Assembly (NCBI RefSeq): GCF_007859755.1
Contig: NZ_SJPF01000002.1
Coordinates: forward strand, 453,729 to 517,728
Length of the DNA stretch: 64,000 nucleotides
DNA from: Blastopirellula retiformator
GTDB taxonomy: Bacteria; Planctomycetota; Planctomycetia; Pirellulales; Pirellulaceae
Reading direction: 5' to 3'
Below the pieces are notes generated by a model, which did no database searches, was not told the origin of the DNA, and saw only the letters and a program-made list of their open reading frames with translations. Both the position numbers and the translations under genes were made by a program. Each line of letters starts with the position of its first letter. Position 1 is the first letter of the stretch. Below are positions 1 to 64,000 of the stretch, one piece after another.

Positions 1-114
1 TGTGACCATTTACAGGAACTGCGATACCCTATGTCCGTCGCTGAAATCTAGTACGCAAAATCTCAGATCTCCGTTGGATTGCGCAATTCCGCAGCTCGAT
101 TGAAGCAATCTGCG
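1..114. other. Short non-coding edge of the window
   Basis: No credible coding frame or RNA gene is visible in these bases. They lie downstream of the ThiI/NFACT-R-like gene, which ends at 115 on the minus strand. No terminator hairpin is obvious. Confidence 0.5.
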
Positions 115-1083
115 CTAAACCGACATCGAATGGTCGCATAACCGGTTCCACGTACGCGATTTGTCGGTCCAGATCAAACGGTTGCCCGCATTGGCGATGC
201 CTCTTTCGCGCAAAGCCAGAACGACTTCGCGGGCCGCTTCAGACGGCTCTAATCCTACGGACAACACCGTTGGTCCCGAGAAATTGTCAGGCGTCGCCAG
301 CAGCAAAACGGGGTCGCCGGGCAGGTCGGCGAACAGCCGGGCCAGCTTCTCGTTTTCGCTTTGGTTGCGCCCGCTGATCACCAGGCCGCGATTTTCGATC
401 CAGCGCTGCCGCGGAAACTCGAACAACCCTGGCAACAGCCACTCGCGCGGTAGACGTGAGACGAGCGCCGGTCGCACGCGTCCGCCATACGCCGGATCGA
501 CCAATCGGCACCGCGCGGCGCCTTTCTCGCTGCCGGTCAGGCCGAACCGCTTGGCGAGTTCGCGAATCTTCCGGCGGCCGCTGCCATGGATCGCGCAGAG
601 CCGATCGCGATTGAGCAAACCGTTGGTCTCGGGCAAGGTGGGCGAGAGCAACCGCGCCGACAGCGGACGAACCAACCGCCCCGGGATGCCGGCATGATGC
701 TCCATCATTTCGAGATGAGCCCGCTTCTGTCCCATCACCTTTTGTCCCAGGACTTCGCCGGTGACGATAAAGTCAGCGTCCAGCTGTTTCATTAGCGCGA
801 CCGCCGCGGCCAACATCGCCAGGCGGCAATCGCAGCAAGGGTTGGCGCCTTTGCCATAGCCAAACCGCGGGCGTGCGAGCAGCTGCAGATAGTCGGTCGG
901 CGTCGGCTGAATGAGATGCAGCGGCACTTGCAGCTGGTCGGCTGAAAGCTGGGCCGCCGCGGCAATCGGCGAAAAGGGAGTGGCGTAGGCGACGGCGTCG
1001 ACCTCGATCCCTTGCGACTTGACCAGGGCGGCGGCGACGGCGCCATCGAGATCCCCAGAGATTAAAGCGACGCAGCGCGGCAT
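115..1083 (-). CDS. ThiI/PP-loop-like protein with C-terminal NFACT-R-type domain
   Basis: The 322-residue product resembles the adenine-nucleotide alpha-hydrolase (PP-loop) family related to ThiI and MnmA, which act in tRNA thiolation. The N-terminus holds the position of the PP-loop, but it reads SGDLDGA (residues 9-15) rather than the usual SGGxDS, so ATP binding may be altered. A GKGANPCCDC segment (C83 and C86) matches the NPCxDC motif of this family. The last ~90 residues look like the NFACT-R RNA-binding domain fused to these proteins. I chose the ATG at 1083 because it gives the family N-terminus and lies 8 bases after the rnc stop codon, which implies cotranscription and perhaps coupling. 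A longer frame running into rnc is a shadow. The family is a good match; the substrate is unknown. Confidence 0.7.
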   Translation of the reverse strand: MPRCVALISGDLDGAVAAALVKSQGIEVDAVAYATPFSPIAAAAQLSADQLQVPLHLIQPTPTDYLQLLARPRFGYGKGANPCCDCRLAMLAAAVALMKQLDADFIVTGEVLGQKVMGQKRAHLEMMEHHAGIPGRLVRPLSARLLSPTLPETNGLLNRDRLCAIHGSGRRKIRELAKRFGLTGSEKGAARCRLVDPAYGGRVRPALVSRLPREWLLPGLFEFPRQRWIENRGLVISGRNQSENEKLARLFADLPGDPVLLLATPDNFSGPTVLSVGLEPSEAAREVVLALRERGIANAGNRLIWTDKSRTWNRLCDHSMSV

Positions 1084-1091
1084 CGGGCGAA

Positions 1092-1823
1092 CTACTCGGT
1101 GATATGTTCGGCCGGGCCACCCTCGATTTCGCACAAGGCGTTTTCGGCAGCCCGCTGCTCCGCTTCCTTCTTGTTGCGTCCCCATGCGGCGCCATAGCGG
1201 ACGCCGGCGACTTGGGCGGCAACCTGAAAGCACTTGCTATGGTCTGGCCCTTTTTCGTCAAGCAGCAAGTAGCTGGGCGTCGCGCCATGTTCGCGCTGAG
1301 CGTACTGCTGTAGGGCCGATTTGAAGTTGGCGCCGGCTTCGCCGGAGACGGCCGCTTCGATCTCGTCTTCCAGGTTCCGCATGACGAACTCTTCGGCCGC
1401 CTTCGGTCCGCCATCCAAATAGATGGCGGCGATGATCGCCTCGAAGACGTCCGCCAACAGCGACGGCGGAACCGACGGGCTCGACGACATCCCTTTGCCG
1501 ACAATCAGGAACTCTTCCAGTCCCAGCTCTCGACTTAGCTTGGCGCAGGTCAGGCGACTGACCACGACCGATTTGATCCGCGTCAGGTCTCCCTCTAGAA
1601 AGTTGGTGTAGCGTAGGAACAACGCTTCACACACGACGCTACCGAGAATGGCGTCGCCGAGGAACTCCAGACGTTCGTTGCTTTCCAGCCGATGACTTGC
1701 CCCCGAGGCGTGCGTCAAGGCCGACTTCAGCAGTGATTTTTCTTGAAACCAATAGCCGATCCTCTCCTCACATCTTTCGATGGAGTCGTCCGATCGACTT
1801 AGCGTTTCGGAGGATTCGCTCAT
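1092..1823 (-). CDS. rnc: Ribonuclease III
   Basis: This enzyme cleaves double-stranded RNA in rRNA processing and mRNA decay. The 243-residue protein has the RNase III signature NERLEFLGD at residues 49-57, a second acidic catalytic stretch (ADVFEAIIAAIYLDGG), and a C-terminal double-stranded RNA-binding domain (about residues 165-235, ending in the NKKEAEQRAAENAL helix). The ATG at 1823 is preceded by AGG at suitable spacing and starts a family-length protein; a 92-residue upstream extension is not conserved-looking. It is first in a two-gene unit with the ThiI/NFACT-R-like gene and divergent from mgtE. Confidence 0.95.
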   Translation of the reverse strand: MSESSETLSRSDDSIERCEERIGYWFQEKSLLKSALTHASGASHRLESNERLEFLGDAILGSVVCEALFLRYTNFLEGDLTRIKSVVVSRLTCAKLSRELGLEEFLIVGKGMSSSPSVPPSLLADVFEAIIAAIYLDGGPKAAEEFVMRNLEDEIEAAVSGEAGANFKSALQQYAQREHGATPSYLLLDEKGPDHSKCFQVAAQVAGVRYGAAWGRNKKEAEQRAAENALCEIEGGPAEHITE

Positions 1824-2094
1824 TGCGGACCTAGTTTTCGCCGGTTGCGGCGTTTCCTCCGTTGCGACCACGATATCGATGGGGTGACCCGTGGGCGGAA
1901 CGCAGAGAACGCAAAAAATGGATGCTATCAGAGCATCTGTAAGTCTAATTGTCCTAAATGATAGCGTCAATTGTGATTGCGCCCCAGAAATTGTCGACGC
2001 TCCCTGATTTTTTCGGATTTGCCCCGGGGTGAACGAATCGGAGCAGGCAAGGTAGATTAGAAGCTCCTGACCTCTTATACGATGAAACGGCGCC

Positions 2095-3447
2095 ATGATG
2101 AACCTGCTCTACCTGCCGGAACTCCGCGAAATGCTGGCCGAAAACGACCATGAAGGTCTGTTGGAATTCTGCACCGCGCTGCACCCTGCGCGGACCGCCG
2201 AGTTCATGGAAGCCCTTACCGCAGAAGAGGTTTGGAACGTTCTCCGCCACGCCGATACCCAGCTGGCCAGCGAGATCTTCGCCTATTTCGAACACCCGTT
2301 TCAGGTCGAGATCATCGAGTCGCGGGACCCCGCAGAGGTCGCCGAGATGATCTCCTGCATGTCGGCCGACGACCGGGTCGACCTCCTCTCAGGCGTCGAG
2401 GACGAGACGGTCAACGCCATTTTGGCCCTCCTCTCGCTGGAAGAACGCCGCGATTTTCATCGCCTGGCCCGCTATCCCGAAGGGGTCGCCGGGGCGATCA
2501 TGACGACCGAAGTCGCCCGGCTGCCCGAGATTCTGACCGTCCGCCAGGCCTTGGACGAGATCATGCGCCAGGCCGAAAACCTGGAAACGATCTACTACGT
2601 CTACGTGACCGACGACAACGATCGGCTGCACGGCGTCGTCTCGACCCGGCAGTTAGTGTCGTCGCTGGGCAAGCCCGACCGGAAGCTGTCAGAGCTGATG
2701 GAGCCCGAGGTGATTCACGCCCAGGTGACCGAAGACCAGGAAGAAGTGTTGCGGAAGATGGCCGACTACGACTTGTTGGCGATTCCGGTGGTCGACGACA
2801 CGCTGCAACTGGTCGGCATCATCACGCACGACGATATTCTCGACGTCGTCTTGGAAGAGGCCGAAGAAGACGCCTACCGCGCGGCGGCGGTCGAACCGCT
2901 CGAAGAGTCGTACCTGCAAACGCCGGTCTTAACCCTGAGCTGGAAACGTGGCGTCTGGCTGACGATCCTGTTTGGCGGGGCCTTGCTGACGGTGATGACG
3001 CTCAGCCAGTTTGAAGAAGAGCTGAACAAGTACGCCTGGCTGGTGCCGTTTATTCCGCTGGTGATCTCGACCGGCGGCAACACCGGCAATCAATCGGCGA
3101 CGCTGATCATCATGGCCCTGAACAAGGGAGACGTCTCGATCTACGATTGGCTGACGGTCCTGCGGCGCGAAATGCTAATGGGCCTGATCCTCGGCAGCTT
3201 GCTCTGCGTCTTCGGTTTCGGCATCGCCATGATCGAGGCGCCCTCGCTATGGGCGGCGCTGGTGGTGCCGATCACGGTGATCGTCGTGGTACTGGCCGGA
3301 ACGATCGTCGGCTCAATGCTGCCGCTACTATTCAAGAGCTTGAACCTCGACCCGGCGCTAATGAGCAACCCCTTCGTCGCCGGCGTGATCGACCTGGTCG
3401 GGATTCTGATCTATATGTCGGTCACGATTTTGTTACTGGGCGAGTAA
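2095..3447 (+). CDS. mgtE: Magnesium transporter MgtE
   Basis: This is a 450-residue inner-membrane Mg2+ channel. The order is family-typical: an N-terminal superhelical MgtE_N domain (about 1-130), a CBS pair (about 140-260, with the VVSTRQLV and VGIITHDDILDVV segments), a connecting helix, then about five membrane helices from residue 280. The pore motif region PLVISTGGNTGNQSATL is present. Two ATG codons lie in tandem at 2095 and 2098; neither has a strong Shine-Dalgarno sequence. The gene stands alone, divergent from rnc across a 271-bp region in which I could not see an M-box riboswitch. Confidence 0.95.
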   Translation: MMNLLYLPELREMLAENDHEGLLEFCTALHPARTAEFMEALTAEEVWNVLRHADTQLASEIFAYFEHPFQVEIIESRDPAEVAEMISCMSADDRVDLLSGVEDETVNAILALLSLEERRDFHRLARYPEGVAGAIMTTEVARLPEILTVRQALDEIMRQAENLETIYYVYVTDDNDRLHGVVSTRQLVSSLGKPDRKLSELMEPEVIHAQVTEDQEEVLRKMADYDLLAIPVVDDTLQLVGIITHDDILDVVLEEAEEDAYRAAAVEPLEESYLQTPVLTLSWKRGVWLTILFGGALLTVMTLSQFEEELNKYAWLVPFIPLVISTGGNTGNQSATLIIMALNKGDVSIYDWLTVLRREMLMGLILGSLLCVFGFGIAMIEAPSLWAALVVPITVIVVVLAGTIVGSMLPLLFKSLNLDPALMSNPFVAGVIDLVGILIYMSVTILLLGE

Positions 3448-3532
3448 GCGATCGCCAAGAATAGTAGCCCGAAGAAAAGCGGAGAGCCGAAAGTGGCGGG
3501 AAGCTAACTACGTCGAACGTCATTTCGCTTCG

Positions 3533-3678
3533 TAGGCTGGGTCGAGACCCAGCTTGATGCGGCAAGAAGCGAAGGCGCGATCATCGCGGCGATGAAGTTC
3601 TGCTGGGTCTCGACCCAGCCTATGGCGGCTAAAATTCTGTGAGCGCAGGTTCGTGGTCCGCATAGCGGACCCTACGCC
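3533..3678. repeat. Cluster of short palindromic intergenic repeats
   Basis: Two copies of a CTGGGTCTCGACCCAG palindrome lie in inverted orientation at 3533-3554 and 3602-3629, so the whole stretch could fold into a long hairpin. A second family, GGTCCGCATAGCGGACC inside a 34-bp unit, lies at 3645-3678 and recurs nearly identically at 5526-5559. These are REP-like repeats between mgtE and the convergent minus-strand genes. Confidence 0.7.
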
Positions 3679-3698
3679 GGTGATCGATTTCTCGCCTC

Positions 3699-4040
3699 TT
3701 AGACGTTCAGCGCCGGTTGCCCGACATACAGCTGCAGGATCTGGCTTTGCACTTTGATCGCGCGGATCAGCACCCAGATCTGGTCCGGCGAAAACGAACG
3801 AGGGTCGGAGGTTGACAGTTCGTCCAGCTCGGCCGTCATGGCGGCGTGTTGGTCAGTGGCGGCCTGCAGCTTCAGCCCGACTTCTTTCCAGACCGTCGTC
3901 AGCAGCTGATCATCTGCCAGGTGCTCGGTATCTTTCACCGAGTTTGACAACAACAGGCACAAGCGGGCGACGTCTTTCACGTTCGCACTAGGCTGCAGGG
4001 TTTGGATACGTTCGGCAAGGTCTTGACAAGATACGTTCAT
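3699..4040 (-). CDS. Hypothetical protein (113 aa)
   Basis: This is a small acidic protein with no family I recognise. The sequence is mostly helical in appearance, with no signal peptide, membrane helix or metal motif. I chose the ATG at 4040 (MNVSCQDL...) because the frame upstream looks non-coding; an alternative ATG at 4094 would add 18 residues, and neither has a clear Shine-Dalgarno sequence. It lies 128 bases downstream of the glycosyltransferase on the same strand and could be cotranscribed with it. Coding is inferred from frame length and codon use only. Confidence 0.55.
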   Translation of the reverse strand: MNVSCQDLAERIQTLQPSANVKDVARLCLLLSNSVKDTEHLADDQLLTTVWKEVGLKLQAATDQHAAMTAELDELSTSDPRSFSPDQIWVLIRAIKVQSQILQLYVGQPALNV

Positions 4041-4168
4041 GGCTTTGGGTCCAGCCGGATCAGAAGAGATTGCAACGTGCCCGCGTTCGGGCATACCAAA
4101 CTTTAGCTCAGTCTGCCGTGCAGTTCTGACAAAATTCGTGGCTGAAGGGAAGCGGCCCGGCACATTCG

Positions 4169-5272
4169 TTACGACCGCGCCAACAGGTCGTTATAAAAGC
4201 GCGCAATCTGCGAGGTCGACTTGCCGGGTGTGAAGAGACCGCAGCGCGCTTGCGCCTTTCTACCAAGCTGCGCACGATAGGCGGGGTCAAAAATCAGCCG
4301 ATCGAGCGCCCTCGCCATGGCGTCGACGTCGTCGATCGGCACGATCTCGGCCGCGTCGTCCCCAAAGATCTCGCGCGTTCCACCCGCGCTGGTCGCTACA
4401 ACCGGCAAACCTGTCGCGGCCGCTTCCAGCAACACTCGCCCCAGCGGCTCTTGCCGGGCGGCGTGCACCAACGCCGTCAACTCGCGCAGCAACTGCGGCA
4501 GGTCATGACGAAACGGCAAAAACGTCACGTCGGCAGTCTGTCTCCGCTCGGCGACTATCTGCCGCAGCGACGCTTCGTACTCGATCGCTTCGTCCTTTTG
4601 CGAAAAGCGATCGCCGATCACCAGCAGATGGGCCTGGCCGTTACTGGTAAACGCCTGCAGCGCGATCTCGATCCCTTTTCGCATCCCGATCTGGCCGATG
4701 ATCGCGAACAGTTGTTTCTCGCGCGGCAGGTTCAGCTCGCGATGCAAATAACCAGTTGGCTCGCCGGGGAAGAAAACGGTCGTGGCGACGCCGTTGTAAA
4801 TCACCCGCGTCGACTCGTCTAACAATCCTTGCGACACGTGAAAGTCGAGGGTCGCGTGGGAAACGGCGATTCGCCCGTCCAGCTGGTTCAGGTCGGTGAT
4901 GACGCGGCGGTTGAGCTTGAGAATGTCGCGCAGATGGCCGACCTTGATCACGTCCGGCGTTTCGACCGGCCCCAGCACGCGACTCATCGACAAGCTGTTG
5001 GCGTGCACGATGTCGGCGCGATGACGCGCGACTAGTTGCGGCAGTTCCGCACGCAACGCTTCCAGCGGACGCTTCCGCCCTGCCCCATCGGCCACGTCCC
5101 AGGCGTCATACTCGGCGCCAGTTTTCCTGACGCGGGCCGCCAAGTCTCCAGCGGACGGTCCCAACACGATCGGTCGCCACCCGACCGACATCACGTAGGG
5201 AAGAATCGAAAGCAGCGAGTTCTCGCCCCCGTTCAGCGTCCCGTATTCGCACAGATAGAGAATCGACCGCAT
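4169..5272 (-). CDS. Glycosyltransferase family 4 (GT-B fold)
   Basis: A 367-residue cytoplasmic glycosyltransferase of the group 1 / GT4 class. The N-terminal Rossmann half begins with the typical YLCEYGTLNGGENSLL glycine-rich acceptor segment. The C-terminal half carries IIGQIGMRKGIEIALQAF and the donor-binding motif ARQEPLGRVLLEAAATGLPV followed by VATSAGGTREIF. Such enzymes transfer sugars from nucleotide-sugar donors to glycans or lipids; the substrate cannot be read from the sequence. No other polysaccharide genes are adjacent, so a locus role is not evident. Confidence 0.85.
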   Translation of the reverse strand: MRSILYLCEYGTLNGGENSLLSILPYVMSVGWRPIVLGPSAGDLAARVRKTGAEYDAWDVADGAGRKRPLEALRAELPQLVARHRADIVHANSLSMSRVLGPVETPDVIKVGHLRDILKLNRRVITDLNQLDGRIAVSHATLDFHVSQGLLDESTRVIYNGVATTVFFPGEPTGYLHRELNLPREKQLFAIIGQIGMRKGIEIALQAFTSNGQAHLLVIGDRFSQKDEAIEYEASLRQIVAERRQTADVTFLPFRHDLPQLLRELTALVHAARQEPLGRVLLEAAATGLPVVATSAGGTREIFGDDAAEIVPIDDVDAMARALDRLIFDPAYRAQLGRKAQARCGLFTPGKSTSQIARFYNDLLARS

Positions 5273-5577
5273 GCTGGCCTCGGTCGGAAGTATTTATCGA
5301 GACGAATTCGATCGTAGCCCGAGGCGCAAGCCGAGGGAATGTGCGTGGGTCAGACGATCGGTCGGATTAGCGACTCGGACTTGGAAGCAGGGATGCGACG
5401 CTCGTTGGACGGCTCGACCGCATTCCCTCGCTGGCGCTGCGGGCTAGCGTCCTGATCACTCGGCGTTTCTTCATAGGGTCCGCTATGCGGACCAAGGAAG
5501 CGCTAACCAAGATCGACGTCCACTTGCAGGTTCGTGGTCCGCACAGCGGACCCTACGCCCATGAATTTGATCGCTCA
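5273..5577. other. Intergenic region with palindromic repeats
   Basis: No gene is visible. The stretch holds a CCCGAGGCGCAAGCCGAGGG repeat at 5315-5341, a degenerate inverted counterpart at 5421-5446, and two GGTCCGC-type palindromes at 5474-5494 and 5526-5559. The latter unit is nearly identical to 3645-3678. The same CCCGAGGCG family returns as a long hairpin at 28855-28992. Confidence 0.6.
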
Positions 5578-6465
5578 TTACAGCTGCCCGTACTTGGTCA
5601 GCGTCGCCCGCAGTTGCGTTTCTTCGCTCGCTTCCAGGTTGGTCATCGGCAGGCGAAGTTCGCCGGTGTCGCGGCCGAGCATCTTCATCGCCGCTTTGAT
5701 CGGAATTGGGTTGGTCGACAGGCCGAGCAGTTCGCGGCAGAGCCCGAAGAGCTTGAAGTGTCGCTCTTGGGCTTCGGCCAGGTTGCCAGCCGCCATCGCC
5801 TTGACCATCGCAACCAGATCTTGCGGCACGATGTTGCCGACGACCGAGATCACCCCTTCGCCCCCGACCGACATCATCGGAATCGTCATGCTGTCGTCGC
5901 CGCTAAGGACCGTCAAGTCGGTCCGCTCTAGCACCTGCGACGTTTGATCCATCGAACCAGTCGCATCTTTGACCAGGGCGATGTTCTTCAGCTCGGCCAG
6001 CTTGGCGATCGTGCAGGGCTCGATGTTCTTGGCGGCGCGGCCCGGGATGTTGTAGACGCAAATCGGCACGTCGACCGCTTCGGCAACCGCTTTGAAATGT
6101 TCGTAGAAGCCGTTCTGAGTCGGCTTGTTGTAGTACGGAGCGACCATCAGCGCCGCGTCGGCGCCTTCCTGGGCGGCCCACATCGTCAGCCGCAGCGCTT
6201 CGGCCGTGCTGTTGGATCCGGTCCCCGGCATGATCTTGACGCGACCAGCGGCCGTTTCGATCACCGAGCTGATCACTCGCTCGTGCTCTTCGTGCGACAG
6301 CGTCGGCGATTCGCCGGTAGTGCCGACCGGGCAGAGACCGGTGACGCCGGCCGCGATCTGAAATTCGACTTGCTCTTTCAAGCGATCGTAGTCCACATTG
6401 CCGTCCTTGAACGGAGTGACAATTGCAGTCCAGACGCCAGCAAATTCAGAACCTTTTCGCGACAT
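5578..6465 (-). CDS. dapA: 4-hydroxy-tetrahydrodipicolinate synthase
   Basis: DapA condenses pyruvate with aspartate semialdehyde in the diaminopimelate/lysine pathway, which also feeds peptidoglycan. The 295-residue (beta/alpha)8 protein has the GTTGES motif at 48-53, the catalytic Tyr in CVYNIPGR (Y138) and the Schiff-base lysine in ALVKDATGS (K166), all spaced as in characterised DapA. The ATG at 6465 is preceded by CAGG at the right distance; a 70-residue upstream extension is spurious. The gene appears monocistronic. Confidence 0.95.
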
Positions 6466-6763
6466 ACCACTACCTGAGTCGAACGGAAACAACAGAAATA
6501 CGTAATACAAATATGTCCCACACAGCCCGCTTCGACAACCGGGGGGCGGGGTAAGCGGCGGAACTAGGAAACGCAGGTCAAAACCTTGGTAGGGTGGGTG
6601 CAGCGAGCGAATCCAGGCCTGGCCTCGCCGCGTTGTTACGACCGATCGCGTAACCCACCTTTGGCTTGCACGCATTTGATGGGTTACGCAAGCGATTTCG
6701 CCAAACCACCCGGAGCGACGCTATTTGGCGCGCGCTCCACCCACTCTACGTCGGATCACTGCT
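6466..6763. other. Intergenic region with TAGGGTGGGTGCAG repeat
   Basis: No gene is seen between dapA and pdxJ. A TAGGGTGGGTGCAGCGAGCG repeat lies at 6590-6609, and a near copy occurs at 32858-32877. Further inverted TAACCCACC/TGGGTTACG segments at about 6650-6690 suggest a larger hairpin. Confidence 0.45.
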
Positions 6764-7489
6764 CTACGTCGTGATCAAACCGGTAATCAACCGTTTCATA
6801 TCATGCACGGCTTGTTCCATGCCGACCATCATCGCCCGAGCAATGATGCTATGGCCGATGTTCAGCTCGCGCATTTTGGGGATCGCGGCGACCGGCAGGA
6901 CGTTGCTGTAGGTCAGGCCGTGGCCAGCCAGCAGTTCCATCCCCAGATCGCAGATCTGCTGCCCGGCGTGGGTCAGTTTTTCCAGCTCTTTCTCCCGGGC
7001 GGCGCCTTGGGTCAGCGCGTATTGCCCGGTGTGCAGTTCGACCGAGGTCGCCCCCAGTTTGCGGGCCATCACCAGCTGAGCCGGTTCGGGATCGAGAAAC
7101 AGGCTGACCGCGATTCCGGCGTCTTGCAGCCGATGAATCGCCGCTTTGTTCTTTTCGGGGCTGCGGAGCAGGTCGAGCCCCCCTTCGGTCGTCACTTCTT
7201 CGCGCCGCTCGGGAACCAGGGTCGCCTGGTCCGGCTTCACCTCGCAGGCGAGCTTCAACACATCCTCGGCGGTCGCCAGCTCCAAATTGACCTTTACCTT
7301 GGCGGTCTCGCGGATGATCCGTAGGTCGCGATCCTGAATATGGCGGCGATCTTCGCGCAGGTGGAGCGTGATGCAGTCGGCGCCCCCGATCTCGGCTAGC
7401 GCCGCGGCCCACACCGGATCAGGCTCGTTGGTCCGACGGGCCTGCCGCACGGTGGCGACATGGTCAATATTGACTCCCAAATTGGGCAT
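6764..7489 (-). CDS. pdxJ: Pyridoxine 5'-phosphate synthase
   Basis: PdxJ closes the ring of pyridoxine 5'-phosphate from 1-deoxyxylulose 5-phosphate and 3-amino-2-oxopropyl phosphate in DXP-dependent vitamin B6 synthesis. The 241-residue TIM-barrel protein starts with the family signature [15 protein letters not shown] and has [14 protein letters not shown] and [11 protein letters not shown] strands. The ATG at 7489 follows a GGAAGGG Shine-Dalgarno sequence; the 30 codons upstream are unlikely to be translated. B6 enzymes are frequent in this window (two trans-sulfuration enzymes and YggS), but no direct link is implied. Confidence 0.95.
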
Positions 7490-7675
7490 GGGACAGCACC
7501 CTTCCAGTGAATCCGAAAACCAAAGAACGAATCGAAACCGCAATTTTACGGCCTTTCGCCCATCGCGCCACCAGGACATGGCGTGCCCATGGCAGGTTCA
7601 GGCAAAAACCTCGGTCTTTCGGCGGGCCGCGTGCCTGCCGAAAGAAAGTAGTCTAAACTACGGCCAATAAAAGTA

Positions 7676-7752
7676 GGTCAGGCCTTGGCCTGACGCCGAA
7701 TCGCTATCGATTTTCCACCCCCAACGGCCGTTCGTCAGGCCGAGGCCTGACC
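7676..7752. repeat. Inverted GGTCAGGCCTTGGCCTGAC repeat pair
   Basis: A 19-bp palindrome at 7676-7694 is matched by an inverted copy at 7734-7752, so the 77-bp unit can fold into one long or two short hairpins. It ends 13 bases before the DUF2461 start codon and may lie in its leader RNA, or act as a terminator-like structure. Confidence 0.7.
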
Positions 7753-7765
7753 GACAAATACGCTT

Positions 7766-8446
7766 ATGAAACGCAACGACAAGTTCCCCGGCTTCCCGAA
7801 GCAAACGGTCACGTTCCTCCGCCAGCTGCGGAAGAACAACAACAAAGCGTGGTTCGACGAGCATCGGGGCGACTACGACCAATACTTCGTCACCCCGGCC
7901 AAGGCGTTTGTCGAAGCGGTCGGTAAGAAGCTGCCGCGGTTGTCGCCGCGATTGGTCGCCCAGCCGCGGATCAATGGTTCGATCTATCGGATCAACCGCG
8001 ACATCCGCTTCAGCAAAGACAAGACGCCGTACAAGGATCACCTCGATTTTCTCTTTTGGGAAGAGGACAAAAAGTCGAGCCCGTCGGCGCTCTTCTTGCG
8101 GGTCAGTCCCGATGGCCTGTTCCTGGGCGCGGGGGCGTATGCCTGTCCGGACCTGCTGAAGAAGCTGCGTCCCGCGATCACGCATTCGATCTTCGGCCCC
8201 GAGTTGGCGGGCATCGCCAAGAAGCTGCGAAGGTCAGGGCACGAGATTCTGGGAAAGCACTACAAACGCTTCCCCCGCGACTTTCCCCAAGATGGCCCTG
8301 CGGCCGAGTTCCTGCTCCACAACTCGCTATATGTGGTAGCGGAAGAGCCGTTGGAGTTAGCCTACTCGCCGGAGGTCGTCGATCAGGCGATTGCGCGGTG
8401 GAAGAAGATGCTGCCGCTGCATGAGTGGTTGATGAATCACGGGTAG
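7766..8446 (+). CDS. DUF2461 domain-containing protein
   Basis: The 226-residue protein matches the DUF2461 (TIGR02453) family throughout. It has the N-terminal FLRQLRKNNNKAWFDEHR segment, the central RINGSIYRINRDIRFSKDKTPYK block and the FLRVSPDGLFLGAGAY segment. The biochemical function of the family is not known to me. The protein looks soluble, without signal peptide or membrane helix. The TfoX-like gene follows after 10 bases, so the two are probably cotranscribed. Confidence 0.9.
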   Translation: MKRNDKFPGFPKQTVTFLRQLRKNNNKAWFDEHRGDYDQYFVTPAKAFVEAVGKKLPRLSPRLVAQPRINGSIYRINRDIRFSKDKTPYKDHLDFLFWEEDKKSSPSALFLRVSPDGLFLGAGAYACPDLLKKLRPAITHSIFGPELAGIAKKLRRSGHEILGKHYKRFPRDFPQDGPAAEFLLHNSLYVVAEEPLELAYSPEVVDQAIARWKKMLPLHEWLMNHG

Positions 8447-8456
8447 GACCAAGCCG

Positions 8457-8789
8457 ATGGACGACGTTGACGAAGCGCTGGTCGAGCGGATTCGCCCCTT
8501 CATGCGGCGGCGGAAGGGGTACGCTGAAAAGAAAATGTTCGGCGGTCTTTGCTTCTTTATCAACGGCAACATGACGGTCGGCCCCTGGAAGGGATCGCTG
8601 ATCGTCCGCCTGGCGAAAGAAGACCACGAGAAAAACCAGCGTCGCCCGCACGCAACGCCGATGGATATCACCGGCAAAGTGATGAAAGGCTGGGTAAAGG
8701 TGGAGCCGGCCGGCATCGCCGCCGACGAAGATTTGAAATTGTGGATCGACCAGGCGGTGGCGTATGCCCGGACGTTGCCGGCGAAGTAG
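8457..8789 (+). CDS. TfoX/Sxy N-terminal domain protein
   Basis: A 110-residue protein made of the TfoX N-terminal domain alone, shown by the opening helix with KKMFGGLCFFINGNMTVG and the following strand segment. In gammaproteobacteria TfoX regulates competence with CRP, but single-domain homologues in other phyla have no established role. A TAGGA Shine-Dalgarno sequence precedes the ATG at 8457. It is probably in an operon with the upstream DUF2461 gene. Confidence 0.85.
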   Translation: MDDVDEALVERIRPFMRRRKGYAEKKMFGGLCFFINGNMTVGPWKGSLIVRLAKEDHEKNQRRPHATPMDITGKVMKGWVKVEPAGIAADEDLKLWIDQAVAYARTLPAK

Positions 8790-9086
8790 CGGTTGCTTCA
8801 GGCGGAACTCGCCTTTACCTGCGTCCAGCTCGCGAACGTCCGTGGGGCCAATCATTCTGGTTGGGCAAACCTTTCCGAACAGATCAATCGCATGTGCAAC
8901 AGCTTTGCGAGGATGTTGGTGACGCCTTCGATTCAATTTTAGCCTAGACGCGGAATGGGCCGATCTTCAAGAGGTGTCCAGCGACCGCTATTTGCTCTGA
9001 GAGCTCTGGGGAAACGGAACCCTCTTTTCGCGCCGGCGCTGGCGCCTCATCGTCCAGAAACCCACACCCCGGCAAGGATTGCCACG

Positions 9087-10178
9087 ATGCGTATGCTGTT
9101 CGCCTGCACCTTCATTCTTGCCACGCTCCTACTGACGCCGGACTTGGCGGCAGCGCATCCCGAAGATGGCGCCCTGTCGCAGCCGCCGATCAATACGCCG
9201 ATGGCGCCCTTCGCCGCCGGCGGTCATGGGCATGACCTGAAGGATGGTCGTCCCGACACGCATGCTCCGGCGGGCTTGATGGGGGATCATGTCCATCATC
9301 AGGGCGAGGTGATGGTCGAGTACAAGTTCCAAAAGATGTTCATGGACGGCAATCGGTATGGCTCGCAATCGGTCAGCGATACCGAAGCGCTCGACGTGAC
9401 CGGCATTCCCTTCATGGCGACGCCGACCCGCATGGACATGAATATGCACATGCTCCACTTCATGTATGGCGCCACCGACAACGTCACGCTCTACTTCATG
9501 CCGATGTGGATGGAACTGACGATGGATCACCTGCGGCGGAATGGTTCGACCTTCACGACGTACAATAGCGGGTTCGCCGATCTTCGCTTTGGCGCCCTGA
9601 TGCTGTTGCACGAAACGGACGACTCGGACTTGATCTTCAATCTGGGCATGAGCGTGCCGACCGGCAACATTCATGGCACGACCACCGCCGCCAACCCAAT
9701 GGGCGCCGAGACGTTGATGCCTTACCCGATGCAGTTGGGTAGCGGTACGTTCAATTTTCGCCCCGGCATCACGTACAAGAAGTATTGGGAGCGGGCCAGC
9801 AGCGGCGTGCAACTGCAGACCAACCTGCCGATCGGCGAGAACTACCGCGACTACTCCGTCAGCGACGAATTTCAGCTGAACTGGTGGTTCGCCCAGCGCA
9901 TCGGTCAGCGCGGTTCGCTCAGCTTCCGAACGGAAGGGCTGTGGCGCGACAACTACGGCGGCCCTGGCGATCCGCAGCTGAACCCCAACACGATCAGCAC
10001 CGCCCGCACCGACATGCGGGGAGGCTTCTGGCTGAACCTGGGCGTCGGCGGCATCTACCAATTTTGCGATGGCAGCCGACTAAGCGTCGAACTGGTCCGC
10101 CCGGTCTATCAAGATCTGGAGGGCGTGCAGTTGGAGACTGATTTCCAGATGTTCGCCAGTTGGTCGAAGTCTTGGTAG
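9087..10178 (+). CDS. His/Met-rich outer-membrane transporter-like protein
   Basis: A 363-residue exported protein. A signal peptide (MRMLFACTFILATLLL, cleavage near AAA-HPED) is followed by a His-rich segment (residues ~20-75 with HGHD, HVHHQ) and then by alternating aromatic strands typical of a beta-barrel. Two Met-rich patches, MDMNMHMLHFMYG and MPMWMELTMDH, could bind soft metals such as copper. The barrel resembles the MetA-pathway phenol-degradation / transporter family of outer-membrane proteins. I chose the ATG at 9087 because it has an AAGGA Shine-Dalgarno sequence and a proper signal peptide. A metal role is inferred from composition only. Confidence 0.7.
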   Translation: MRMLFACTFILATLLLTPDLAAAHPEDGALSQPPINTPMAPFAAGGHGHDLKDGRPDTHAPAGLMGDHVHHQGEVMVEYKFQKMFMDGNRYGSQSVSDTEALDVTGIPFMATPTRMDMNMHMLHFMYGATDNVTLYFMPMWMELTMDHLRRNGSTFTTYNSGFADLRFGALMLLHETDDSDLIFNLGMSVPTGNIHGTTTAANPMGAETLMPYPMQLGSGTFNFRPGITYKKYWERASSGVQLQTNLPIGENYRDYSVSDEFQLNWWFAQRIGQRGSLSFRTEGLWRDNYGGPGDPQLNPNTISTARTDMRGGFWLNLGVGGIYQFCDGSRLSVELVRPVYQDLEGVQLETDFQMFASWSKSW

Positions 10179-10496
10179 GCCAACTTATCGATGGCGGTCG
10201 AAAAACGCACCTGGCGCGGGCCCGTCGCTGCGCGTAGGTGATCCGGTTCTCATGCCATTGGATGTACCCAGCCAGATCGAGTTCTCAGTTGCACCACGAC
10301 GCGTAGGTGATCGCCATGGCGACGGCGATCATGCAGAGGCGCGTTTTCATGGGCGGTTTTTCGTCGGGACTTGGAATCGGAATTCTCGAACCCTTATGAT
10401 GAAGTAAACCGAGTCGGCGATGCAAGTAATTTGCATTAGAAATGCGTTGGCGGCGACATCGCTGCAAGAGCGGCAGGCACGGCCTGCCCTACGATT
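10179..10496. other. Intergenic region with a REP palindrome
   Basis: No convincing gene is present. A 21-codon minus-strand frame (10285-10350) looks like a signal peptide but has no ribosome-binding site. A GGCAGGCACGGCCTGCC palindrome lies at 10471-10494, next to the end of the RFAP synthase gene; related copies are at 17888-17909 and 18631-18693. Confidence 0.5.
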
Positions 10497-11495
10497 TTAG
10501 CCCGACGTCACGCCAAAGTTTTCTGCGGCGGTGGACCACTCGCAATCGGCGTCGGCGATCAGCTGGGCGCCTTGGTTGTCGGCGGCGGTGATTTCCATCT
10601 CAAGCGCTTCGTCGGCCAGCGTTTCGCTTAGATAGTCGCGGGCCGCGGCGGCTTGTTCTTTGCTCTTGCAGAGGGCGAAGATCGTCGGGCCCCACGAGCT
10701 TTGCCCGACGCCGCGCACGCCAAAGTGTTGCAGGGCGTCGACGGTCCGTTTGCTCAGCTGATTCAAGTAAGCGCCCCCCTGCACTTGCACAAAGCAGTTG
10801 CCCGCCAGTTCGCCATAGCGGAACAGACCGTCCGCAAACCGATCAAAGTCGGCGTCCTGCAAAGCGGGCGTCAGCTCTTCGTACAAGAACCGCTTCAGCT
10901 GGGCGGTCACTTCCAGCGGCACCGGCGGCAACTTGCGAAAGGCCGATACTTCGGCCGGGCCCGAGATGCCGCTGCGTTTGCTTTGGAAGACCAGCAGGAA
11001 GGTCCAGCCGGCGGGAAACTCCATCCGCGCTTCCAGCGGCGACAGTTGACCGGGCGTTTCCATCCCCCGCTCGGCGATGAAACCGCCTTGATCAAAACCG
11101 TAACAACCAACCGCTGATCGGGCGCCCCGGCCAACCGACGCGGCGAGCCCTGCGATCGAGTCGGCCTGAATCTGGCTGGCGCAATTGAGCAGCGTGGCGA
11201 CCCCCAGTCCCAGTTGCGTGCCCAGACCGAGCCCAACATGTTGCCGCGGGGTTTGGATGGCGCGGATCGAAACGGGCGGCAAATCTTGGCGATGGTACTG
11301 ACTCCACCGCTGGGCGAATTCCCGAATGCGGCCCGCCGTAGGTCCGGCCGCGGAAAATTGTTCGGCCGGATCAAGCGTCAGACGCAGCGCCGGCCGCTGA
11401 ATCATCACCCCGCAACCGCCATACTTGGGCGCCGACCGATTGCCGAACGACAACAGTCCAAAATGGAGACGACTTGGCGTGACGATCTCAAGCAA
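10497..11495 (-). CDS. Beta-ribofuranosylaminobenzene 5'-phosphate synthase-like (GHMP family)
   Basis: RFAP synthase joins p-aminobenzoate (pABA) to PRPP with loss of CO2, the committed step of tetrahydromethanopterin synthesis. The 332-residue protein has the family start EIVTPSRLHFGLLSFG, the GHMP glycine loop HVGLGLGTQLGLGVA, and the C-terminal GVGQSSWGPTIFAL block. Upstream on the same strand lie DUF447, pabA, pabB and a dihydropteroate-synthase-like gene, which supports an H4MPT role: PabA/PabB would make the pABA used here. It is separated from the DUF447 gene by a 266-bp palindrome-rich gap and may have its own promoter. Confidence 0.88.
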   Translation of the reverse strand: MLEIVTPSRLHFGLLSFGNRSAPKYGGCGVMIQRPALRLTLDPAEQFSAAGPTAGRIREFAQRWSQYHRQDLPPVSIRAIQTPRQHVGLGLGTQLGLGVATLLNCASQIQADSIAGLAASVGRGARSAVGCYGFDQGGFIAERGMETPGQLSPLEARMEFPAGWTFLLVFQSKRSGISGPAEVSAFRKLPPVPLEVTAQLKRFLYEELTPALQDADFDRFADGLFRYGELAGNCFVQVQGGAYLNQLSKRTVDALQHFGVRGVGQSSWGPTIFALCKSKEQAAAARDYLSETLADEALEMEITAADNQGAQLIADADCEWSTAAENFGVTSG

Positions 11496-11614
11496 CGTCG
11501 GTTACCAGGCAGGTTTTGCAGGCAGGGGAAACTACCCGTAGTGTAACGTTTCCCCCTACAAAGGAGAAACGGGCTAGACAAGGAAAAAGGGAGTCGGATA
11601 ACTCCGTTACGTGT

Positions 11615-11745
11615 GCCACTGCTGGCTTGTCCAGCAGTGAGAACCTGCCAACCGTTCCGAATGGCCCATTTGCCCGTTCACCGACTGGATGATTCCATGT
11701 CTTAAAACATGGAAACCGGGCACTGCTGGACAAGCCAGCAGTGGC
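11615..11745. repeat. Paired CACTGCTGG palindromes with central hairpin
   Basis: Two 25-bp palindromes of the form CACTGCTGG-N5-CCAGCAGTG lie in inverted orientation at 11615-11639 and 11721-11745. Between them is a TTCCATGT/ACATGGAA hairpin at 11693-11714. The arrangement could form a cruciform. Further copies of the palindrome occur at 24633-24655 and 27556-27582, so this is a dispersed REP-like family. Confidence 0.75.
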
Positions 11746-11761
11746 GCCCATGGGAGCAAGT

Positions 11762-12343
11762 TCAACTTCCTCTTTTTGTCGCGACGAAGTCGCAGATTTG
11801 TGCGAACGCTTCTCGTTCAGGATCTCCGCCGGTCTTTTCGATCAGGGGGCGTAGTCGCTCTAGGTCTTGCTCAATGCCGTCGAGTGGCAAAAAGTCGACC
11901 CGAGTCGCCAAGATCGCCCCTTCGACCACCGCGTGCAGCGCGCGATTCAAGCCGAAGAAATCTCGCAGGCGTCCTTGCGCCGCGACCATGCACTCGATCG
12001 TCGCGCGGTCTTGCGCATCGTCCAGCTGCACCACCTGCAGCGCGTACCAACGACAGGTGTTCTGCAAAATGACGCCGCCTGTCTGTGGGCAGCGGGTCAG
12101 CGGTCCGATTAGCTCTTCGGTCGCTGCGCCAATCGCCGCCGCGGCTAGCAGCCGCACATCGTCGGTCACATGCACTACCACCGGCGAACCTTGCTTCAAG
12201 TTCTGATAGGTCTGCGACGTCTTGAAGGGGCGCAGCGTGAACTGCGTCAACTGACGATCAACCAGCGGGCCCATCGGCGCCACGTTGACCGTGCCGTCGG
12301 GGCGAATCGTCGTGACCAGGCTTTCCAGCACCATCGGCGGCAT
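11762..12343 (-). CDS. DUF447 family protein (H4MPT/C1-associated)
   Basis: The 193-residue protein matches the DUF447 family, which has a split-barrel flavin-reductase-like fold, from MVLESLVTTIRPDGTVNVAPMGP to the end. Members are known mainly from methanogens and from bacteria with H4MPT-linked one-carbon metabolism, and are genetically linked to that pathway. The exact reaction is not settled. The ATG at 12343 lies 9 bases beyond the pabA stop codon (an internal ATG at 12334 is an alternative), indicating an operon with pabA and pabB. Confidence 0.85.
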   Translation of the reverse strand: MPPMVLESLVTTIRPDGTVNVAPMGPLVDRQLTQFTLRPFKTSQTYQNLKQGSPVVVHVTDDVRLLAAAAIGAATEELIGPLTRCPQTGGVILQNTCRWYALQVVQLDDAQDRATIECMVAAQGRLRDFFGLNRALHAVVEGAILATRVDFLPLDGIEQDLERLRPLIEKTGGDPEREAFAQICDFVATKRGS

Positions 12344-12352
12344 CGATCTCGC

Positions 12353-13012
12353 TTAGTAATAGAAAGGGACGTCTTGCGGAGCAAAGTCAGGCGGCACGCT
12401 CGGCGGCGCGTCGCTGGCGATCTCGCTGTGCATGTGCGCTTCGATCCCGACGCCGCGCAAAAAGTTGCCGATCATCGCGAAACCTTGCTCGGTCAAGATC
12501 GACTCAGGATGAAACTGCACGCCGTAGACCGGCCGCGTCACATGCCGGACCGCCATGATCTGCCGATCTTCGGCCGCGGCGATCGTCCGCAAACAGGTTG
12601 GCAGCGACTTTAGTTCGACGGTCAGCGAATGGTAGCGGCCGACGCGAATCGAATCGGGCATGCCTGCGAACAGCGGATCGTGATCATGCCGCACGACCGA
12701 CGACCGGCCATGCATCGGCTCCGCCGCGCGAATCACCTTTCCGCCGAGCGCCTGCGCGATGGTTTGATGGCCGAGACAGACTCCCAGCATGGGCGTCGTG
12801 TCAACGAACGTGCGAACCACGTCGAGCGACACGCCCGCTTCATCCGGCGTGCATGGCCCTGGCGACAGGACGATCGCGCTCGGCTGCAACCGTTCGATTT
12901 CTTCCAGCGTGATCACATCGTTGCGCACGACATGCGTCTCCTGGCTCCAGAGGCGGAAGTACCGCGCCAGGTTGTTGACGAAGCTATCGTAGTTGTCGAT
13001 GACCAGGATCAT
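12353..13012 (-). CDS. pabA: Aminodeoxychorismate synthase, glutamine amidotransferase subunit
   Basis: A class I glutamine amidotransferase of 219 residues that supplies ammonia to PabB. The nucleophile is C79 in GVCLGHQ, and the His-Glu pair sits in YGVQFHPESILTEQG. Such subunits can serve anthranilate or aminodeoxychorismate synthase; the partner overlapping by 4 bases (pabB) carries the PabB-type PIKGT motif, which argues for pABA formation. A proline-rich C-terminal tail of about 30 residues extends beyond the usual end of the domain. Confidence 0.93.
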   Translation of the reverse strand: MILVIDNYDSFVNNLARYFRLWSQETHVVRNDVITLEEIERLQPSAIVLSPGPCTPDEAGVSLDVVRTFVDTTPMLGVCLGHQTIAQALGGKVIRAAEPMHGRSSVVRHDHDPLFAGMPDSIRVGRYHSLTVELKSLPTCLRTIAAAEDRQIMAVRHVTRPVYGVQFHPESILTEQGFAMIGNFLRGVGIEAHMHSEIASDAPPSVPPDFAPQDVPFYY

Positions 13013-14424
13013 GAAATTGCGGCGATCGCCTGCAGGATGCCGCCTGCCTTATGCCAGGTTTCTTCGTATTCGCGCCGCGGCTCGCTTTGCACCACCAAGC
13101 CTCCTCCCACCGGAAACTGCCACCATCCAGCAGCCGCCGTCACGGTGCGGATCAGGATGTTCAGGTCAACCGTACCGTCCAACCCAATGTAGCCCAGCGA
13201 ACCGCAATACGGGCCGCGGACCGTCGGTTCGAGTTCGGCGATGATCTGCATCGCCCGGATTTTGGGAGCGCCGGTGATCGAACCGCCGGGGAATGCAGCC
13301 GGCAGCAGATCGAGCGGGCAGGCGTCGTCGCGCAGCCGGGCTACAATCGTTGAGACTAGGTGCTGCACCGTGGCATATTGCTCGAGCACGCACAGTTCGG
13401 TGACCGAAACGCTTTCGTCGGCGCAGACTCGCGACAGGTCGTTCCGCATCAGATCGACGATCATGATATTTTCGGCCCGATCCTTCTCGCTCGCCAGCAA
13501 ATCGCCCCCGGCATACATATCCCACTCAGGCCGACCGCTGCGGAGCCGCGTTCCTTTGATCGGCCGGGTTTCGACCTGACGTCCTTTCACCTGGACAAAT
13601 CGCTCCGGCGAGGCGCTCAGCAGCGTGGCGTCGTCCATGTCAAAGTAAGCCGCAAACGGCGCCGCGTTGCAGGTTCGTAAGCTGCGATACAAAGTCGCCG
13701 GTTCGCTGGTCGCCGGATGCAAGAGACGCTGCGAAAGGTTGACCTGAAAGATGTCGCCAGCCCGTACGTACTCGACTGACCGCTCGACCGCGGCCAAGTA
13801 AGCTGTTTCCGAAAAGCTGCTGGTAACGCCAGCATGCGGCGTGGAGAACTGCGGCGTCAGGCGCTCGACGGAGAGCGGCTGACGCTGCGACGGCGGTTTC
13901 GCTTCTTCCGGCGAGACGCCGACCTGCAGCCACCGCAAGAATTGATCGGCTCGCTGCTGGGCCCGCTCTATGCGCTTATTCTTGTTCGTCTCGGGGAAAC
14001 CTTGGGAGATCAACCAGGCGTCGCCGCTGGCATGATCGACGCCAATCACCACGTCATAAAACCCGATCGCCAACTGCGGCACGTTGAACTCATCCTGCTT
14101 GGCCGCTTCCACCCCTTCCAGCGCGGCGCCAAACTCATAACCAAACAGGCCGGCCGCCCCACCTTGAAACGGCGGCAGGCCGCTGATCGTCGGCGTCTGA
14201 AATTGCGCCAGCAGTTCGGCGATTCGCGCTAGACAATCGCGATCGCCAGGCTGGGCCACGATCCACCGCCAAGGATCGGCCGTTAGAAAGCTATACCGAC
14301 CGAGCCGAACATGCTGCAGCGCGCTGTCGAGGAACAAGCAGCGGGGCGCTTCGCGCAGTTTCTCCCACGCGGCGACGATATCAAAGTTGGCCAGCGGCAC
14401 GATGACCGGTGCGGGGTCGTTCAC
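13009..14424 (-). CDS. pabB: Aminodeoxychorismate synthase component I
   Basis: This 471-residue chorismate-binding enzyme makes 4-amino-4-deoxychorismate from chorismate and ammonia. The lysine of PIKGT (K290) is diagnostic of PabB, whereas anthranilate synthase TrpE has PIAGT. Other family blocks are present: FQVNLSQRL, LSASPERFVQV, SEKDRAENIMIVDLMRNDL and AFPGGSITGAPKIRAM. The stop and start codons overlap pabA by 4 bases and the upstream dihydropteroate-synthase-like gene by 4 bases, so the three are translationally coupled. The context suggests that its pABA feeds H4MPT as well as, or instead of, folate. Confidence 0.93.
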   Translation of the reverse strand: MNDPAPVIVPLANFDIVAAWEKLREAPRCLFLDSALQHVRLGRYSFLTADPWRWIVAQPGDRDCLARIAELLAQFQTPTISGLPPFQGGAAGLFGYEFGAALEGVEAAKQDEFNVPQLAIGFYDVVIGVDHASGDAWLISQGFPETNKNKRIERAQQRADQFLRWLQVGVSPEEAKPPSQRQPLSVERLTPQFSTPHAGVTSSFSETAYLAAVERSVEYVRAGDIFQVNLSQRLLHPATSEPATLYRSLRTCNAAPFAAYFDMDDATLLSASPERFVQVKGRQVETRPIKGTRLRSGRPEWDMYAGGDLLASEKDRAENIMIVDLMRNDLSRVCADESVSVTELCVLEQYATVQHLVSTIVARLRDDACPLDLLPAAFPGGSITGAPKIRAMQIIAELEPTVRGPYCGSLGYIGLDGTVDLNILIRTVTAAAGWWQFPVGGGLVVQSEPRREYEETWHKAGGILQAIAAIS

Positions 14425-15824
14425 GACTCGTTCTCCCGCGATTTAGTCTTGCCCCGCTTCAGGCGATGCAGCTTTTCGGCCTGCGTTAGATAACCCCAGT
14501 CGAGCGATTCGTCCTGGCGATACTGCTTGCTTAGCTGATTGGCGGTCAGCGCCTTGCAAAGCTCAAAGCCAAGATAGAAGGCGTGCGACGGGTCGACGTT
14601 GGTGGGCGCCGTTTCCATCAGTTGGCTGAACAGCTCGAACGGATCGCTGGAAGTGAGATGCAATTGGCGACTGACCAAATGCAATGTTTCTCCGTCGGCG
14701 AACAGCCGATAGTTATTGTCGCGGATGGTCGCCGCCAGCCGCTCTAGGTCTTCGCTTTTCTCGTAGACGACGCGGTCATCACGCAGCGTGACCAGCTTCG
14801 GCTCGATCCGCTTCGGCAACACTTTTTGCTCGACCGCGTAGTGCATCAGCCGCCGGGCCAGGTCGCACTCTTTCACGCTGGTGCGGGCCCAGTTGATCAC
14901 CTGCGTCGTCAAGACGCCCCGCACGCCCAGTTCCTGACAAAACCCAAGCAGCAGCGTGTTGACCCCGGCCGAGTCGACGTCGGTCAGTTCGGTCAGGTTG
15001 CCGATCCCCATGAAAAGCTCGGCCTGGGAATATCGCCGCCGCACTTCGACATACCGGGCCAAACTCTCGGCAAACCCAAACGCGATCGGCTCGAGGATCG
15101 GATCGATACGATAGCGAACGCCGTCCTGCTCGAGCCGCGCGATGGTCGCATCGAGGCCGGCCAGCGTTTTTGGATCGTCGGGAATGACGATCACTTCGCA
15201 ATTCCACTCGGCGGCACGGGCGACATTGCTGGAATTGACCGACAGGACCAGCTCGGCGCCTGCTATTACCGCGGCGGCGATTTCGACCGGGTTGAGACTG
15301 TCGATGGACACCCGCAGGCCGACGTCACGCAGCGCCGCGACGGCATCGGCGACTCCTTCCCACGTGGCGCCAGGGTCGCAGCCAACGTCGATCAGGTCAG
15401 CGCCATCCTGGGCAAGTCGCAAGCCTTCGGCCTGTAGATCGGCGAGCGAGAAGCTGGCGGCGTGGTTGATCTCGGCGACGATCTGGATGTCGTAGCCGCC
15501 GTAGTCATCGCCCCGGGCGTTTTCGCCAAAATGGGTCGGCAGCAGCCGCAAGTCTTTCGGCCCGCGCTCGACCGGTACGCCCGCCTTGGCGGCGATCACG
15601 GCGAGATCTCCCAAGCAATAACCGGTCACCATCACCTGCGTCGTGCCCGGCGGAACCTCCAACCGCGCCGCGACCCAATCGGCCGTCATCAGGGCGGCGA
15701 CGGTGATGTTCATCGTCTGGATGGTGTAGCCGAAGCCGATTCGCGGGGCGAGATCGCCCAGAATCGCGCGCAGCGCCGGTTCGGCTAACCGTCCGGTGAC
15801 GAAATGAAATTGCGGCGACGACAT
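14421..15824 (-). CDS. Dihydropteroate synthase-like protein (TIGR00284 type)
   Basis: A 467-residue protein with an N-terminal ~140-residue extension (FHFVTGRLAEPALRAIL...), then a pterin-binding TIM-barrel core including GADLIDVGCDPGATWEGV and VSIDSLNPVEIAAAVIAGAEL, and a C-terminal ~100-residue tail. This matches the archaeal/planctomycete dihydropteroate-synthase-related family rather than FolP. Its likely role is joining the pterin to the arylamine ribose intermediate in H4MPT synthesis; this is inferred from family and context. The ATG at 15824 lies 5 bases after the SDR stop codon, and a long upstream extension through the SDR gene is a shadow. Confidence 0.88.
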   Translation of the reverse strand: MSSPQFHFVTGRLAEPALRAILGDLAPRIGFGYTIQTMNITVAALMTADWVAARLEVPPGTTQVMVTGYCLGDLAVIAAKAGVPVERGPKDLRLLPTHFGENARGDDYGGYDIQIVAEINHAASFSLADLQAEGLRLAQDGADLIDVGCDPGATWEGVADAVAALRDVGLRVSIDSLNPVEIAAAVIAGAELVLSVNSSNVARAAEWNCEVIVIPDDPKTLAGLDATIARLEQDGVRYRIDPILEPIAFGFAESLARYVEVRRRYSQAELFMGIGNLTELTDVDSAGVNTLLLGFCQELGVRGVLTTQVINWARTSVKECDLARRLMHYAVEQKVLPKRIEPKLVTLRDDRVVYEKSEDLERLAATIRDNNYRLFADGETLHLVSRQLHLTSSDPFELFSQLMETAPTNVDPSHAFYLGFELCKALTANQLSKQYRQDESLDWGYLTQAEKLHRLKRGKTKSRENES

Positions 15825-15829
15825 TTTCG

Positions 15830-16615
15830 CTATTCGTCCCGCTCGGGAAGGTGCGAGTGATCCAAGCCGCCGTTGACCGGCAGCACGTGCCCCGTGATGA
15901 ACCCGCTGTTTGGCGAAACGAGAAACTCGATCGCCGCGGCGATGTCCTCGGGAGTGCCCCACCGCCGCAGCAGCGCCTCTGCGGTAGCGCGGCGGCTCCA
16001 AAGATCGCTCGCCGTTTCGCCCCAAGATGTCTTGATCCAACCGGGCGCGACCACGTTGACCCGCACCTGCGGCGCCAGTGACCGGGCCAGGCTGCGGCTG
16101 AAGGCGGTGATCGCCGATTTTATCGTGGCGAACATCTCGCCGCTGTCCCCTTCCATGCCGCACTCCGACTGATCCCAGCCGATGTTGACGATCGCGGCGC
16201 CTTCCCGCTTTTCCGCGATCCAGCGGCGACCGACTTCTCGGGAGAGATGAATCGTCGATTCGACGTCGACCTGCCACAACAGTTGCAGCTTTTCGGCAAA
16301 CGAGAGTTCTTTGCTGGCGCCGGTCAGGACGTCGACGCCCGCATTGTTGACCCAATAGTCAACACCGCCCCAAACGTTCCAGGCCGAATCGATAAATTTT
16401 GACCGGGCCTCGGCGTCGGCAAAGTTGCACAAAACCGTGGCGGCTTTCCCCCCCAAGCGGGAAATCTCGGCGCAGGTTTCCTCGGCGCCGGCGCGGTTTT
16501 TGGCCGCGTGAACGACGATGCTGGCCCCGCGGGCCGCCAATCGCATCGCTGCGGCCCGGCCGATTCCGCTGGAAGAACCGGTTACGACGGCGATTTTGTG
16601 GGTCAAATCAGGCAT
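15830..16615 (-). CDS. SDR-family protein with altered catalytic residues
   Basis: A 261-residue Rossmann protein of the short-chain dehydrogenase/reductase family. The cofactor loop TGSSSGIG (12-19) and the NNAG motif (90-93) are intact. The catalytic YxxxK reads FATIK, so Tyr is replaced by F162 while K166 remains; the usual Ser after the IVNI strand is W147. It is the first gene of the unit leading to the pterin and pABA genes, with a 5-base gap to the next. The position suggests a pterin-linked step, perhaps reduction of a dihydropterin, but the lost Tyr and Ser argue against classical SDR chemistry. Confidence 0.8.
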   Translation of the reverse strand: MPDLTHKIAVVTGSSSGIGRAAAMRLAARGASIVVHAAKNRAGAEETCAEISRLGGKAATVLCNFADAEARSKFIDSAWNVWGGVDYWVNNAGVDVLTGASKELSFAEKLQLLWQVDVESTIHLSREVGRRWIAEKREGAAIVNIGWDQSECGMEGDSGEMFATIKSAITAFSRSLARSLAPQVRVNVVAPGWIKTSWGETASDLWSRRATAEALLRRWGTPEDIAAAIEFLVSPNSGFITGHVLPVNGGLDHSHLPERDE

Positions 16616-16754
16616 AGCGGGATCAGGGAGCTTTCCAAGTCGCTGGGGGGCGCCAACTGCGAGGTCGGCTGTATAGTATGTTTGCAATTGAGCTTCGCTC
16701 GCCCCTTTTCATTTTGATACGACGCCGCTCCCTCGACAACCAGCACTAGACGCG

Positions 16755-17891
16755 ATGCCGAACTCCCCTCCACCCTTTCAGCGCCTCAGCAAGACCTGCT
16801 TCGCGTTTCGCGGCTACAACTTTGAGAACCTTGGCAGCACGCCGCAGCTGCTCGCCCATCCGGCCTACGGCCCGATCATGCGCCGCCGGCTAGTTCAGTG
16901 CAGCGAGATCGCCAGCGAGCATGTGGGGCGGAAGATCGACCTGATTCGCCGGGTCGAAGCCCGCGAAGAGTTAGGCCTGAACGCTTACGCCGACGCCATC
17001 GCCCTGATCATCGGGGCGGAACTGGCGCAGCTCGATATCTTGCGCGAGCTGTTTCATGTCGAGATCGAAAAGTCGCAATACTTTTTGGGATATAGCCTGG
17101 GCGAAATCGTCGCGCTGTGCGCTTCCGGCGCGCTGACCGTCGAAGATGCCGTCGGCATTACAACCGCCATGGCCGATGATACGGCCAGTCTGGCGCAAGG
17201 CTGTCAGTTGGCGGTCGTCTTTTGCCGCAAACAAGCGCTGCCGCTGAAGCTGGTTCAGCAGTGCTGTATTGAGACGAACCAGGAAGGGGACGAACTGGTC
17301 GGGGTGTCGGCGGTGCTGTCCCCCAACTCGGTGCTGCTGATCGGCGAAGGGACGGCGCTGGAGCGCTGCCGCGAGAAACTGGCCGATCAACTCCCCTGCC
17401 GCGTCTTTTTCAAAGTGAATGAACACCGCTGGCCGCCGATGCACACGCCGCTCGTCTGGCGGCAAAGCATCAACACCCGGGCAGCCCTCTTCATGGCCAA
17501 AATGCAAAGCGGCCTGGTCGCGCCCAAACCGCCGGTCTTGTCGATGGTGACCGGCAAGCTGAGCTACGACGAAACGAACCTGCGCGACACGATCTACCGC
17601 TGGGTCGACCAGCCGCAGCTGCTGTGGGCGGTCGTTTACGAAACCTTGCGCAGCGGGACCGAAACGATCATCCACATCGGCCCCGGACCGAACATCATCC
17701 CCGCGACATACCACCGCCTGTCCGACAACGTGCAACTGCAAACCAAGGGAAGCTTGGGTTCGCGGACGCTCTCAACCTTTGTGAATCGGCCGTGGCTGAA
17801 AAATCTGCTACCGGAACGGGCCGCCCTGTTGCGAGCGCCGATGATCAAGCATGTAATGATCGAAGAGTGGCTGCTGGCGCAAGAATTGTAG
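16755..17891 (+). CDS. FabD-like acyltransferase domain protein
   Basis: A 378-residue protein with the malonyl-CoA:ACP acyltransferase fold. The nucleophile elbow GYSLGE (S114) replaces the usual GHSLGE, and a downstream His in PPMHTPLVW could be the catalytic partner. The C-terminus contains IIHIGPGPNIIPATYHRL, typical of AT domains. The family arginine that holds the malonyl carboxylate is not evident, so another acyl group is possible. It is divergent from the H4MPT cluster across 139 bases and not beside fab or PKS genes. It may be a planctomycete-specific acyltransferase of unknown substrate. Confidence 0.7.
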   Translation: MPNSPPPFQRLSKTCFAFRGYNFENLGSTPQLLAHPAYGPIMRRRLVQCSEIASEHVGRKIDLIRRVEAREELGLNAYADAIALIIGAELAQLDILRELFHVEIEKSQYFLGYSLGEIVALCASGALTVEDAVGITTAMADDTASLAQGCQLAVVFCRKQALPLKLVQQCCIETNQEGDELVGVSAVLSPNSVLLIGEGTALERCREKLADQLPCRVFFKVNEHRWPPMHTPLVWRQSINTRAALFMAKMQSGLVAPKPPVLSMVTGKLSYDETNLRDTIYRWVDQPQLLWAVVYETLRSGTETIIHIGPGPNIIPATYHRLSDNVQLQTKGSLGSRTLSTFVNRPWLKNLLPERAALLRAPMIKHVMIEEWLLAQEL

Positions 17892-17909
17892 GGCAGGCCG
17901 TGCCTGCCG
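17888..17909 (+). repeat. REP-like palindrome GGCAGGCCGTGCCTGCC
   Basis: This 22-bp palindrome overlaps the stop codon of the FabD-like gene. It is one copy of the same family seen at 10471-10494 and as an inverted pair at 18631-18693. Confidence 0.7.
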
Positions 17910-17951
17910 AATGCAAACGGCCGCAAGCAGAGTGCCGCTGCGGCTCGGGCT

Positions 17952-18623
17952 ATGTCTTCGTACGAGACCCACTGCATGGACATCAACTGGAACGAGGTCC
18001 CGACACGCTTTCATTTCTTTCGCCCGGCGATCGAAGCGTGCGGCGAGACGATGGTCATCCCGTTCGACCACAAGTTGCAGCGGCACGTTCCCTTCTGGGA
18101 GCGAGCTACGCAACGGCAGCTTCACGAACTAGCGACCCTGCACGCAAAGCTGCTGGAAAACGACAACGTGGCGGATGTCCACGCTTGGTGCAAGGTCGTG
18201 GGACTCGGAACCGATGGTCGCCACTGGGCGGCGCGCCGATTCCGGTCGCTGATGTCGGTGCTAGAGCAACTCGGCCAGGCGGACGTTTCGCCGTTCTGCG
18301 ATGCGCTGCCGGTTTGGCCCGATGACGAAAGCGCCGACGAACGGGAAGAGACGCTTCCGGAAGAACTCCGCTACCTCATCGGCCCGGCGCTCCATTTCGG
18401 AGAGCGTTACAACTGCGAACTACAAATGGTCCGCTTTTTCGAGGAGGCTTCGCCGGAAGAGTGCGACCAGCTGGCCCAGCTCGCGGAACGAATTCGCCGG
18501 AATCAAGATTGGCCGCGCGTCTGGCAATGGCTGCGGGAATCGGATTGGAAAACCTCCCGCTATCACAGTGAGATCGATCAACTCTTCAACCTGATGGATC
18601 TGTGCTACTTTGATTTCGAGTGA
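17952..18623 (+). CDS. Hypothetical protein (223 aa)
   Basis: No family is recognised. The protein is acidic and rich in Trp and aromatic residues, with several helical repeats-like segments and no signal peptide or membrane helix. The ATG at 17952 gives 223 residues; an ATG at 17976 (MDINWNEV...) is an alternative, as neither has a clear Shine-Dalgarno sequence. It is flanked on both sides by REP-like palindromes of the same family. Coding is supported by a full open frame with consistent GC-rich third positions. Confidence 0.6.
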   Translation: MSSYETHCMDINWNEVPTRFHFFRPAIEACGETMVIPFDHKLQRHVPFWERATQRQLHELATLHAKLLENDNVADVHAWCKVVGLGTDGRHWAARRFRSLMSVLEQLGQADVSPFCDALPVWPDDESADEREETLPEELRYLIGPALHFGERYNCELQMVRFFEEASPEECDQLAQLAERIRRNQDWPRVWQWLRESDWKTSRYHSEIDQLFNLMDLCYFDFE

Positions 18624-18630
18624 GCATATC

Positions 18631-18693
18631 GTAGGGCAGGCCGTGCCTGCCGACTTGAGACCGTTTGCATTCGGCAGGCACGGCCTGCCCTAC
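18631..18693. repeat. Inverted pair of REP-like palindromes
   Basis: Two copies of the GGCAGGCCGTGCCTGCC palindrome face each other at 18631-18652 and 18671-18693 around a short central sequence. They can fold into one stem of about 22 bp. They lie between convergent genes and could work as a transcription barrier, although no T-run follows. Confidence 0.75.
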
Positions 18694-18704
18694 GATTGAT
18701 CGCC

Positions 18705-20411
18705 CTACTCTTGCTTGGTCTTTAGGCGATAACAGGCGGCTTGTTCGGCGTTGCGGACTAGCATCAGGTCGCCGGTGATGCAGAGGTTGTTCCAGTTGGG
18801 CGAGATCTCGCTTTCCAGCGCCTGGAAGCGACCTTCTTCGCGGTACTCGTCGGGGGTCGCGTCGACCATCACCAGTTCGCCATCTTCGGTCATCACCAGC
18901 AGCTTGTCGCCGACCAGCAGCAGTTGCCCATGGCCGAAACCGCGCTGCCGCCACTGGCGATCTCCCTCACTCGCTTCGACGCATTCGAGCAAACCATCGT
19001 TGAGGCCGTAGATGTAGCCATCTTTCAGGGCGACGTTGGTGAACTTCGTTTTCAAGAGGCGGGTATCTTCCCAGATGTCGTTCACGTTGTACTTGCCGTC
19101 GGCCGACTTTTCGATTGCAAACACGCGGGCGCCAACGCCATACCCTTTGCTGACCAAGATCTGACTGTCGCCGATGTCGACCGCCTGCGAGCAGCTGGCG
19201 TCGCCGGACGAGTTGCCGGGCCAATCGGTGATCCAGAGCTGCTCGCCGGTTTCAGGGTTGTGCCCGGCGACGGTGCTTTCGTTGACGATGATGACCTCGG
19301 TTTCTTCCCCCAGCTGAAACAGATTGGCCGACGCGTAGCTGATCGGCTGCTCGCCGCCGGTCCAGACCTGCTCGCCGCTGTCAGCGTCATAAGCGACCAG
19401 CGAAGTCGAATGGTCGTGATCGGGTCCGCCGGCCGGCAGGATGATCAACTCTCGATCTTGGGCCCGATACAGCAGCGGCGAACTGGCGCGGCCCCAGGCG
19501 GTTAGCTGATTGGCCTGATCGAGCGTTTCGCCAAATTCAGCCAGCAAATCGTGGCGCCACAAGACGTCGCCGGTCGCAGCGTCAAGACAGAAGAACTGGG
19601 CTGTGGCGCCAACCGCGTAGACTTTGCCGTTGTGAATGAGCGGGGTCGACCGCGGGCCGACGTAGCCCAGGCCTGTCTCGTGCCGAGCCTCATGCTTGAA
19701 GGTCCAAATTGGTTCACCATCCGCCACGCGATAGCAAGCGACGTACTCGCTCTCGCCACGTTGTTCCATGGTGTAAGTGAGATCCCCCACGACGACAAAC
19801 CCTGACCAACCAGCGCCAATCGGACGACGCCAAACTTCCTGCGGCGCCTTAGCGTTCCAATCGCCAGCCAACTGCGGTCCGGCGACCACCAGGTTGCGGT
19901 TCGGGCCCAGAAACTGGGGAAAGTCATGCTCGGTCGTTTGCAGGCTGACGCTCTCGCCGGCGCCGTCACCTTCCAATTCGCCCAGCCGCTGGTCGGGACG
20001 GAGCCCAAAGCGATAGGCGAACTTCGGCTTCATTTCGCCATCGTTGTGCACGATCTTGAAGAAGATAAAGAAGACGCCGACCGCCGAAAGGCAAACCACG
20101 ATCGGCATCAGCCGGACGTAGATGTCGAAGCGGCTGAAGATCGCGAACCAGGCGATTGGCAGGGCCAACATAAAGAAGGCGCCAATCAACGTCAGCACGT
20201 TGCCAACCGCCCCGTCGAACAGCATCGGCGCAGAGTCGTGCCAACTGGCCAGCGCGCCGTCTCCCAACTCTGGCGCCCATTGGCCGTAGATCGCCAGCAG
20301 CAGAAACAGCCCGCTGAAGATCCAGACGTAAGCAGGCGGAACAATCCGCGGGCTCGACTCCTGGGTGGTCACAGCATCTTCATTCGGACTAGGTTCGACC
20401 GGTTCGGTCAT
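18705..20411 (-). CDS. Membrane-anchored PQQ-like beta-propeller protein
   Basis: The 568-residue protein starts with a short cytoplasmic tail and about three membrane helices (roughly residues 27-45, 65-90 and 95-118). A large domain follows with repeated blades of the PQQ/BamB type (for example LTYTMEQRGESEYVACYRVADGEPIWTF-like units, AVGATAQFFCLDAATGDVLW, YDADSGEQVW). Proteins of this kind are very common in planctomycetes; some bind PQQ, others are scaffolds. No PQQ-dehydrogenase catalytic motif is obvious. It follows the 1087-residue cytochrome gene after 17 bases, so they are probably one transcription unit. Confidence 0.8.
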   Translation of the reverse strand: MTEPVEPSPNEDAVTTQESSPRIVPPAYVWIFSGLFLLLAIYGQWAPELGDGALASWHDSAPMLFDGAVGNVLTLIGAFFMLALPIAWFAIFSRFDIYVRLMPIVVCLSAVGVFFIFFKIVHNDGEMKPKFAYRFGLRPDQRLGELEGDGAGESVSLQTTEHDFPQFLGPNRNLVVAGPQLAGDWNAKAPQEVWRRPIGAGWSGFVVVGDLTYTMEQRGESEYVACYRVADGEPIWTFKHEARHETGLGYVGPRSTPLIHNGKVYAVGATAQFFCLDAATGDVLWRHDLLAEFGETLDQANQLTAWGRASSPLLYRAQDRELIILPAGGPDHDHSTSLVAYDADSGEQVWTGGEQPISYASANLFQLGEETEVIIVNESTVAGHNPETGEQLWITDWPGNSSGDASCSQAVDIGDSQILVSKGYGVGARVFAIEKSADGKYNVNDIWEDTRLLKTKFTNVALKDGYIYGLNDGLLECVEASEGDRQWRQRGFGHGQLLLVGDKLLVMTEDGELVMVDATPDEYREEGRFQALESEISPNWNNLCITGDLMLVRNAEQAACYRLKTKQE

Positions 20412-20427
20412 CAGCGTCTCCCAGGAA

Positions 20428-23400
20428 TCACTTGTTCGTACGCAATGATTGTAGGTATGCGTACAAATCGGCCAACCCCTGATCGTCGACGCCGTTCAGC
20501 AGGCCCACCGGCATCATCGAGCGGCGGCTGGGACGACGAATGGTGATCTCGTCTTCCATGATTCGCTCGGTGACGCCGGGGCCGGTTTGAATCAACGTCC
20601 CGGCAGGGGACTCGTAGATGACCGTGCCGATAAAGCTCTTGCCAGAGCGAGTCATAAACTGCGTGGTGTGGAACAGCGGCGAGACGTCCCGATTTGGGTC
20701 AACGATCGCCATGAACAGGTCGAACTGGCGGAAGCGGCCAGTGATGTTCTCGAGCCCCGGTCCCAGTCGTCCGGTCGAGGCGTGACATTGCTTGCAGCCG
20801 CGGGCCGAGAAGACCGCTTCCCCTCGTTTGGCGCTGCCGACGTCCCAATCGACCTCGGCCAGGCGGGCTTTCCAGCTCGCCTCGTCGGCGGCGTAGGCGA
20901 ACAGCTCTTTGTGCCGCGCCGGGTACTTGGCGGCGAACCAGTCGAACCACCCTTGATACGCTTGGGTGAGGTCGCCGGTCGGAATGGGCGGATTTATGAC
21001 GGCGCGATCGGTCCACTCGGTAAGCAGCTGCGCGATTGCTGTGCTTTGCTCGGGCGGTTGCCCCGGCATGCAGGCCGAACGGAGCGCCTTCATCGCGGCC
21101 AGCAGTTCGTCTTCGGTCACATCTTCTTTGGGCATCTGGGCCAAGATCTCGGCCGCCAACAGCACCGACTGTGGGCTGGCCGAAAGTAGCGACTCGACAA
21201 ACAGCGGGCGATCTTCTTTCCGCCGCGTCTGACCCAGTCGCTCGAGCACCGCATGCCGCATGTTGAAGTCGTCCCAGCGGATTCGAAGCACCTCCAGGCG
21301 TTCTTCTTCCGGCAGCCTGTCGACCAGCGGAATCATCGCCTCAGGCCAGCTTTCGGTCACGTCTTCAATATCGTTATCTTCCACGATCCTTTGCGCGGCG
21401 GCCGCTTGTTGCTGTGGCGTAAAGAACGACGCGAAGAGGGAATGCTCGAGCAGGCCAAAACTGTCGCTTTGCAGCATCGCGTCGGCCAACTGCGGCGTTT
21501 GCCTGAGCGCGGTTTCGAACGCTTCGCCGGTGCGGAGCGACCAGTTGCGGCTGATCGTGATCCCTTGATCGGCCATTTTTTCATGGAGCGAAAGCCAGGC
21601 TTCGGCTTCGGCGGCGACTTCTTCGCGAGAGCGATCGCCAGGAATTCGCGAAAGGCAGAAGAGGTAGTGCAAGTCGTCTTCGACGGTCGAATCGTCGGTC
21701 CAGGATTGGGTCACTTCTTCGACAAACTTCGGCGCCGGCTGCTCGATCATCGCCAACGTCCGGGCAATCTCTGGATCAACCGCCGGCTTGCCGGTCGGAA
21801 AGATCGGATCGAGCTTGGCCGCCAGCTTGTCCCACATCGTCAGGGGCGCCGTCATCGGACGCCCCGGCGAATAGCCGGCGTACACGTCGGGCTCCACCTT
21901 CTGTGCGGTAACGTCCCCCAGGGCAATTTGCACGACGCGGATCGCATCGGCTTGTTCATGTTCGGTGGTCGCCGTTTGCAGCCGTTCGGCTGCCTGATGA
22001 ATCACGGCGACGATGACCTCCTCGCTGGTTTGTCCGGCGGCGGTCTTCTCCCAGAGGGCCGCAATCGACGACTCGACGCTGAACTCGGCCTGGGGATTCT
22101 GGTCCAGCAGCCGCTTCGCCGCGTAGAGGGCGGCGCTGCGGACGCTGCGATCTGGATCCTCAAGCGCCTGCCAGTTGCAGCGCTCGGCCGCTTCGTCAAC
22201 CAGCGCGGCCGAAGCGATCGCTTCCCACGCGGCGCGGCGGACGCTTTGGGACTGGTGATAGGTCATCCGGTAAAGCAGCGGCGGACAGACGGCATCACGG
22301 CGAGCGGCCAGGCTCCAAACGGCCCGGGCAACGACCGCTTCGTTTTTGTCGCCCAGCAGTTTGCTCACCTCGTCGCCATCCTGCAAACCGCCAAACAGCT
22401 CGGTGATGATTTCGATCGCGCGGACTCTTTGCAAGCTGTCGCGAGTTTCGTCGAGCATCGCATCTGCGAAAGCTGCGCGGCCCAACTCTTCCGCTTGCGG
22501 CGCCCAGTTGGCATGCGACCAGGCCATTTGCGGTTGCGGGGCGGTCAGCACTTCTTCCAACGGGTTGGCCCCTTTCGGCGGTTCGATCGGATCGCCGACA
22601 TATTCGATCTTGAAGACGCTGCCGCGGGTGCCGCGACCGCCGATCGCCACATACATCTCTCCCTCTTTGCCGATCACCATGTCGACCGGCGCCAGACCAG
22701 CCGCACCGGTCGTTTCGAGGAAGATTTCTTGCTTGGCGTCACTGCCGCCGCCATTGGGGGTCAGCGGAAAGAAGTAGACGCGGCCGAGCGTCCAGCATTG
22801 GCTGAAGACCCCTTCGTTGTATTTTTTGGGAAAGGCCCAGTGGCGATAGGTCTCGACCCCGGTCGGCGAACCGCGGCCGACTTCGACGGCGCGAGCCCGA
22901 CTGTCGAAAAAGGTCTGTGGGCGATTCCAGCTGCGCTGCCACCCGTGCAGCACCCAGCCATGATGCTGGGCGACGCCGATGTCAAACAACCGATTCGGCA
23001 CGTACCAGGGCAAGTACTGATCGCGCTCGCCATCGGCGTCGACCGTCCACATGCGCCCCGAGGCGTCAAAGGCGAAGTCGTACGGATTGCGAAAGCCATG
23101 GGCGACCACTTCCGACTGCTTTGTTTTCGGATGAACGCGAAAGATCGCGCCCAGCTGCGGATGTTTGACCGGCGAGTGAGGCGTCGTCACGTGCCGCTCA
23201 AAGATGTTGGCGTCGTTGCCGCAGATCACATAGATCCAACCGTCGGCGCCAAAGACGACGCCGTTGGCGCCATGTTCGGGATGCCGGGCCTGAGCGAGCA
23301 CTTCGGGATCGCCATCCGCTTTCCCATCTCCATCGGAGTCGCTCAGTTTGAGCAGGCCCAGATCGCCGGTGCAATAAAGATCGGTTCCGCGGAACGCCAT

Positions 23401-23691
23401 CCCATGGGCGCCGCTGCGGGGGACGTCGGAGAAGAGGGTCGCGCGATCGGCGACGCCATCTCCATCGTCGTCATGCAGCGTCTTCACATAGCCGGCGCCA
23501 GCGACGACGACGCGACCTTCGGCGTCGAGCGTCATCGAGTAGATGTCGTGCGCCAGATCGTCATCGGCGTACAACGTCGCGCGGAATCCTTCGGGGACCG
23601 AGATTCCAGCCGCTTCCTCGACGGCAAAACTGGGAGCGGCAAGCGAAGTCTGGAGCGTGAGCGTAAGCAGCAACAGGGCGAAGCGAGGCAT
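20428..23691 (-). CDS. PVC-type heme-binding protein with dehydrogenase-like propeller and HEAT repeats
   Basis: A 1087-residue exported protein. After a signal peptide (cleavage near SFA-VEEA), residues ~30-380 form a sorbosone/glucose-dehydrogenase-like propeller (VPEGFRATLYADDDLAHDI, ANGVVFGADGWIYV, GFRNPYDFAFD, MYVAIGGRGTRGSVFKI). A helical HEAT-like region follows (~400-900), then a cytochrome c domain with a single CKQCH heme site near residue 965. This domain order is the hallmark of PVC-superphylum membrane-bound dehydrogenase/cytochrome proteins, thought to act in periplasmic oxidation of carbohydrates. The substrate is unknown. It is the first gene of a two-gene unit with the PQQ-like protein. 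Confidence 0.9.
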   Translation of the reverse strand: MPRFALLLLTLTLQTSLAAPSFAVEEAAGISVPEGFRATLYADDDLAHDIYSMTLDAEGRVVVAGAGYVKTLHDDDGDGVADRATLFSDVPRSGAHGMAFRGTDLYCTGDLGLLKLSDSDGDGKADGDPEVLAQARHPEHGANGVVFGADGWIYVICGNDANIFERHVTTPHSPVKHPQLGAIFRVHPKTKQSEVVAHGFRNPYDFAFDASGRMWTVDADGERDQYLPWYVPNRLFDIGVAQHHGWVLHGWQRSWNRPQTFFDSRARAVEVGRGSPTGVETYRHWAFPKKYNEGVFSQCWTLGRVYFFPLTPNGGGSDAKQEIFLETTGAAGLAPVDMVIGKEGEMYVAIGGRGTRGSVFKIEYVGDPIEPPKGANPLEEVLTAPQPQMAWSHANWAPQAEELGRAAFADAMLDETRDSLQRVRAIEIITELFGGLQDGDEVSKLLGDKNEAVVARAVWSLAARRDAVCPPLLYRMTYHQSQSVRRAAWEAIASAALVDEAAERCNWQALEDPDRSVRSAALYAAKRLLDQNPQAEFSVESSIAALWEKTAAGQTSEEVIVAVIHQAAERLQTATTEHEQADAIRVVQIALGDVTAQKVEPDVYAGYSPGRPMTAPLTMWDKLAAKLDPIFPTGKPAVDPEIARTLAMIEQPAPKFVEEVTQSWTDDSTVEDDLHYLFCLSRIPGDRSREEVAAEAEAWLSLHEKMADQGITISRNWSLRTGEAFETALRQTPQLADAMLQSDSFGLLEHSLFASFFTPQQQAAAAQRIVEDNDIEDVTESWPEAMIPLVDRLPEEERLEVLRIRWDDFNMRHAVLERLGQTRRKEDRPLFVESLLSASPQSVLLAAEILAQMPKEDVTEDELLAAMKALRSACMPGQPPEQSTAIAQLLTEWTDRAVINPPIPTGDLTQAYQGWFDWFAAKYPARHKELFAYAADEASWKARLAEVDWDVGSAKRGEAVFSARGCKQCHASTGRLGPGLENITGRFRQFDLFMAIVDPNRDVSPLFHTTQFMTRSGKSFIGTVIYESPAGTLIQTGPGVTERIMEDEITIRRPSRRSMMPVGLLNGVDDQGLADLYAYLQSLRTNK

Positions 23692-23780
23692 TCGTCAGAA
23701 CCATTCAGACGGGGCGGTTAGGTGGGACGCTAGCTTTCATCCTAAACGCCACGGCCCGCTCGCTCAAATGCCAATCGCCG

Positions 23781-24392
23781 CTAGCGATGGACCCCGATCG
23801 ACCAGGAAACGCCGGGCGGAGGGCAATGGCGATGATGACGATAACGATAAGGAGGGTGGTGACGCCACGGATCGTAGTATACTTCTTCGACCACCACCGG
23901 GCGGCGGTCGACATATCGGACCGGCTGCACCACGGGGGGCGGATTCTGCAGAGTCGCCAACACCGGATCGCTGACGCCGGCGTTCTTCAGGCCGATCAAG
24001 TCTTGGGGCGTCGGCGAAGTCGCCACGCCATGTTTGTTGATGTGCGTGATGATGACCTGATCGCCCAGCCCGGCCTGCGACATCGAGACGACGTCTTGGA
24101 AGGTGGTAGCGCCGGCCAATTGGCGACCCAGGCTTTGCTGAATGATCGCCTGGTTGCGGACTTCCTGTTCATCGATCGCCGCGCCGGTCGCCGATCCGGC
24201 CACCGCGCCAACTCCGGCGCCAATCAGTGCACCCGCGCCGGCGTTGCCGGTCGCGCTGCCGATCGCGGCGCCCGCGACGGCGCCAGTCAAACCGCCGGCG
24301 GCGGCCAAACGATCTTGAGCGTAAGGAGAGCGACACCCGACCATCGCGACCGAAAGCATCGCAACCGCCAAGCCAATTCCGTACTTTGTCAT
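23781..24392 (-). CDS. Glycine-zipper lipoprotein
   Basis: A 203-residue exported lipoprotein. The lipobox is VAMVGC near residue 20. Residues ~30-75 are a glycine-zipper region (repeated GAxxG units such as AGAAIGSATGNAGAGALIGAG) expected to pack in a membrane. A middle domain resembles the short helical segment found in many planctomycete lipoproteins (VVSMSQAGLGDQVIITHI), and the C-terminus is rich in Tyr, His, Arg and Pro. The ATG at 24392 is favoured because GGAG lies 9 bases upstream; ATGs at 24401 and 24431 are alternatives. Function unknown; perhaps an envelope structural protein. Confidence 0.75.
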   Translation of the reverse strand: MTKYGIGLAVAMLSVAMVGCRSPYAQDRLAAAGGLTGAVAGAAIGSATGNAGAGALIGAGVGAVAGSATGAAIDEQEVRNQAIIQQSLGRQLAGATTFQDVVSMSQAGLGDQVIITHINKHGVATSPTPQDLIGLKNAGVSDPVLATLQNPPPVVQPVRYVDRRPVVVEEVYYDPWRHHPPYRYRHHRHCPPPGVSWSIGVHR

Positions 24393-24684
24393 CCGTTCCA
24401 TCTCCAGCGGCGCACGCAAATCCGTTTTCATCGTTATCGGCGAGCGGGGGCAGATAACGTATGCGAGCGATGCGGAATCATGGCAGCGTCGGTTATGCAG
24501 GTCAAGCTGACTTTTGAATCGGGGAAAGCTTGGGCGCCGGTGGAAATTTGGGGCAAGTGTCGCGGGAGGGACCGCTAGCAGCAAGCCAGGCCATCGTAGC
24601 CCGAGGCGCGGCAACTTGTTCGACCGATTCAGACTGCTGGACGAGCCAGCAGTGGCACACGCGAGGGGACGACTGCGTCTCTTA
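24393..24684. other. Intergenic region with palindromic repeats
   Basis: No gene is visible. A partial CCCGAGGCGCG repeat lies near 24598-24610 and a CTGCTGG-N5-CCAGCAG palindrome at 24633-24655. The region ends at the TA dinucleotide flanking the first 151-bp element. Confidence 0.5.
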
Positions 24685-24835
24685 ACAGTCCGTTGATTTT
24701 CTCGACGGACTGCGTGATCGCATGGATGCGATCCCAAAATAGCGACGTAAGTCGTTATTTTGCGAGCCGCGAAGAGCTACGCTCTGAGCCTGGCGAGGTT
24801 GGAAAATGCCACGATGGTATTTTTCAACAGGCAGT
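24685..24835 (+). mobile_element. 151-bp TA-flanked MITE-like element, copy A
   Basis: One of five 151-bp copies. It starts ACAGTCCGTTGA and ends with the inverse of ACTGCCTGTTGA, so the ends are imperfect inverted repeats, and it is bounded by TA on both sides (24683-24684 and 24836-24837). Inside are hairpins: CAGTCCGT/ACGGACTG, GATCGCA/TGCGATC, AAAATAGCGAC/GTCGTTATTTT and a GAAAAATGCC stem near the right end. The right TA plus the terminal A make up the TAA stop codon of the HEAT-like gene. It encodes nothing, and fits a non-autonomous element mobilised by a TA-targeting (IS630/Tc1-like) transposase. Confidence 0.8.
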
Positions 24836-25983
24836 TAGCCGCCAGATAGCCCCGGCGAGATCTTTTGCCATTTGTCGAATGCGGCCGAGCGTTCGACATC
24901 GCTGGCGAAACCGATCGTGCGGTAGCTGTAGAGATAGTTGGCGTCGGAGTTGATCCGATCGAAGCCAAACTCGCGGGGGCTGCGGCCGGCCAGGTGGATT
25001 GCCGCCGCCAAGGCGACGTCGCGGACCTGGCTCTCGAACGGCTCGCGTTGGTTGACGGGGACGACGTCGCTGTCGTCCTCGAACAGTTGCTCGAGAAATG
25101 GGATGTCGTCGGTCGTCCCTAGCTTCGCGATCGCCAGAATCGAATAGGCGAGATGCAGGTTGTTGGGAATCGACTGAGTCGAGGGCGCCGGGTCTTCGAT
25201 CATCGAACGAGCCAACAACGATCCGGCCCGCAAGTCTTCTCGAATGGCTAGCAGCAAGACCGAAAAGCGATGCTGCATCGTCAGATAGGGACTGTGAACG
25301 CTGTGGGTAATCCAGCGATTGAACAACTTGCGTACGATTTCGGCTTCTTCTGGATTGTTGAGCGCCTGGGTGATCGGCCGCGACGACAGCGAGTATTGCA
25401 ATTCGGCGTAGGCCGGAGCGGTCACTTCAAACGTTTCGCTGCCGGTCAACAGCAGCAGCGCCGCGACGCTCGCCATCGCCGGGGGGGACTGGTTGTTGTA
25501 GAGACGCGTCCGCATATCGAGCGCCCTGCGATAAATCGCATAGTCAATTTCTTCCGGCTTGCTGTTGGCCAGCTCAAACAATTCCCATTCGCTTTCGATC
25601 ATGCGAGCGAAGATCCGCCGCGCCACGGCGTCGTCGCCGGTGATTTCGCAAAACTGGTCCCAGCAAGGAAGGGAGACCTGTTTATCGGCGGCGCGAAAGG
25701 CGTCGATCCGGTCGCGACGATCTTGCAAGACAATCTCGTCCAGCAGATTGATCGCCTGCATTTTGACGGTCGGGTCGGGGGACGTGCTGGCGGCGACCAG
25801 GGCCGTATGAGCCGCCATGCCGCGATCGAGCAGCGTTTCGGCGGCTCGTTTGCGGGTCTGAAAATCGTCGGCGCCAAGATCGACCACCAGGGCGTCAACC
25901 GTCGCCGACTCTTGGGCCAGTGCGATCGAGGTGACCGGCAAGGCCAACAACAGGGCGAGTGCCAGGTGTCGAGGATACGTCAT
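24835..25983 (-). CDS. Secreted HEAT-like helical protein
   Basis: A 382-residue exported protein with a clear signal peptide (HLALALLLALPVTSIALAQ) starting at the ATG at 25983. Residues ~30-80 contain a HEAT-like unit (LVVDLGADDFQTRKRAAETLL). The rest is alpha-helical, without catalytic motifs I recognise. The TAA stop codon is shared with the end of a 151-bp mobile element, so the last residues (LSGG) may have been set by that insertion. It probably acts as a periplasmic scaffold; the function is unknown. Confidence 0.7.
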   Translation of the reverse strand: MTYPRHLALALLLALPVTSIALAQESATVDALVVDLGADDFQTRKRAAETLLDRGMAAHTALVAASTSPDPTVKMQAINLLDEIVLQDRRDRIDAFRAADKQVSLPCWDQFCEITGDDAVARRIFARMIESEWELFELANSKPEEIDYAIYRRALDMRTRLYNNQSPPAMASVAALLLLTGSETFEVTAPAYAELQYSLSSRPITQALNNPEEAEIVRKLFNRWITHSVHSPYLTMQHRFSVLLLAIREDLRAGSLLARSMIEDPAPSTQSIPNNLHLAYSILAIAKLGTTDDIPFLEQLFEDDSDVVPVNQREPFESQVRDVALAAAIHLAGRSPREFGFDRINSDANYLYSYRTIGFASDVERSAAFDKWQKISPGLSGG

Positions 25984-26304
25984 TCGATAAGCGCCAGAAG
26001 AACAGGTGGGGGGAAGCGATTTCCATTCTAGACCCCCAGGGAGGGAATCGTCCACGAAAAAGCCAGAAAAGGCCCCGCTTGCCGCCAACCCAATCGGCAA
26101 GTAAATTGGTGTCTTCTAGGGATTTGTGGCCGCTTGCAGCTTTACTGCTAAAGTGCCCTCGTCGTCGACCCGGTTCGACCAGACGAGCAACCAGAAACAG
26201 TTGTTTCTGCTGCGGCCGATGTTTTTTTTCAAAAGCCGCCTTCTTCGCACTCACGGGATTTCCGTCTGGCGTCCTTAGGTTGGCCCATTATTTAAGCCGC
26301 CAAT
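25984..26304. other. Divergent intergenic region holding a candidate riboswitch
   Basis: The region separates the HEAT-like gene from the first trans-sulfuration gene. It contains the SAM-II-like motif at 26113-26160, a perfect CAGAAACA/TGTTTCTG hairpin at about 26199-26216, and a GCGGC/GCCGC stem whose loop carries eight T residues at about 26213-26245. Together these could form a leader with an expression platform. No coding frame is credible here. Confidence 0.5.
26113..26160 (+). promoter_or_regulatory. Candidate SAM-II/SAM-V-like riboswitch
   Basis: The stretch carries, in order, GATTTG (26121-26126), CCGCTTGCAGC (26130-26140) and TGCTAAAG (26146-26153), which are the conserved core blocks of the SAM-II family (GAUUUG, CGCUUGCA, GCUAAA). 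A GGC segment in the loop (26128-26130) can pair with GCC (26155-26157) after the GCTAAAG block, as expected for the pseudoknot. The first stem is weak by eye. The downstream genes are two trans-sulfuration enzymes of methionine metabolism, which fits SAM control. Covariance-model scoring would be decisive. Confidence 0.5.
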
Positions 26305-27513
26305 ATGAACGACCCCAACCGCGTTCCGCTCGACGTCTCCGATCTCGGTTTTTCGACTTCCGCCGTCCAAGCGGGCGAAGCGCGTCAAAAGCCCGAAAGC
26401 GCGATCACCGACCCGATCTTCTGCGCGTCGACCTACACCTTTCCCGATACGGCGTCAGTCATCCGCTACATCGAGGAAGGCCAAGAGCGGGAAGAATATG
26501 GCCGCTACGGCAACCCGGGCGAAAAAGTGGCCGAAAAGAAATTGGCCGCTCTCGAAGGGGGCGAAGACGCGGTCTTGTACGCCAGCGGCATGGCGGCGAT
26601 CGTCGGCCTGCTGATGGCCAAGCTGAACGCCGGCGACGAAGTGATCTTCTTCGACGAATGTTATCACCGCAGCCGCGAGTTCTGCTCGAAGCACATGTCG
26701 CGGTTTGGCGTCGTCACCCGCCAGGTGAAAGCGTGCGACTACGACGCGATGGAAGCCGCGATCAACGAAAACACCAAGATGCTGATCAGCGAATCGCCGA
26801 CCAACCCGCACTTGAGCGTCGTTGATCTTGAGAAGTTCGCGGCGATCGGCAAAAAGCATAACGTCGAAACGCTGATCGACGCCACGCTAGCAACCCCGTT
26901 CAACGTGCGACCGATCGACTACGGCGTCGACTACGTACTCCACTCGGCGACCAAGTACCTGGCTGGGCACAATGACCTATTAGCCGGCGTGATCATCGGC
27001 TCGAAGACCCAGCTCGAATCGGTTCGCAAGCTGCGTGGCATCATGGGGGGCATCAACTCGCCGCACAACATCTATCTGCTGCTTCGCGGTTTGAAGACCT
27101 TCAGCCTGCGGATGGAGCGGCACAACCGCAACGGTCAGGCGATCGCCGAGTTCCTCGAGTCGCACCCGAAGGTCGAAAAGGTTTACTACCCGGGCCTGCC
27201 GTCGCACAAGTATTACGAAGTCGCCAAGAAAACGATGAGCGGCTACGGCGGCTTGATCACCTTCTTGATCAAAGACGCCGACTGGCGGAAGACGGCCGAC
27301 GTGATCGACGCGGTGAAGATTCCCCGCATCGGTCCGAGCCTCGGCGGCGTCGAGTCGCTGATCGAACAACCCTTGGTGATGAGCTACTTCCAGCTAAAGC
27401 CGGAAGAACGGGCCAAGTTTGGCATCTTCGACAACATGATCCGCATGTCATGCGGCATCGAAGACGCCGAAGACCTGATCGCCGACCTGAAGCAGGCGCT
27501 CGACTCGATTTAA
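26305..27513 (+). CDS. Trans-sulfuration family PLP enzyme (cystathionine gamma-synthase / sulfhydrylase-like)
   Basis: A 402-residue Cys/Met metabolism PLP enzyme. The Schiff-base lysine is K217 in HSATKYLAGHND, the PLP ring Asp is D192 in LIDATLATP, and the phosphate-binding ASGMAAI lies at ~93-99. The usual YGGT segment is replaced by ECYHRSREF, so substrate recognition differs from the second copy downstream. Activity could be cystathionine gamma-synthase, O-acylhomoserine sulfhydrylase or methionine gamma-lyase. It is preceded by a candidate SAM riboswitch and followed, after 177 bases, by a paralogue. Confidence 0.85.
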   Translation: MNDPNRVPLDVSDLGFSTSAVQAGEARQKPESAITDPIFCASTYTFPDTASVIRYIEEGQEREEYGRYGNPGEKVAEKKLAALEGGEDAVLYASGMAAIVGLLMAKLNAGDEVIFFDECYHRSREFCSKHMSRFGVVTRQVKACDYDAMEAAINENTKMLISESPTNPHLSVVDLEKFAAIGKKHNVETLIDATLATPFNVRPIDYGVDYVLHSATKYLAGHNDLLAGVIIGSKTQLESVRKLRGIMGGINSPHNIYLLLRGLKTFSLRMERHNRNGQAIAEFLESHPKVEKVYYPGLPSHKYYEVAKKTMSGYGGLITFLIKDADWRKTADVIDAVKIPRIGPSLGGVESLIEQPLVMSYFQLKPEERAKFGIFDNMIRMSCGIEDAEDLIADLKQALDSI

Positions 27514-27555
27514 GTCGGAAGGAGAAATAGGACACGGGTACAATCAACAACGTAC

Positions 27556-27582
27556 GCCACTGCTGGCTCGCCCAGCAGTGGC
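27556..27582. repeat. CACTGCTGG palindrome
   Basis: A 27-bp palindrome of the CCACTGCTGG-N5-CCAGCAGTGG family lies between the two trans-sulfuration genes. The same family is found at 11615-11745 and 24633-24655. It may influence readthrough between the two paralogues. Confidence 0.75.
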
Positions 27583-27690
27583 GCACAAGACCTCTCATTA
27601 CCACGTTTCTTACCGTGATCCGATCCGTGATATCCGTGTTCCATTCTTGCCGCCCTGCCCCCAAATCCATCTAGCAGAAAGTAGAGACTG

Positions 27691-28833
27691 ATGCAGTTCC
27701 GTACCAAGGCGATTCATGTCGGCAACGCTCGCGATCCGCAAACCGGTGCGGTCGTGCCGCCGATTCATGTCGCCAGCACGTACGTGCAGCCTGGCGCTGG
27801 GGATTGGGGCGAGTTCGACTATTCTCGCAGCGGCAATCCGACCCGCAAAAACCTGGAGACGACCCTCGCCGCGCTCGAAAGTGGAACCGGCGCCCTCGCC
27901 TACGCGTCCGGCATGGCGGCGATCCATGGCGCTATGATGCTGCTGGAAACCGGCGACCATGTCCTGGCCGGGTCGGACATTTACGGCGGCGCCTATCGGC
28001 TGCTGCACAAGATCTGCAATCGCTCAGGCATCAGCACGACGCTGGCCAACTCCAGCGATCTAGCCGCCCTGGAAGCGGCGATCACCCCCAAGACCAAGAT
28101 GCTGTGGATCGAAAGTCCCGGCAATCCGCAAATGTCGATCACCGACATCGCGGCGTGCGCCAAGATCGCCAAGAAGCACAACTTGCTGCTCGGCGTCGAC
28201 AGCACCTTCGCCACGCCGGTCCTGACGCGGCCGCTGGAACTGGGCGCCGACATCGTGATGCACTCGGCCACCAAGTACTTCGGCGGGCACAGCGACGTGC
28301 TGGGCGGCGCCTTAGTCGTCAAAGACAAAGAGCTGTACGACAAGCTCTACTTCGTGCAAAACGCCACCGGCGCCGTCATGGGGCCGTTTGAATCGTTCCT
28401 GGTCAGCCGCGGCTTGAAGACGCTCGAACTACGGGTTCGCGAGCAATGCCGCACCGCACAGAAGATCGCCGAATACCTGGACGCCGACCCGCGGATCTCC
28501 CGCGTCCTCTACCCTGGCCTGCCTTCCCATCCGGGACACGACATCGCCGCCAAGCAAATGGAGGGCGGTTTTGGGGCGATGCTCAGCTTTGAGGTCGCTG
28601 GCGACTATGCGAAAGCGAAAAAGGTGGCCGAGTCGACGCATCTGTTCCAACTTGCCGTTAGCCTAGGGGCGGTCGAATCGCTGATCGAACAACCGGCCTC
28701 GATGTCGCATGCCAGTTACGACCGCGAAGCGCGACTAGCGCATGGCATCAAAGATGAGCTGATCCGCCTGTCGGTCGGGCTAGAAGCGTTTGAAGATCTG
28801 CGGGATGACCTGGATCAGGCGTTGAATGCGTAA
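27691..28833 (+). CDS. Trans-sulfuration family PLP enzyme (cystathionine gamma-lyase/synthase)
   Basis: A 380-residue enzyme closer to classical MetB/MccB proteins. K195 in [16 protein letters not shown] binds PLP, D170 lies in [12 protein letters not shown], and the DIYGGAYRL motif supplies the active-site Tyr. [17 protein letters not shown] near the C-terminus is family-typical. It either makes cystathionine from an activated homoserine and cysteine, or cleaves cystathionine to cysteine; the sequence does not separate these. AGAAAG precedes the ATG at 27691. With the upstream paralogue it could form a two-step interconversion of cysteine and homocysteine. Confidence 0.9.
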
Positions 28834-28854
28834 GAGCAGGTGACCAATTTCCGA

Positions 28855-28992
28855 CACTAACCCGAGGCGCGAGCCGAGGGAATGCGGTCGGGAGCAACGG
28901 AGAGGATACCTTGCGCTCCGTGGCCGGAACTTGACCGGTGACCTTATCCTAACATCCGTATCCATTCCCTCGGCTCGCGCCTCGGGTTAGTG
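28855..28992. repeat. Long inverted repeat, 30-bp perfect arms
   Basis: Arms at 28855-28884 and 28963-28992 are perfect inverted copies, built on the CCCGAGGCGCGAGCCGAGGG repeat that also occurs at 5315-5341. They enclose 78 bases without coding content. The structure lies between convergent genes, immediately before a bidirectional terminator at 29004-29036. Confidence 0.85.
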
Positions 28993-29003
28993 TGTCCGCG
29001 CAC

Positions 29004-29036
29004 AAAAAAAACGCCTCGCATGGCGAGGCGTTTTTT
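29004..29036. terminator. Bidirectional intrinsic terminator
   Basis: An ACGCCTCGC/GCGAGGCGT stem with a 3-base loop has an A-run on its left and a T-run on its right. It can therefore end transcription of the PLP gene on the plus strand and of the Cys-rich gene (ending at 29060) on the minus strand. Confidence 0.9.
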
Positions 29037-29059
29037 CTGGGGATCTCGAAGTTCGGGAA

Positions 29060-29677
29060 CTACTTCGATTTGGGCGCCGCGAAGTAGACGCCCGACTTGG
29101 TCGAGTGGCTGACTCGCGATACGCCGCTCTTCTCGGCAATCACCTTGCTGTAGTACAGGTTGGCTTTGCCGGCTGGTTTGACGTCGCTAACCTGGGCCGA
29201 CTTCCAACTGCCGGGAGGTTGGAACCGGGCCGGTTCCGGGACAATCGAGGTCGGTTCTTCGACCATCGGCGGGGTCGGCGGAGTCGGGACGCCCTGGCCA
29301 TCCCAGACCGGAGCGTTTTCGATCATCGGCGAACCGTAGTGGGTCACCGGAGGCACGCCGGCGCCGCAGCCGACGCAATCGCCGCACCCGATGCTGCTGG
29401 TGCAGCCGCCGCAGCCGCAGCTACCGTTAAAGCGAATCGGGCAGAAGAGACGCTCAACGCCCCCCTTCAAATGACAGAAGCCCGTTTTCAGGCCGCTGCC
29501 GATGTTCTTCAGCGCGGTTCCCAGCGGGTTGCAACAAGGGTCGCAACAGGTCCGCGCCTGGCACGAAGAGCAGCCACACGACGGCGCCGGAGTCGCACAT
29601 CCGCAATCCCCCGCCATGGCGACATTGACCGCTAGCAAACAGGCGACAATCGCTCCGCAAACCAAGTTTTTGACCAT
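29060..29677 (-). CDS. Cysteine-rich secreted protein (205 aa)
   Basis: A signal peptide (KNLVCGAIVACLLAVNVAMAG) is followed by a region with about 19 cysteines within residues 25-110, arranged as CGC, CSSC, CCDPCC and CGCGGC clusters. The C-terminal half is Pro-rich and then basic, with VSDVKPAGKANLYYSKVI. No known family fits. Many planctomycetes have Cys-rich envelope proteins, so a disulfide-linked surface role is plausible but inferred. It is divergent from a second Cys-rich exported protein, with 306 bases between the starts. Confidence 0.7.
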   Translation of the reverse strand: MVKNLVCGAIVACLLAVNVAMAGDCGCATPAPSCGCSSCQARTCCDPCCNPLGTALKNIGSGLKTGFCHLKGGVERLFCPIRFNGSCGCGGCTSSIGCGDCVGCGAGVPPVTHYGSPMIENAPVWDGQGVPTPPTPPMVEEPTSIVPEPARFQPPGSWKSAQVSDVKPAGKANLYYSKVIAEKSGVSRVSHSTKSGVYFAAPKSK

Positions 29678-29983
29678 TGTTCTTTCTTCCTTCAGTGATG
29701 CGTCCGCCCGGCGAGGGCGATCATGTTCGGTTGTGGCGACTTCCTCCTTCGCCGGAATAATTCATCGAACCAGCATGACGCGAAAAACCAGAACTTCCCG
29801 AACAACCGCCAATCTCCACCACCGCACGCCAAACCACCCAGATTCGCGCGCATTAACCTGGAAAAACTTTTCGGATTATCGCGACTTTTCCTTTAGGCGG
29901 CGTAGCGGTCGTACCGATTACATCGATGGAAGCGGAAGATTTCACCGCTCCATCCGTCCCCCCGGAATGAAGGAAATCTCGGA
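29678..29983. other. Shared upstream region of two Cys-rich protein genes
   Basis: There is no credible gene between the divergent starts at 29677 and 29984. The region should hold both promoters; I could not pick out clear -35/-10 pairs. The base composition is less GC-rich than the flanking genes, as expected for a promoter region. Confidence 0.45.
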
Positions 29984-31243
29984 ATGTCGTTCTCTACCCG
30001 CATGGCGCTAGCTGCTGTCCTTGTCATGGCCAGCATGCTTACCGCTACCAGCTACGCTCAGACCCAAGAGCCGCGCGTTGGTCGTTTGTTTCCCAGCACT
30101 ACCAGCTCGTCGGACCGAATCTATCAAGCGCGGCAGCGTGCCGCCAAAGCGAGCCGCATCGCGACTCAAATCGAAACCAACGCCGCCGAAGTCGAGCAAG
30201 TCGACTACTCGGTCCTCAGCGCTCAGCCCAGCGTCGAAATGGTCGAACCGGGCGTCGAGTTCATGGAACACGAAGGCGTGATCATGGAAGAAGGCCCGCA
30301 CCATCACGGCGCCATGCATGGCGACGGCTGCGGCTGTCAGTCGTGCGGAACCGGCGATTGCGGTCCCAGCTGCGGATCGTCGTGCGGCGGCTGCGGCCAG
30401 TGCGAAACTTGCTGCATGACCTGCATCCCGCTCTGCTTTAAGCTGAACTGGGACGATTTCTCGGTCAACGCCGGCGTCGAAGGCTTTAAGAATGGCCTGA
30501 ACCGCGGCATGGACGGCAGCTTCGGCTACATGTACGGATTCAACTGGGGGATGCCGATCGGCTTTCTGCCGAAGTCGGGCCTCGGTTTCCAAATCGGCAT
30601 GTCAGGCTCTAACGCCAACCTGTATGGCGCCAGTTTCACCGAATCGAGCCGCGATCAGACCTTCTTCACGGTCGGTTTGTTCCGCCGGGTCGACTGGGGC
30701 TGGCAGGGCGGCATCGCCTTCGATCACCTGAAGGACCAGTGGTACTATGACGTCGAAGTGAGCCAGGTTCGCGGTCAGCTGAGCTGGGTCTTCCAAGGCT
30801 GTAACGAAGTCGGCTTCCAGTTCTCGGCCAGCGATTCGGAAGGATCGGGCGCCGCCACGATCGACATCCCCGGCACCGATGCGACCAATAACCTGACCGA
30901 AACGGTCGCCGCGACCAACCTGTATACCTTCTTCTGGCGTCGCCGGCTGGACGACTGCGGCCGCTCGGTTCGCCTGTTCGGCGGTTGGACCGGCGACAGC
31001 CAAGGGATCTTGGGCGCCGACGCTCACGTGCCGCTGACGCAGCGACTGGCCTTGGATTCGGGCTTCACGTTCCTGTTGCCCGACAGCCAACAGACCCGGA
31101 CCCGCAACGAGGAAGAAGCCTGGAATATCGGCATCAACCTGGTCTGGTACCCGTTCGCCGGGTCGAAGTGCGGCAGCACCAGCTACTATCGGCCGCTGAT
31201 GAACGTGGCCAACAACGGCGACTTCATCCTGCGTCGCCAGTAA
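29984..31243 (+). CDS. Cys-rich outer-membrane beta-barrel-like protein
   Basis: A 419-residue exported protein. After a signal peptide (cleavage near SYA-QTQE) comes a helical linker, a His-rich patch (HHHGAMHGDG), and a Cys cluster at ~110-145 with about a dozen Cys in CGCQSCGTGDCGPSC- and CGGCGQCETCC-like patterns. From residue ~150 the protein shows alternating amphipathic strands with Gly and aromatic residues, ending in a conserved-looking LVWYPFAGSKCG block. This resembles planctomycete-specific porin-like proteins (the DUF6666 group may be related). The upstream AAGGAAA sequence supports the ATG at 29984. Confidence 0.7.
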   Translation: MSFSTRMALAAVLVMASMLTATSYAQTQEPRVGRLFPSTTSSSDRIYQARQRAAKASRIATQIETNAAEVEQVDYSVLSAQPSVEMVEPGVEFMEHEGVIMEEGPHHHGAMHGDGCGCQSCGTGDCGPSCGSSCGGCGQCETCCMTCIPLCFKLNWDDFSVNAGVEGFKNGLNRGMDGSFGYMYGFNWGMPIGFLPKSGLGFQIGMSGSNANLYGASFTESSRDQTFFTVGLFRRVDWGWQGGIAFDHLKDQWYYDVEVSQVRGQLSWVFQGCNEVGFQFSASDSEGSGAATIDIPGTDATNNLTETVAATNLYTFFWRRRLDDCGRSVRLFGGWTGDSQGILGADAHVPLTQRLALDSGFTFLLPDSQQTRTRNEEEAWNIGINLVWYPFAGSKCGSTSYYRPLMNVANNGDFILRRQ

Positions 31244-31269
31244 AACGAGTCATTTCGAGGGGAGGAGTC

Positions 31270-31325
31270 GAGCCGCCGCCGGTCTAGGAGCGACTAGATC
31301 TGCGGCGGCTCGCTCCATTTTTTCC
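31270..31325 (+). terminator. Intrinsic terminator after the beta-barrel gene
   Basis: GAGCCGCCGC (31270-31279) pairs with GCGGCGGCTC (31302-31311), followed by a T-rich tail from 31317. It lies 27 bases after the stop codon of the Cys-rich barrel gene. Confidence 0.8.
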
Positions 31326-31553
31326 TCGCGTGACTTTCTTTCGGGATTTCCCCCGCCCGACGTAACCCGCTTTCGTAGCATGACTTCACAAAACTGGATG
31401 GGGTCGATATACTTGCGCGTTTACAAGACTAAGTTGCATGTCAACTGGGGTGAACAGCCGAATCTCACCGTAGGGATTGGCCCTGCTCCGCGGACGCCAA
31501 GTTCGCTCGCGTCGAGCTGCACACGACACTAACTTACTGTTGCCACTAGGTTT

Positions 31554-32828
31554 ATGAATCAACCCAAGAAGAGCCATTGGGCGTCGCTGGCAGCCGCTCT
31601 TGGCGCCGCGCCTGCTGAAAATCAAAGCGAAGAACCGTCGAGCGAAGCTCCGGCCCCTGAGCAAACGCAGGAAGTCCAGCAGCCGACGGCCGAAGTCGTA
31701 GATGAAGGCGAAGCGGCCGAAACCGTCGAAATCTCGGAGCCGGTCGCCGAAGCGCCCGTCTTGGAAGAACCGGCGGAAGAAGAAGCTCCGGTCGAAGAAG
31801 AAGTGGCGGAAGAGCCCGCCCCCCCGACCAAACGACACTGGGCCGGCCTGGCTCAGTCGCTCGGCCTGCCGGTCGAACGTCTCTTCGGCAATTCGGAACC
31901 CGCTCCGCAGCCGCCAGCCGCGAAGAAGCCGGCTCCGAAACCGGCGCCCAAGCCGCAGCCGGCCGCCGCGATCGAGAAAGAGCTGACCGAGAAGCCCGAG
32001 CCGAGCCCGGCCGAATCGACCGCCCGCAGCCTCTTCGACGAGCGGGACGAATCGCCCGAGTCGGAAAAGCGGGCCGCCAACCTGTTCATTCAGATCGACT
32101 CGAGCTCGAAGAAGTCGAGCGATCCGGCGCCGGAAACGCGCAACCTGATCCCCGGCGATGAGATCTTCTTCGAGACCGGCGACTACGACCTGATCGAAGA
32201 TATGACCGATGAGCCGGAACCGGTCGACGAGGACGACGACCACGATGACGAACCGGCGCCGCGCAGCCGGAAGCGGAAAGAAGCGTCGGACGAAGACGAA
32301 TCGGGCGCCCCGCGTCGCCGCCGTCGTCGTCGCCGCGGACGTCGCCGTGAACGCTCGGAAACGACCAGCGAAGAAGATGGTAGCGATGAGCCGCAGGGCG
32401 AAGCGACCGAAGTCGCCGCCGAACTGGAGCCTGCCGCCAAAGAAGCGAGCTCGTCCGAGTCAGGCGACGAAGAAGGATCGGAATCGAGCGGCGCCCCGCG
32501 TCGCCGTCGCCGCCGTCGTCGTTCACGCAAGGCGGATGATGGCGAACCGCGAGCCAAGTCGAGCGAATCGGCGCCGAAGCGCGAACTGACCGACGTCGAC
32601 TTCCCCGGCGATGAAGACGCCTCGCTGGACGACGTCTACGACGACGATGACGATCACGACATGCGTCGTCATCGCAACATCCCGTCGTGGCTCGATGCGG
32701 TGACCTCGATCGTCGATATGAACATCGAACGCCACAAGACCGCCCCGGCCCACGTCGAACGTCGCAGCGGTGGCGGAGGCGGACGCCGACGTCGCGGTGG
32801 CGGACGTCGCCCAGCGGCCAAAGACTAA
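31554..32828 (+). CDS. Intrinsically disordered Arg-tract / acidic protein
   Basis: A 424-residue low-complexity protein without a globular catalytic domain. Two short related helices (SHWASLAAALG near the N-terminus and RHWAGLAQSLGL near residue 95) punctuate Glu/Pro/Ala-rich stretches. Acidic DE-rich segments alternate with two GAPRRRRRRRR tracts (about residues 255 and 320). A likely structured segment, IPSWLDAVTSIVDMNIE, precedes a C-terminal RRSGGGGGRRRRGGGRR tail. This pattern resembles the RNA-binding scaffold region of RNase E or RGG-box proteins. RNA binding is an inference from composition. A terminator lies before the gene, so it has its own promoter. Confidence 0.7.
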   Translation: MNQPKKSHWASLAAALGAAPAENQSEEPSSEAPAPEQTQEVQQPTAEVVDEGEAAETVEISEPVAEAPVLEEPAEEEAPVEEEVAEEPAPPTKRHWAGLAQSLGLPVERLFGNSEPAPQPPAAKKPAPKPAPKPQPAAAIEKELTEKPEPSPAESTARSLFDERDESPESEKRAANLFIQIDSSSKKSSDPAPETRNLIPGDEIFFETGDYDLIEDMTDEPEPVDEDDDHDDEPAPRSRKRKEASDEDESGAPRRRRRRRRGRRRERSETTSEEDGSDEPQGEATEVAAELEPAAKEASSSESGDEEGSESSGAPRRRRRRRRSRKADDGEPRAKSSESAPKRELTDVDFPGDEDASLDDVYDDDDDHDMRRHRNIPSWLDAVTSIVDMNIERHKTAPAHVERRSGGGGGRRRRGGGRRPAAKD

Positions 32829-32907
32829 CAGACTTGAAACCTGCGCCACTGACCTTGTAGGGTGGATGCAGTAAGCGCGATCGATTCTGATTCGATCGCT
32901 CAGCTGA

Positions 32908-33058
32908 ACCGCCTGTTGAAAAATGCCCTCGTGGCATTTTTCAACCTCGCCAGGCTCAGAGCGTAGCTCTTCACAGCTCGCAAAATAACGACTTACGTCG
33001 CTATTTTGGGATCGCACCCATGCGATCACGCAGTCCGTCGAGAAAATCAACGGACTGC
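32908..33058 (-). mobile_element. 151-bp TA-flanked MITE-like element, copy B
   Basis: This inverted copy has the same 151-bp length as the other four. The right end retains the flanking TA (33059-33060), while the left flank reads GA, so one side has mutated. The internal hairpins are conserved, including the ATAACGAC/GTCGCTAT stem and the GAAAAATGCC...GGCATTTTTC stem. It lies 80 bases after the Arg-tract gene. Confidence 0.8.
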
Positions 33059-33167
33059 TAGAGCGTTTTTCTGATAGCTGTAGCGTTTCTGGCGTTGGTG
33101 AGGCAAGCTGGTCAAGGCGGCCGCAACCAGCCAAAACGCTAAAGATTGAAGAAAACCGCTCTAAATC

Positions 33168-33210
33168 GACGCCCCAGGATCTTCTCCGAGATCCCGGGGC
33201 GTCTTCATTT
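33168..33210 (+). terminator. Probable intrinsic terminator
   Basis: GACGCCCC (33168-33175) pairs with GGGGCGTC (33196-33203), extended inward by GGATCT/AGATCC, and a T-rich TTCATTTT tail follows. It lies well downstream of the Arg-tract gene, beyond the mobile element. Confidence 0.6.
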
Positions 33211-33421
33211 TCTCGCATGCATTGCCTGAATCTTGGGCAAAACTCGGCGTCTCTTTCGCCCATCGGCTGACCAGATTTCGCTTCAACTCCCAAATTTCTG
33301 GGGATATCGAGTGATTCCGGAACATCCACCATATCGGCACGCGACTTGCAATAGAAGCGTTTGTAATAGAACGCCGCACCCGATCCGAGCGGCGATTGGT
33401 ACATCTAGGGGAGTGCAGCGC

Positions 33422-34867
33422 GTGCGCCGTCCAATGCGAATGCTGGTGATCGATGATGATCCCGGCGTCGCCCTTATCGTTCAGGAAGCTCTTGGCAGCT
33501 TTGCGATGGAGTTCCACTCCGCCGACTGCGGCGCGACTGGTTTGCAGCTGTTAGAGAAGCGTCGTCCCGACGTAGTCTTGCTTGACCAGATGCTGCCCGA
33601 CTGCACCGGGGTCGAACTGATCAAGAAGATTCAATCGATCGATTCGCGGCTCCCCATTCTGTTCGTCACATCGCGCAAATCGAGCGACCTGGCGATCGAA
33701 GCGATGAAGCTCGGCACGTTTGACTTTCTCACCAAGCCGTTCGCCCCCGAGACGATCGCCGAGAAAGTGCTGGAAGCGATCGAGAGCCGTCATCTGATGC
33801 TAATGCCGGTGCAGCTACCTTCCCAGAACGAGCCGTCCGACGTCGGCGACCGCTTGGTCGGCGCTTGTCCGGCGATGCAAACGGTCTACAAATCGATCGG
33901 CCGCGCCGCGGCGCACGACATTCCCGTCTTGCTACAAGGCGAGAACGGCACCGGCAAAGAGCTGGTCGCCCGCGCAATCTACCAACATGGGCAACGAGGC
34001 GACCGTCCGTTCCACAAGATCTCGTGCACCGACTTCACCGCCCAGTGGCTTGAGAGCGAACTGCTGGGGCATGAGCCTTGTGCGATGCCGGGCCTGATGA
34101 CCCAGCGAATTGGCAAGTTCGAGCAATGCAATGGCGGCACGATCCTGCTCGAAGAGATCGCCGCGATTCCGCACGCCTTACAAAGTAAGTTGCTCCGCTA
34201 CCTTTCCGAAAAGCGTTTTGAGCGCCTCGGCGGAGACGAAACGCTGCATAGCGACGTTACCCTCTTCTTCACGACCAGCTACGACGCCGAAGAGCTGGTC
34301 GCCGAAGGGCGATTGCGTCCTGACCTCTACTATCTGCTGAGCGGCTTTTTGATCAAGCTGCCGCCGCTGCGAGAGCGGGAAGACGACTTGCGGCTGTTGG
34401 TTGATCACTTCGTTAGTCAGTTCAGCCGCGTCGAGCGGATCTCGAACATGGGGGCGGTTCGCACCTCGGACGATTCGCTCCGCCTGCTCGCCGACTACAG
34501 CTGGCCTGGCAATGTTTCCGAACTGCGGAGCGTATTGAGAAGAGCAATGATTGAATCCCAAGGCGCCGTAATCGCCTCTGAGTACTTACGTCGGGTTTTG
34601 CGAGAAAGTGGCGCCGATCGCCGCCACGGCGAGGCCCTCGATACAAATTGGGAGCGATTTGTTGACGAACGGATCTCTAGCAAGTCGAATGACATCTATT
34701 CCGAGGCGGTCATCGAGATGGAACGCCATCTGATCTCGCTGATCCTCCGCCAGACCGGCGGCAATCAGGCGCACGCCGCCCGGTTGCTCGGCATTACCCG
34801 CACTAGCCTGCGGAAGAAGATCAACTACCTCGGCCTCGAGATCGAGCAATTCCTCGCGACGGCCTAG
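33422..34867 (+). CDS. NtrC-like response regulator with degenerate sigma-54 contact motifs
   Basis: The order is receiver domain (LVIDDDP, phospho-acceptor Asp in DVVLLDQMLPD), AAA+ domain and Fis-type helix-turn-helix (HAARLLGITRTSLRKKINYLGL). In the AAA+ domain Walker A is intact (GENGTGKE) and Walker B reads TILLEEI. The sigma-54-contacting GAFTGA loop is replaced by PCAMPGL, and the second arginine-finger position (normally YRL) reads YLL. It therefore probably does not activate sigma-54 in the classical way. The GTG at 33422 has AGGGGAG about 8 bases upstream; the ATG at 33434 is an alternative. The kinase gene begins 2 bases after the stop codon, so the two form a pair. Confidence 0.85.
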   Translation: MRRPMRMLVIDDDPGVALIVQEALGSFAMEFHSADCGATGLQLLEKRRPDVVLLDQMLPDCTGVELIKKIQSIDSRLPILFVTSRKSSDLAIEAMKLGTFDFLTKPFAPETIAEKVLEAIESRHLMLMPVQLPSQNEPSDVGDRLVGACPAMQTVYKSIGRAAAHDIPVLLQGENGTGKELVARAIYQHGQRGDRPFHKISCTDFTAQWLESELLGHEPCAMPGLMTQRIGKFEQCNGGTILLEEIAAIPHALQSKLLRYLSEKRFERLGGDETLHSDVTLFFTTSYDAEELVAEGRLRPDLYYLLSGFLIKLPPLREREDDLRLLVDHFVSQFSRVERISNMGAVRTSDDSLRLLADYSWPGNVSELRSVLRRAMIESQGAVIASEYLRRVLRESGADRRHGEALDTNWERFVDERISSKSNDIYSEAVIEMERHLISLILRQTGGNQAHAARLLGITRTSLRKKINYLGLEIEQFLATA

Positions 34868-34868
34868 G

Positions 34869-37022
34869 ATGGCCAACCCAGTCGAATGCATGTCTAGACC
34901 TGCTGCCGCGGCCAGTACCCGCCGCTTGACGACCCTCTATATCACCGCACTGAGCATCGTCGCCCTGCTGACGATCGTCGGTCAGCTTTTGATTCGCCAG
35001 TCGATCAACCAGCAACAAGGCGACTCAACGCTGGTCAATGTCGCCGGCCGTCAGCGCATGCTGAGCCAGCGAATCGCCAAGTACGCCCTCGCCCTGCGTG
35101 ATCCCAACGCCAATGATCAAGAGGCGATCGCCGGGCTTCGCGAGAGTCTCCAGCTGTGGGAAAAGTCGCATCAAGCGCTGCTAGAGCGCGACGCCAGCGC
35201 CAACATCGCCGGCGCCAATAGCGCAGCCGTCGAGCAGATGTATGCGACGATCAATCCCGACTTTCGCCTGATCGAGTCATCGTCCCACGCGATTCTCGAC
35301 GCTGCCGACGATCCGGAAAACGTGGCAGCCGCCGTCAACGTCATCTTGCAGCACGAACAGGCCTTTCTCGACGGCATGGATAAGATCGTCTTTCAGTACG
35401 AGCTTGAAGCGCTGGAGCGGGTCAATCGCTTGCGACATATCGAGTCGCTGCTGATGACGATAACGTTGATGGTGCTGCTGCTCGAAGGCTTCTTCATCTT
35501 CCGCCCGGCCGTTGGTGAGATTCATCGTAGTCTGCACACCCAGGCCCAGATGAACGAACAACTGCAGGCCGAAAAGGAAAACGCCGAAGAAGCGAACCGA
35601 GTGAAGACCCGCTTCCTAGCCAAGATGAGCCACGAAATCCGCACGCCGATGAACGCCATTCTCGGCCTCTCCGAATCGCTCAGCGAAGCGGTTCCCGACG
35701 AGCGACAGCGCCGCCAGGCGACCGTGGTGAACGACTCGGCTCGCTCGCTGATGTCGCTGCTCAACGATCTGCTGGACGTCAGCACGATGGAGCTCGAATC
35801 GACGCAGCCCCTTTCGCTCAAACCGTTTCCGCTGGCGTCGCTGCTGCGCCGCACGCACGAGATGTTCGCTTTTCAAGCGCAGCAAAAGCAGATTCGCTTT
35901 CCCCTGACCATCGATCCTGGACTCGACGTGCTGGTGCTCGGAGACGAACTGCGGACGCGGCAGATTCTGGTCAACTTGATTCAGAACGCGCTGAAGTTTG
36001 TCGAAAACGGCTATGTCGAAATCGAGGCGACCCTCTTAAAGCAAGACGAGCGATCGCTCACCGCCCGGTTCTTGGTTCGGGACTCTGGCCCCGGGATTCC
36101 GCCGGAGCAGTTTGAGCGGATCTTCGAGGCGTTTTCGCAGCTCGGTACGACCACCGGTTCGACTCGCGGCGTCGGCTTGGGACTGCACATCTCGCAACGG
36201 CTCGCCCAGGAAATGGGAGGCCGCCTGCAGGTGACCAGCGAAGTCGGCGTCGGTAGCGAGTTTGCGCTCGAGATACCGCTCGAGAAGAGCGACGCCAGCA
36301 TAAGCGAAGAACCGAGCGACGCCGCCGCGCCCAATGCGTATTTGAAGATCCTGGTCGTGGAAGATCTCGAAGCGAACCAATTGGTGCTGCAAGAGATTCT
36401 CTCGCGACTGGGGCTGACCGCTTGCTTTGTCAGCGATGGACAGTCGGCGTTTACGGCCGTTGCCGAGACGACGTTTGACGTCGTGTTGCTCGATCTGGAA
36501 CTGCCCGATATGTCAGGCCTGGACGTCGCCCGCAAGCTGCGCGAGCTGCCGAACGAGAAGCGGCTGTTTATCATCGCGGTTACCGCCCACGCGATCGCCG
36601 ACTACGAGCAGTCGACGCTGGCCGCCGGCGCCGATAAGTTCCTCACCAAACCGCTCTCGCTGGAAGATCTCCGCGATTGCCTCAACCAGGCGCCAACGCC
36701 CATGGAAGCTCCCATTCAAATTTCACCAGCTTTGCGGGAAAAACTAATTTCGCTATTTCTCGAACAGGCGCCAAGCGCCCTCGAAAACCTTCGCGAAGCC
36801 GGTAATTCTCGCGATAACAAACGGCTCGCTTTCGCCGCTCATCGCCTCCGCGGGATGATCGCCTACTTCGACGCCCCGAAATCGTCGAGTTTGCTGGCGA
36901 AGTTGGATGAAGACGATCTGCAGTTGGAAAAAAACGAGATCGATTCCATTCTCCAAGAGGTAGAGATTTCTGTCGCGCAGTTGCAGCGAGAGCTGGGAGA
37001 ACAAATACCAGAGAGCCCCTAG
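34869..37022 (+). CDS. Hybrid sensor histidine kinase with PilJ-type sensor and HPt-like domain
   Basis: A 717-residue inner-membrane kinase. A membrane helix (~20-42) leads into a periplasmic PilJ/NarX-like sensor (VNVAGRQRMLSQRIAK at ~58-73) and a second helix (~193-213). Then come HisKA (H255 in MSHEIRTP), HATPase (NLIQNALKF, RDSGPGIP, GVGLGLHISQRLAQEMGG), a receiver domain (VVLLDLELPD) and a C-terminal HPt-like helix bundle with H658 in AAHRLRG. The phosphorelay could run within the chain and on to the adjacent response regulator. The ATG lies 2 bases after the regulator stop codon, so the genes are translationally coupled. The stimulus is unknown; PilJ-type domains often sense small ligands such as nitrate. 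Confidence 0.9.
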   Translation: MANPVECMSRPAAAASTRRLTTLYITALSIVALLTIVGQLLIRQSINQQQGDSTLVNVAGRQRMLSQRIAKYALALRDPNANDQEAIAGLRESLQLWEKSHQALLERDASANIAGANSAAVEQMYATINPDFRLIESSSHAILDAADDPENVAAAVNVILQHEQAFLDGMDKIVFQYELEALERVNRLRHIESLLMTITLMVLLLEGFFIFRPAVGEIHRSLHTQAQMNEQLQAEKENAEEANRVKTRFLAKMSHEIRTPMNAILGLSESLSEAVPDERQRRQATVVNDSARSLMSLLNDLLDVSTMELESTQPLSLKPFPLASLLRRTHEMFAFQAQQKQIRFPLTIDPGLDVLVLGDELRTRQILVNLIQNALKFVENGYVEIEATLLKQDERSLTARFLVRDSGPGIPPEQFERIFEAFSQLGTTTGSTRGVGLGLHISQRLAQEMGGRLQVTSEVGVGSEFALEIPLEKSDASISEEPSDAAAPNAYLKILVVEDLEANQLVLQEILSRLGLTACFVSDGQSAFTAVAETTFDVVLLDLELPDMSGLDVARKLRELPNEKRLFIIAVTAHAIADYEQSTLAAGADKFLTKPLSLEDLRDCLNQAPTPMEAPIQISPALREKLISLFLEQAPSALENLREAGNSRDNKRLAFAAHRLRGMIAYFDAPKSSSLLAKLDEDDLQLEKNEIDSILQEVEISVAQLQRELGEQIPESP

Positions 37023-37145
37023 AGCTTTCCGAATCGCCCGAAAGCAGTTGACAACCGGCCCGTTGGGGGCTGAAATAGGCGACGACCTACCCCACTGCCC
37101 CATCTGCTTCTCCTTCAATTCCTTCCGCGACGATTCGTGACACCT

Positions 37146-39872
37146 ATGCATCGCGCTTACACTCGCAGTTTGTTCGTCTGCAGTTTGTTTTTCGGCTCTC
37201 TCGCCACTTCGCTATCCGCCGAGGAAGCTTCCTCCCCTTTCATCCCTGGCTACGAGCGGTTTCATGCTGCGGCGCCGCAAGGCGATGTCGAAGGAGGCCG
37301 CCTGTTGATTGGCGAGCTGAACTGCGTCGCCTGCCATGCGGCCGACGCCAAGACGCTCGCTTCGCTTGACAGCAAGTCGGCGCCTGACTTGTCGCAGGTA
37401 GGCAGTCGCATTCGCCCCAGCTACTATGCGGAGTACCTGGCCGACGTGCATGCCGGCAAGCCCGGCACGACGATGCCGCAGCTGATGCGAGAGCTACCCG
37501 CCGCCGAGCAGCAAGCCGCGTTCAAGTCGATCGCTCACTTTCTGGCCGACACCGGCAGCTTTCGCGAAACCCGCCGTCGCGCGGCGTTAATCAACCAAGG
37601 CAAGCGGCTGTATCAGCAAGTCGGCTGCGTCGGCTGCCACAGTCCTGATCCCAGCAAGGGAGACGCGCTGGCCCACAGCAAACCGTTGGGCGATCTCACG
37701 AAGAAATACTCGGTCGATTCGCTCGCCAAATTTCTGGAAGATCCGTTGCATGTTCGCGCTTCGGGACGCATGCCGAGCCTCAATCTCAGCGGCCAAGATG
37801 CGACGGCCATCGCGCAGTTCCTGATCCCCGATCTCGATCCGGCGTTCCCGTCGAACCTGAAGTACGACTATTACGAACTGAATACGCGTGAGCTGCCCGA
37901 CTTCGCCAAGCTAAAGCCGGTCGCCTCGGGCGAAGTTGATGGATTTAGCCTGGAAGTAGCGGCTCGCAAGACGAACTTCGCCATTCGCTACGAAGGGTTG
38001 TTTGAAGCGGCTCGCGACGGCGAGTACGAATTCTTTATTAGCTCCGACGACGGCAGCCGCATCCTGATCAATGGCAAGCAAGTCGCCATCAACGATGGCA
38101 TTCACCCCACTTCGACAAAAAGCGGCAAGGTCCGCCTGGCCGCCGGCAAGCATCCGATCGTGGTCGAGTACTTTGATGGCGGCGGTCAGATCGCGCTCAA
38201 CGTCGAGTACCGCGGCCCGCAGATCTCGCGCCGCGACGTCTTCGCCGAGTTGTCGCTGCCCGACAGCGACGATCGTGAGCAGCCGATTCCTCCCTTCCAA
38301 GTCGACCCAGCTCTCGCCGCCCAAGGCAAAGCCTGGTTCGGCAAAGCGGGCTGCGCCAACTGCCATAGCACCGGTCAAAAAGAGCTGCCGCCGGCGACTT
38401 TCTCCGCCAAGAAGCTGACCGACTTGGATCTATCGGCAGGCTGTCTGGCCGCCACGCCGTCGCCGCAAGCGGCCGATTATCACTTGACCAGCCAGCAAAC
38501 GGCCGCGATCCGCGCCGCGCTGCAAGACTTCTCGGCCGCCAAGCCAGAGCCGGAACTGCTGATCACGCGGACGATGACCCGGATGAACTGCTACGCCTGC
38601 CACGTCCGTGGTGAGCTAGGCGGCATCGAAGCGGACCGCAACGCGTTCTTTAAGACGACGCAGCAAGAGATGGGGGATGAAGGACGCATTCCGCCGCACC
38701 TCAACGGCGTCGGCGGCAAGTTGAAAGCAGAGTGGCTCGCCCACATTTTGAATGACGGCGCCAAAGATCGCCCCTACATGCTGACCCAGATGCCGAAATT
38801 TGGCGGCAAGAATGTCGGTCAGCTCAAAGATGCGTTTGAAGAACTCGACTCTTTGCCAGAGCTGGAAGTGGTCATCGACGACACGCCGGCCCACATCAAA
38901 GCGATCGGGCGAAACATGGTCGGCGACAAGGTTTTCGGCTGCATCAAGTGCCACACGTTTGACGGCGTCAAAGCCTCTGGCGTGCAAGGGATCGACATGA
39001 CCCTGATGACGCAGCGGCTCGACCACACCTGGTTCCATCGCTATGTGACCGATCCGCCCGCTTATCGCCCCGGCACCCGGATGCCAACCGCCTGGCCGAA
39101 CGGCAAGTCGGTGATGAAGAGCATCCTGGATGGCCACACCGACCAACAGTTGGAAGCGATCTGGACGTTCTTAAGCGACGGCCGCAAAGCGGCGAAACCG
39201 TTTGGCGTTGGCGGCCAGGCGATTGAACTCGCTTCGTATGGCGACGCCATCATGTACCGCAACTTTATCGAAGGCGCGGGACCGCGAGCGATTGGCGTCG
39301 GCTATGCCGAACATGGCAACCTGGCGATCGACGCCAACGAAATGCGGCTGGCGATGATCTGGCAAGGTGCGTTTATGGACGCTTCGCGCCACTGGACCGG
39401 TCGTGGCGCCGGTTTCCAACCGCCGTTGGGCGACAACGTTTACAAGTTCGCCAGCGGGCCTGACTTCTTCGCGCTCGCCTCCGAAACGGACGACTGGCCG
39501 AAGGGAGACGCCAAACCGCTGGGTGTGCAGTTCAAGGGTTACCGCTTGGACGACATCCGCCGTCCGACGTTCCACTACCAGTACGACGGCGTTGACGTTT
39601 ACGACTACTACGAAGCGACCAAGACCGACTCGTTCCCGACGATCACGCGTACCATTCGCTTTGTCGGCAAACCAGAAAAACCGCTCTACTATCGGGCGGC
39701 GACCGGCGATATCCAGGACCTGGGAGACGGCCGCTATAAAGTCAACAACCAGCTGACGATTCAGCTTTCGCCCAGCGAAGAGGCGATCGTCCGGACCAAC
39801 AAAAAGGACTTGCTGATTCCCGTACGCTTCCAAGATGGCGAAGCGACCATCCGGCAAACGTACGTCTGGTAA
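37146..39872 (+). CDS. Pentaheme cytochrome c / PA14 domain protein
   Basis: A large exported protein of about 908 residues. The signal peptide ends near SLS-AEEA. Five CxxCH heme sites are present: CVACH and CVGCH in the N-terminal part, CANCH in the middle, CYACH and CIKCH further on. Between the second and third lies a PA14-like sugar-binding domain ([31 protein letters not shown]). The C-terminus (~700-908) is a beta-rich domain of unknown function. The ATG at 37146 is preferred over a GTG 9 bases earlier. A dehydrogenase-like gene follows after 35 bases, suggesting that the pair passes electrons from a carbohydrate-related oxidation. Confidence 0.85.
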
Positions 39873-39907
39873 TCTCCAGCAATCTATCCATACCAAGAGC
39901 GATACTC

Positions 39908-41365
39908 ATGCGAACCATTATCCTGACCATGCTGACCGTTTGCGTGGCCGCCGGTTTTGCGACCGCCGCCGAGCAAAGCGACTATTACAAGATCACCACG
40001 TTTGAGATTCCGGAAGATATCGTTCTGGAAGCAGGCGCCCTCGAATTTATGCCGAGCGGCGAACTGGCCGTCTCGTCGCGGCGCGGCGACATCTACATGG
40101 TGACCAATCCCTTCTCGGCCGATCCGGCCAAAGAGTCGGAGTTCAAACTCTTCGCCGGCGGACTGCACGAAGTGCTGGGTCTGGCCTATCGCGACGGCTG
40201 GCTCTACGTGACGCAGCGGTGCGAGATCTCGCGTTTGAAGGACGAAGATGGGGATGGCCAGGCCGACCTGTTCGAAACGGTTTGCGTGCCGTGGGAAATC
40301 AACGGCGACTATCACGAATACGCTTTCGGCTCGAAGTTCGACAAAGAGGGCTACATCTGGGCGCCGCTCTGCCTGACCGGTTCGTTCACCAGCCAGGTTC
40401 CCTTTCGCGGTTGGTGTTTCCGGATTTCGGCCGATGGCAAAGCGACGCCAACGGTGAGCGGCGTGCGTAGCCCCGGCGGCATCGGCATGAACGCCGCCGG
40501 CGACGTCTTCTATACCGATAACCAAGGCCCCTGGAACGGCACCTGCGGCTTGAAGCATCTGGTTCCCGGCAAGTTTGTCGGCCACCCTGGCGGCAACGAT
40601 TGGTACAAGCTGGCTCCGAACATGGGCCCCCGTCCACAAGATCCCGAAAGCGGCAGCCGCTTTCATATCGAAGCCGAAAAGATTCCGGAATACCTGCCGG
40701 CCGCCGTGCTGTTCCCCTACGACAAGATGGGCAAATCGGCCAGCGGCGTCGAGGTCGATCGCTCTGGCGGCAAGTTCGGGCCGTTCTCTGATCAGATGCT
40801 GGTCGGCGATCAGTCGCACAGCACCGTGATGCGGGTCTTCATGGAAAAAGTGAACGGCCGTTACCAAGGGGTCTGCTTCCCGTTTCTGGAAGGAATCGCC
40901 TCGGGGACGCTGCCGCTGCTGATGAGCGAAACGGGCGACCTGTTTGTCGGCGGCACCAACCGCGGCTGGGGCTCGCGCGGCAACAAGCCGTTCTCGCTCG
41001 AGCGCGTCAACTGGACCGGTAAGACCCCGTTTGAAATCAAAGAGATGCGGGCCAAGCCGGATGGCTTTGAGTTGGAGTTCACCGAGCCGTGCGACGCCAA
41101 AACCTCCACCGCGGCCGACTCGTACCAGCTGACCACCTACACCTACATCTACCAGTCGAGCTACGGCAGCCCCGAAGTCGACCACACCAAACCGACGATC
41201 ACCAAGGTCGAAAAGGTGAGCGACAAGACGGTCCGCCTGTATGTCGATGGCCTGCAAAAGGGGCACATCCACGAGCTGCACTCCCCAGGCGTCACCAGCG
41301 CCGACGGCCAGCCGCTGTGGCACGACGTCGCGTATTACACGTTGAACCAGATTCCGGCGAAGTAG
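39908..41365 (+). CDS. PVC-type dehydrogenase-like propeller protein (DUF7133 type)
   Basis: A 485-residue exported protein with a signal peptide ([19 protein letters not shown]). The propeller resembles L-sorbosone/glucose dehydrogenases and planctomycete DUF7133 proteins: [50 protein letters not shown] and [18 protein letters not shown] short Ig-like domain follows. It has no heme site of its own and sits 35 bases after the pentaheme cytochrome gene, so the two are likely partners, with the propeller as oxidoreductase and the cytochrome as electron acceptor. The terminator at 41419 closes the unit. Confidence 0.82.
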
Positions 41366-41418
41366 AACTGGCCCGCCGCGTCCGCATGGCAATGCGGTTG
41401 CAATTTTGAAGAAACAGA

Positions 41419-41456
41419 AGCCCGCTTGTCGACGATCTCAGCAAGCGGGCTTTTTG
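41419..41456 (+). terminator. Intrinsic terminator of the cytochrome/dehydrogenase unit
   Basis: AGCCCGCTTG (41419-41428) pairs with CAAGCGGGCT (41442-41451) over a 13-base loop, followed by a T-run. It lies 54 bases after the stop codon of the dehydrogenase-like gene. Confidence 0.9.
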
Positions 41457-41544
41457 GTAGCGGCTGCGAATGGAAATGCGCGCCCCGACGGTAGATCTCG
41501 AGAAGTAGCTCGCCAGGCTTCGCGGATAGGACTATGATCAAAAT

Positions 41545-41793
41545 ATGAATGCGACCAAATATCTCGCTCGAATTCTGGAACCAGTCACTCGAACGATGCC
41601 AATCGACTTTGCCCATCGCTTGGCCAATCTGCAGGCCGATGATGGAATCCAGCAGCGAATCACGATCCTGCGAGCGAAATCCAATCAGGGAATGCTTTCT
41701 CCTGACGAAGATGCTGAATACAAGGAAATGGTCGAGGCGATTGATGTCGTTTCCTACTTACAGGCGAAGGCAAGGGAGGTTCTCGCCCGATAG
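41545..41793 (+). CDS. Small conserved-looking protein (82 aa)
   Basis: An 82-residue protein with an even mix of charged and hydrophobic residues and a helical appearance (LSPDEDAEYKEMVEAIDVVSYLQAKAREVL). I recall similar small proteins encoded just before HNH endonuclease genes in planctomycetes and cyanobacteria; no HNH gene follows here, so this may be an orphan or remnant of such a pair. That link is from memory and unverified. The frame is preferred over the overlapping longer one because the latter has no ribosome-binding site and is arginine-heavy. Confidence 0.6.
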   Translation: MNATKYLARILEPVTRTMPIDFAHRLANLQADDGIQQRITILRAKSNQGMLSPDEDAEYKEMVEAIDVVSYLQAKAREVLAR

Positions 41794-41881
41794 TCACCCG
41801 AAATTTGACTACGGAACGCGGATCATCTACCCTGCCAATCAGGCGCCAACTCTCTTTGATGATTCGAATCTGGCGGAAAAC

Positions 41882-43279
41882 ATGATCGGCACGACGCCCC
41901 TAGGGCTTCTCACGCTCCTTCTGCTCGGCCTGATCTCGGCGCTTTGGACAACCACCGCCAGCGCCGCTGATCTGGAAGGCAAGCGGATTGACGCCCTTGC
42001 GCAGCCCTACCTCGAAAGCGAAACGGTCGTCGGCATGTCGATCGGCGTCATTCAAGGGGATCAAACGATCGTCCGCGGTTATGGCCAACTGGCGGCTGAC
42101 GATCCTCGGAAGCCTGATGAAAAAACGATCTACGAGATTGGCTCAGTCACCAAGACTTTCACGGGGCTGCTGCTGGCCGACGCCGTCGTGAAAGGAGAGG
42201 TGGAGCTCGACATGCCGATCCGGATCGCCTTTACCTCCGCGATCGACGTTCCGCAGCTCGAAAAAGAGGCTCCGATCCGGCTGGTTCACCTGGCGACGCA
42301 CACCTCGGGCTTGCCCCGGATGCCCGACAACATCAACCCCGCCGATCCCAACAATCCGTACGCCGACTACGACGAAGCGTTGCTCCTCGACTTCCTGCAG
42401 AAACACAGGCTGCAAAAGTCGCCTGGCCAGGCGATCGCCTACTCGAACCTGGGCGCCGGTTTGCTCGGGACGCTGCTCGCCGCGCAGCTGCAGACCAAAT
42501 ACGCAACCTTGCTCGAGAACCGCATCGCCAAACCGCTCGCCATGCACGATACGCGAATCGCATTGACCGATTCGCAACAGTCGCGTCTCGCGCCGCCCCT
42601 CTATGGCGACGGGACGCCGGGACATGCCTGGGACTTTGACGCGCTGGCTGGCGCCGGGGCGATTCGCAGCGACGTCAGCGACCTGTTGAAGTACGCCCAG
42701 GCCTATCTCGATCCGCCGCAAGGCAAGCTGGGAGAAGCGATCGAAATCGCCTGGAAGCGGCGCCAGCAGCCGATCAAAAAGAGCGACTTCGCCATGGGGC
42801 TCGGCTGGCACATCGCCCACGACGGCCAGACGCGCTTTCATAGCGGCCAGACCGGCGGTTACCACTCGGCGATCTTCATCAACCGCCAACTGAACGTCGC
42901 CGTCGTCGTGCTGGCCAATACCGCCACCACCGAGATCGACGCTCTGGCCGAGCAACTCGTTCGCCTGGCCGCCGGCGCTGAAGAAGAGCCCCGCGAGTTC
43001 CCTCAGTACGCCAAGGTCTCCGCCGCCGACGTCAAACGCCTGGCTGGCCAGTACCAACTCGCCCCCGGCTTCGTCTTTGCCGTCACCGCCGAAGGAACCA
43101 AGCTGATGGTCGGGCTCACCGGACAGACCACGCACCCCGTCTATCCCAACAGCGAAACCGAGTGGCGCTACAAGGTAGTCGACGCCACGCTTACGTTTCA
43201 GCTCGACGAGTCCGGCAAATGCACCGCTGTCGAGCTGCTGCAGAATGGCGTTCGGCAAACGGCGAATCGCATTAAGTAG
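41882..43279 (+). CDS. Serine hydrolase of the beta-lactamase / penicillin-binding family
   Basis: A 465-residue exported protein. The signal peptide starts at the ATG at 41882. The class C beta-lactamase fold is shown by SVTK (SxxK nucleophile in GSVTKTFTG), the YSN motif in AYSNLGAGLLG, and HSGQTGG in place of KTG. A C-terminal ~100-residue domain is of the DUF3471 kind found in D-aminopeptidase/esterase-like members. It could be a peptidase, esterase or penicillin-binding-protein-like enzyme; true beta-lactamase activity is not implied. The 111 codons upstream in the same frame overlap the 82-aa gene and are not part of it. Confidence 0.85.
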   Translation: MIGTTPLGLLTLLLLGLISALWTTTASAADLEGKRIDALAQPYLESETVVGMSIGVIQGDQTIVRGYGQLAADDPRKPDEKTIYEIGSVTKTFTGLLLADAVVKGEVELDMPIRIAFTSAIDVPQLEKEAPIRLVHLATHTSGLPRMPDNINPADPNNPYADYDEALLLDFLQKHRLQKSPGQAIAYSNLGAGLLGTLLAAQLQTKYATLLENRIAKPLAMHDTRIALTDSQQSRLAPPLYGDGTPGHAWDFDALAGAGAIRSDVSDLLKYAQAYLDPPQGKLGEAIEIAWKRRQQPIKKSDFAMGLGWHIAHDGQTRFHSGQTGGYHSAIFINRQLNVAVVVLANTATTEIDALAEQLVRLAAGAEEEPREFPQYAKVSAADVKRLAGQYQLAPGFVFAVTAEGTKLMVGLTGQTTHPVYPNSETEWRYKVVDATLTFQLDESGKCTAVELLQNGVRQTANRIK

Positions 43280-43301
43280 CGGGCCCAACGGACGTTCGAT
43301 C

Positions 43302-44234
43302 ATGTCACTCCTTCTGCAATGGCCGCACGACGTCGACCGCAGTTCAGATATAGGCGCTGACGTGGAGCTCAGCGAACTGTTCGATCAGGCAACCTCAGCC
43401 GGCGCGATGGTCCAGCTCGATCCCTACGCGAGTTTCTTCGAAATCGCGCAAGGTGGGCGAAAGGTGGAGTTGATACGACGCGGGCGCGGACGTCGGATCG
43501 TTCCGGGGCAACCAACTTCTGATCGCCAGCGGCTGTGGGAGGTGATTGTCCAAGACGACCTCGTCTACTTCCGGCTCGGCCCACTTTTCGGCATTGGGGC
43601 TTACGCCTGTGTGGTAATCGGAGAGGCGGACATCTGCGAGTTCGCCTTCCGCTGGCTCGATGGTCAGCCGCTTTCCGAAGCGGTAGGCGAGATCCAATTT
43701 TGGGATCGTAGTAGCCATAACGCGCCGCTGACAGTTTCACCATCCTTCGCGGCGGAATTGACGCAGAACCCGGCCGTTCTCCAGCCGCCGCAATGCCAGC
43801 ACCACCATGACTACGACGCGGCAGAGATTCGCCAGCTCTTTCGTGAGATGTTAGGCGACGCTCAGTTTCACAAATTCTTGGTGGCAATGCCGCATGACGT
43901 AACGGGACAAAAACTGCGCTATTGGCAACAAGAAGCCTGGGAGCAGTTTCAGACCAACTATCCTGCGATCCGGCTCACCTTTCCCGAATTGGTCGCCATC
44001 TTCCGCATTTGCCAACTGCATGGCTCCGAACTCGTTCAGAAGCAGGTTAAAGTCTTTCAAGGCTGCGTCGACTATGCCCACGAGTATTGGGAGCAACGAC
44101 GCAAGCTCTTCCCCAACGCGCCGCTTCCTCTTTTCTCAACCGAGGGTCGCACCATGCAAAAACAGTCGACCGCCATCTGGTATTGCCCTGAATGCGAGCG
44201 GGTCGAGCGTGAGTCGAAATGGCAAGGCGGGTGA
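43302..44234 (+). CDS. Hypothetical protein (310 aa)
   Basis: I recognise no family. The protein has an N-terminal mixed beta region (~1-150), a His-rich joint (QCQHHHDYD) and a helical C-terminal half. The last residues hold a single CPEC (WYCPECERV), which looks like half of a zinc ribbon. No partner CxxC is seen nearby, so the C-terminus may be truncated or the site may form between two chains. The codon use matches its neighbours. The start at 43302 follows closely on the serine hydrolase gene. Confidence 0.55.
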   Translation: MSLLLQWPHDVDRSSDIGADVELSELFDQATSAGAMVQLDPYASFFEIAQGGRKVELIRRGRGRRIVPGQPTSDRQRLWEVIVQDDLVYFRLGPLFGIGAYACVVIGEADICEFAFRWLDGQPLSEAVGEIQFWDRSSHNAPLTVSPSFAAELTQNPAVLQPPQCQHHHDYDAAEIRQLFREMLGDAQFHKFLVAMPHDVTGQKLRYWQQEAWEQFQTNYPAIRLTFPELVAIFRICQLHGSELVQKQVKVFQGCVDYAHEYWEQRRKLFPNAPLPLFSTEGRTMQKQSTAIWYCPECERVERESKWQGG

Positions 44235-44552
44235 CGTGGCAACGGCGCCCCTGCTTTCTCTGAATGGCGAAAAGGGACTCACGCGAACACCCATAGAGTA
44301 AATTTTCTTTGTAAACATCTCTTTCGTTTTCCTGCAGCGCTTTCCGTCACTAAACACCCGCAATGGGGCATCTAAGGACGTCTTTCGTCCGCAAAAAAGA
44401 ATCTCCCCTCCGCTTTTCGCTTAACGTCACTTCCATTTGGCGTTTACGACCCATCCAACGCCACCCATACTAAGGAATTAGCCCTTCTATTTTTCTGCGA
44501 CGTAAGACGTGTCGTCTGCGCGCTCCATCCAAATCTGACCCCCGATCGTATC
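44235..44552. other. Intergenic region upstream of the DUF1559 gene
   Basis: No gene or clear repeat is visible. The stretch from 44290 is relatively AT- and pyrimidine-rich (TTTTCTTTG, TTCGTTTTCC), as expected of a promoter region for the downstream pseudopilin-like gene. I could not identify a convincing -35/-10 pair. Confidence 0.4.
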
Positions 44553-45605
44553 ATGCCCCAGAAAAATCGTGCTGGCTTCACGCTTGTGGAGCTGTTGGTG
44601 GTGATCGCCATTATCGGCGTGTTGATTGCGCTATTGTTGCCCGCGGTTCAGCAGGCCCGTGAAGCCGCTCGCCGCATGCAGTGCACCAACAACCTGAAGC
44701 AGCTTGGTCTGGCGTTTCACAACTACCACGACACCTACAACACGCTGCCGGCGATGAACTATCGCCCGACCAGCAAGAACTCGTACCTCGGCTATGGCGC
44801 CCTGGTCCGGATTTTGCCCTTCATTGAAGAAGGCAATCTCTACGATCAACTGCAGACCGCGTCCAACAACTTTGGCAACACGTGGGCCAGCGGTTCGGTG
44901 ACCACCATTCGCCGGATCGCCGTCGAATCGTTCAAGTGCCCATCCGATCAAGACTATCCCGGCAACACCACCACCGGCGGCTGGCACGATGGACCTGGCT
45001 GTAACTATGGCGTCAGTTTCGGCTCAACCAAGAGCTGGACGTCGGTCAACAATCAGAACGGCATGTTCCGCGGGCCGATCGGCTGGGACTCGACCAACAT
45101 GGTCGAAACGGGACAGAAGCCCGAGCTTGGTTTCAACTCTGTGACCGACGGGCTCAGCAACACGCTGCTCGCCTCCGAGCACCTGGTCGGCGACGACAAC
45201 GACAACGTCCTGGCGCCCGGCAAGACCTCGGAACCGCGCGAAGCCGGCACCGTCAGCTGGAACCAATATCCGACCCAGGCCGAAATCGACGCGTTTGGCG
45301 CCACCTGCGAGTCGGCCACCGGCCACAACGGCACCAACGGCCAGCACTGGGTGATGTCGCTGCCGACGCAAACCGCGCTCAACACGATCGCCCCGCCCAA
45401 CTGGAAGTATCCCAACTGCCAGATGGCCAGCAGCGGCATCGCGTCAGATCGCGACGGCGTCTACGCTCCCCGCAGTCGCCACCCTGGCGGCGTCGTCTGC
45501 GTCGCTGGCGATGGCTCGACGAAGTTCATCACCGAGACGATCGATCTGTCGGCCTGGCAGCGATTTGGCGGCCGCGACGATGGCCAGGTTTTTGAACTGC
45601 CGTAA
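44553..45605 (+). CDS. DUF1559 domain protein with type IV pilin-like N-terminus
   Basis: A 350-residue planctomycete-type pseudopilin. The prepilin signal is GFTLVELLVVIAIIGVLIALL, with Glu five residues after the processing Gly-Phe. The DUF1559 hallmark PAVQQAREAARRMQCTNNLKQLGLAFHNYHD follows, and the long beta-rich C-terminal region ends in an SRHPGGVVCVAGDGSTKF segment. Planctomycete genomes encode many such proteins, exported through type II secretion or pilus-like systems; the role is unknown. A small lipoprotein gene lies downstream, an arrangement often seen with DUF1559 genes. Confidence 0.95.
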   Translation: MPQKNRAGFTLVELLVVIAIIGVLIALLLPAVQQAREAARRMQCTNNLKQLGLAFHNYHDTYNTLPAMNYRPTSKNSYLGYGALVRILPFIEEGNLYDQLQTASNNFGNTWASGSVTTIRRIAVESFKCPSDQDYPGNTTTGGWHDGPGCNYGVSFGSTKSWTSVNNQNGMFRGPIGWDSTNMVETGQKPELGFNSVTDGLSNTLLASEHLVGDDNDNVLAPGKTSEPREAGTVSWNQYPTQAEIDAFGATCESATGHNGTNGQHWVMSLPTQTALNTIAPPNWKYPNCQMASSGIASDRDGVYAPRSRHPGGVVCVAGDGSTKFITETIDLSAWQRFGGRDDGQVFELP

Positions 45606-45741
45606 TCGCGCCAATCACGGCTAATCGTTCTACTTTCTTCTGCAACCGGTTCTGCGCCGCATGCCGCCAGAACCGGTCTCGCCCGATCGAGTCCCTGATC
45701 GTATCGCGGCGGCTTCCGCATCTCACACAAGGATCTCGCCC

Positions 45742-46044
45742 ATGGCGACGTCAATTCGCATTGCAGCCCTGTTGTTGATTGGCCTGGTCCTCGGTTGCCA
45801 ACCTGCCGGCACGCCGGTTCCCCAAGACGTCATTCCCATCCCCGACCTGATCCGCCAAGACTTGGAAACGATCGTGCAAACGAACCAGGTCGGCAGCGAG
45901 ATGGTGACGATCGACGAGAACCTCACCAAGCTGGCCGAAACCGAACCCGAAAAAGCGGAAGCCCTCCGCAAAGAATACGACAAGCTAAACAGCCCCGGCG
46001 GCTCGCCTGCGGCCAAAGCGAAGAAGATGATGAGCAAGCTGTAA
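45742..46044 (+). CDS. Small lipoprotein downstream of DUF1559
   Basis: A 100-residue lipoprotein with a short signal peptide and LVLGC lipobox. The mature part is helical and charged (LIRQDLETIVQTNQVGSEM, TEPEKAEALRKEYDKLNS) and ends in a Lys/Met-rich tail. AAGGA lies about 9 bases before the ATG at 45742, so the 27 codons upstream are not used. It is probably cotranscribed with the DUF1559 gene; function unknown. Confidence 0.75.
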   Translation: MATSIRIAALLLIGLVLGCQPAGTPVPQDVIPIPDLIRQDLETIVQTNQVGSEMVTIDENLTKLAETEPEKAEALRKEYDKLNSPGGSPAAKAKKMMSKL

Positions 46045-46206
46045 AGCTTGCTGGTTCGAAGCGACGGCTCGCGACAAAAAGGAGCCCGCGCCCACCGCGA
46101 TCGCTCCTTTCGAACCGTCGAATCGCCAGGCGCCGCTACTTCTTCGGAATCGCAAAGTCAACGTCGCCGCCGCCGGTGGCCTGCCCCGTTTGAACTAGCG
46201 GAACGC

Positions 46207-46689
46207 ATGAATTCGACATCGCCAGAAGAGTCCCCGTTTGCCTCGGCGCAGGTCGTCGCGACCAGCGCCGTCTCCGCCCGGTCGCGCACCCTCGACACGC
46301 TTGTCTTCGTGGTGAACTTTTCGGTCGCGATCCTGGTTCTCGCCTCCTGCATCATCTCCGTCGTAGTGGCCAGCAATCCATTCGCCTTTCTCGGAGGCCT
46401 CATTGTGATCCTACCGGCCGTCGGGTACGCCGCCCTGGAATGGTGTTGCTGGTATCGTCGCAGGCATTGGCTGTCGGCCCCGCTCGGCGCGATGAACCTG
46501 GCCGGGGCCTTGTTTTTTCTATTCGGACTGGCTGCCAATTTCGCCGAAATGCTAACCGCCAGAGATCCGGTCGACGCCAGCCTACTAATCTTTGTGGGAT
46601 TGGCGTGTGGGCTGCCGGCGATTTATCTGGGAATTACCGGTTGGCGACGTTTGCGGTCCGTTTTTCAGGGAGGAACGTCGGCGGCGTAG
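46207..46689 (+). CDS. Small integral membrane protein (160 aa)
   Basis: A 160-residue protein with about four membrane helices (for example LVFVVNFSVAILVLASCII, LGGLIVILPAVGYAALEW, AMNLAGALFFLFGLAANF and SLLIFVGLACGLPAIYL). No family is recognised. The start at 46207 gives a soluble N-terminus of ~30 residues before the first helix; the frame upstream is arginine-rich and unlikely to be coding. It lies at the edge of the repeat island at 46690-47714. Confidence 0.6.
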   Translation: MNSTSPEESPFASAQVVATSAVSARSRTLDTLVFVVNFSVAILVLASCIISVVVASNPFAFLGGLIVILPAVGYAALEWCCWYRRRHWLSAPLGAMNLAGALFFLFGLAANFAEMLTARDPVDASLLIFVGLACGLPAIYLGITGWRRLRSVFQGGTSAA

Positions 46690-47714
46690 TGCGGGCCGCG
46701 ATATAACGCCGGCAGTTATCCAATCACCGTCATCTTCGAGCCTTCTGCTCATGCTCGCCGCAGAGCCAACGCGCAAGCGAACGCGACGCAGCGACTCCGA
46801 CGCAGTTCAATCAACTCAAAAACTCGCGCGATGGGGCTCGTCGGAACGTTGACCCGAAGTCATGCCGTTGTTCCTAAAATTGCTTGACAAAGCGCACGGA
46901 TTTGTGGTCGATTTCGGGGTGCGGATTGGCTGGAGCGGCAGTGGTTTTCTGCGCAGTGTTTTGCGCTATCTGCTCCGTGATCGGTTCGTTTGCTCTTTGA
47001 AAATTTGGGGGCGAAGGAAGCGGCGTTACGCTCTCCTTGGGATCCGCCTCGGCGGGCCTGGAAAAAAACGGGGCGGTCCAGTCCACTTCGGCGCGTGAAA
47101 AAAAGAAATGGTCGGGTCCAGTCCTCAGCCCTGAAGGGGCGGCGCTAAAGTAGCCCGGGGTTGGGCGCTCCGAGAAATTCGCGGGAGCCCTGTAGGGGCG
47201 CGCTAATGGGTGGCGAAAAAAACTTCGCGGTCCAGTCCACTCATCGGCGGACTTGGATGCATCTGGGGTGCTGGCGGCTCATTGATGCGAAAAAGTGCGC
47301 GGGGGTGGTTCACAGAATGGGGCAACCAGGGTGTTTAGGGGCCCATCGCGGCAGTTTGGGTAATTGATTTACCGGTTCTGGAGAAAAAACAGTTTGGTCC
47401 AGTCCACTACCGAGTGAAAAAAGTGCGCGCGGTGGTCCAGTCCTTTTGCTGAGTTGGGTCGTTAGATCGCCCTTTCAGGGCTTCGGTTCGATTGGCCGTG
47501 GTGACCCGGGGCTGCGTCGCCGGGGGCGGCTTCACCCCCGGGCTGCTTTAGTTCGCCCCGTTGGGGCTGAGGAAAAATGTGCGCCGCGGTCCAGTCCGGC
47601 GGTCCAGTCGGGTTGCTTGCGGCGGTTTGGGCGGGGCTAAGACACGCTCTTCTCGCGAAGACGCGATAAGAACATGGCACCAGGGAGAATGCATGGCGCA
47701 AAGGTAGAGAATTG
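46690..47714. repeat. Repeat-dense non-coding island
   Basis: About 1 kb without a believable gene. It holds seven copies of GGTCCAGTC(C/G), starting at 47075, 47115, 47229, 47396, 47434, 47588 and 47601. Most are preceded by a G-A5-8 run and a GC-rich spacer. A degenerate further unit lies near 47287. An inverted pair of a second repeat (CCTCAGCCC...CTAAAGNAGCCCGGGG form) lies at about 47125-47200 and 47471-47572. Short frames in the region are Arg/Gly-rich and lack ribosome-binding sites. The spacing is irregular, so it is not a CRISPR array. Confidence 0.7.
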
Positions 47715-48614
47715 CTACCGGGCGGCGGGTGCGGTGTTGGCGCTTAGTTCGGCCGGGGTTCTCAGGTCGATTTGGCCGGCGGCGATTTGGGTTTGTTGCA
47801 TCGCGACCAGCATGCCGACTTTTTGGGCGGCGCTGTTTTCGTGGGGACGTTCGGCGCCGGGGGCGCTGCCCCAGATCAGATGGCCGCCTTCAACCGTGTG
47901 CAGTTCATAAATGTTGCGGCCTTCGTCGCTGCCGGCGGCGACGATGCGGTGAAAGCCGAGTCGCGACCAAACTCCGCCCAGCGCCGCCGCGATGCGGGCC
48001 GATTCGGCGACGCGATCGTCGCCCCATGGCAGGCCGGGCTTTTTGGTCGCTTCGGGAGCGGCGCCGCCGATGTTGATCCTGGGGTAATACTTGGCGTTCT
48101 CAACCAGAAACTCATTGCCGTCACCGGGCAGAATGACGCCATCGATATCAACCGGGACCATGCCCCATTTGGCGCCTCCCCGAAAATCCCCTTTGACTTC
48201 GACCATCGCCACTGGTTGACGATACTGAACGTCGACCAGAACCTTGGTCGGGTAATACTTGACGACCCGGTCGACCGACTTGATCCAGGGGTTTTCGGCC
48301 CCTTCGATCGCCTTGGCGATCGTTTGGGTGACGTCGCGATCACGGACATCGTACGTTTTTTCGTCGGCGAACAGAACTTCGGCGACTTGCTGCAGCACTC
48401 CCTGGTCGATCCAGTCAGGCGGCGAGCTAAAGGAGATGCGATCTTTGTTGACCACATACAGGTCTTCTGTTTCGTTCGACTTGACCGAACGCGAAAGCGC
48501 GACCGCGCCGCCGATGAAGAGAACGACCATCAAGGCGCAGATCCAAAGCTGGCGCCCCAGCGGATCGGCCAAACCGAAACGCGTTGGCGCGGCGTTGCGC
48601 GTCGGACGACTCAC
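47715..48614 (-). CDS. FtsQ/DivIB-like cell-division protein
   Basis: A 299-residue single-pass membrane protein: short cytoplasmic tail, one helix (~25-45) and a periplasmic part. The first ~80 periplasmic residues look like a POTRA domain (ending in YYPTKVLVDVQYRQPVAMVEV), and VPVDIDGVILPGDGNEF resembles the FtsQ beta domain. The start is a GTG at 48614 with AGGGAG 8 bases upstream. A murB-like gene lies 225 bases upstream on the same strand, as in dcw clusters, which supports the FtsQ assignment. Planctomycetes divide without FtsZ, so its partners here are unclear. Confidence 0.7.
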   Translation of the reverse strand: MSRPTRNAAPTRFGLADPLGRQLWICALMVVLFIGGAVALSRSVKSNETEDLYVVNKDRISFSSPPDWIDQGVLQQVAEVLFADEKTYDVRDRDVTQTIAKAIEGAENPWIKSVDRVVKYYPTKVLVDVQYRQPVAMVEVKGDFRGGAKWGMVPVDIDGVILPGDGNEFLVENAKYYPRINIGGAAPEATKKPGLPWGDDRVAESARIAAALGGVWSRLGFHRIVAAGSDEGRNIYELHTVEGGHLIWGSAPGAERPHENSAAQKVGMLVAMQQTQIAAGQIDLRTPAELSANTAPAAR

Positions 48615-48838
48615 CCCTGGTTGCTCCCTACTTGAGAAGATGCCGCTGGCCGATCAGGCCGCCGTCACCGCGATCGCAGCGAACGACAAACCTTCATTCG
48701 ATAAAATCGGCCGCGGGATATCTCGAACATTAGACCATCCAGACCAGAATCTAACGGAGCTTGCGTTCCCCTTAGATTCGCTTTGCCAAAGACGAACGAG
48801 GCGCTGCATTCGCCCCTCGATCATCGGGTCGTCGGGGC

Positions 48839-49717
48839 TTACCAGATGGTAAGCCCGGTCGTCAGCTCGATGCCGAAGACTTCGTGCACGCGGCTGCGAA
48901 CCAGTTCCATCAGCTGCTGCACATCGGTCGCTTTGGCGCCCGGCCCGGCGACGACGAAGTTGGCGTTGCGATCCGATAGCTTGACGGCGCCAACCGAAGC
49001 GTCGCGGAGGCCTGCTTGCTCGATCAAGCTAGCGGCGCTGACGTCGGCCGGATTACGGAAGAGGATCGCGATGTTTTGCTCGGGCAGCGGCTCGGCGGCT
49101 CGTTTGACGATCCACTGCTTTTGCATGCGGCGGGTCAGTTCGGCGGCGTCGCCCGTTTCGAGCTTGAGCTGGGTGGCGAGGATGGCGAACTCGTCGAGGT
49201 TGCTTTCGCGATACGAGAAGCGGAGTTCGCCGCCGGCACACTTTTTGACTTCTCCATCGGCGGTCATGACGTCGACGCTCGAAACCCAGCGGCCGACGTC
49301 TTCGCCATTGTTACCGGCGTTGCCGCGGAGGGCGCCGCCGACGGTACCGGGGATGCCGACCAGCGACTCAAGCCCCGCCAGGCCGAGGCCGACGGTGGTC
49401 GAAACGACGCTCGCCAGACGAGCGCCGCCGCCGCAGTGGACGCTGGCGCCGTCGACTTCGATGTTCGAGAAAGAAGGATGGCTCAGCCGGACCACAACGC
49501 CGCTGATTCCCTCGTCGCGGATCAGCAGATTGGATCCCCCCCCTAGTAAGCGGACCGACTTCTCCTGCTCGCGGCAACGTTTGAGCAGCGCGGCAAGCTC
49601 CGCGGTATTGTTCGGTTCGGCGAAATACTCCGCCGTGCCGCCGATCCGTAGCCACGCGTACGAGGCCAACGGTTCCTGCGTCCGCACAAAATGCTCAAAT
49701 CCTTCGCAAAAATCCAT
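48839..49717 (-). CDS. MurB-like protein lacking catalytic Ser and Glu
   Basis: The 292-residue protein matches UDP-N-acetylenolpyruvoylglucosamine reductase, which makes UDP-MurNAc for peptidoglycan. FAD-binding segments are intact (LLGGGSNLLIRDEGISGVV, GIPGTVGGALRGNAG) and the substrate Arg remains in FSYRESNL. The catalytic GSxFKNP motif reads AILFRNP, putting Ile at the proton-donor Ser. The C-terminal GIxLxxEV motif reads GIELTTGLTIW, so the catalytic Glu is Gly. AAAGGAA precedes the ATG at 49717; an upstream ATG at 49765 has none. It is either an inactive or repurposed MurB, or a variant with other catalysts. Confidence 0.8.
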   Translation of the reverse strand: MDFCEGFEHFVRTQEPLASYAWLRIGGTAEYFAEPNNTAELAALLKRCREQEKSVRLLGGGSNLLIRDEGISGVVVRLSHPSFSNIEVDGASVHCGGGARLASVVSTTVGLGLAGLESLVGIPGTVGGALRGNAGNNGEDVGRWVSSVDVMTADGEVKKCAGGELRFSYRESNLDEFAILATQLKLETGDAAELTRRMQKQWIVKRAAEPLPEQNIAILFRNPADVSAASLIEQAGLRDASVGAVKLSDRNANFVVAGPGAKATDVQQLMELVRSRVHEVFGIELTTGLTIW

Positions 49718-50045
49718 GAGAGGTCGTTCCTTTGGCTCCGTCAGTGGTGATTTCGGTCGGTTCATTAAACCGGGGCGCGGCGGCGTTGACAATGTCGCTA
49801 ACAGTCCGTTGATTTTCTCGACGGACTGCGTGATCGCACGGATGCGATCGCAAAATAACGACTTACGTCGCTATTTTGCGAGCCGCGAAGAGCTACGCTC
49901 TGAGCCTGGCGAGGTTGAATAATGCCACGATGGCATTATTCAACAGGCAGCTAAGCCCCATGCAAGCCGAGGAATTGCACCTTACGTCGTGGCGGTTTAG
50001 GCTAGAACGGTTCCTGACCCACCCACCCGCCAATGGATATCCGCT
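49718..50045. other. Divergent intergenic region with mobile element copy C
   Basis: This 328-bp gap separates murB-like and the frameshifted isomerase, which are divergent. Almost half is the 151-bp element at 49801-49951. No other gene is visible. Promoters for both flanking genes should lie in the remaining sequence, so the element sits between them. Confidence 0.5.
49801..49951 (+). mobile_element. 151-bp TA-flanked MITE-like element, copy C
   Basis: The copy is flanked by TA on both sides (49799-49800 and 49952-49953). It starts ACAGTCCGTTGA and ends in the complement of GCTGCCTGTTGA. The internal GATCGCA/TGCGATC and ATAACGAC/GTCGCTAT hairpins are kept, and the right-hand stem reads TTGAATAATGCC/GGCATTATTCAA, a paired change on both arms compared with other copies. 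Such compensatory change suggests that the hairpin itself is maintained. Confidence 0.8.
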
Positions 50046-50968
50046 ATGAATCCCCCCTCTCGTGACGACCAGAACGCTCGCTATTCTCGCCGCTCGATGC
50101 TGGCCGCCGGTGTGGCTGGCGCCGTTGGCGGCGCCTGTGCGACTTCGCTCAACTCGGTCGCCAAGGCGGAGGAGGCGAAGGTGGCGCCGGGCGTCAAAAA
50201 TGGCCGGATCAATCAATCGATCGTGCCGTGGTGCTTCAAGCCGATGTCGCTGGAAGATTTGTGCGGGCACGCCACGCGTCTGGGGATGAAGTCGATCGAG
50301 CTACTGCAGCCGAAGGATTTCCCGACGCTTAAGAAGCATGGCCTGGTCTGTGCGCTGACCAGCTCGCACGGCTTCGTCAAAGGTTGGAACGACCCGGCCA
50401 ACCACGACTACTGCCGTGAGATCATGACCAAGAACATCAACGCCACGGCCGACGCCAACTTCCCCGCAATCATCACCTTTAGCGGCATGCAAAACGAGCT
50501 GACCGACGAAGAAGGAAAGAAGAAATGGTCGCCGGGCTGAAGACGATCATGGGCCTGGCCGAAAAGCGGGGCGTGAACGTCTGCATCGAGCCGCTCAACA
50601 CGCGGGTCGACGTCGAGATGAAGGGACACCCCGGCTATCAATGCGACACGATTGAATGGGCGGCCGATGTGTGCGACGCGGTCGGTTCGCCGCGGCTGAA
50701 GATCCTCTTCGACATCTATCACACCCAGATCATGGAAGGGGACGTGATCGTCCGGATCAATCAGTTCAAAGACTACATCGCCCACTACCACACCGCCGGC
50801 GTGCCGGGGCGCAACGAGCTGGACGACAACCAAGAGCTGAACTACCCGGCGATTATGAAAGCGATCGTTGCGACCGGCTACCAAGGTTACGTCGGCCAAG
50901 AGTTCATCCCGCGGAACAAAGACATGGTCGCGTCGCTGGAAGCGGCGGTGCAGTTGTGCGACGTTTAG
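50046..50968 (+). pseudogene. Frameshifted hydroxypyruvate-isomerase-like TIM-barrel gene
   Basis: Two adjacent frames together make one protein. Frame 1 (50046-50540) has a Tat signal (SRRSMLAAGVAGAVGGA) and the N-terminal half of a sugar-isomerase/Hyi-like barrel (INQSIVPWCFKPMSLEDLC). Frame 2 (50525-50968) continues with VAGLKTIMGLAEKRGVNVCIEPLN, LKILFDIYHTQIMEGDVI and the metal/active-site Glu in GYVGQEFIPR. The shift lies in the A-rich stretch AAGAAGAAATGG near 50516-50527. Restoring the frame needs one extra base (or loss of two). Single-base loss, a sequencing error, or -1 ribosomal slippage at the AAG/AAA codons are all possible. Confidence 0.8.
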
Positions 50969-51006
50969 GTGATGGCGTAACAAGAGCATGGCGCCATATT
51001 GATGGC

Positions 51007-51825
51007 CTAGCGGCGGTTGGTGCGGCGGCGGGCTTTTTTCAGGAAGTGCGGCTTCTTGACGCTGGTATGCGGGGCGTCGAGTCGCGGCCACGAGTGGGCC
51101 TCGGTGCATTGGGCCGCGGCGAAGATGTCTTCCTTGGCCAGGTACCGCCGCCAAGCGTTGGGCGCGTTTAACGCGCAGAGCACGGCCGAGTTCAGTTCGT
51201 ACAGATTGCCGTCGAGCCCTTCCGCGACCAAGGCCCGCTGCAAGGCGCCGGAGACGCCCATCGTCGCCGCCTTCGCAGCGCGATCGATCGGCACTTTGCC
51301 GTCGGCTTGTTCGAGCGCTACCAGTTCGGCCGCCGACTCGCAGGCCTGCTGATCGAACGAATGGACGCCGGCGCAGACCAGCGGCCGGGCCGGGTAGATC
51401 ATACAAGCGCCATCCATGCCGAGTAGTCCGCAGCCGAGGCGTTTGGTTTGCGACTCTTCGCGCGTCATCATGGCGCGGCGAATGGCGAGCTTCTCGAGCC
51501 GGTCGCGCACCGATTCGACTTGCTCAGGCGACAGGCACATCGCAACGTACTCGGCGGCGGCGATCGCCTCGAGCGGCGTCACATCGATCGCCACCGTAAA
51601 GCAACAGGCGGCGCAACCTTGACGGCAGGCCCGCATCGGCGCCGTCAAACTTTCGGTCAGCGGATCAGGCTGCAAGCCGCGCAGGGTATCGATCACATCA
51701 AGCGACTCGCCCTGGTGCAGCTCGCGCAGGACGCTCGGAAGATCTTGTTTGACGCGGGCAACCGCCGCTTCGAACGCTCGGCGCGCATCGCCGCCCGCTT
51801 GGATTTCTTCGATCAGAGAGTTCAT
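51007..51825 (-). CDS. YkgJ-like cysteine-cluster protein
   Basis: A 272-residue soluble protein of the YkgJ/Fli family with a CxxxCxxCC cluster (CRQGCAACC at ~67-75) and further Cys in LGCGLLGMDGACMIYPARPLVC. This pattern binds zinc or an iron-sulfur cluster. The N-terminal ~60 residues are helical. The C-terminus is Lys/Arg-rich (KKPHFLKKARRRTNRR), possibly nucleic-acid or membrane-surface binding. Family function is unknown; some members modify flagellin in other phyla, but no flagellar genes lie near. The gene stands alone. Confidence 0.8.
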   Translation of the reverse strand: MNSLIEEIQAGGDARRAFEAAVARVKQDLPSVLRELHQGESLDVIDTLRGLQPDPLTESLTAPMRACRQGCAACCFTVAIDVTPLEAIAAAEYVAMCLSPEQVESVRDRLEKLAIRRAMMTREESQTKRLGCGLLGMDGACMIYPARPLVCAGVHSFDQQACESAAELVALEQADGKVPIDRAAKAATMGVSGALQRALVAEGLDGNLYELNSAVLCALNAPNAWRRYLAKEDIFAAAQCTEAHSWPRLDAPHTSVKKPHFLKKARRRTNRR

Positions 51826-52511
51826 TTCGGTCGCTCACGGAGAGACACATGAGGGGGCGCAGAAGGATTTTTCGGCAGCAGGCCGGAGCCAAGGAGAAGG
51901 AATCGACGCTCCGGGGCGGCTTTCGCCCTAATGACGCATCGTCATAGCGCCTCGCAAAGATTTGCCGGCTAGCGACCTTTGCCGCGTTGATTCGCCTGGT
52001 TCGCTTACGGCGAGTTCGCCTTTCGGCTAGTAGACGCCGCTTGGCATGGCAGGAACCTGCGCGATCGCGCGGCCAGAAGGCGGAACCGCGCAGTCGGCGT
52101 TCGGCAGGCCGCAATATTCCCATCTCGCTGTTTCCCCCCAAAAAATCGGGATGATTGCAGAAGTGCAAGAGCGAAGTCACCAACACTTGGGCTTTCGTAA
52201 ACTTGGCCTTGCTGATTCGTAATCTCGCTCAAGTCATCCCCCGAAACGTCATCGTGCAGCTACGCAGCCGACAAAGCGAAGAGCAAACCTCCAAGGCTCT
52301 TCGCCGCCAGCAATAACGGGTTTCGAGGCGAATGACTCGCAGTATTATTCCAAGGTTGGGCGCCGGGGCAGACGCCCAGCCCTGGATGAGACGTTCCCGT
52401 TCGGCTGCCGAATTCTTGTCGCTTCGCTGGCGACGCCGACTTGTCAGACTCTGGCCGCTGGCCGAAACTTGAGCTACTTCCTCTCTTGTAGCCCCTTGGG
52501 ACATCTTTCGC
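51826..52511. other. 686-bp intergenic region without a recognised gene
   Basis: No frame here has a start codon with a ribosome-binding site or a sensible composition. A GGGCG/CGCCC-type stem lies at about 52354-52377, and several short Arg-rich frames appear by chance from GC-rich sequence. The region may carry the divergent promoters of the YkgJ-like gene and cinA, but I could not place them. A small RNA cannot be excluded. Confidence 0.4.
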
Positions 52512-53714
52512 ATGCGTGCAGAAATCGTGGCGATCGGCGACGAACTTACCAGCGGTCAACGTCTCGATACCAACTCGCAGTGGCTCAGCCAGCAGCTGGG
52601 AAATCTTGGCATCTCGGTTGGATTTCATACGACCGCCGCCGATGATCTGGCGCCGCTGGTCGATTGTCTACGAATCGCCGCGGATCGAGCCGAAATCATC
52701 CTGGTCAGCGGCGGCCTGGGCCCAACCGCCGACGATTTGACCCGCGAGGCGATCTCACTGGCGTTTGAACGACCTTTGGCGCTGGACGCCGAAAGCCTGG
52801 CGCAGATCGAGCGGCGATTCGCCTCGCGAGGGACGACGATGCCCGAGCGCAATCGCGTCCAGGCGATGTTCCCAACCGGTTGCCAGGTGATCCCCAACCC
52901 CAACGGCACCGCGCCCGGCATCGATTTGACGCTCGATCGCAGCGGCCGCACGGTGCGGCTGTTCGCGCTGCCTGGCGTGCCGATCGAACTGAAGGAGATG
53001 TGGGCGCAGACGGTCGCGGCCGCGATAGGCGGCACTTCGACCGCGCCGACCAAGGTAATCCGCCACTACGAACTCAAATGTTTTGGCGTGGGCGAAAGTC
53101 GGCTAGAAGAGATGCTGCCGGACATGATCCGCCGCGGTCGCGAGCCGCAGGTCGGCATCACCGTGCATCAGGCGACGATTACGCTGCGGGTGACCACCAA
53201 CGGCAAAGATGACGTCGAGTGCCAGGCACAAGCCCAGCCGACGCTGGATGAGATCCGGACGATCCTGGGCCCGCTGGTCTTTGGCGAGACCGGCGACGAA
53301 CTGCAAGATGCGGTTGGCCGGATGCTGGCGGCGGCCAATCAGACGGTTGCCTGCTGCGAGTCGGCGACTGCTGGCTTGATCGCACTATTGCTGAGCGAAT
53401 CGCCGACCGCCGCTCCTCAATTTCGCGGCGGCCGTATCGCCCCGCAGTTGGAAGCGTACGTCGACAAGGGGGGCGAGAGCAGCCAGGCGCTGGCTGAGCA
53501 GGCGGCTCAAAAGATAAAAGCCGAATCGGCGAGCGATTATGGCGTGGCGATCGGGCCCATCGACGACAGCGGCAACTACCACTTTGCCGTCGCCGATCAA
53601 CAAGGGGTGATCAGCAACGCGTCGCAAACGGTCGGCCATCCCGAAATCCATCGACCTCGCGCAGCGAAGCAGGCGCTTGACCTGCTCCGCCAACGAATGA
53701 TGTCTGCAGGCTAA
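52512..53714 (+). CDS. cinA: CinA-family protein with degenerate C-terminal domain
   Basis: The N-terminal MoCF/MPT-binding domain (1-250) is intact: VAIGDELTSGQRLDTNSQWL, VSGGLGPTADDLTREA, ALPGVPIELKEMW. In CinA it hydrolyses ADP-ribose or binds nucleotides. The C-terminal domain normally deamidates NMN to NaMN with an ESCTGG motif and a TGIAGPxGG motif; here these read ESATAGL and IGPIDDSG, and the VaYsnxxK segment is not recognisable. Thus the deamidase is probably inactive. The ATG at 52512 follows a poor Shine-Dalgarno sequence. The 3' end overlaps the convergent PEP-CTERM gene by 4 bases. Confidence 0.82.
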   Translation: MRAEIVAIGDELTSGQRLDTNSQWLSQQLGNLGISVGFHTTAADDLAPLVDCLRIAADRAEIILVSGGLGPTADDLTREAISLAFERPLALDAESLAQIERRFASRGTTMPERNRVQAMFPTGCQVIPNPNGTAPGIDLTLDRSGRTVRLFALPGVPIELKEMWAQTVAAAIGGTSTAPTKVIRHYELKCFGVGESRLEEMLPDMIRRGREPQVGITVHQATITLRVTTNGKDDVECQAQAQPTLDEIRTILGPLVFGETGDELQDAVGRMLAAANQTVACCESATAGLIALLLSESPTAAPQFRGGRIAPQLEAYVDKGGESSQALAEQAAQKIKAESASDYGVAIGPIDDSGNYHFAVADQQGVISNASQTVGHPEIHRPRAAKQALDLLRQRMMSAG

Positions 53715-54376
53715 GCGGTTCGCTTGGCGCGGCGTCGACGCCGCACGACGACCAAGCCCAGCACGCCGGCACCCATCCCCAACAGCGTCAACGACGACGG
53801 TTCCGGCACGGTGATTGGCGAGAATGACGCCGAGAAACGCAGGTTTCCGACATTCGCCCCGTAGTCCCACGCCGAGTCATTCTGAGGGTCGCCTGAGTGA
53901 TTCCAAGCAAAGTACCCGATCCCTGGCTCGCTCGTCCCCAACGCTACGTCAGTAGATCCCGTCGGCGAATCGCCATAGACGCTAAGGTAGGCGACGTATT
54001 GTTCGCCGGCCACGACGCTGACGTTCGGCGAGAACGTGTAGGCTCCCCCAACAATGGAGTCATCGGTGGCGCTCGTGTAAAGGTTGTATGACTCGCCATA
54101 GCCGGTATCAAACGTCGCTGGCCCGTTCCACTCGCCGACAGCGCCATGCAATTCGCCAACGCCGCTGACCAAATAGATCGTAAACGAGTCAAGCGTGCCG
54201 GTGATCGGCGCCGTAAAGACCTGACCATAGGTTTGGCTGCCGGAAAGACCAAAAGGACCAATGTCGCCGCCGGTGGCGGAGTTCTCTAAAATCACATCGG
54301 CAAAGAGATGAGAGCTGGCCGTCGACATCAGAAGGCCGATCGCGATGCAGGTTGTGGCGACGATTTTCAAACGCAT
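53711..54376 (-). CDS. PEP-CTERM sorting-domain protein
   Basis: A 221-residue exported protein. It has a signal peptide (VATTCIAIGLLMSTASSHLFA), a beta-sandwich-like middle, and the C-terminal PEP-CTERM signal VPEPSSLTLLGMGAGVLG followed by VVVRRRRR. Such signals direct proteins to the exosortase/archaeosortase-type processing enzyme and the cell surface. The mature part is Gly/Ser/Thr-rich with DSFTIYLV and QYVAYLSVY strands. The function is unknown; an extracellular-matrix role is inferred. It is convergent with cinA, with a 4-base overlap. Confidence 0.88.
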   Translation of the reverse strand: MRLKIVATTCIAIGLLMSTASSHLFADVILENSATGGDIGPFGLSGSQTYGQVFTAPITGTLDSFTIYLVSGVGELHGAVGEWNGPATFDTGYGESYNLYTSATDDSIVGGAYTFSPNVSVVAGEQYVAYLSVYGDSPTGSTDVALGTSEPGIGYFAWNHSGDPQNDSAWDYGANVGNLRFSASFSPITVPEPSSLTLLGMGAGVLGLVVVRRRRRAKRTA

Positions 54377-54571
54377 TGTCCATTTGCTCCAAATACGTCA
54401 GTGCAGTTATCGGCGGCCCGCACCATTCGAGGAAAGTCCCGTAAGACCCAACTTAGAGGAATCGTCGACCGTTTCCATCCAAAAACTGGCTGCATCGACT
54501 ATTTTCCCGATCTCTTTTCGGGAGCTTAACTGCACAACCGCTCGCATTCCGAAGCACGCCGGCAAGCTGTA

Positions 54572-55282
54572 TTACTCGGGCAAAGAAGCCAGGATTTGCG
54601 GAATGTCGGCAGCCGCGAATTCGAGTTCACCGCCAAACTGGACTGGCAGACGGACCGCCTCGGCAAGTCGCTGCAGATAGATGCGACGAGAAATCTCGCT
54701 TGCTCCCATTCGCCCGGTATGGGGAGTCCATTGCTGAATATCGAAGAGTTGATAGCCACGGACATTGAGATGGGCGATCAGCGTCGCCAACGCCACCTTC
54801 GACGCGTCAGTTACCTCATGGAACATCGACTCGCCGGCGAACGCCCCGCCGACGCTGACGCCATAGATGCCGCCCGCCAGTTCTTCCCCCTGCCAGACCT
54901 CGATACTGTGGGCGTGCCCCTCTTCATGCAGATTGCAGAACGCTTTGAACATGTGGGGGGTGATCCAAGTTCCATCGCCACTCTTGCGGCGACGCGAGCA
55001 CCCCCGCATCACATCCGCAAAGGCCTGATCGCAGGTCGCGGTGAACTGCCCGCTGCGGAGGGTTCGGGCCAACCGCCGCGAAATGTGCAGCCCGTCCAGC
55101 TCGATAATCGCCCGGGGATCGAGCGAAAACCAGGTCATCGGCAGCCAGTCGTCCCACATCGGCCACGGGAAGATCCCATGAGCGTATGCATCTAGCAGCC
55201 GCTCGGCCGATAAATCGCCGCCGATCATGACCAGACCTTGCTCGTCGGCCGAATCGGCGGGGGGAAAAAACTTGGGCGTCAT
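54572..55282 (-). CDS. aat: Leucyl/phenylalanyl-tRNA-protein transferase
   Basis: Aat adds Leu or Phe from aminoacyl-tRNA to N-terminal Arg/Lys of proteins in the N-end rule pathway that leads to ClpS/ClpAP degradation. The 236-residue protein starts FFPPADSADEQGLVMIGGDLS and has AYAHGIFPWP, WFSLDPRAII (family WWSPDPR), WITPHMFKAFCNLHEEGHAHSIEVW and GESMFHEVTDASK. These match the Aat consensus along its length. The ATG at 55282 is the natural N-terminus. clpS and clpA are not nearby. Confidence 0.93.
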   Translation of the reverse strand: MTPKFFPPADSADEQGLVMIGGDLSAERLLDAYAHGIFPWPMWDDWLPMTWFSLDPRAIIELDGLHISRRLARTLRSGQFTATCDQAFADVMRGCSRRRKSGDGTWITPHMFKAFCNLHEEGHAHSIEVWQGEELAGGIYGVSVGGAFAGESMFHEVTDASKVALATLIAHLNVRGYQLFDIQQWTPHTGRMGASEISRRIYLQRLAEAVRLPVQFGGELEFAAADIPQILASLPE

Positions 55283-55570
55283 CTGCTGGTCCGTGGTTTC
55301 CGCATGGGACTTGCTCTTTCCAAATTGTGCTGGACAATAGACTTAAGAGCAATCGGCAATCGCTGGCAAAAAACGTGTCGGCAGCTGAATTACTCAACTT
55401 GACTCGGAATCGCCAAAAAGCATAAATTGCTCCCACTCGCCATGGAAGGCGAATACGGCGACCAACTTACGTCGCATTTGAGCCTGGCAAGGAGCCGACT
55501 CAAAAGACGCCAATCGCCGTAGCTGACGAGTGAGGAAATTTTTCCTCCGGCAGAAGAAAGGGAATTCAAC
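55283..55570. other. Divergent aat-dnaG intergenic region
   Basis: The 288-bp gap contains the candidate dnaG promoter (55399-55428), a 28-bp piece resembling an internally deleted 151-bp element (55465-55492), and a GAGGAAA/TTTCCTC hairpin (55532-55547) close to the dnaG ribosome-binding site. Confidence 0.5.
55399..55428 (+). promoter_or_regulatory. Candidate promoter of the dnaG-rpoD unit
   Basis: TTGACT at 55399-55404 and TAAATT at 55423-55428 are separated by 18 bases and resemble sigma-70 boxes. This would give a leader of about 135 nt before dnaG. Confidence 0.35.
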
Positions 55571-57412
55571 GTGACACTGGACGACTCACGCGAGCAAGTA
55601 CGCCAGGCCTCCGATATCTCGGATGTCTTGGGCGGTTACTTGCCGCTGACGCGCCAAGGTCGCATCTATCTGGCTCTCTGCCCCTGGCACAACGACAGTC
55701 GCCCCAGTTTGCAGGTCAACCCAGACCGACAATCGTGGCGTTGTTGGGTCTGCGGCATCGGCGGAGACGTCTTCAGCTTTGTCATGCGTCGCGAAGGGAT
55801 CGATTTTCGGGAAGCGCTGGAGCTGCTGGCCGAACGAGCCAACATTTCGCTCACCAAAGCGGGCCCCACGCAGCCGGGCTCGCCCAACGACAAAAAGACG
55901 CTGTTCTCCGCGACCGCGTGGGCGGAACGGTTGTTCATGAAGTATCTCGCGAATGCTCCAGAGGCGGACGCCGCCCGGCGGTACTGCCACGACCGCGGCA
56001 TTTCGCAAGATTCGGTCAATCGCTTCCACGTCGGCTACGCCCCCGATCAATGGCAGTGGCTGGTCGACCAGGCGCGCTCGACCGAGTTCTCGACCGCCGT
56101 GCTAGAAAAGACCGGCCTGATCGGACTAAGCAGCAACTCGGGCAAGCCGTACGATCGCTTCAAGGGCCGGGTGATCTTTCCGATTCATGACGTGCAAGGC
56201 CGCACCATTGGCTTCGGCGGTCGTATCCTGCCGGGCAACCAAGATCCGCGGGCGGCCAAATACGTCAATTCGCCCGAAACGAAGCTCTTCTCGAAGAGCG
56301 ATAATCTGTACGCCCTCGATCTGGCTCGCGACGCGATTGTCGAATCGCGAGCGGCGATCGTCGTCGAAGGGTACACCGACGTGATCGCGCTGCAGCAAGC
56401 CGGCATCCGCAACGTGGTGGCGGTGCTGGGAACGGCCCTGGGCCAACGACATATTCATCTGCTGCGTCGCTATGCCGACCGCATTTATCTGCTGCTCGAC
56501 GGCGACGAAGCGGGCCAGCGACGGACCAACGACATTTTGGAACTGTTCGTCTCGGAACAAGCCGACCTGCGAATCGTCACCCTGCCCGATCAGCTAGACC
56601 CGTGCGATTTCGTGCAGCAGCGCGGCGTCGACGCGTTCAACGGCGCCTTGGAACTGGCGGTCGACGCGTTGGAGCACAAACTGCGGATCACCACTGCCGG
56701 CGTCGACGTTCGCCGCGATTTACACAAAGCGAACGAAGCGCTGGAGAGCTTGCTCTCGACGATGGCTCGCGCCCCGCGCCTGCAGGATGGCGCCGGTTCG
56801 GAAGTTCGTCTGCGAGAACACCAGTTTCTCAGCCGCTTGGCTCGCAAGTTTGAAGTTGATGAGCCAGAGCTGCGCAAGCGTCTATCGGCCCTCCGCCGCG
56901 CGACGCACGCCGTCTCGGATCATTCGCCGATCGATCACGAGGAAGAAAACCTGAAGCTGCGTACCGGGGACCTGAATCCGTACGATCGCAACTTCCTGGA
57001 AGTATTGGCCGTGCAGCCCGATCTGACCATGTTGGCCGCCGACGAGATCGGCGTTGACGACATGAGCAGTGAAGGGGCGCGACGGCTATATCAGACATTT
57101 ATCGACGCTTGCCAGGACGGCGCGTCGGTCGAATTCAATCAAGTGCTGACCGGGATTGAATCGGAGTCGCTGAAAGGCTTGTTGGTGGAACTCGACGAGC
57201 AAGCGGCGGCGAAGAACATTACCGATCCCGAAACGCTGCTGAAATCATTCATTGCGGACTACCAGCGCCGCTTTGAAGAACGAGAGCATCGCAACAAAGT
57301 TGCCGCTCTCGATGACAAGACGATCGAGGGGCAGGACGAGATGGATCTCCTGCAACAAATGATCGAACGTCAACGAAGTCGACAGGGAATCGTTTCTCCC
57401 ACGGACGGGTAG
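55571..57412 (+). CDS. dnaG: DNA primase
   Basis: DnaG makes RNA primers at the replication fork. The 613-residue protein begins with the CHC2-type zinc-binding domain ([13 protein letters not shown] ... [14 protein letters not shown]), then the polymerase core with TOPRIM ([24 protein letters not shown]) and a C-terminal helicase-binding region. The GTG at 55571 has GGGA upstream at good spacing. rpoD follows after 92 bases, so the two form part of the macromolecular-synthesis operon arrangement seen in many bacteria; rpsU is not adjacent. Confidence 0.95.
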
Positions 57413-57504
57413 AACTGTCGACGCACTGCCTGTTGAATCGGCGCCCGCACGCTCTTTCGACGGCTTACAATCGGATGAACTTGAAAGGCAAGGAGGCTTT
57501 TCAC

Positions 57505-59178
57505 GTGGAATTCTGTGATCAGGAATTGATTGCGCTCATGGAGCGCGGCAAGACCCAGGGTTATCTCACCTACGACGAAGTCAACAACTACCTCCCCGAC
57601 GAGGCGTCCACTCCGGAGAAGCTCGACAAGCTTCTGACCGAGCTGGAGCACAAGGGAATCGAGCTGGTCACGACCGCTCCGGAAGACGACTTTGACGACG
57701 CCCCCACCTCTCGCGCGCCGTCGGCCCAGGAATTTCGCGAAGCGCTGGAAGACGAAGAAGGGACCGAAACCTTCGTCCCGGAAGAAATCTCCAAGGCGAA
57801 TGACGATCCGATTCGGATGTATCTGTCGCAGATGGCCTCGATCCCGCTGTTGTCGCGTGACGAGGAAATCGCCCTGGCCAAGAAGATCGAAATCACTCGC
57901 AAGCAGTTCCGCCGCTCGGTGTTGGCCTGCGATTTTGCGATGCGGACGACGGTCGAAATTTTGACCAAGGTCCACAAAGGCGAATTGCCGTTTGATCGCA
58001 CGATCAAAGTGTCGCTGACCGAACAGCTGACCAAAGAGCAGATTCAGGCCCGCATGCCGCACAACCTGAAGACGCTGAATCACCTGCTGGAGCAAAACCA
58101 GCGCGACTTCAAGATCCTGCTTCGCAAGTCGACCTCACGCGAAGATCGCATCGCCGCCAAGCGTCGCTTCATGCGTCGTCGCCAGAAGTGCCTGCAGTTG
58201 GTCGAGGAGATGAGCCTGCGTACGCGTCGCGTGCTGCCGGTGATGAAACAACTGGAGGACTTCGCCGATCGGATGGAGCAAATCCGCCGCCGCCTGGACG
58301 CGATCGAAGATCAATCGGCCTTCAAAGACGAACGCGCCAACTTGCGTCAAGAACTTCGCGACCTGATGATCCTAACGCTGGAAAGCCCCCGCGGTTTGCG
58401 TCAGCGTTGCGAACGTTATCGCAAGCAGTTCGACGAATACGAACGGGTGAAGCGTCAACTGTCGAGCGGCAACCTGCGGTTGGTCGTTTCGATCGCCAAG
58501 AAGTACCGCAATCGCGGCTTGAGCTTCCTCGACCTGATTCAGGAAGGGAACACCGGCCTGATGCGGGCGGTCGACAAGTACGAATATCGTCGCGGCTTCA
58601 AGTTCTCGACCTACGCCACGTGGTGGATTCGCCAGGCGATCACCCGGGCGATCGCCGATCAGGCTCGCACGATCCGCATTCCGGTTCACATGATCGACGT
58701 GCTGTCGAAACTGCGGAACGTGCAGAAGCGTCTGCTGCAAGAACTCCGTCGCGAACCGACGATGGACGAAATCGCCCGTCGCTCGGAGATCGACATCGAA
58801 GAAGTTCGCCGCGTGATGGACATTGGCCGTCAGCCGGTCAGTCTCGATCGCCCGATTGGCGAAAGCGAAGACAGCAGCTTTGGCGAATTCATCGAAGACA
58901 GCCACGAAGAAACGCCGATCCGCAGCGCCACCAATCAGATCCTGCGTGATCGGATTCAAGGTCTGCTGAAGACGCTGACCTATCGCGAGCGGGAAATCAT
59001 CAAGCTTCGCTACGGTCTGGGGGATGGCTACACGTACACCCTGGAAGAAGTGGGGCGGATCTTCAAGGTGACCCGCGAACGCGTCCGCCAAATCGAGGCC
59101 AAGGCGGTTCGCAAGCTGCAACATCCAGTTCGCAGCCAACAGCTGGAAGGCTTTTTGGCCGGCGCCGCGGCCGAATAG
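57505..59178 (+). CDS. rpoD: RNA polymerase primary sigma factor
   Basis: The 557-residue major sigma factor has region 1.1 at its N-terminus ([28 protein letters not shown]), region 1.2 ([22 protein letters not shown]), a non-conserved insert, region 2 ([39 protein letters not shown]), region 3 and region 4.2 ([23 protein letters not shown]). The start is a GTG at 57505 with a perfect AGGAGG 8 bases upstream, better than the upstream ATGs. It lies directly downstream of dnaG. Intrinsic termination follows at 59216. Confidence 0.95.
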
Positions 59179-59215
59179 TCGCGCCACCAATCCCCGCTGG
59201 AACTTGAAATTTCGC

Positions 59216-59248
59216 AAAGCCGCCTGGTGAAGCCGGGCGGCTTTTTTA
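59216..59248 (+). terminator. Intrinsic terminator of rpoD
   Basis: AAAGCCGCC (59216-59224) pairs with GGCGGCTTT over an 11-base loop and is followed by a T-run that ends near 59247. It lies 38 bases after the stop codon. Confidence 0.9.
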
Positions 59249-59289
59249 CGCGCTCTGGTATTCGGGGTTTGGGGGGAATGTTAGCATTA

Positions 59290-59440
59290 ACAGTCCGTTG
59301 ATTTTCTCGACGGACTGCGTGATCGCAGGGATGCGATCCCAAAATAGCGACGTAAGTCGTTATTTTGCGAGCCGCGAAGAGCTATGCTCTGAGCCTGGCG
59401 AGGTTGGAAAATGCCACGAGGGCATTTTCCAACAGGCAGT
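59290..59440 (+). mobile_element. 151-bp TA-flanked MITE-like element, copy D
   Basis: This copy is flanked by TA at 59288-59289 and 59441-59442. It starts ACAGTCCGTTGA and ends in the inverse of ACTGCCTGTTGG. It lies between the rpoD terminator and the zinc-ribbon gene, so it interrupts no gene. Confidence 0.8.
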
Positions 59441-59479
59441 TAAGCGTGTGGTTTCATTTCCCGTGCGAGGTTTCCGTCA

Positions 59480-60193
59480 ATGGTGGCGAAAGAATTTGGC
59501 GAAACGCTGGCGCGACTCCATCGCATCCACCAGCAACTGTCTGAGCTCCGCTCCCGTCTGGCGCGCGGTCCAGCGAGGGTCTCGGTCACCCGGCAAAAAC
59601 TGACCGCGATCGAAGCCAATTTGGCCGCGACCAAAGACGCCATTCAGAAGACCAAGCTGACCGCCGACCGCAAACAGCTTCAGCTGAAAGAAAGCGAAGC
59701 GAAGATCGTCAACACGCAAGGGAAGTTGAACGAGGCGAAAACCAACGAGGAATACCAGATCCTCAAAGATCAGATCGCCGCGGCCGAAATGGCCAACAGC
59801 GTCTTGGCCGACGAGGTTCTCGAAGCGCTCGAGAAGATCGACCAACTGACCGAGCAGGCCGAGAGCGAAAAGCTGAACGTCGCCGCCGGCGAAGCCGAGC
59901 TGAAAAAAGTTCAGGACGCCGCCGACGCCGAACGGGAAGTGCTGGAAGGGGAAGTCGCCGTCGCCCAAGCGCAACTGGCCGAGGTCGAGCAAAAGTTGCC
60001 GCCCGAAGTTCGCACCGATTATCAACGGCTCTCCAAAGCACGCGGCGAAGACGCCTTGGCGATGGTCGACGGAGAAGAGTGCGGTCAGTGTTACGTCTCG
60101 ATGCGTCCCCAGGCGTACCAGGACTTGCTGATGGGGCGGATCGTTTACTGCTCCTCTTGCGGAGCGATGCTCTACCTTCAGCCTGGAGAATAG
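59480..60193 (+). CDS. Coiled-coil zinc-ribbon protein (C4-type, DUF164-like)
   Basis: A 237-residue protein: residues 1-190 form a long coiled coil, rich in Glu/Lys/Ala, and the C-terminus is a C4 zinc ribbon (CGQC ... CSSC, with YCSSCGAMLYL). This matches the zf-RING_7/DUF164 family, whose members include a chlamydial export regulator and mycobacterial homologues; the role in planctomycetes is unknown. The ATG at 59480 starts close behind the mobile element copy D. greA lies downstream on the same strand, with a promoter and terminator between them. Confidence 0.88.
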   Translation: MVAKEFGETLARLHRIHQQLSELRSRLARGPARVSVTRQKLTAIEANLAATKDAIQKTKLTADRKQLQLKESEAKIVNTQGKLNEAKTNEEYQILKDQIAAAEMANSVLADEVLEALEKIDQLTEQAESEKLNVAAGEAELKKVQDAADAEREVLEGEVAVAQAQLAEVEQKLPPEVRTDYQRLSKARGEDALAMVDGEECGQCYVSMRPQAYQDLLMGRIVYCSSCGAMLYLQPGE

Positions 60194-60253
60194 GGCGAAA
60201 TTGGCAAGGGCCGCTCCCTGGCCTGCCAAACAGCGTGGATTCGTGAAGCTCTC

Positions 60254-60282
60254 TTTACACTTCCCGCTGGACTACCAATAAT
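60254..60282 (+). promoter_or_regulatory. greA promoter (sigma-70 type)
   Basis: TTTACA (60254-60259) and AATAAT (60277-60282) are separated by exactly 17 bases and fit the sigma-70 consensus with one or two mismatches each. Transcription would begin about 60289, shortly before the terminator hairpin in the leader. Confidence 0.6.
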
Positions 60283-60303
60283 GGGGAAAACTGCAACCAA
60301 GCG

Positions 60304-60338
60304 GCGACCATCCTTTGGGGAGGGTCGCATTTTTTTTT
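60304..60338 (+). terminator. Intrinsic terminator in the greA leader
   Basis: GCGACC (60304-60309) pairs with GGTCGC (60323-60328), with an inner TCC/GGA pairing, followed by nine T residues. The start of greA is only 20 bases further on, leaving no room for another promoter. Any greA transcript must read through this terminator, so it may act as an attenuator, as the GraL leader does in enterobacterial greA. Confidence 0.8.
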
Positions 60339-60357
60339 CAGCTGCGGGAGAGTTCTA

Positions 60358-60849
60358 ATGTCGAGCATGGCAGATCGCAATCCGATGTCGAGAAAAGGCT
60401 TTGATAAGCTCAAAGCGGATCTCGAACATCTCGAAACGGTCGAGATGCCTCGCATCACCGAAAAAGTCGCCGCCGCGCGTGAAGAAGGCGACCTCAAGGA
60501 GAACGCCGAGTATCACGGCGCACGCGAATCGCAAGGCATGATTCAGGCGAAGATCAACGCCATCAAGTCCAAGCTCTCCCGCGCTTACATCATCGATCCC
60601 GCGTCGATCGACCAATCGACCGTCGGCTTCTTCGCCACCATCACCGTCGAAGACCTCGACCTGGATGAAGAAGAAACCTACACCTTGGTCGGCAACGGCG
60701 AAGAGGACTTCATGAATAACAAGATCCTCATCGACAGCCCGATGGCCCAAAGTCTGCTCGGCCATAAGGTGGGCGACGTCGTCGAGATTCAGGCTCCCAA
60801 GGGCGCCTACGAACTGAAGATCTTGAAGATCGTCTACGACTTCGACTAA
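60358..60849 (+). CDS. greA: Transcription elongation factor GreA
   Basis: GreA rescues backtracked RNA polymerase by stimulating transcript cleavage. The 163-residue protein has the N-terminal coiled coil with the functional tip AREEGDLKENAEYHGARESQG and the C-terminal FKBP-like domain (DSPMAQSLLGHKVGDVVEIQAPKG). GGGAGAG precedes the ATG at 60358. The TAA stop codon is completed by the first base of mobile element copy E: TA flank plus element A. The transcript starts at a leader with a built-in terminator. Confidence 0.95.
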   Translation: MSSMADRNPMSRKGFDKLKADLEHLETVEMPRITEKVAAAREEGDLKENAEYHGARESQGMIQAKINAIKSKLSRAYIIDPASIDQSTVGFFATITVEDLDLDEEETYTLVGNGEEDFMNNKILIDSPMAQSLLGHKVGDVVEIQAPKGAYELKILKIVYDFD

Positions 60850-60999
60850 CTGCCTGTTGAAAAATGCCCTCGTGGCATTTTCCAACCTCGCCAGGCTCAG
60901 AGCGTAGCTCTTCGCGGCTCGCGAAATAACGACTTACGTCGCTATTTTGGGATCGCATCCCTGCGATCCAGCAGCCCGTTGAGAAAATCAACGGACTGG
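60849..60999 (-). mobile_element. 151-bp TA-flanked MITE-like element, copy E
   Basis: The inverted copy begins immediately at the greA stop codon (TA 60847-60848 plus A 60849) and ends before a TA at 61000-61001. Its outer end reads CAACGGACTGG, one base different from other copies, and one internal hairpin has ACGGG-type changes. The greA terminator lies beyond it, so greA mRNA carries the whole element as a 3' untranslated region. Confidence 0.8.
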
Positions 61000-61031
61000 T
61001 AAGCGGGCCTTCGTCCACCTGACCAAATCAT

Positions 61032-61063
61032 AACGCCGCTGGGAATTTTTCAGCGGCGTTTTT
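61032..61063 (+). terminator. Intrinsic terminator downstream of greA and element E
   Basis: AACGCCGCTG (61032-61041) pairs with CAGCGGCGTT (61051-61060), followed by TTT and further T residues. It ends the greA transcript after the mobile element. Confidence 0.8.
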
Positions 61064-61281
61064 GCATGCGCTTGGGTCTCGCGGCGAACAGCGGCATTCT
61101 GAGGCAGTTGGCGGCTCATTCCGACAAATTCCGCAAAATGACGCGCCCGTCCGCTTCAAGCGCGCCCTAAATAGGTGCTATGATTTGAAAATTGTCGGCA
61201 AGATATCGTCCCTTGTGGCGAATGGATCCTTGTTCCGATACGAGCCCCACACAAAATCAAGACTTCAGGGAGAAGCGACGC
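61064..61281. other. Intergenic region upstream of the membrane-protein gene
   Basis: No gene or repeat is evident here between the terminator and the start at 61282. It should contain the promoter of the membrane protein, but no box pair stands out. Confidence 0.4.
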
Positions 61282-61944
61282 ATGGCGACAGGAGAAGCAC
61301 CACAAAAGAGCGGCGGCAGCGCCGTACCGAAAGTACTGCTTGGATGTTTGGTAGCGATTATCGTCCTGGTTGTCATCGCTTGCGGCGTCGGCTACTACGT
61401 GCTGTCGAACCTCAAGTCGATGGGCGTTGACCTGGTCGCTGGCGTCGCGACGCAAGCCATCGACGATTCGCAACTTCCCGAAGACCAGAAGGTCGGCTTG
61501 AAAGAACAGATCGATCGCGTCGCGACCGGCTACAAGTCGGGCGAGATCAGCGACGAACAGTTCGGCAGGATCTTCGAGAACCTGCAAGATTCGCCCGTCA
61601 TCTCCGCCATTCCGGTGATGGTTATCCAATCGAGCTACATCCAGAACTCGGGCCTGACCGACGAAGAGAAAGCGGACGCCAAGAAGACGCTCGATCGCGC
61701 CGCTCATGGCTTGTTTGAGAAGACGATCACCATGGAAGAGCTTGACCCGGCCATGGAAAATGTCGCCACGCGTGACGCCGAAGGGGATTGGGAAATCAAA
61801 CAGAACGTCACCGATGAAGAGCTGAAGGCGTTCATCACCGATACCAAAAAAGTTTGCGACGAACATGGCATTCCGGATGAAGACTTTCAGGTCGACATCG
61901 TCGCTGAACTGAAGAAAGCGATCGACGACGCGTTGGCCAAATAG
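61282..61944 (+). CDS. Membrane-anchored hypothetical protein (220 aa)
   Basis: A 220-residue protein with one N-terminal membrane helix (VLLGCLVAIIVLVVIACGVGYYV, ~18-40) and a helical, acidic extracytoplasmic part. Lys/Asp/Glu-rich segments such as LTDEEKADAKKTLDRAAHG suggest a helical bundle. AGGGAGAA upstream supports the ATG at 61282 over a longer frame. No family is recognised. A terminator follows at 61974. Confidence 0.65.
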   Translation: MATGEAPQKSGGSAVPKVLLGCLVAIIVLVVIACGVGYYVLSNLKSMGVDLVAGVATQAIDDSQLPEDQKVGLKEQIDRVATGYKSGEISDEQFGRIFENLQDSPVISAIPVMVIQSSYIQNSGLTDEEKADAKKTLDRAAHGLFEKTITMEELDPAMENVATRDAEGDWEIKQNVTDEELKAFITDTKKVCDEHGIPDEDFQVDIVAELKKAIDDALAK

Positions 61945-61973
61945 CCGCAATCGATCGATCAAAGAAGCAATCG

Positions 61974-62005
61974 AAGGGGAGCCGCATGTCGGCTCCCCTT
62001 TTTTT
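61974..62005 (+). terminator. Intrinsic terminator
   Basis: AGGGGAGCCG pairs with CGGCTCCCCT over a 5-base loop, with a T-run to the right. It ends the membrane-protein gene and lies just before the convergent DUF167 gene. Confidence 0.9.
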
Positions 62006-62007
62006 GT

Positions 62008-62310
62008 TTAACCGGTTTGCAGCGCCGCGGCGATCTTTTCTCGCAGCTCGTCCATTTCAATACGCGCGACCAGCACCTTCTTCTGCCGACTGGTCAGTCC
62101 CGAGACGATCTCCAGCTGCGACTTGCGAAGCTTCAGCTGTTTGGAAAGCAACTGGACGATTGCTTTGTTCGCCTTGCCATCTTCTGGGGCGGCGGTGACC
62201 GAGACCTTGAGCGCCCCCTCCTGCTCTCCACGCAACTCGTTCTTCTTCGCGCCTGGCAGTGCGCGGACCGGCAGCAGAACGCCGTGATCGTGCGGCTGAA
62301 GATCAATCAC
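62008..62310 (-). CDS. DUF167 (YggU) family protein
   Basis: A 100-residue protein of the DUF167/YggU family, shown by VRALPGAKKNELRGE, LKVSVTAAPEDGKANKAIVQLLSKQL and the SQLEIVSGLTSRQKKVLV core. The function is not established. The start codon is 3 bases from the stop codon of yggS, so the two are cotranscribed, an association also seen in other bacteria where yggS and yggU share an operon. Confidence 0.9.
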   Translation of the reverse strand: MIDLQPHDHGVLLPVRALPGAKKNELRGEQEGALKVSVTAAPEDGKANKAIVQLLSKQLKLRKSQLEIVSGLTSRQKKVLVARIEMDELREKIAAALQTG

Positions 62311-62312
62311 CG

Positions 62313-63011
62313 CTAGATTCCCTCGAACAGCGATGAACCGACCCGAACCATCGTGGCCCCTTCGGCGATCGCCGCTTCAAAGTCGCCGCTCATCCCCATT
62401 GAGAGTTCGTCCAAAGCAACCTTATCCGGGGCGTTTTTCGCCAACGAATCGCGCAGCTCACGCAGCGCCGCAAAGTTCCGCCGGGCGACATCGACGCCAC
62501 CCTCCCGCGCGGCCATCCCCATCAGTCCCTGAATCTCTAGTTGGGGTAGTTTCGCCGCCGCATCCAGCACTTTCGCCGCGTCGTCGGGGGCGATGCCGTG
62601 TTTCGCGTCGTCGCCCGAGATGTTGATTTCCAGCAAGATCGGCAGCGGGCGGTCAACGGCGGCGGCGCTAAGCGCTTCCAGCAATCGCAGACTGTCGCCG
62701 GAGTGGAGCAGCGAGGTGACCGGGGCGGTTCGTTTCGCCTTGTTGGTTTGCAGATGCCCGATCATGTGCCAGCGGACGTCGCGATCGGCGAACTCTTCCG
62801 CCCGCTGCCACAGTTGCTGCGGCCGGCTTTCGCCCAGATCGTGACAGCCGAGCTCGACCAGCGCCGCGGCGGTCTCGATCGCCGCGTATTTGGTCACGGC
62901 AATCAAGCGAACCTCTTCTGCAGCCCGGCCCGCTCGAGCTGCGGCGTCCGAAATCCGCAGCCGAATTTGCGTCAGGTTTTCTAACAGTCGCTGTTGCTGA
63001 GCCGCTTGCAT
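62313..63011 (-). CDS. YggS/PLPHP family PLP homeostasis protein
   Basis: A 232-residue single-domain PLP-binding protein of the YggS/PROSC family, which handles B6 vitamer balance and has no established catalytic activity. PLP binds through the lysine in LIAVTKYAAIE; the family blocks HMIGHLQTNKAK, LEINISGDDAKHGI and ELSMGMSGDFEAAIAEGATMVRVG are all present. It is adjacent to DUF167 downstream and to the partial gene at 63025 upstream, so all three probably form an operon. Confidence 0.93.
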   Translation of the reverse strand: MQAAQQQRLLENLTQIRLRISDAAARAGRAAEEVRLIAVTKYAAIETAAALVELGCHDLGESRPQQLWQRAEEFADRDVRWHMIGHLQTNKAKRTAPVTSLLHSGDSLRLLEALSAAAVDRPLPILLEINISGDDAKHGIAPDDAAKVLDAAAKLPQLEIQGLMGMAAREGGVDVARRNFAALRELRDSLAKNAPDKVALDELSMGMSGDFEAAIAEGATMVRVGSSLFEGI

Positions 63012-63024
63012 GCCTGGTCCCGCT

Positions 63025-64000
63025 TTACTCCGACTCGGCGTGCTCGATTTCCAGCAAACGGGTCAGCCCTTCGTCGCCATCGTACCGCACAAGGACGCTT
63101 TCCGCAGTCAGGTTCACGCCCATGATGGTGCGGTTGGCGATCTCGGTGAAGGAGCGATACATCATCCAATTCGTCTCGCTCAGCTGGAACCGATATCCGA
63201 CCGCAACTTCGCGCGATTGGATCTCCAGGTTCTCAGCGATGGTCAGCTGACGCCAGGTGTAATGCTTCAGTCGGCGGCTCCGCTTCAGATCGAACAGCAG
63301 CGGGGCGTGAAGGTTTTTCCCGTCGATCTTGAGCTGCAGGATCGGCTGACCTTCTTCGCGCTCAAAGCGGCCGCGGCTGGTGTCAATTCGCCACTCGGGC
63401 AGCGCCAGCGGCAGCACGCGACTCCACCCCTTCCCTTTCTTCAGATCGATCTCGCACGTCTCATCGGCGGTGGTCGTTTCAACTTCGCCGGCCAACGGCA
63501 ACGGCAGTTCGTATTCGAGCTTGCCCGACGCGTCTTTGAGCAAAACGGCGTCGGCAACCAGCAAAAATTGATCTTCGCGCGCCAGAAAGAAAACCCGCTG
63601 CAGACGATGTCCGCCGCTCAAGGTAACTTCCAGCTCCAGGTAGTCGCCATCGTCGTCGGTCAGCCACCCCACCTGTTGCCACTCGTCTTTGCAGGCCAGC
63701 TCTTGACCGTCGAGCGAAATCCGCGGCTTCCACAAACCGGCCGCCAAGATCTCTCCTTCCGACGCCAATTCAACCCGAACGTCGTCTCCTGAATAGTCGA
63801 TCGCGATCCGAGGACAACGCTTCGACCAGTCGGTCCGCAGCACAGCCAACTCCGACCATTCCGATTCGTACGACGATTCGCCCAGCGACCAGTCGGAAAC
63901 GTCTTCTTTGGTCGACTTGCCGGGGAGCGCGAACTCGGCGATCTGCAAGTCTTCTTCGTCTTGCGCCACGTCGAGCGCCGTTTGGAACAGATGTTTCGAG
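63025..64000 (-). CDS. Hypothetical protein, partial (C-terminal part)
   Basis: The open frame continues to the window edge without a stop codon, so the start lies beyond 64000. The visible ~325 residues are acidic, Leu/Glu-rich and beta-strand-like, with an N-terminal part reading KHLFQTALDVAQDEEDLQIAEF. No catalytic motif or membrane helix is visible. The frame ends 13 bases before the yggS start codon. I do not recognise the family; the gene may be planctomycete-specific. Confidence 0.6.
   Translation of the reverse strand, partial: SKHLFQTALDVAQDEEDLQIAEFALPGKSTKEDVSDWSLGESSYESEWSELAVLRTDWSKRCPRIAIDYSGDDVRVELASEGEILAAGLWKPRISLDGQELACKDEWQQVGWLTDDDGDYLELEVTLSGGHRLQRVFFLAREDQFLLVADAVLLKDASGKLEYELPLPLAGEVETTTADETCEIDLKKGKGWSRVLPLALPEWRIDTSRGRFEREEGQPILQLKIDGKNLHAPLLFDLKRSRRLKHYTWRQLTIAENLEIQSREVAVGYRFQLSETNWMMYRSFTEIANRTIMGVNLTAESVLVRYDGDEGLTRLLEIEHAESE

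Follow-up and report, generated by a model that had tools for sequence, protein, structure and literature searches.

A conserved, probable H4MPT biosynthesis cluster of planctomycetes that includes pabA, pabB and the gene of an SDR lacking the catalytic tyrosine

The window analysed here is a stretch of 64,000 nt from the genome of Blastopirellula retiformator (GCF_007859755.1, contig NZ_SJPF01000002.1, positions 453,729-517,728 of the forward strand). Six open reading frames follow one another on its minus strand from position 16615 down to 10497, in the order SDR, DHPS-like protein, PabB, PabA, DUF447 protein and RFAP-synthase-like protein. The first gene (15830..16615, ATG at 16615) encodes a Tyr-less SDR of 261 aa (PF13561, adh_short_C2, 155 bits). 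Its stop lies 5 nt ahead of the ATG of the gene for the DHPS-like protein (14421..15824, 467 aa), which combines a DUF6513 with a pterin-binding domain. This gene overlaps by 4 nt with pabB (13009..14424, GTG start), encoding the aminodeoxychorismate synthase component I of 471 aa, and pabB in turn overlaps by 4 nt with pabA (12353..13012), encoding the glutamine amidotransferase component of 219 aa. The DUF447 protein (11762..12343, 193 aa) follows after 9 nt. These five genes are packed tightly, and the sixth, encoding the RFAP-synthase-like protein of 332 aa (10497..11495, TTG start), lies past a gap of 266 nt. The preliminary description of this DNA had placed these six genes on one strand, with four of them overlapping or within 10 bases, and we find all six at the positions it gave. 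The genes of the cluster may be co-transcribed. An Rfam scan of the cluster gave no matches, and the counts of promoter-like sites (2 versus 1.3 expected) and terminator-like sites (12 versus 7.2 expected, sd 2.8) are uninformative.

The assignment of the two pABA proteins is based on profiles and on one motif. PabB matches Chorismate_bind (PF00425) with 284 bits and carries PIKGT at residue 288. The active-site lysine of this motif marks PabB, while TrpE has an alanine there; the chorismate-binding protein on contig C1 of the same genome (TrpE) reads PLAGT instead. PIKGT is present in 69 of the 72 PabB-profile matches from loci of the host order, with PIEGT in one and neither motif in two. 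The window PabB remains below the cut-offs of the curated models TIGR00553 (321.8 vs 328.4 bits) and TIGR01824 (347.4 vs 408.55) as well as below that of the trpE model TIGR00564 (356.5 vs 517.7), and its closest solved structure is 1k0e, p-aminobenzoate synthase component I. PabA matches GATase (PF00117) with 187 bits and exceeds the cut-off of the TrpG/PabA model TIGR00566 (214.7 vs 121.05).

The weakest call in the cluster is the RFAP-synthase identity, and the protein is therefore named RFAP-synthase-like only. Two RFAP-synthase models are its sole NCBIfam matches and align over nearly the full length, with scores below the curated cut-offs (NF040726, 131.5 vs 328 bits; TIGR00144, 101.3 vs 113.5); GHMP_kinases_C is matched with 35.6 bits. 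Its solved relatives are the ForT-PRPP complex 6yqq and two entries that bear the name RFAP synthase, 8ap0/8aoz. The DHPS-like protein also stays below the curated cut-off of TIGR00284 (170.9 vs 256.65 bits). Both of its Pfam domains pass, DUF6513 (PF20123) with 76.7 bits at a cut-off of 23.9 and Pterin_bind (PF00809) with 26.3 at 25.5, and its predicted role is the coupling of the pterin with the RFAP-derived arylamine. The DUF447 protein matches DUF447_N (PF04289, 68 bits) and DUF447_C (PF20766, 46 bits) above cut-off; its solved homologues 3b5m, 2iml and 2ptf bear the names uncharacterized or hypothetical.

The SDR contains the cofactor motif TGSSSGIG, has FxxxK in place of YxxxK and carries a WDQ...GMEGDSGE motif. 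Its AlphaFold2 model (mean pLDDT 95.8) shows a classical SDR fold, and by sequence as well as by fold the nearest proteins are FabG-type SDRs. Within the planctomycete subfamily the WDQ...GDSGE motif is conserved, the catalytic Tyr is a Phe in 55 of 56 sequences (L089 being the exception) and the Lys is kept in all 56. Altogether two subfamily members, L089 and L269, retain the Tyr, which we count against the reading of the SDR given below. The column of the catalytic Ser is uncertain due to a two-residue insertion; at its likely site 50 of 56 sequences have Ala, and the window SDR has Ser. Of 57 SDRs read from mch-positive genomes, 55 retain Q149 of the WDQ motif and two have R instead; of the eight read from mch-negative genomes, six have lost it. 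These losses are confined to one family and may go back to a single event. All pterin-reducing SDRs known to us keep the catalytic Tyr, a further point against the reductase role proposed below.

The host genome encodes mch elsewhere (E 1.7e-119), in support of H4MPT use; the preliminary description had proposed to check for this gene. For the distribution of the arrangement we used 117 genomes of the host order, Pirellulales, of which 102 are at least 90% complete (80 mch-positive, 22 mch-negative), 67 DHPS-like loci of the order including the window, and 24 such loci outside the order. The DHPS-like protein is found in 77 of the 80 mch-positive genomes vs one of the 22 mch-negative ones. Since 32 of the 67 loci in the order, window included, share all six genes, the strand and the gene order, the arrangement goes beyond chance. 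PabB is present at 57 of these 67 loci, directly downstream of the DHPS-like gene in 50, and at 17 of the 24 loci outside the order. Even in a genome in which the cluster is split (G053, locus L151) PabB-PabA remain with DUF447 and the RFAP-synthase-like gene. A literature search of limited coverage gave no report of pABA genes together with H4MPT, and the arrangement may nonetheless have been described before.

From these genes a pathway can be proposed. PabA and PabB would form aminodeoxychorismate, from which pABA would be released by a lyase encoded elsewhere, possibly a second Aminotran_4 protein. The pABA would be common to the canonical FolP of folate synthesis and to the RFAP-synthase-like enzyme, which would decarboxylate it and add the phosphoribose; the DHPS-like protein would then attach the dihydropterin. 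The SDR would be a reductase that lost its catalytic Tyr. Its most likely role among the candidates, although we favour it only tentatively, is to take the place of Afp or DmrA and reduce dihydromethanopterin to H4MPT; in lineages without FolA it might perhaps reduce dihydrofolate as well. According to the available part of one report, no Afp can be recognised in the genomes of planctomycetes (PMC5020050). Afp is the archaeal-type enzyme of the last reductive step of H4MPT synthesis, and the SDR is thus a candidate for a reductive step of this pathway. In a published tree, as far as it is described in the accessible part of the source, planctomycete homologs grouped with DfrA and not with DmrA (PMC6193120). 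Ten genomes carry a second, weaker DHFR_1 match; these proteins could be DmrA-like, which we count against a reductase role of the SDR.

The distribution of the SDR speaks to this role. It is present in 78 of the 80 mch-positive genomes (G083 and G108 have mch and no SDR match) vs nine of the 22 mch-negative ones. Against a role in the H4MPT pathway, SDR genes without mch persist in two families. Among the mch-negative genomes the SDR occurs in nine of the 17 without DHFR and in none of the five with DHFR. A plain substitution for DHFR was nevertheless rejected, because the two are not complementary: 35 of 38 genomes with mch and DHFR also carry the SDR. In eight f17 genomes mch, DHFR and the SDR are all missing, which requires some other dihydrofolate route.

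A role of the SDR in the folate/pABA branch or in an unrelated process, with a merely historical position in the cluster, is somewhat improbable in our estimate. Such a role would fit five mch-negative genomes (L138, L141, L142, L241, L242) in which pabB closely follows the SDR gene on the same strand, with gaps of up to about 0.7 kb, and also the 31 of 80 loci from genome contigs at which no DHPS-like gene was found in the fetched flank. The latter are often on short contigs, but long ones are among them too; for ten of these 31 loci one neighbouring protein each was scanned and no pterin enzyme was found. In a Mariniblastus MAG (ALOHA_ZT_22) only one of two SDR copies adjoins a DHPS-like gene (L218, L230). 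Against such a role stand the strong co-occurrence with mch, the absence of the SDR from all five mch-negative, DHFR-positive genomes and the loci at which the SDR stays with the DHPS-like gene although pabAB is missing (L086, L100, L109, L119, L236). The last observation also led us to reject a tie to pabB as the sole explanation.

We know of no enzyme assigned to the ring-opening step of H4MPT synthesis. The SDR could be the reductase in question: the conserved Lys would generate a quinone-methide-like imine from the ribofuranosyl-aniline, and NADPH would deliver a hydride at the benzylic carbon, which would yield the open 1-deoxyribitol chain. It would then resemble the pterocarpan, phenylcoumaran and pinoresinol reductases of plants, with the difference that its fold is that of a classical SDR. 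The nearly general replacement of Tyr by Phe next to an invariant Lys is in line with this. Among the 50 nearest structures are Tyr-to-Phe mutants of two SDRs (3itd, 1q7c), one of them titled inactive, so that a Phe at this site is expected to be ill suited to carbonyl reduction of the ordinary kind. RFAP corresponds to the 4-(furan-2-yl)phenol scaffold, with an aniline in place of the phenol. The accessible parts of two reports describe basil eugenol synthase as lacking the SDR Tyr and using the corresponding Lys (PMC1991597), and pterocarpan reductase as following a quinoid route, driven by a Lys, to open substrates of the 4-(furan-2-yl)phenol type (PMC13304732). However, some mch-negative genomes retain the SDR, its gene often lies away from DHPS-like genes, two members keep their Tyr, and the plant enzymes belong to a different SDR subfamily; we consider ring opening unlikely. 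In an extended version the protein would represent a novel catalytic type among the classical SDRs (Tyr lost, Lys kept), in which the ribofuranose of the RFAP-derived aniline is opened by reduction via the quinone-methide-like imine, and the Q149 loss in one mch-less family would reflect a switch of substrate; this version is more doubtful still. With reduction of dihydromethanopterin as the preferred role, the Tyr-less SDR is a concrete candidate gene for a reductive step of H4MPT synthesis.

The preliminary description had further suggested a pABA source for H4MPT apart from folate. A Chorismate_bind search of the host genome (97.3% complete) gave two proteins, the window PabB and one TrpE (TIGR00564, 571 bits at a cut-off of 517.7), and thus no second PabB. 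A second PabA/TrpG-type amidotransferase is encoded on contig C3 and is presumably the TrpG. The genome also encodes a canonical FolP (contig C8), DHFR and, beside the latter, ThyA, and folate therefore needs pABA too. Exactly two chorismate-binding proteins are found in 101 of the 117 genomes of the order, and 14 of the 22 mch-negative genomes retain a PabB of the window type, scoring more than 300 bits against the window protein. A dedication of PabAB to H4MPT, with folate pABA from another source or from uptake, would fit the position of pabAB inside the cluster at most DHPS-like loci examined, but is very improbable in view of the single PabB, the canonical folate genes and the retention of PabB without mch, and was rejected. 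What stands of the earlier proposal is a probable H4MPT cluster with pabAB inside it in a genome with mch; the dedicated supply does not. Given the lack of a second PabB in this search and the presence of canonical FolP, DHFR and ThyA, the window PabB most likely supplies folate and H4MPT alike. We thus consider it probable that the locus is a conserved planctomycete H4MPT biosynthesis cluster whose PabB, the sole one found in the genome, is the shared source of pABA. If so, both coenzymes draw on one node whose genes lie inside the H4MPT cluster, and loss of pabB should hit both.

In comparison with known systems, the SDR shares with the PIP-type SDRs (PCBER, PLR, pterocarpan reductase, eugenol synthase), as far as the accessible parts of the sources describe them, the NADPH-dependent SDR type, here predicted, and the catalytic Lys. 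In contrast to these it is nearest to FabG-type SDRs, and no PCBER, PLR or EGS is among the 50 nearest structures listed for it. DmrA is DHFR-like and Afp is a flavoprotein; the SDR would be a candidate for the same reaction as these dihydromethanopterin reductases and is unrelated to both. Genes for RFAP-synthase-like, DUF447 and DHPS-like proteins mark the bacterial H4MPT islands. The window cluster resembles these archaeal-type islands of Methylobacterium and planctomycetes in having the three together, with mch in the genome, and also carries pabAB and the Tyr-less SDR, in which it may differ from them. A work cited in PMC8305020 names in its title a folic acid operon of Bacillus subtilis with pab, the gene of dihydropteroate synthase and an amphibolic trpG. 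As in this operon, the pABA genes of the window adjoin a DHPS-type gene; unlike there, this gene is of the DUF6513 kind, with the canonical folP on C8 and the TrpG candidate on C3.

The six genes lie on one strand, as the preliminary description stated, and run on the minus strand from 16615 down to 10497 in the order SDR, DHPS-like protein, PabB, PabA, DUF447 protein and RFAP-synthase-like protein. The tight packing described for them was also found, five genes being close-set with a 5-nt gap, two 4-nt overlaps and a 9-nt gap; the RFAP-synthase-like gene, which has a TTG start, follows 266 nt behind. DUF447, PabA, PabB, DUF6513/pterin-binding and SDR are all recognised by Pfam and NCBIfam models, and the RFAP-synthase-like and DHPS-like proteins score below the curated cut-offs of their own NCBIfam models. 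Adjoining the cluster, a plus-strand gene (8955-10178) encodes a Phenol_MetA_deg family protein (26.9 bits, cut-off 22). Upstream, a divergent plus-strand gene (16755-17891) encodes a protein with no Pfam match, which matches MdcH and FabD malonyltransferase models far below their cut-offs.

The cluster is conserved in the order. DUF6513 was identified in 88 and MCH in 92 of the 117 genomes sampled, and 67 of the 88 DUF6513 genomes are represented by 66 fetched loci and the window. Scored with profiles made from the window proteins, these 67 loci, some of which are cut off by contig ends, contain PabB 57 times, PabA 49, DUF447 52, the RFAP-synthase-like protein 49 and the SDR (330 bits or more) 53 times. 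PabB follows immediately downstream of the DHPS-like gene at 50 loci, and the full six-gene order on one strand is kept at 32. Among the named organisms carrying the full order are Blastopirellula marina DSM 3645 (L157), Bythopirellula polymerisocia Pla144 (L180) and Aeoliella straminimaris ICT_H6.2 (L183). Variants include six loci in which the RFAP-synthase, DUF447 and SDR genes are turned, four without pabAB (L086, L100, L109, L119) and genome G053, where PabB-PabA-DUF447-RFAP synthase (L151) and the DHPS-like gene (L076) are on different contigs. Locus L099 comes from genome G017, which consists of one contig and has a listed completeness of 99%. Here the DHPS-like gene adjoins PabB, and the genome gives no match to mch or the SDR; this pair is possibly a relic of the cluster. 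A second SDR that keeps the tyrosine (YETTK or YETSK) is encoded near the RFAP-synthase-like gene in four loci (L100, 11963-12949; L109, 3945-4766; L117, 8278-9066; L119, 4077-4886). In the phylum sample DUF6513 occurs in only 29 of 294 genomes, and the 24 DUF6513 loci outside the order contain PabB 17 times and the SDR 12 times.

A pABA source dedicated to H4MPT and separate from folate, as proposed earlier, is not supported. The genome (6.2 Mb, 97.33% complete) encodes two Chorismate_bind proteins, namely TrpE (571 bits against a curated cut-off of 517.7; motif PLAGT) and the PabB of the window (motif PIKGT). FolP (318 bits), DHFR and the adjoining ThyA indicate that the folate pathway is present. 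The simplest reading is a single pABA source common to folate and H4MPT. Eight GATase proteins include the cluster PabA and one PabA/TrpG-type protein on contig C3; of two Aminotran_4 proteins one exceeds the IlvE cut-offs and the other none, and neither is assigned as pabC. Across the order sample, exactly two chorismate-binding proteins are found in 101 genomes, three in 3, one in 9 and none in 4. Judged by score to the window PabB alone, a PabB (>300 bits) is kept in 14 of the 22 mch-negative genomes that are at least 90% complete. PF00186 DHFR was detected in only 44 of the 117 genomes, yet FolP exceeds its cut-off in 113; ten of these 44 have a second, weaker DHFR_1 match.

The mch gene, for which a search had been suggested, is present outside the window on contig C7 (L237, C7:40000-58000). 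Downstream of it, beyond a WD40-repeat gene on the opposite strand, genes for a RimK-like ATP-grasp protein, an AMP-binding enzyme, a 3beta-HSD-like and a ketoacyl-synthase-like protein are found (L237, 8199-17249).

The presence of the SDR goes closely with that of mch. Its profile matches one copy each in 96 of the 117 genomes (E 1e-60 or better). Completeness of at least 90% was the sole filter applied; it dropped 15 genomes and left 102, and genomes not listed in the search outputs were counted as without a match. Where mch is present the SDR occurs in 32 of 33 genomes that also have DHFR and in 46 of 47 that do not; where mch is absent it occurs in none of five with DHFR and nine of 17 without. 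The five belong to one family (f7) and the nine to two (f17, f18), which indicates few independent events. The nine include weak matches in G110 (271 bits, with an altered motif) and G114 (222 bits). Of the 86 SDRs from mch-positive genomes 57 were read, and Q149 is kept in 55 of these (R in two); it is lost in six of eight read from mch-negative genomes, all f17; the two f18 proteins keep it. Eight further f17 genomes, each at least 90% complete, have no match to DHFR, mch or SDR.

Among the best 80 of at least 551 genome_contigs relatives, where all lineage-naming titles are planctomycetes, the DHPS-like gene lies within the fetched flank of the SDR at 49 loci and not at 31. One Mariniblastus MAG (ALOHA_ZT_22) has two Tyr-less SDRs, one with the DHPS-like gene (L230, 4498 onward) and one without (L218, 9979-10758). 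The latter is followed by an Abhydrolase_2 gene, a neighbour also seen in L202.

The AlphaFold2 model of the window SDR (15830-16615) is confident (pLDDT 95.8) and has a classical SDR fold; its nearest structures are FabG-type. Of 60 profile matches in the order loci, 56 reached the 340-bit threshold and were kept; the other four score 244-251 bits, retain the tyrosine and are apparently another SDR. In the YxxxK motif the tyrosine is replaced by phenylalanine in 55 of the 56, L089 (YAMAK) being the sole exception, and the lysine is kept in all; L269, outside the order, also has tyrosine. In the 56, W147, D148, G153, M154, W193, T196, W198, W206 and W219 are invariant. Phenylalanine and lysine are found in all of the best 80 relatives, which were picked by patterns including WDQxxGMxG and APGWIxTxW, so that their motif conservation is partly due to selection. 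This Tyr-less SDR is the part of the cluster worth following.

In the proposed pathway PabAB and a lyase would convert chorismate to pABA, which would supply both FolP and the RFAP-synthase-like enzyme; the DHPS-like protein would couple the pterin, and later reduction would yield H4MPT. Two roles in this pathway would suit the SDR, and of these we tentatively put reduction of dihydromethanopterin (H2MPT) first, at a fairly low probability. A function outside this pathway step and outside ring opening is rather doubtful. The second pathway role, that of a ring-opening enzyme, seems rather unlikely. Lys-driven SDR chemistry is documented on plant 4-(furan-2-yl)phenols (PMC13304732), and eugenol synthase performs such chemistry without the SDR tyrosine (PMC1991597). 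RFAP is the aniline counterpart of these phenols. As to H2MPT reduction, PMC5020050 states that the genomes of planctomycetes contain no recognised Afp, the known reductase, and that Methylobacterium uses DmrA in its place.
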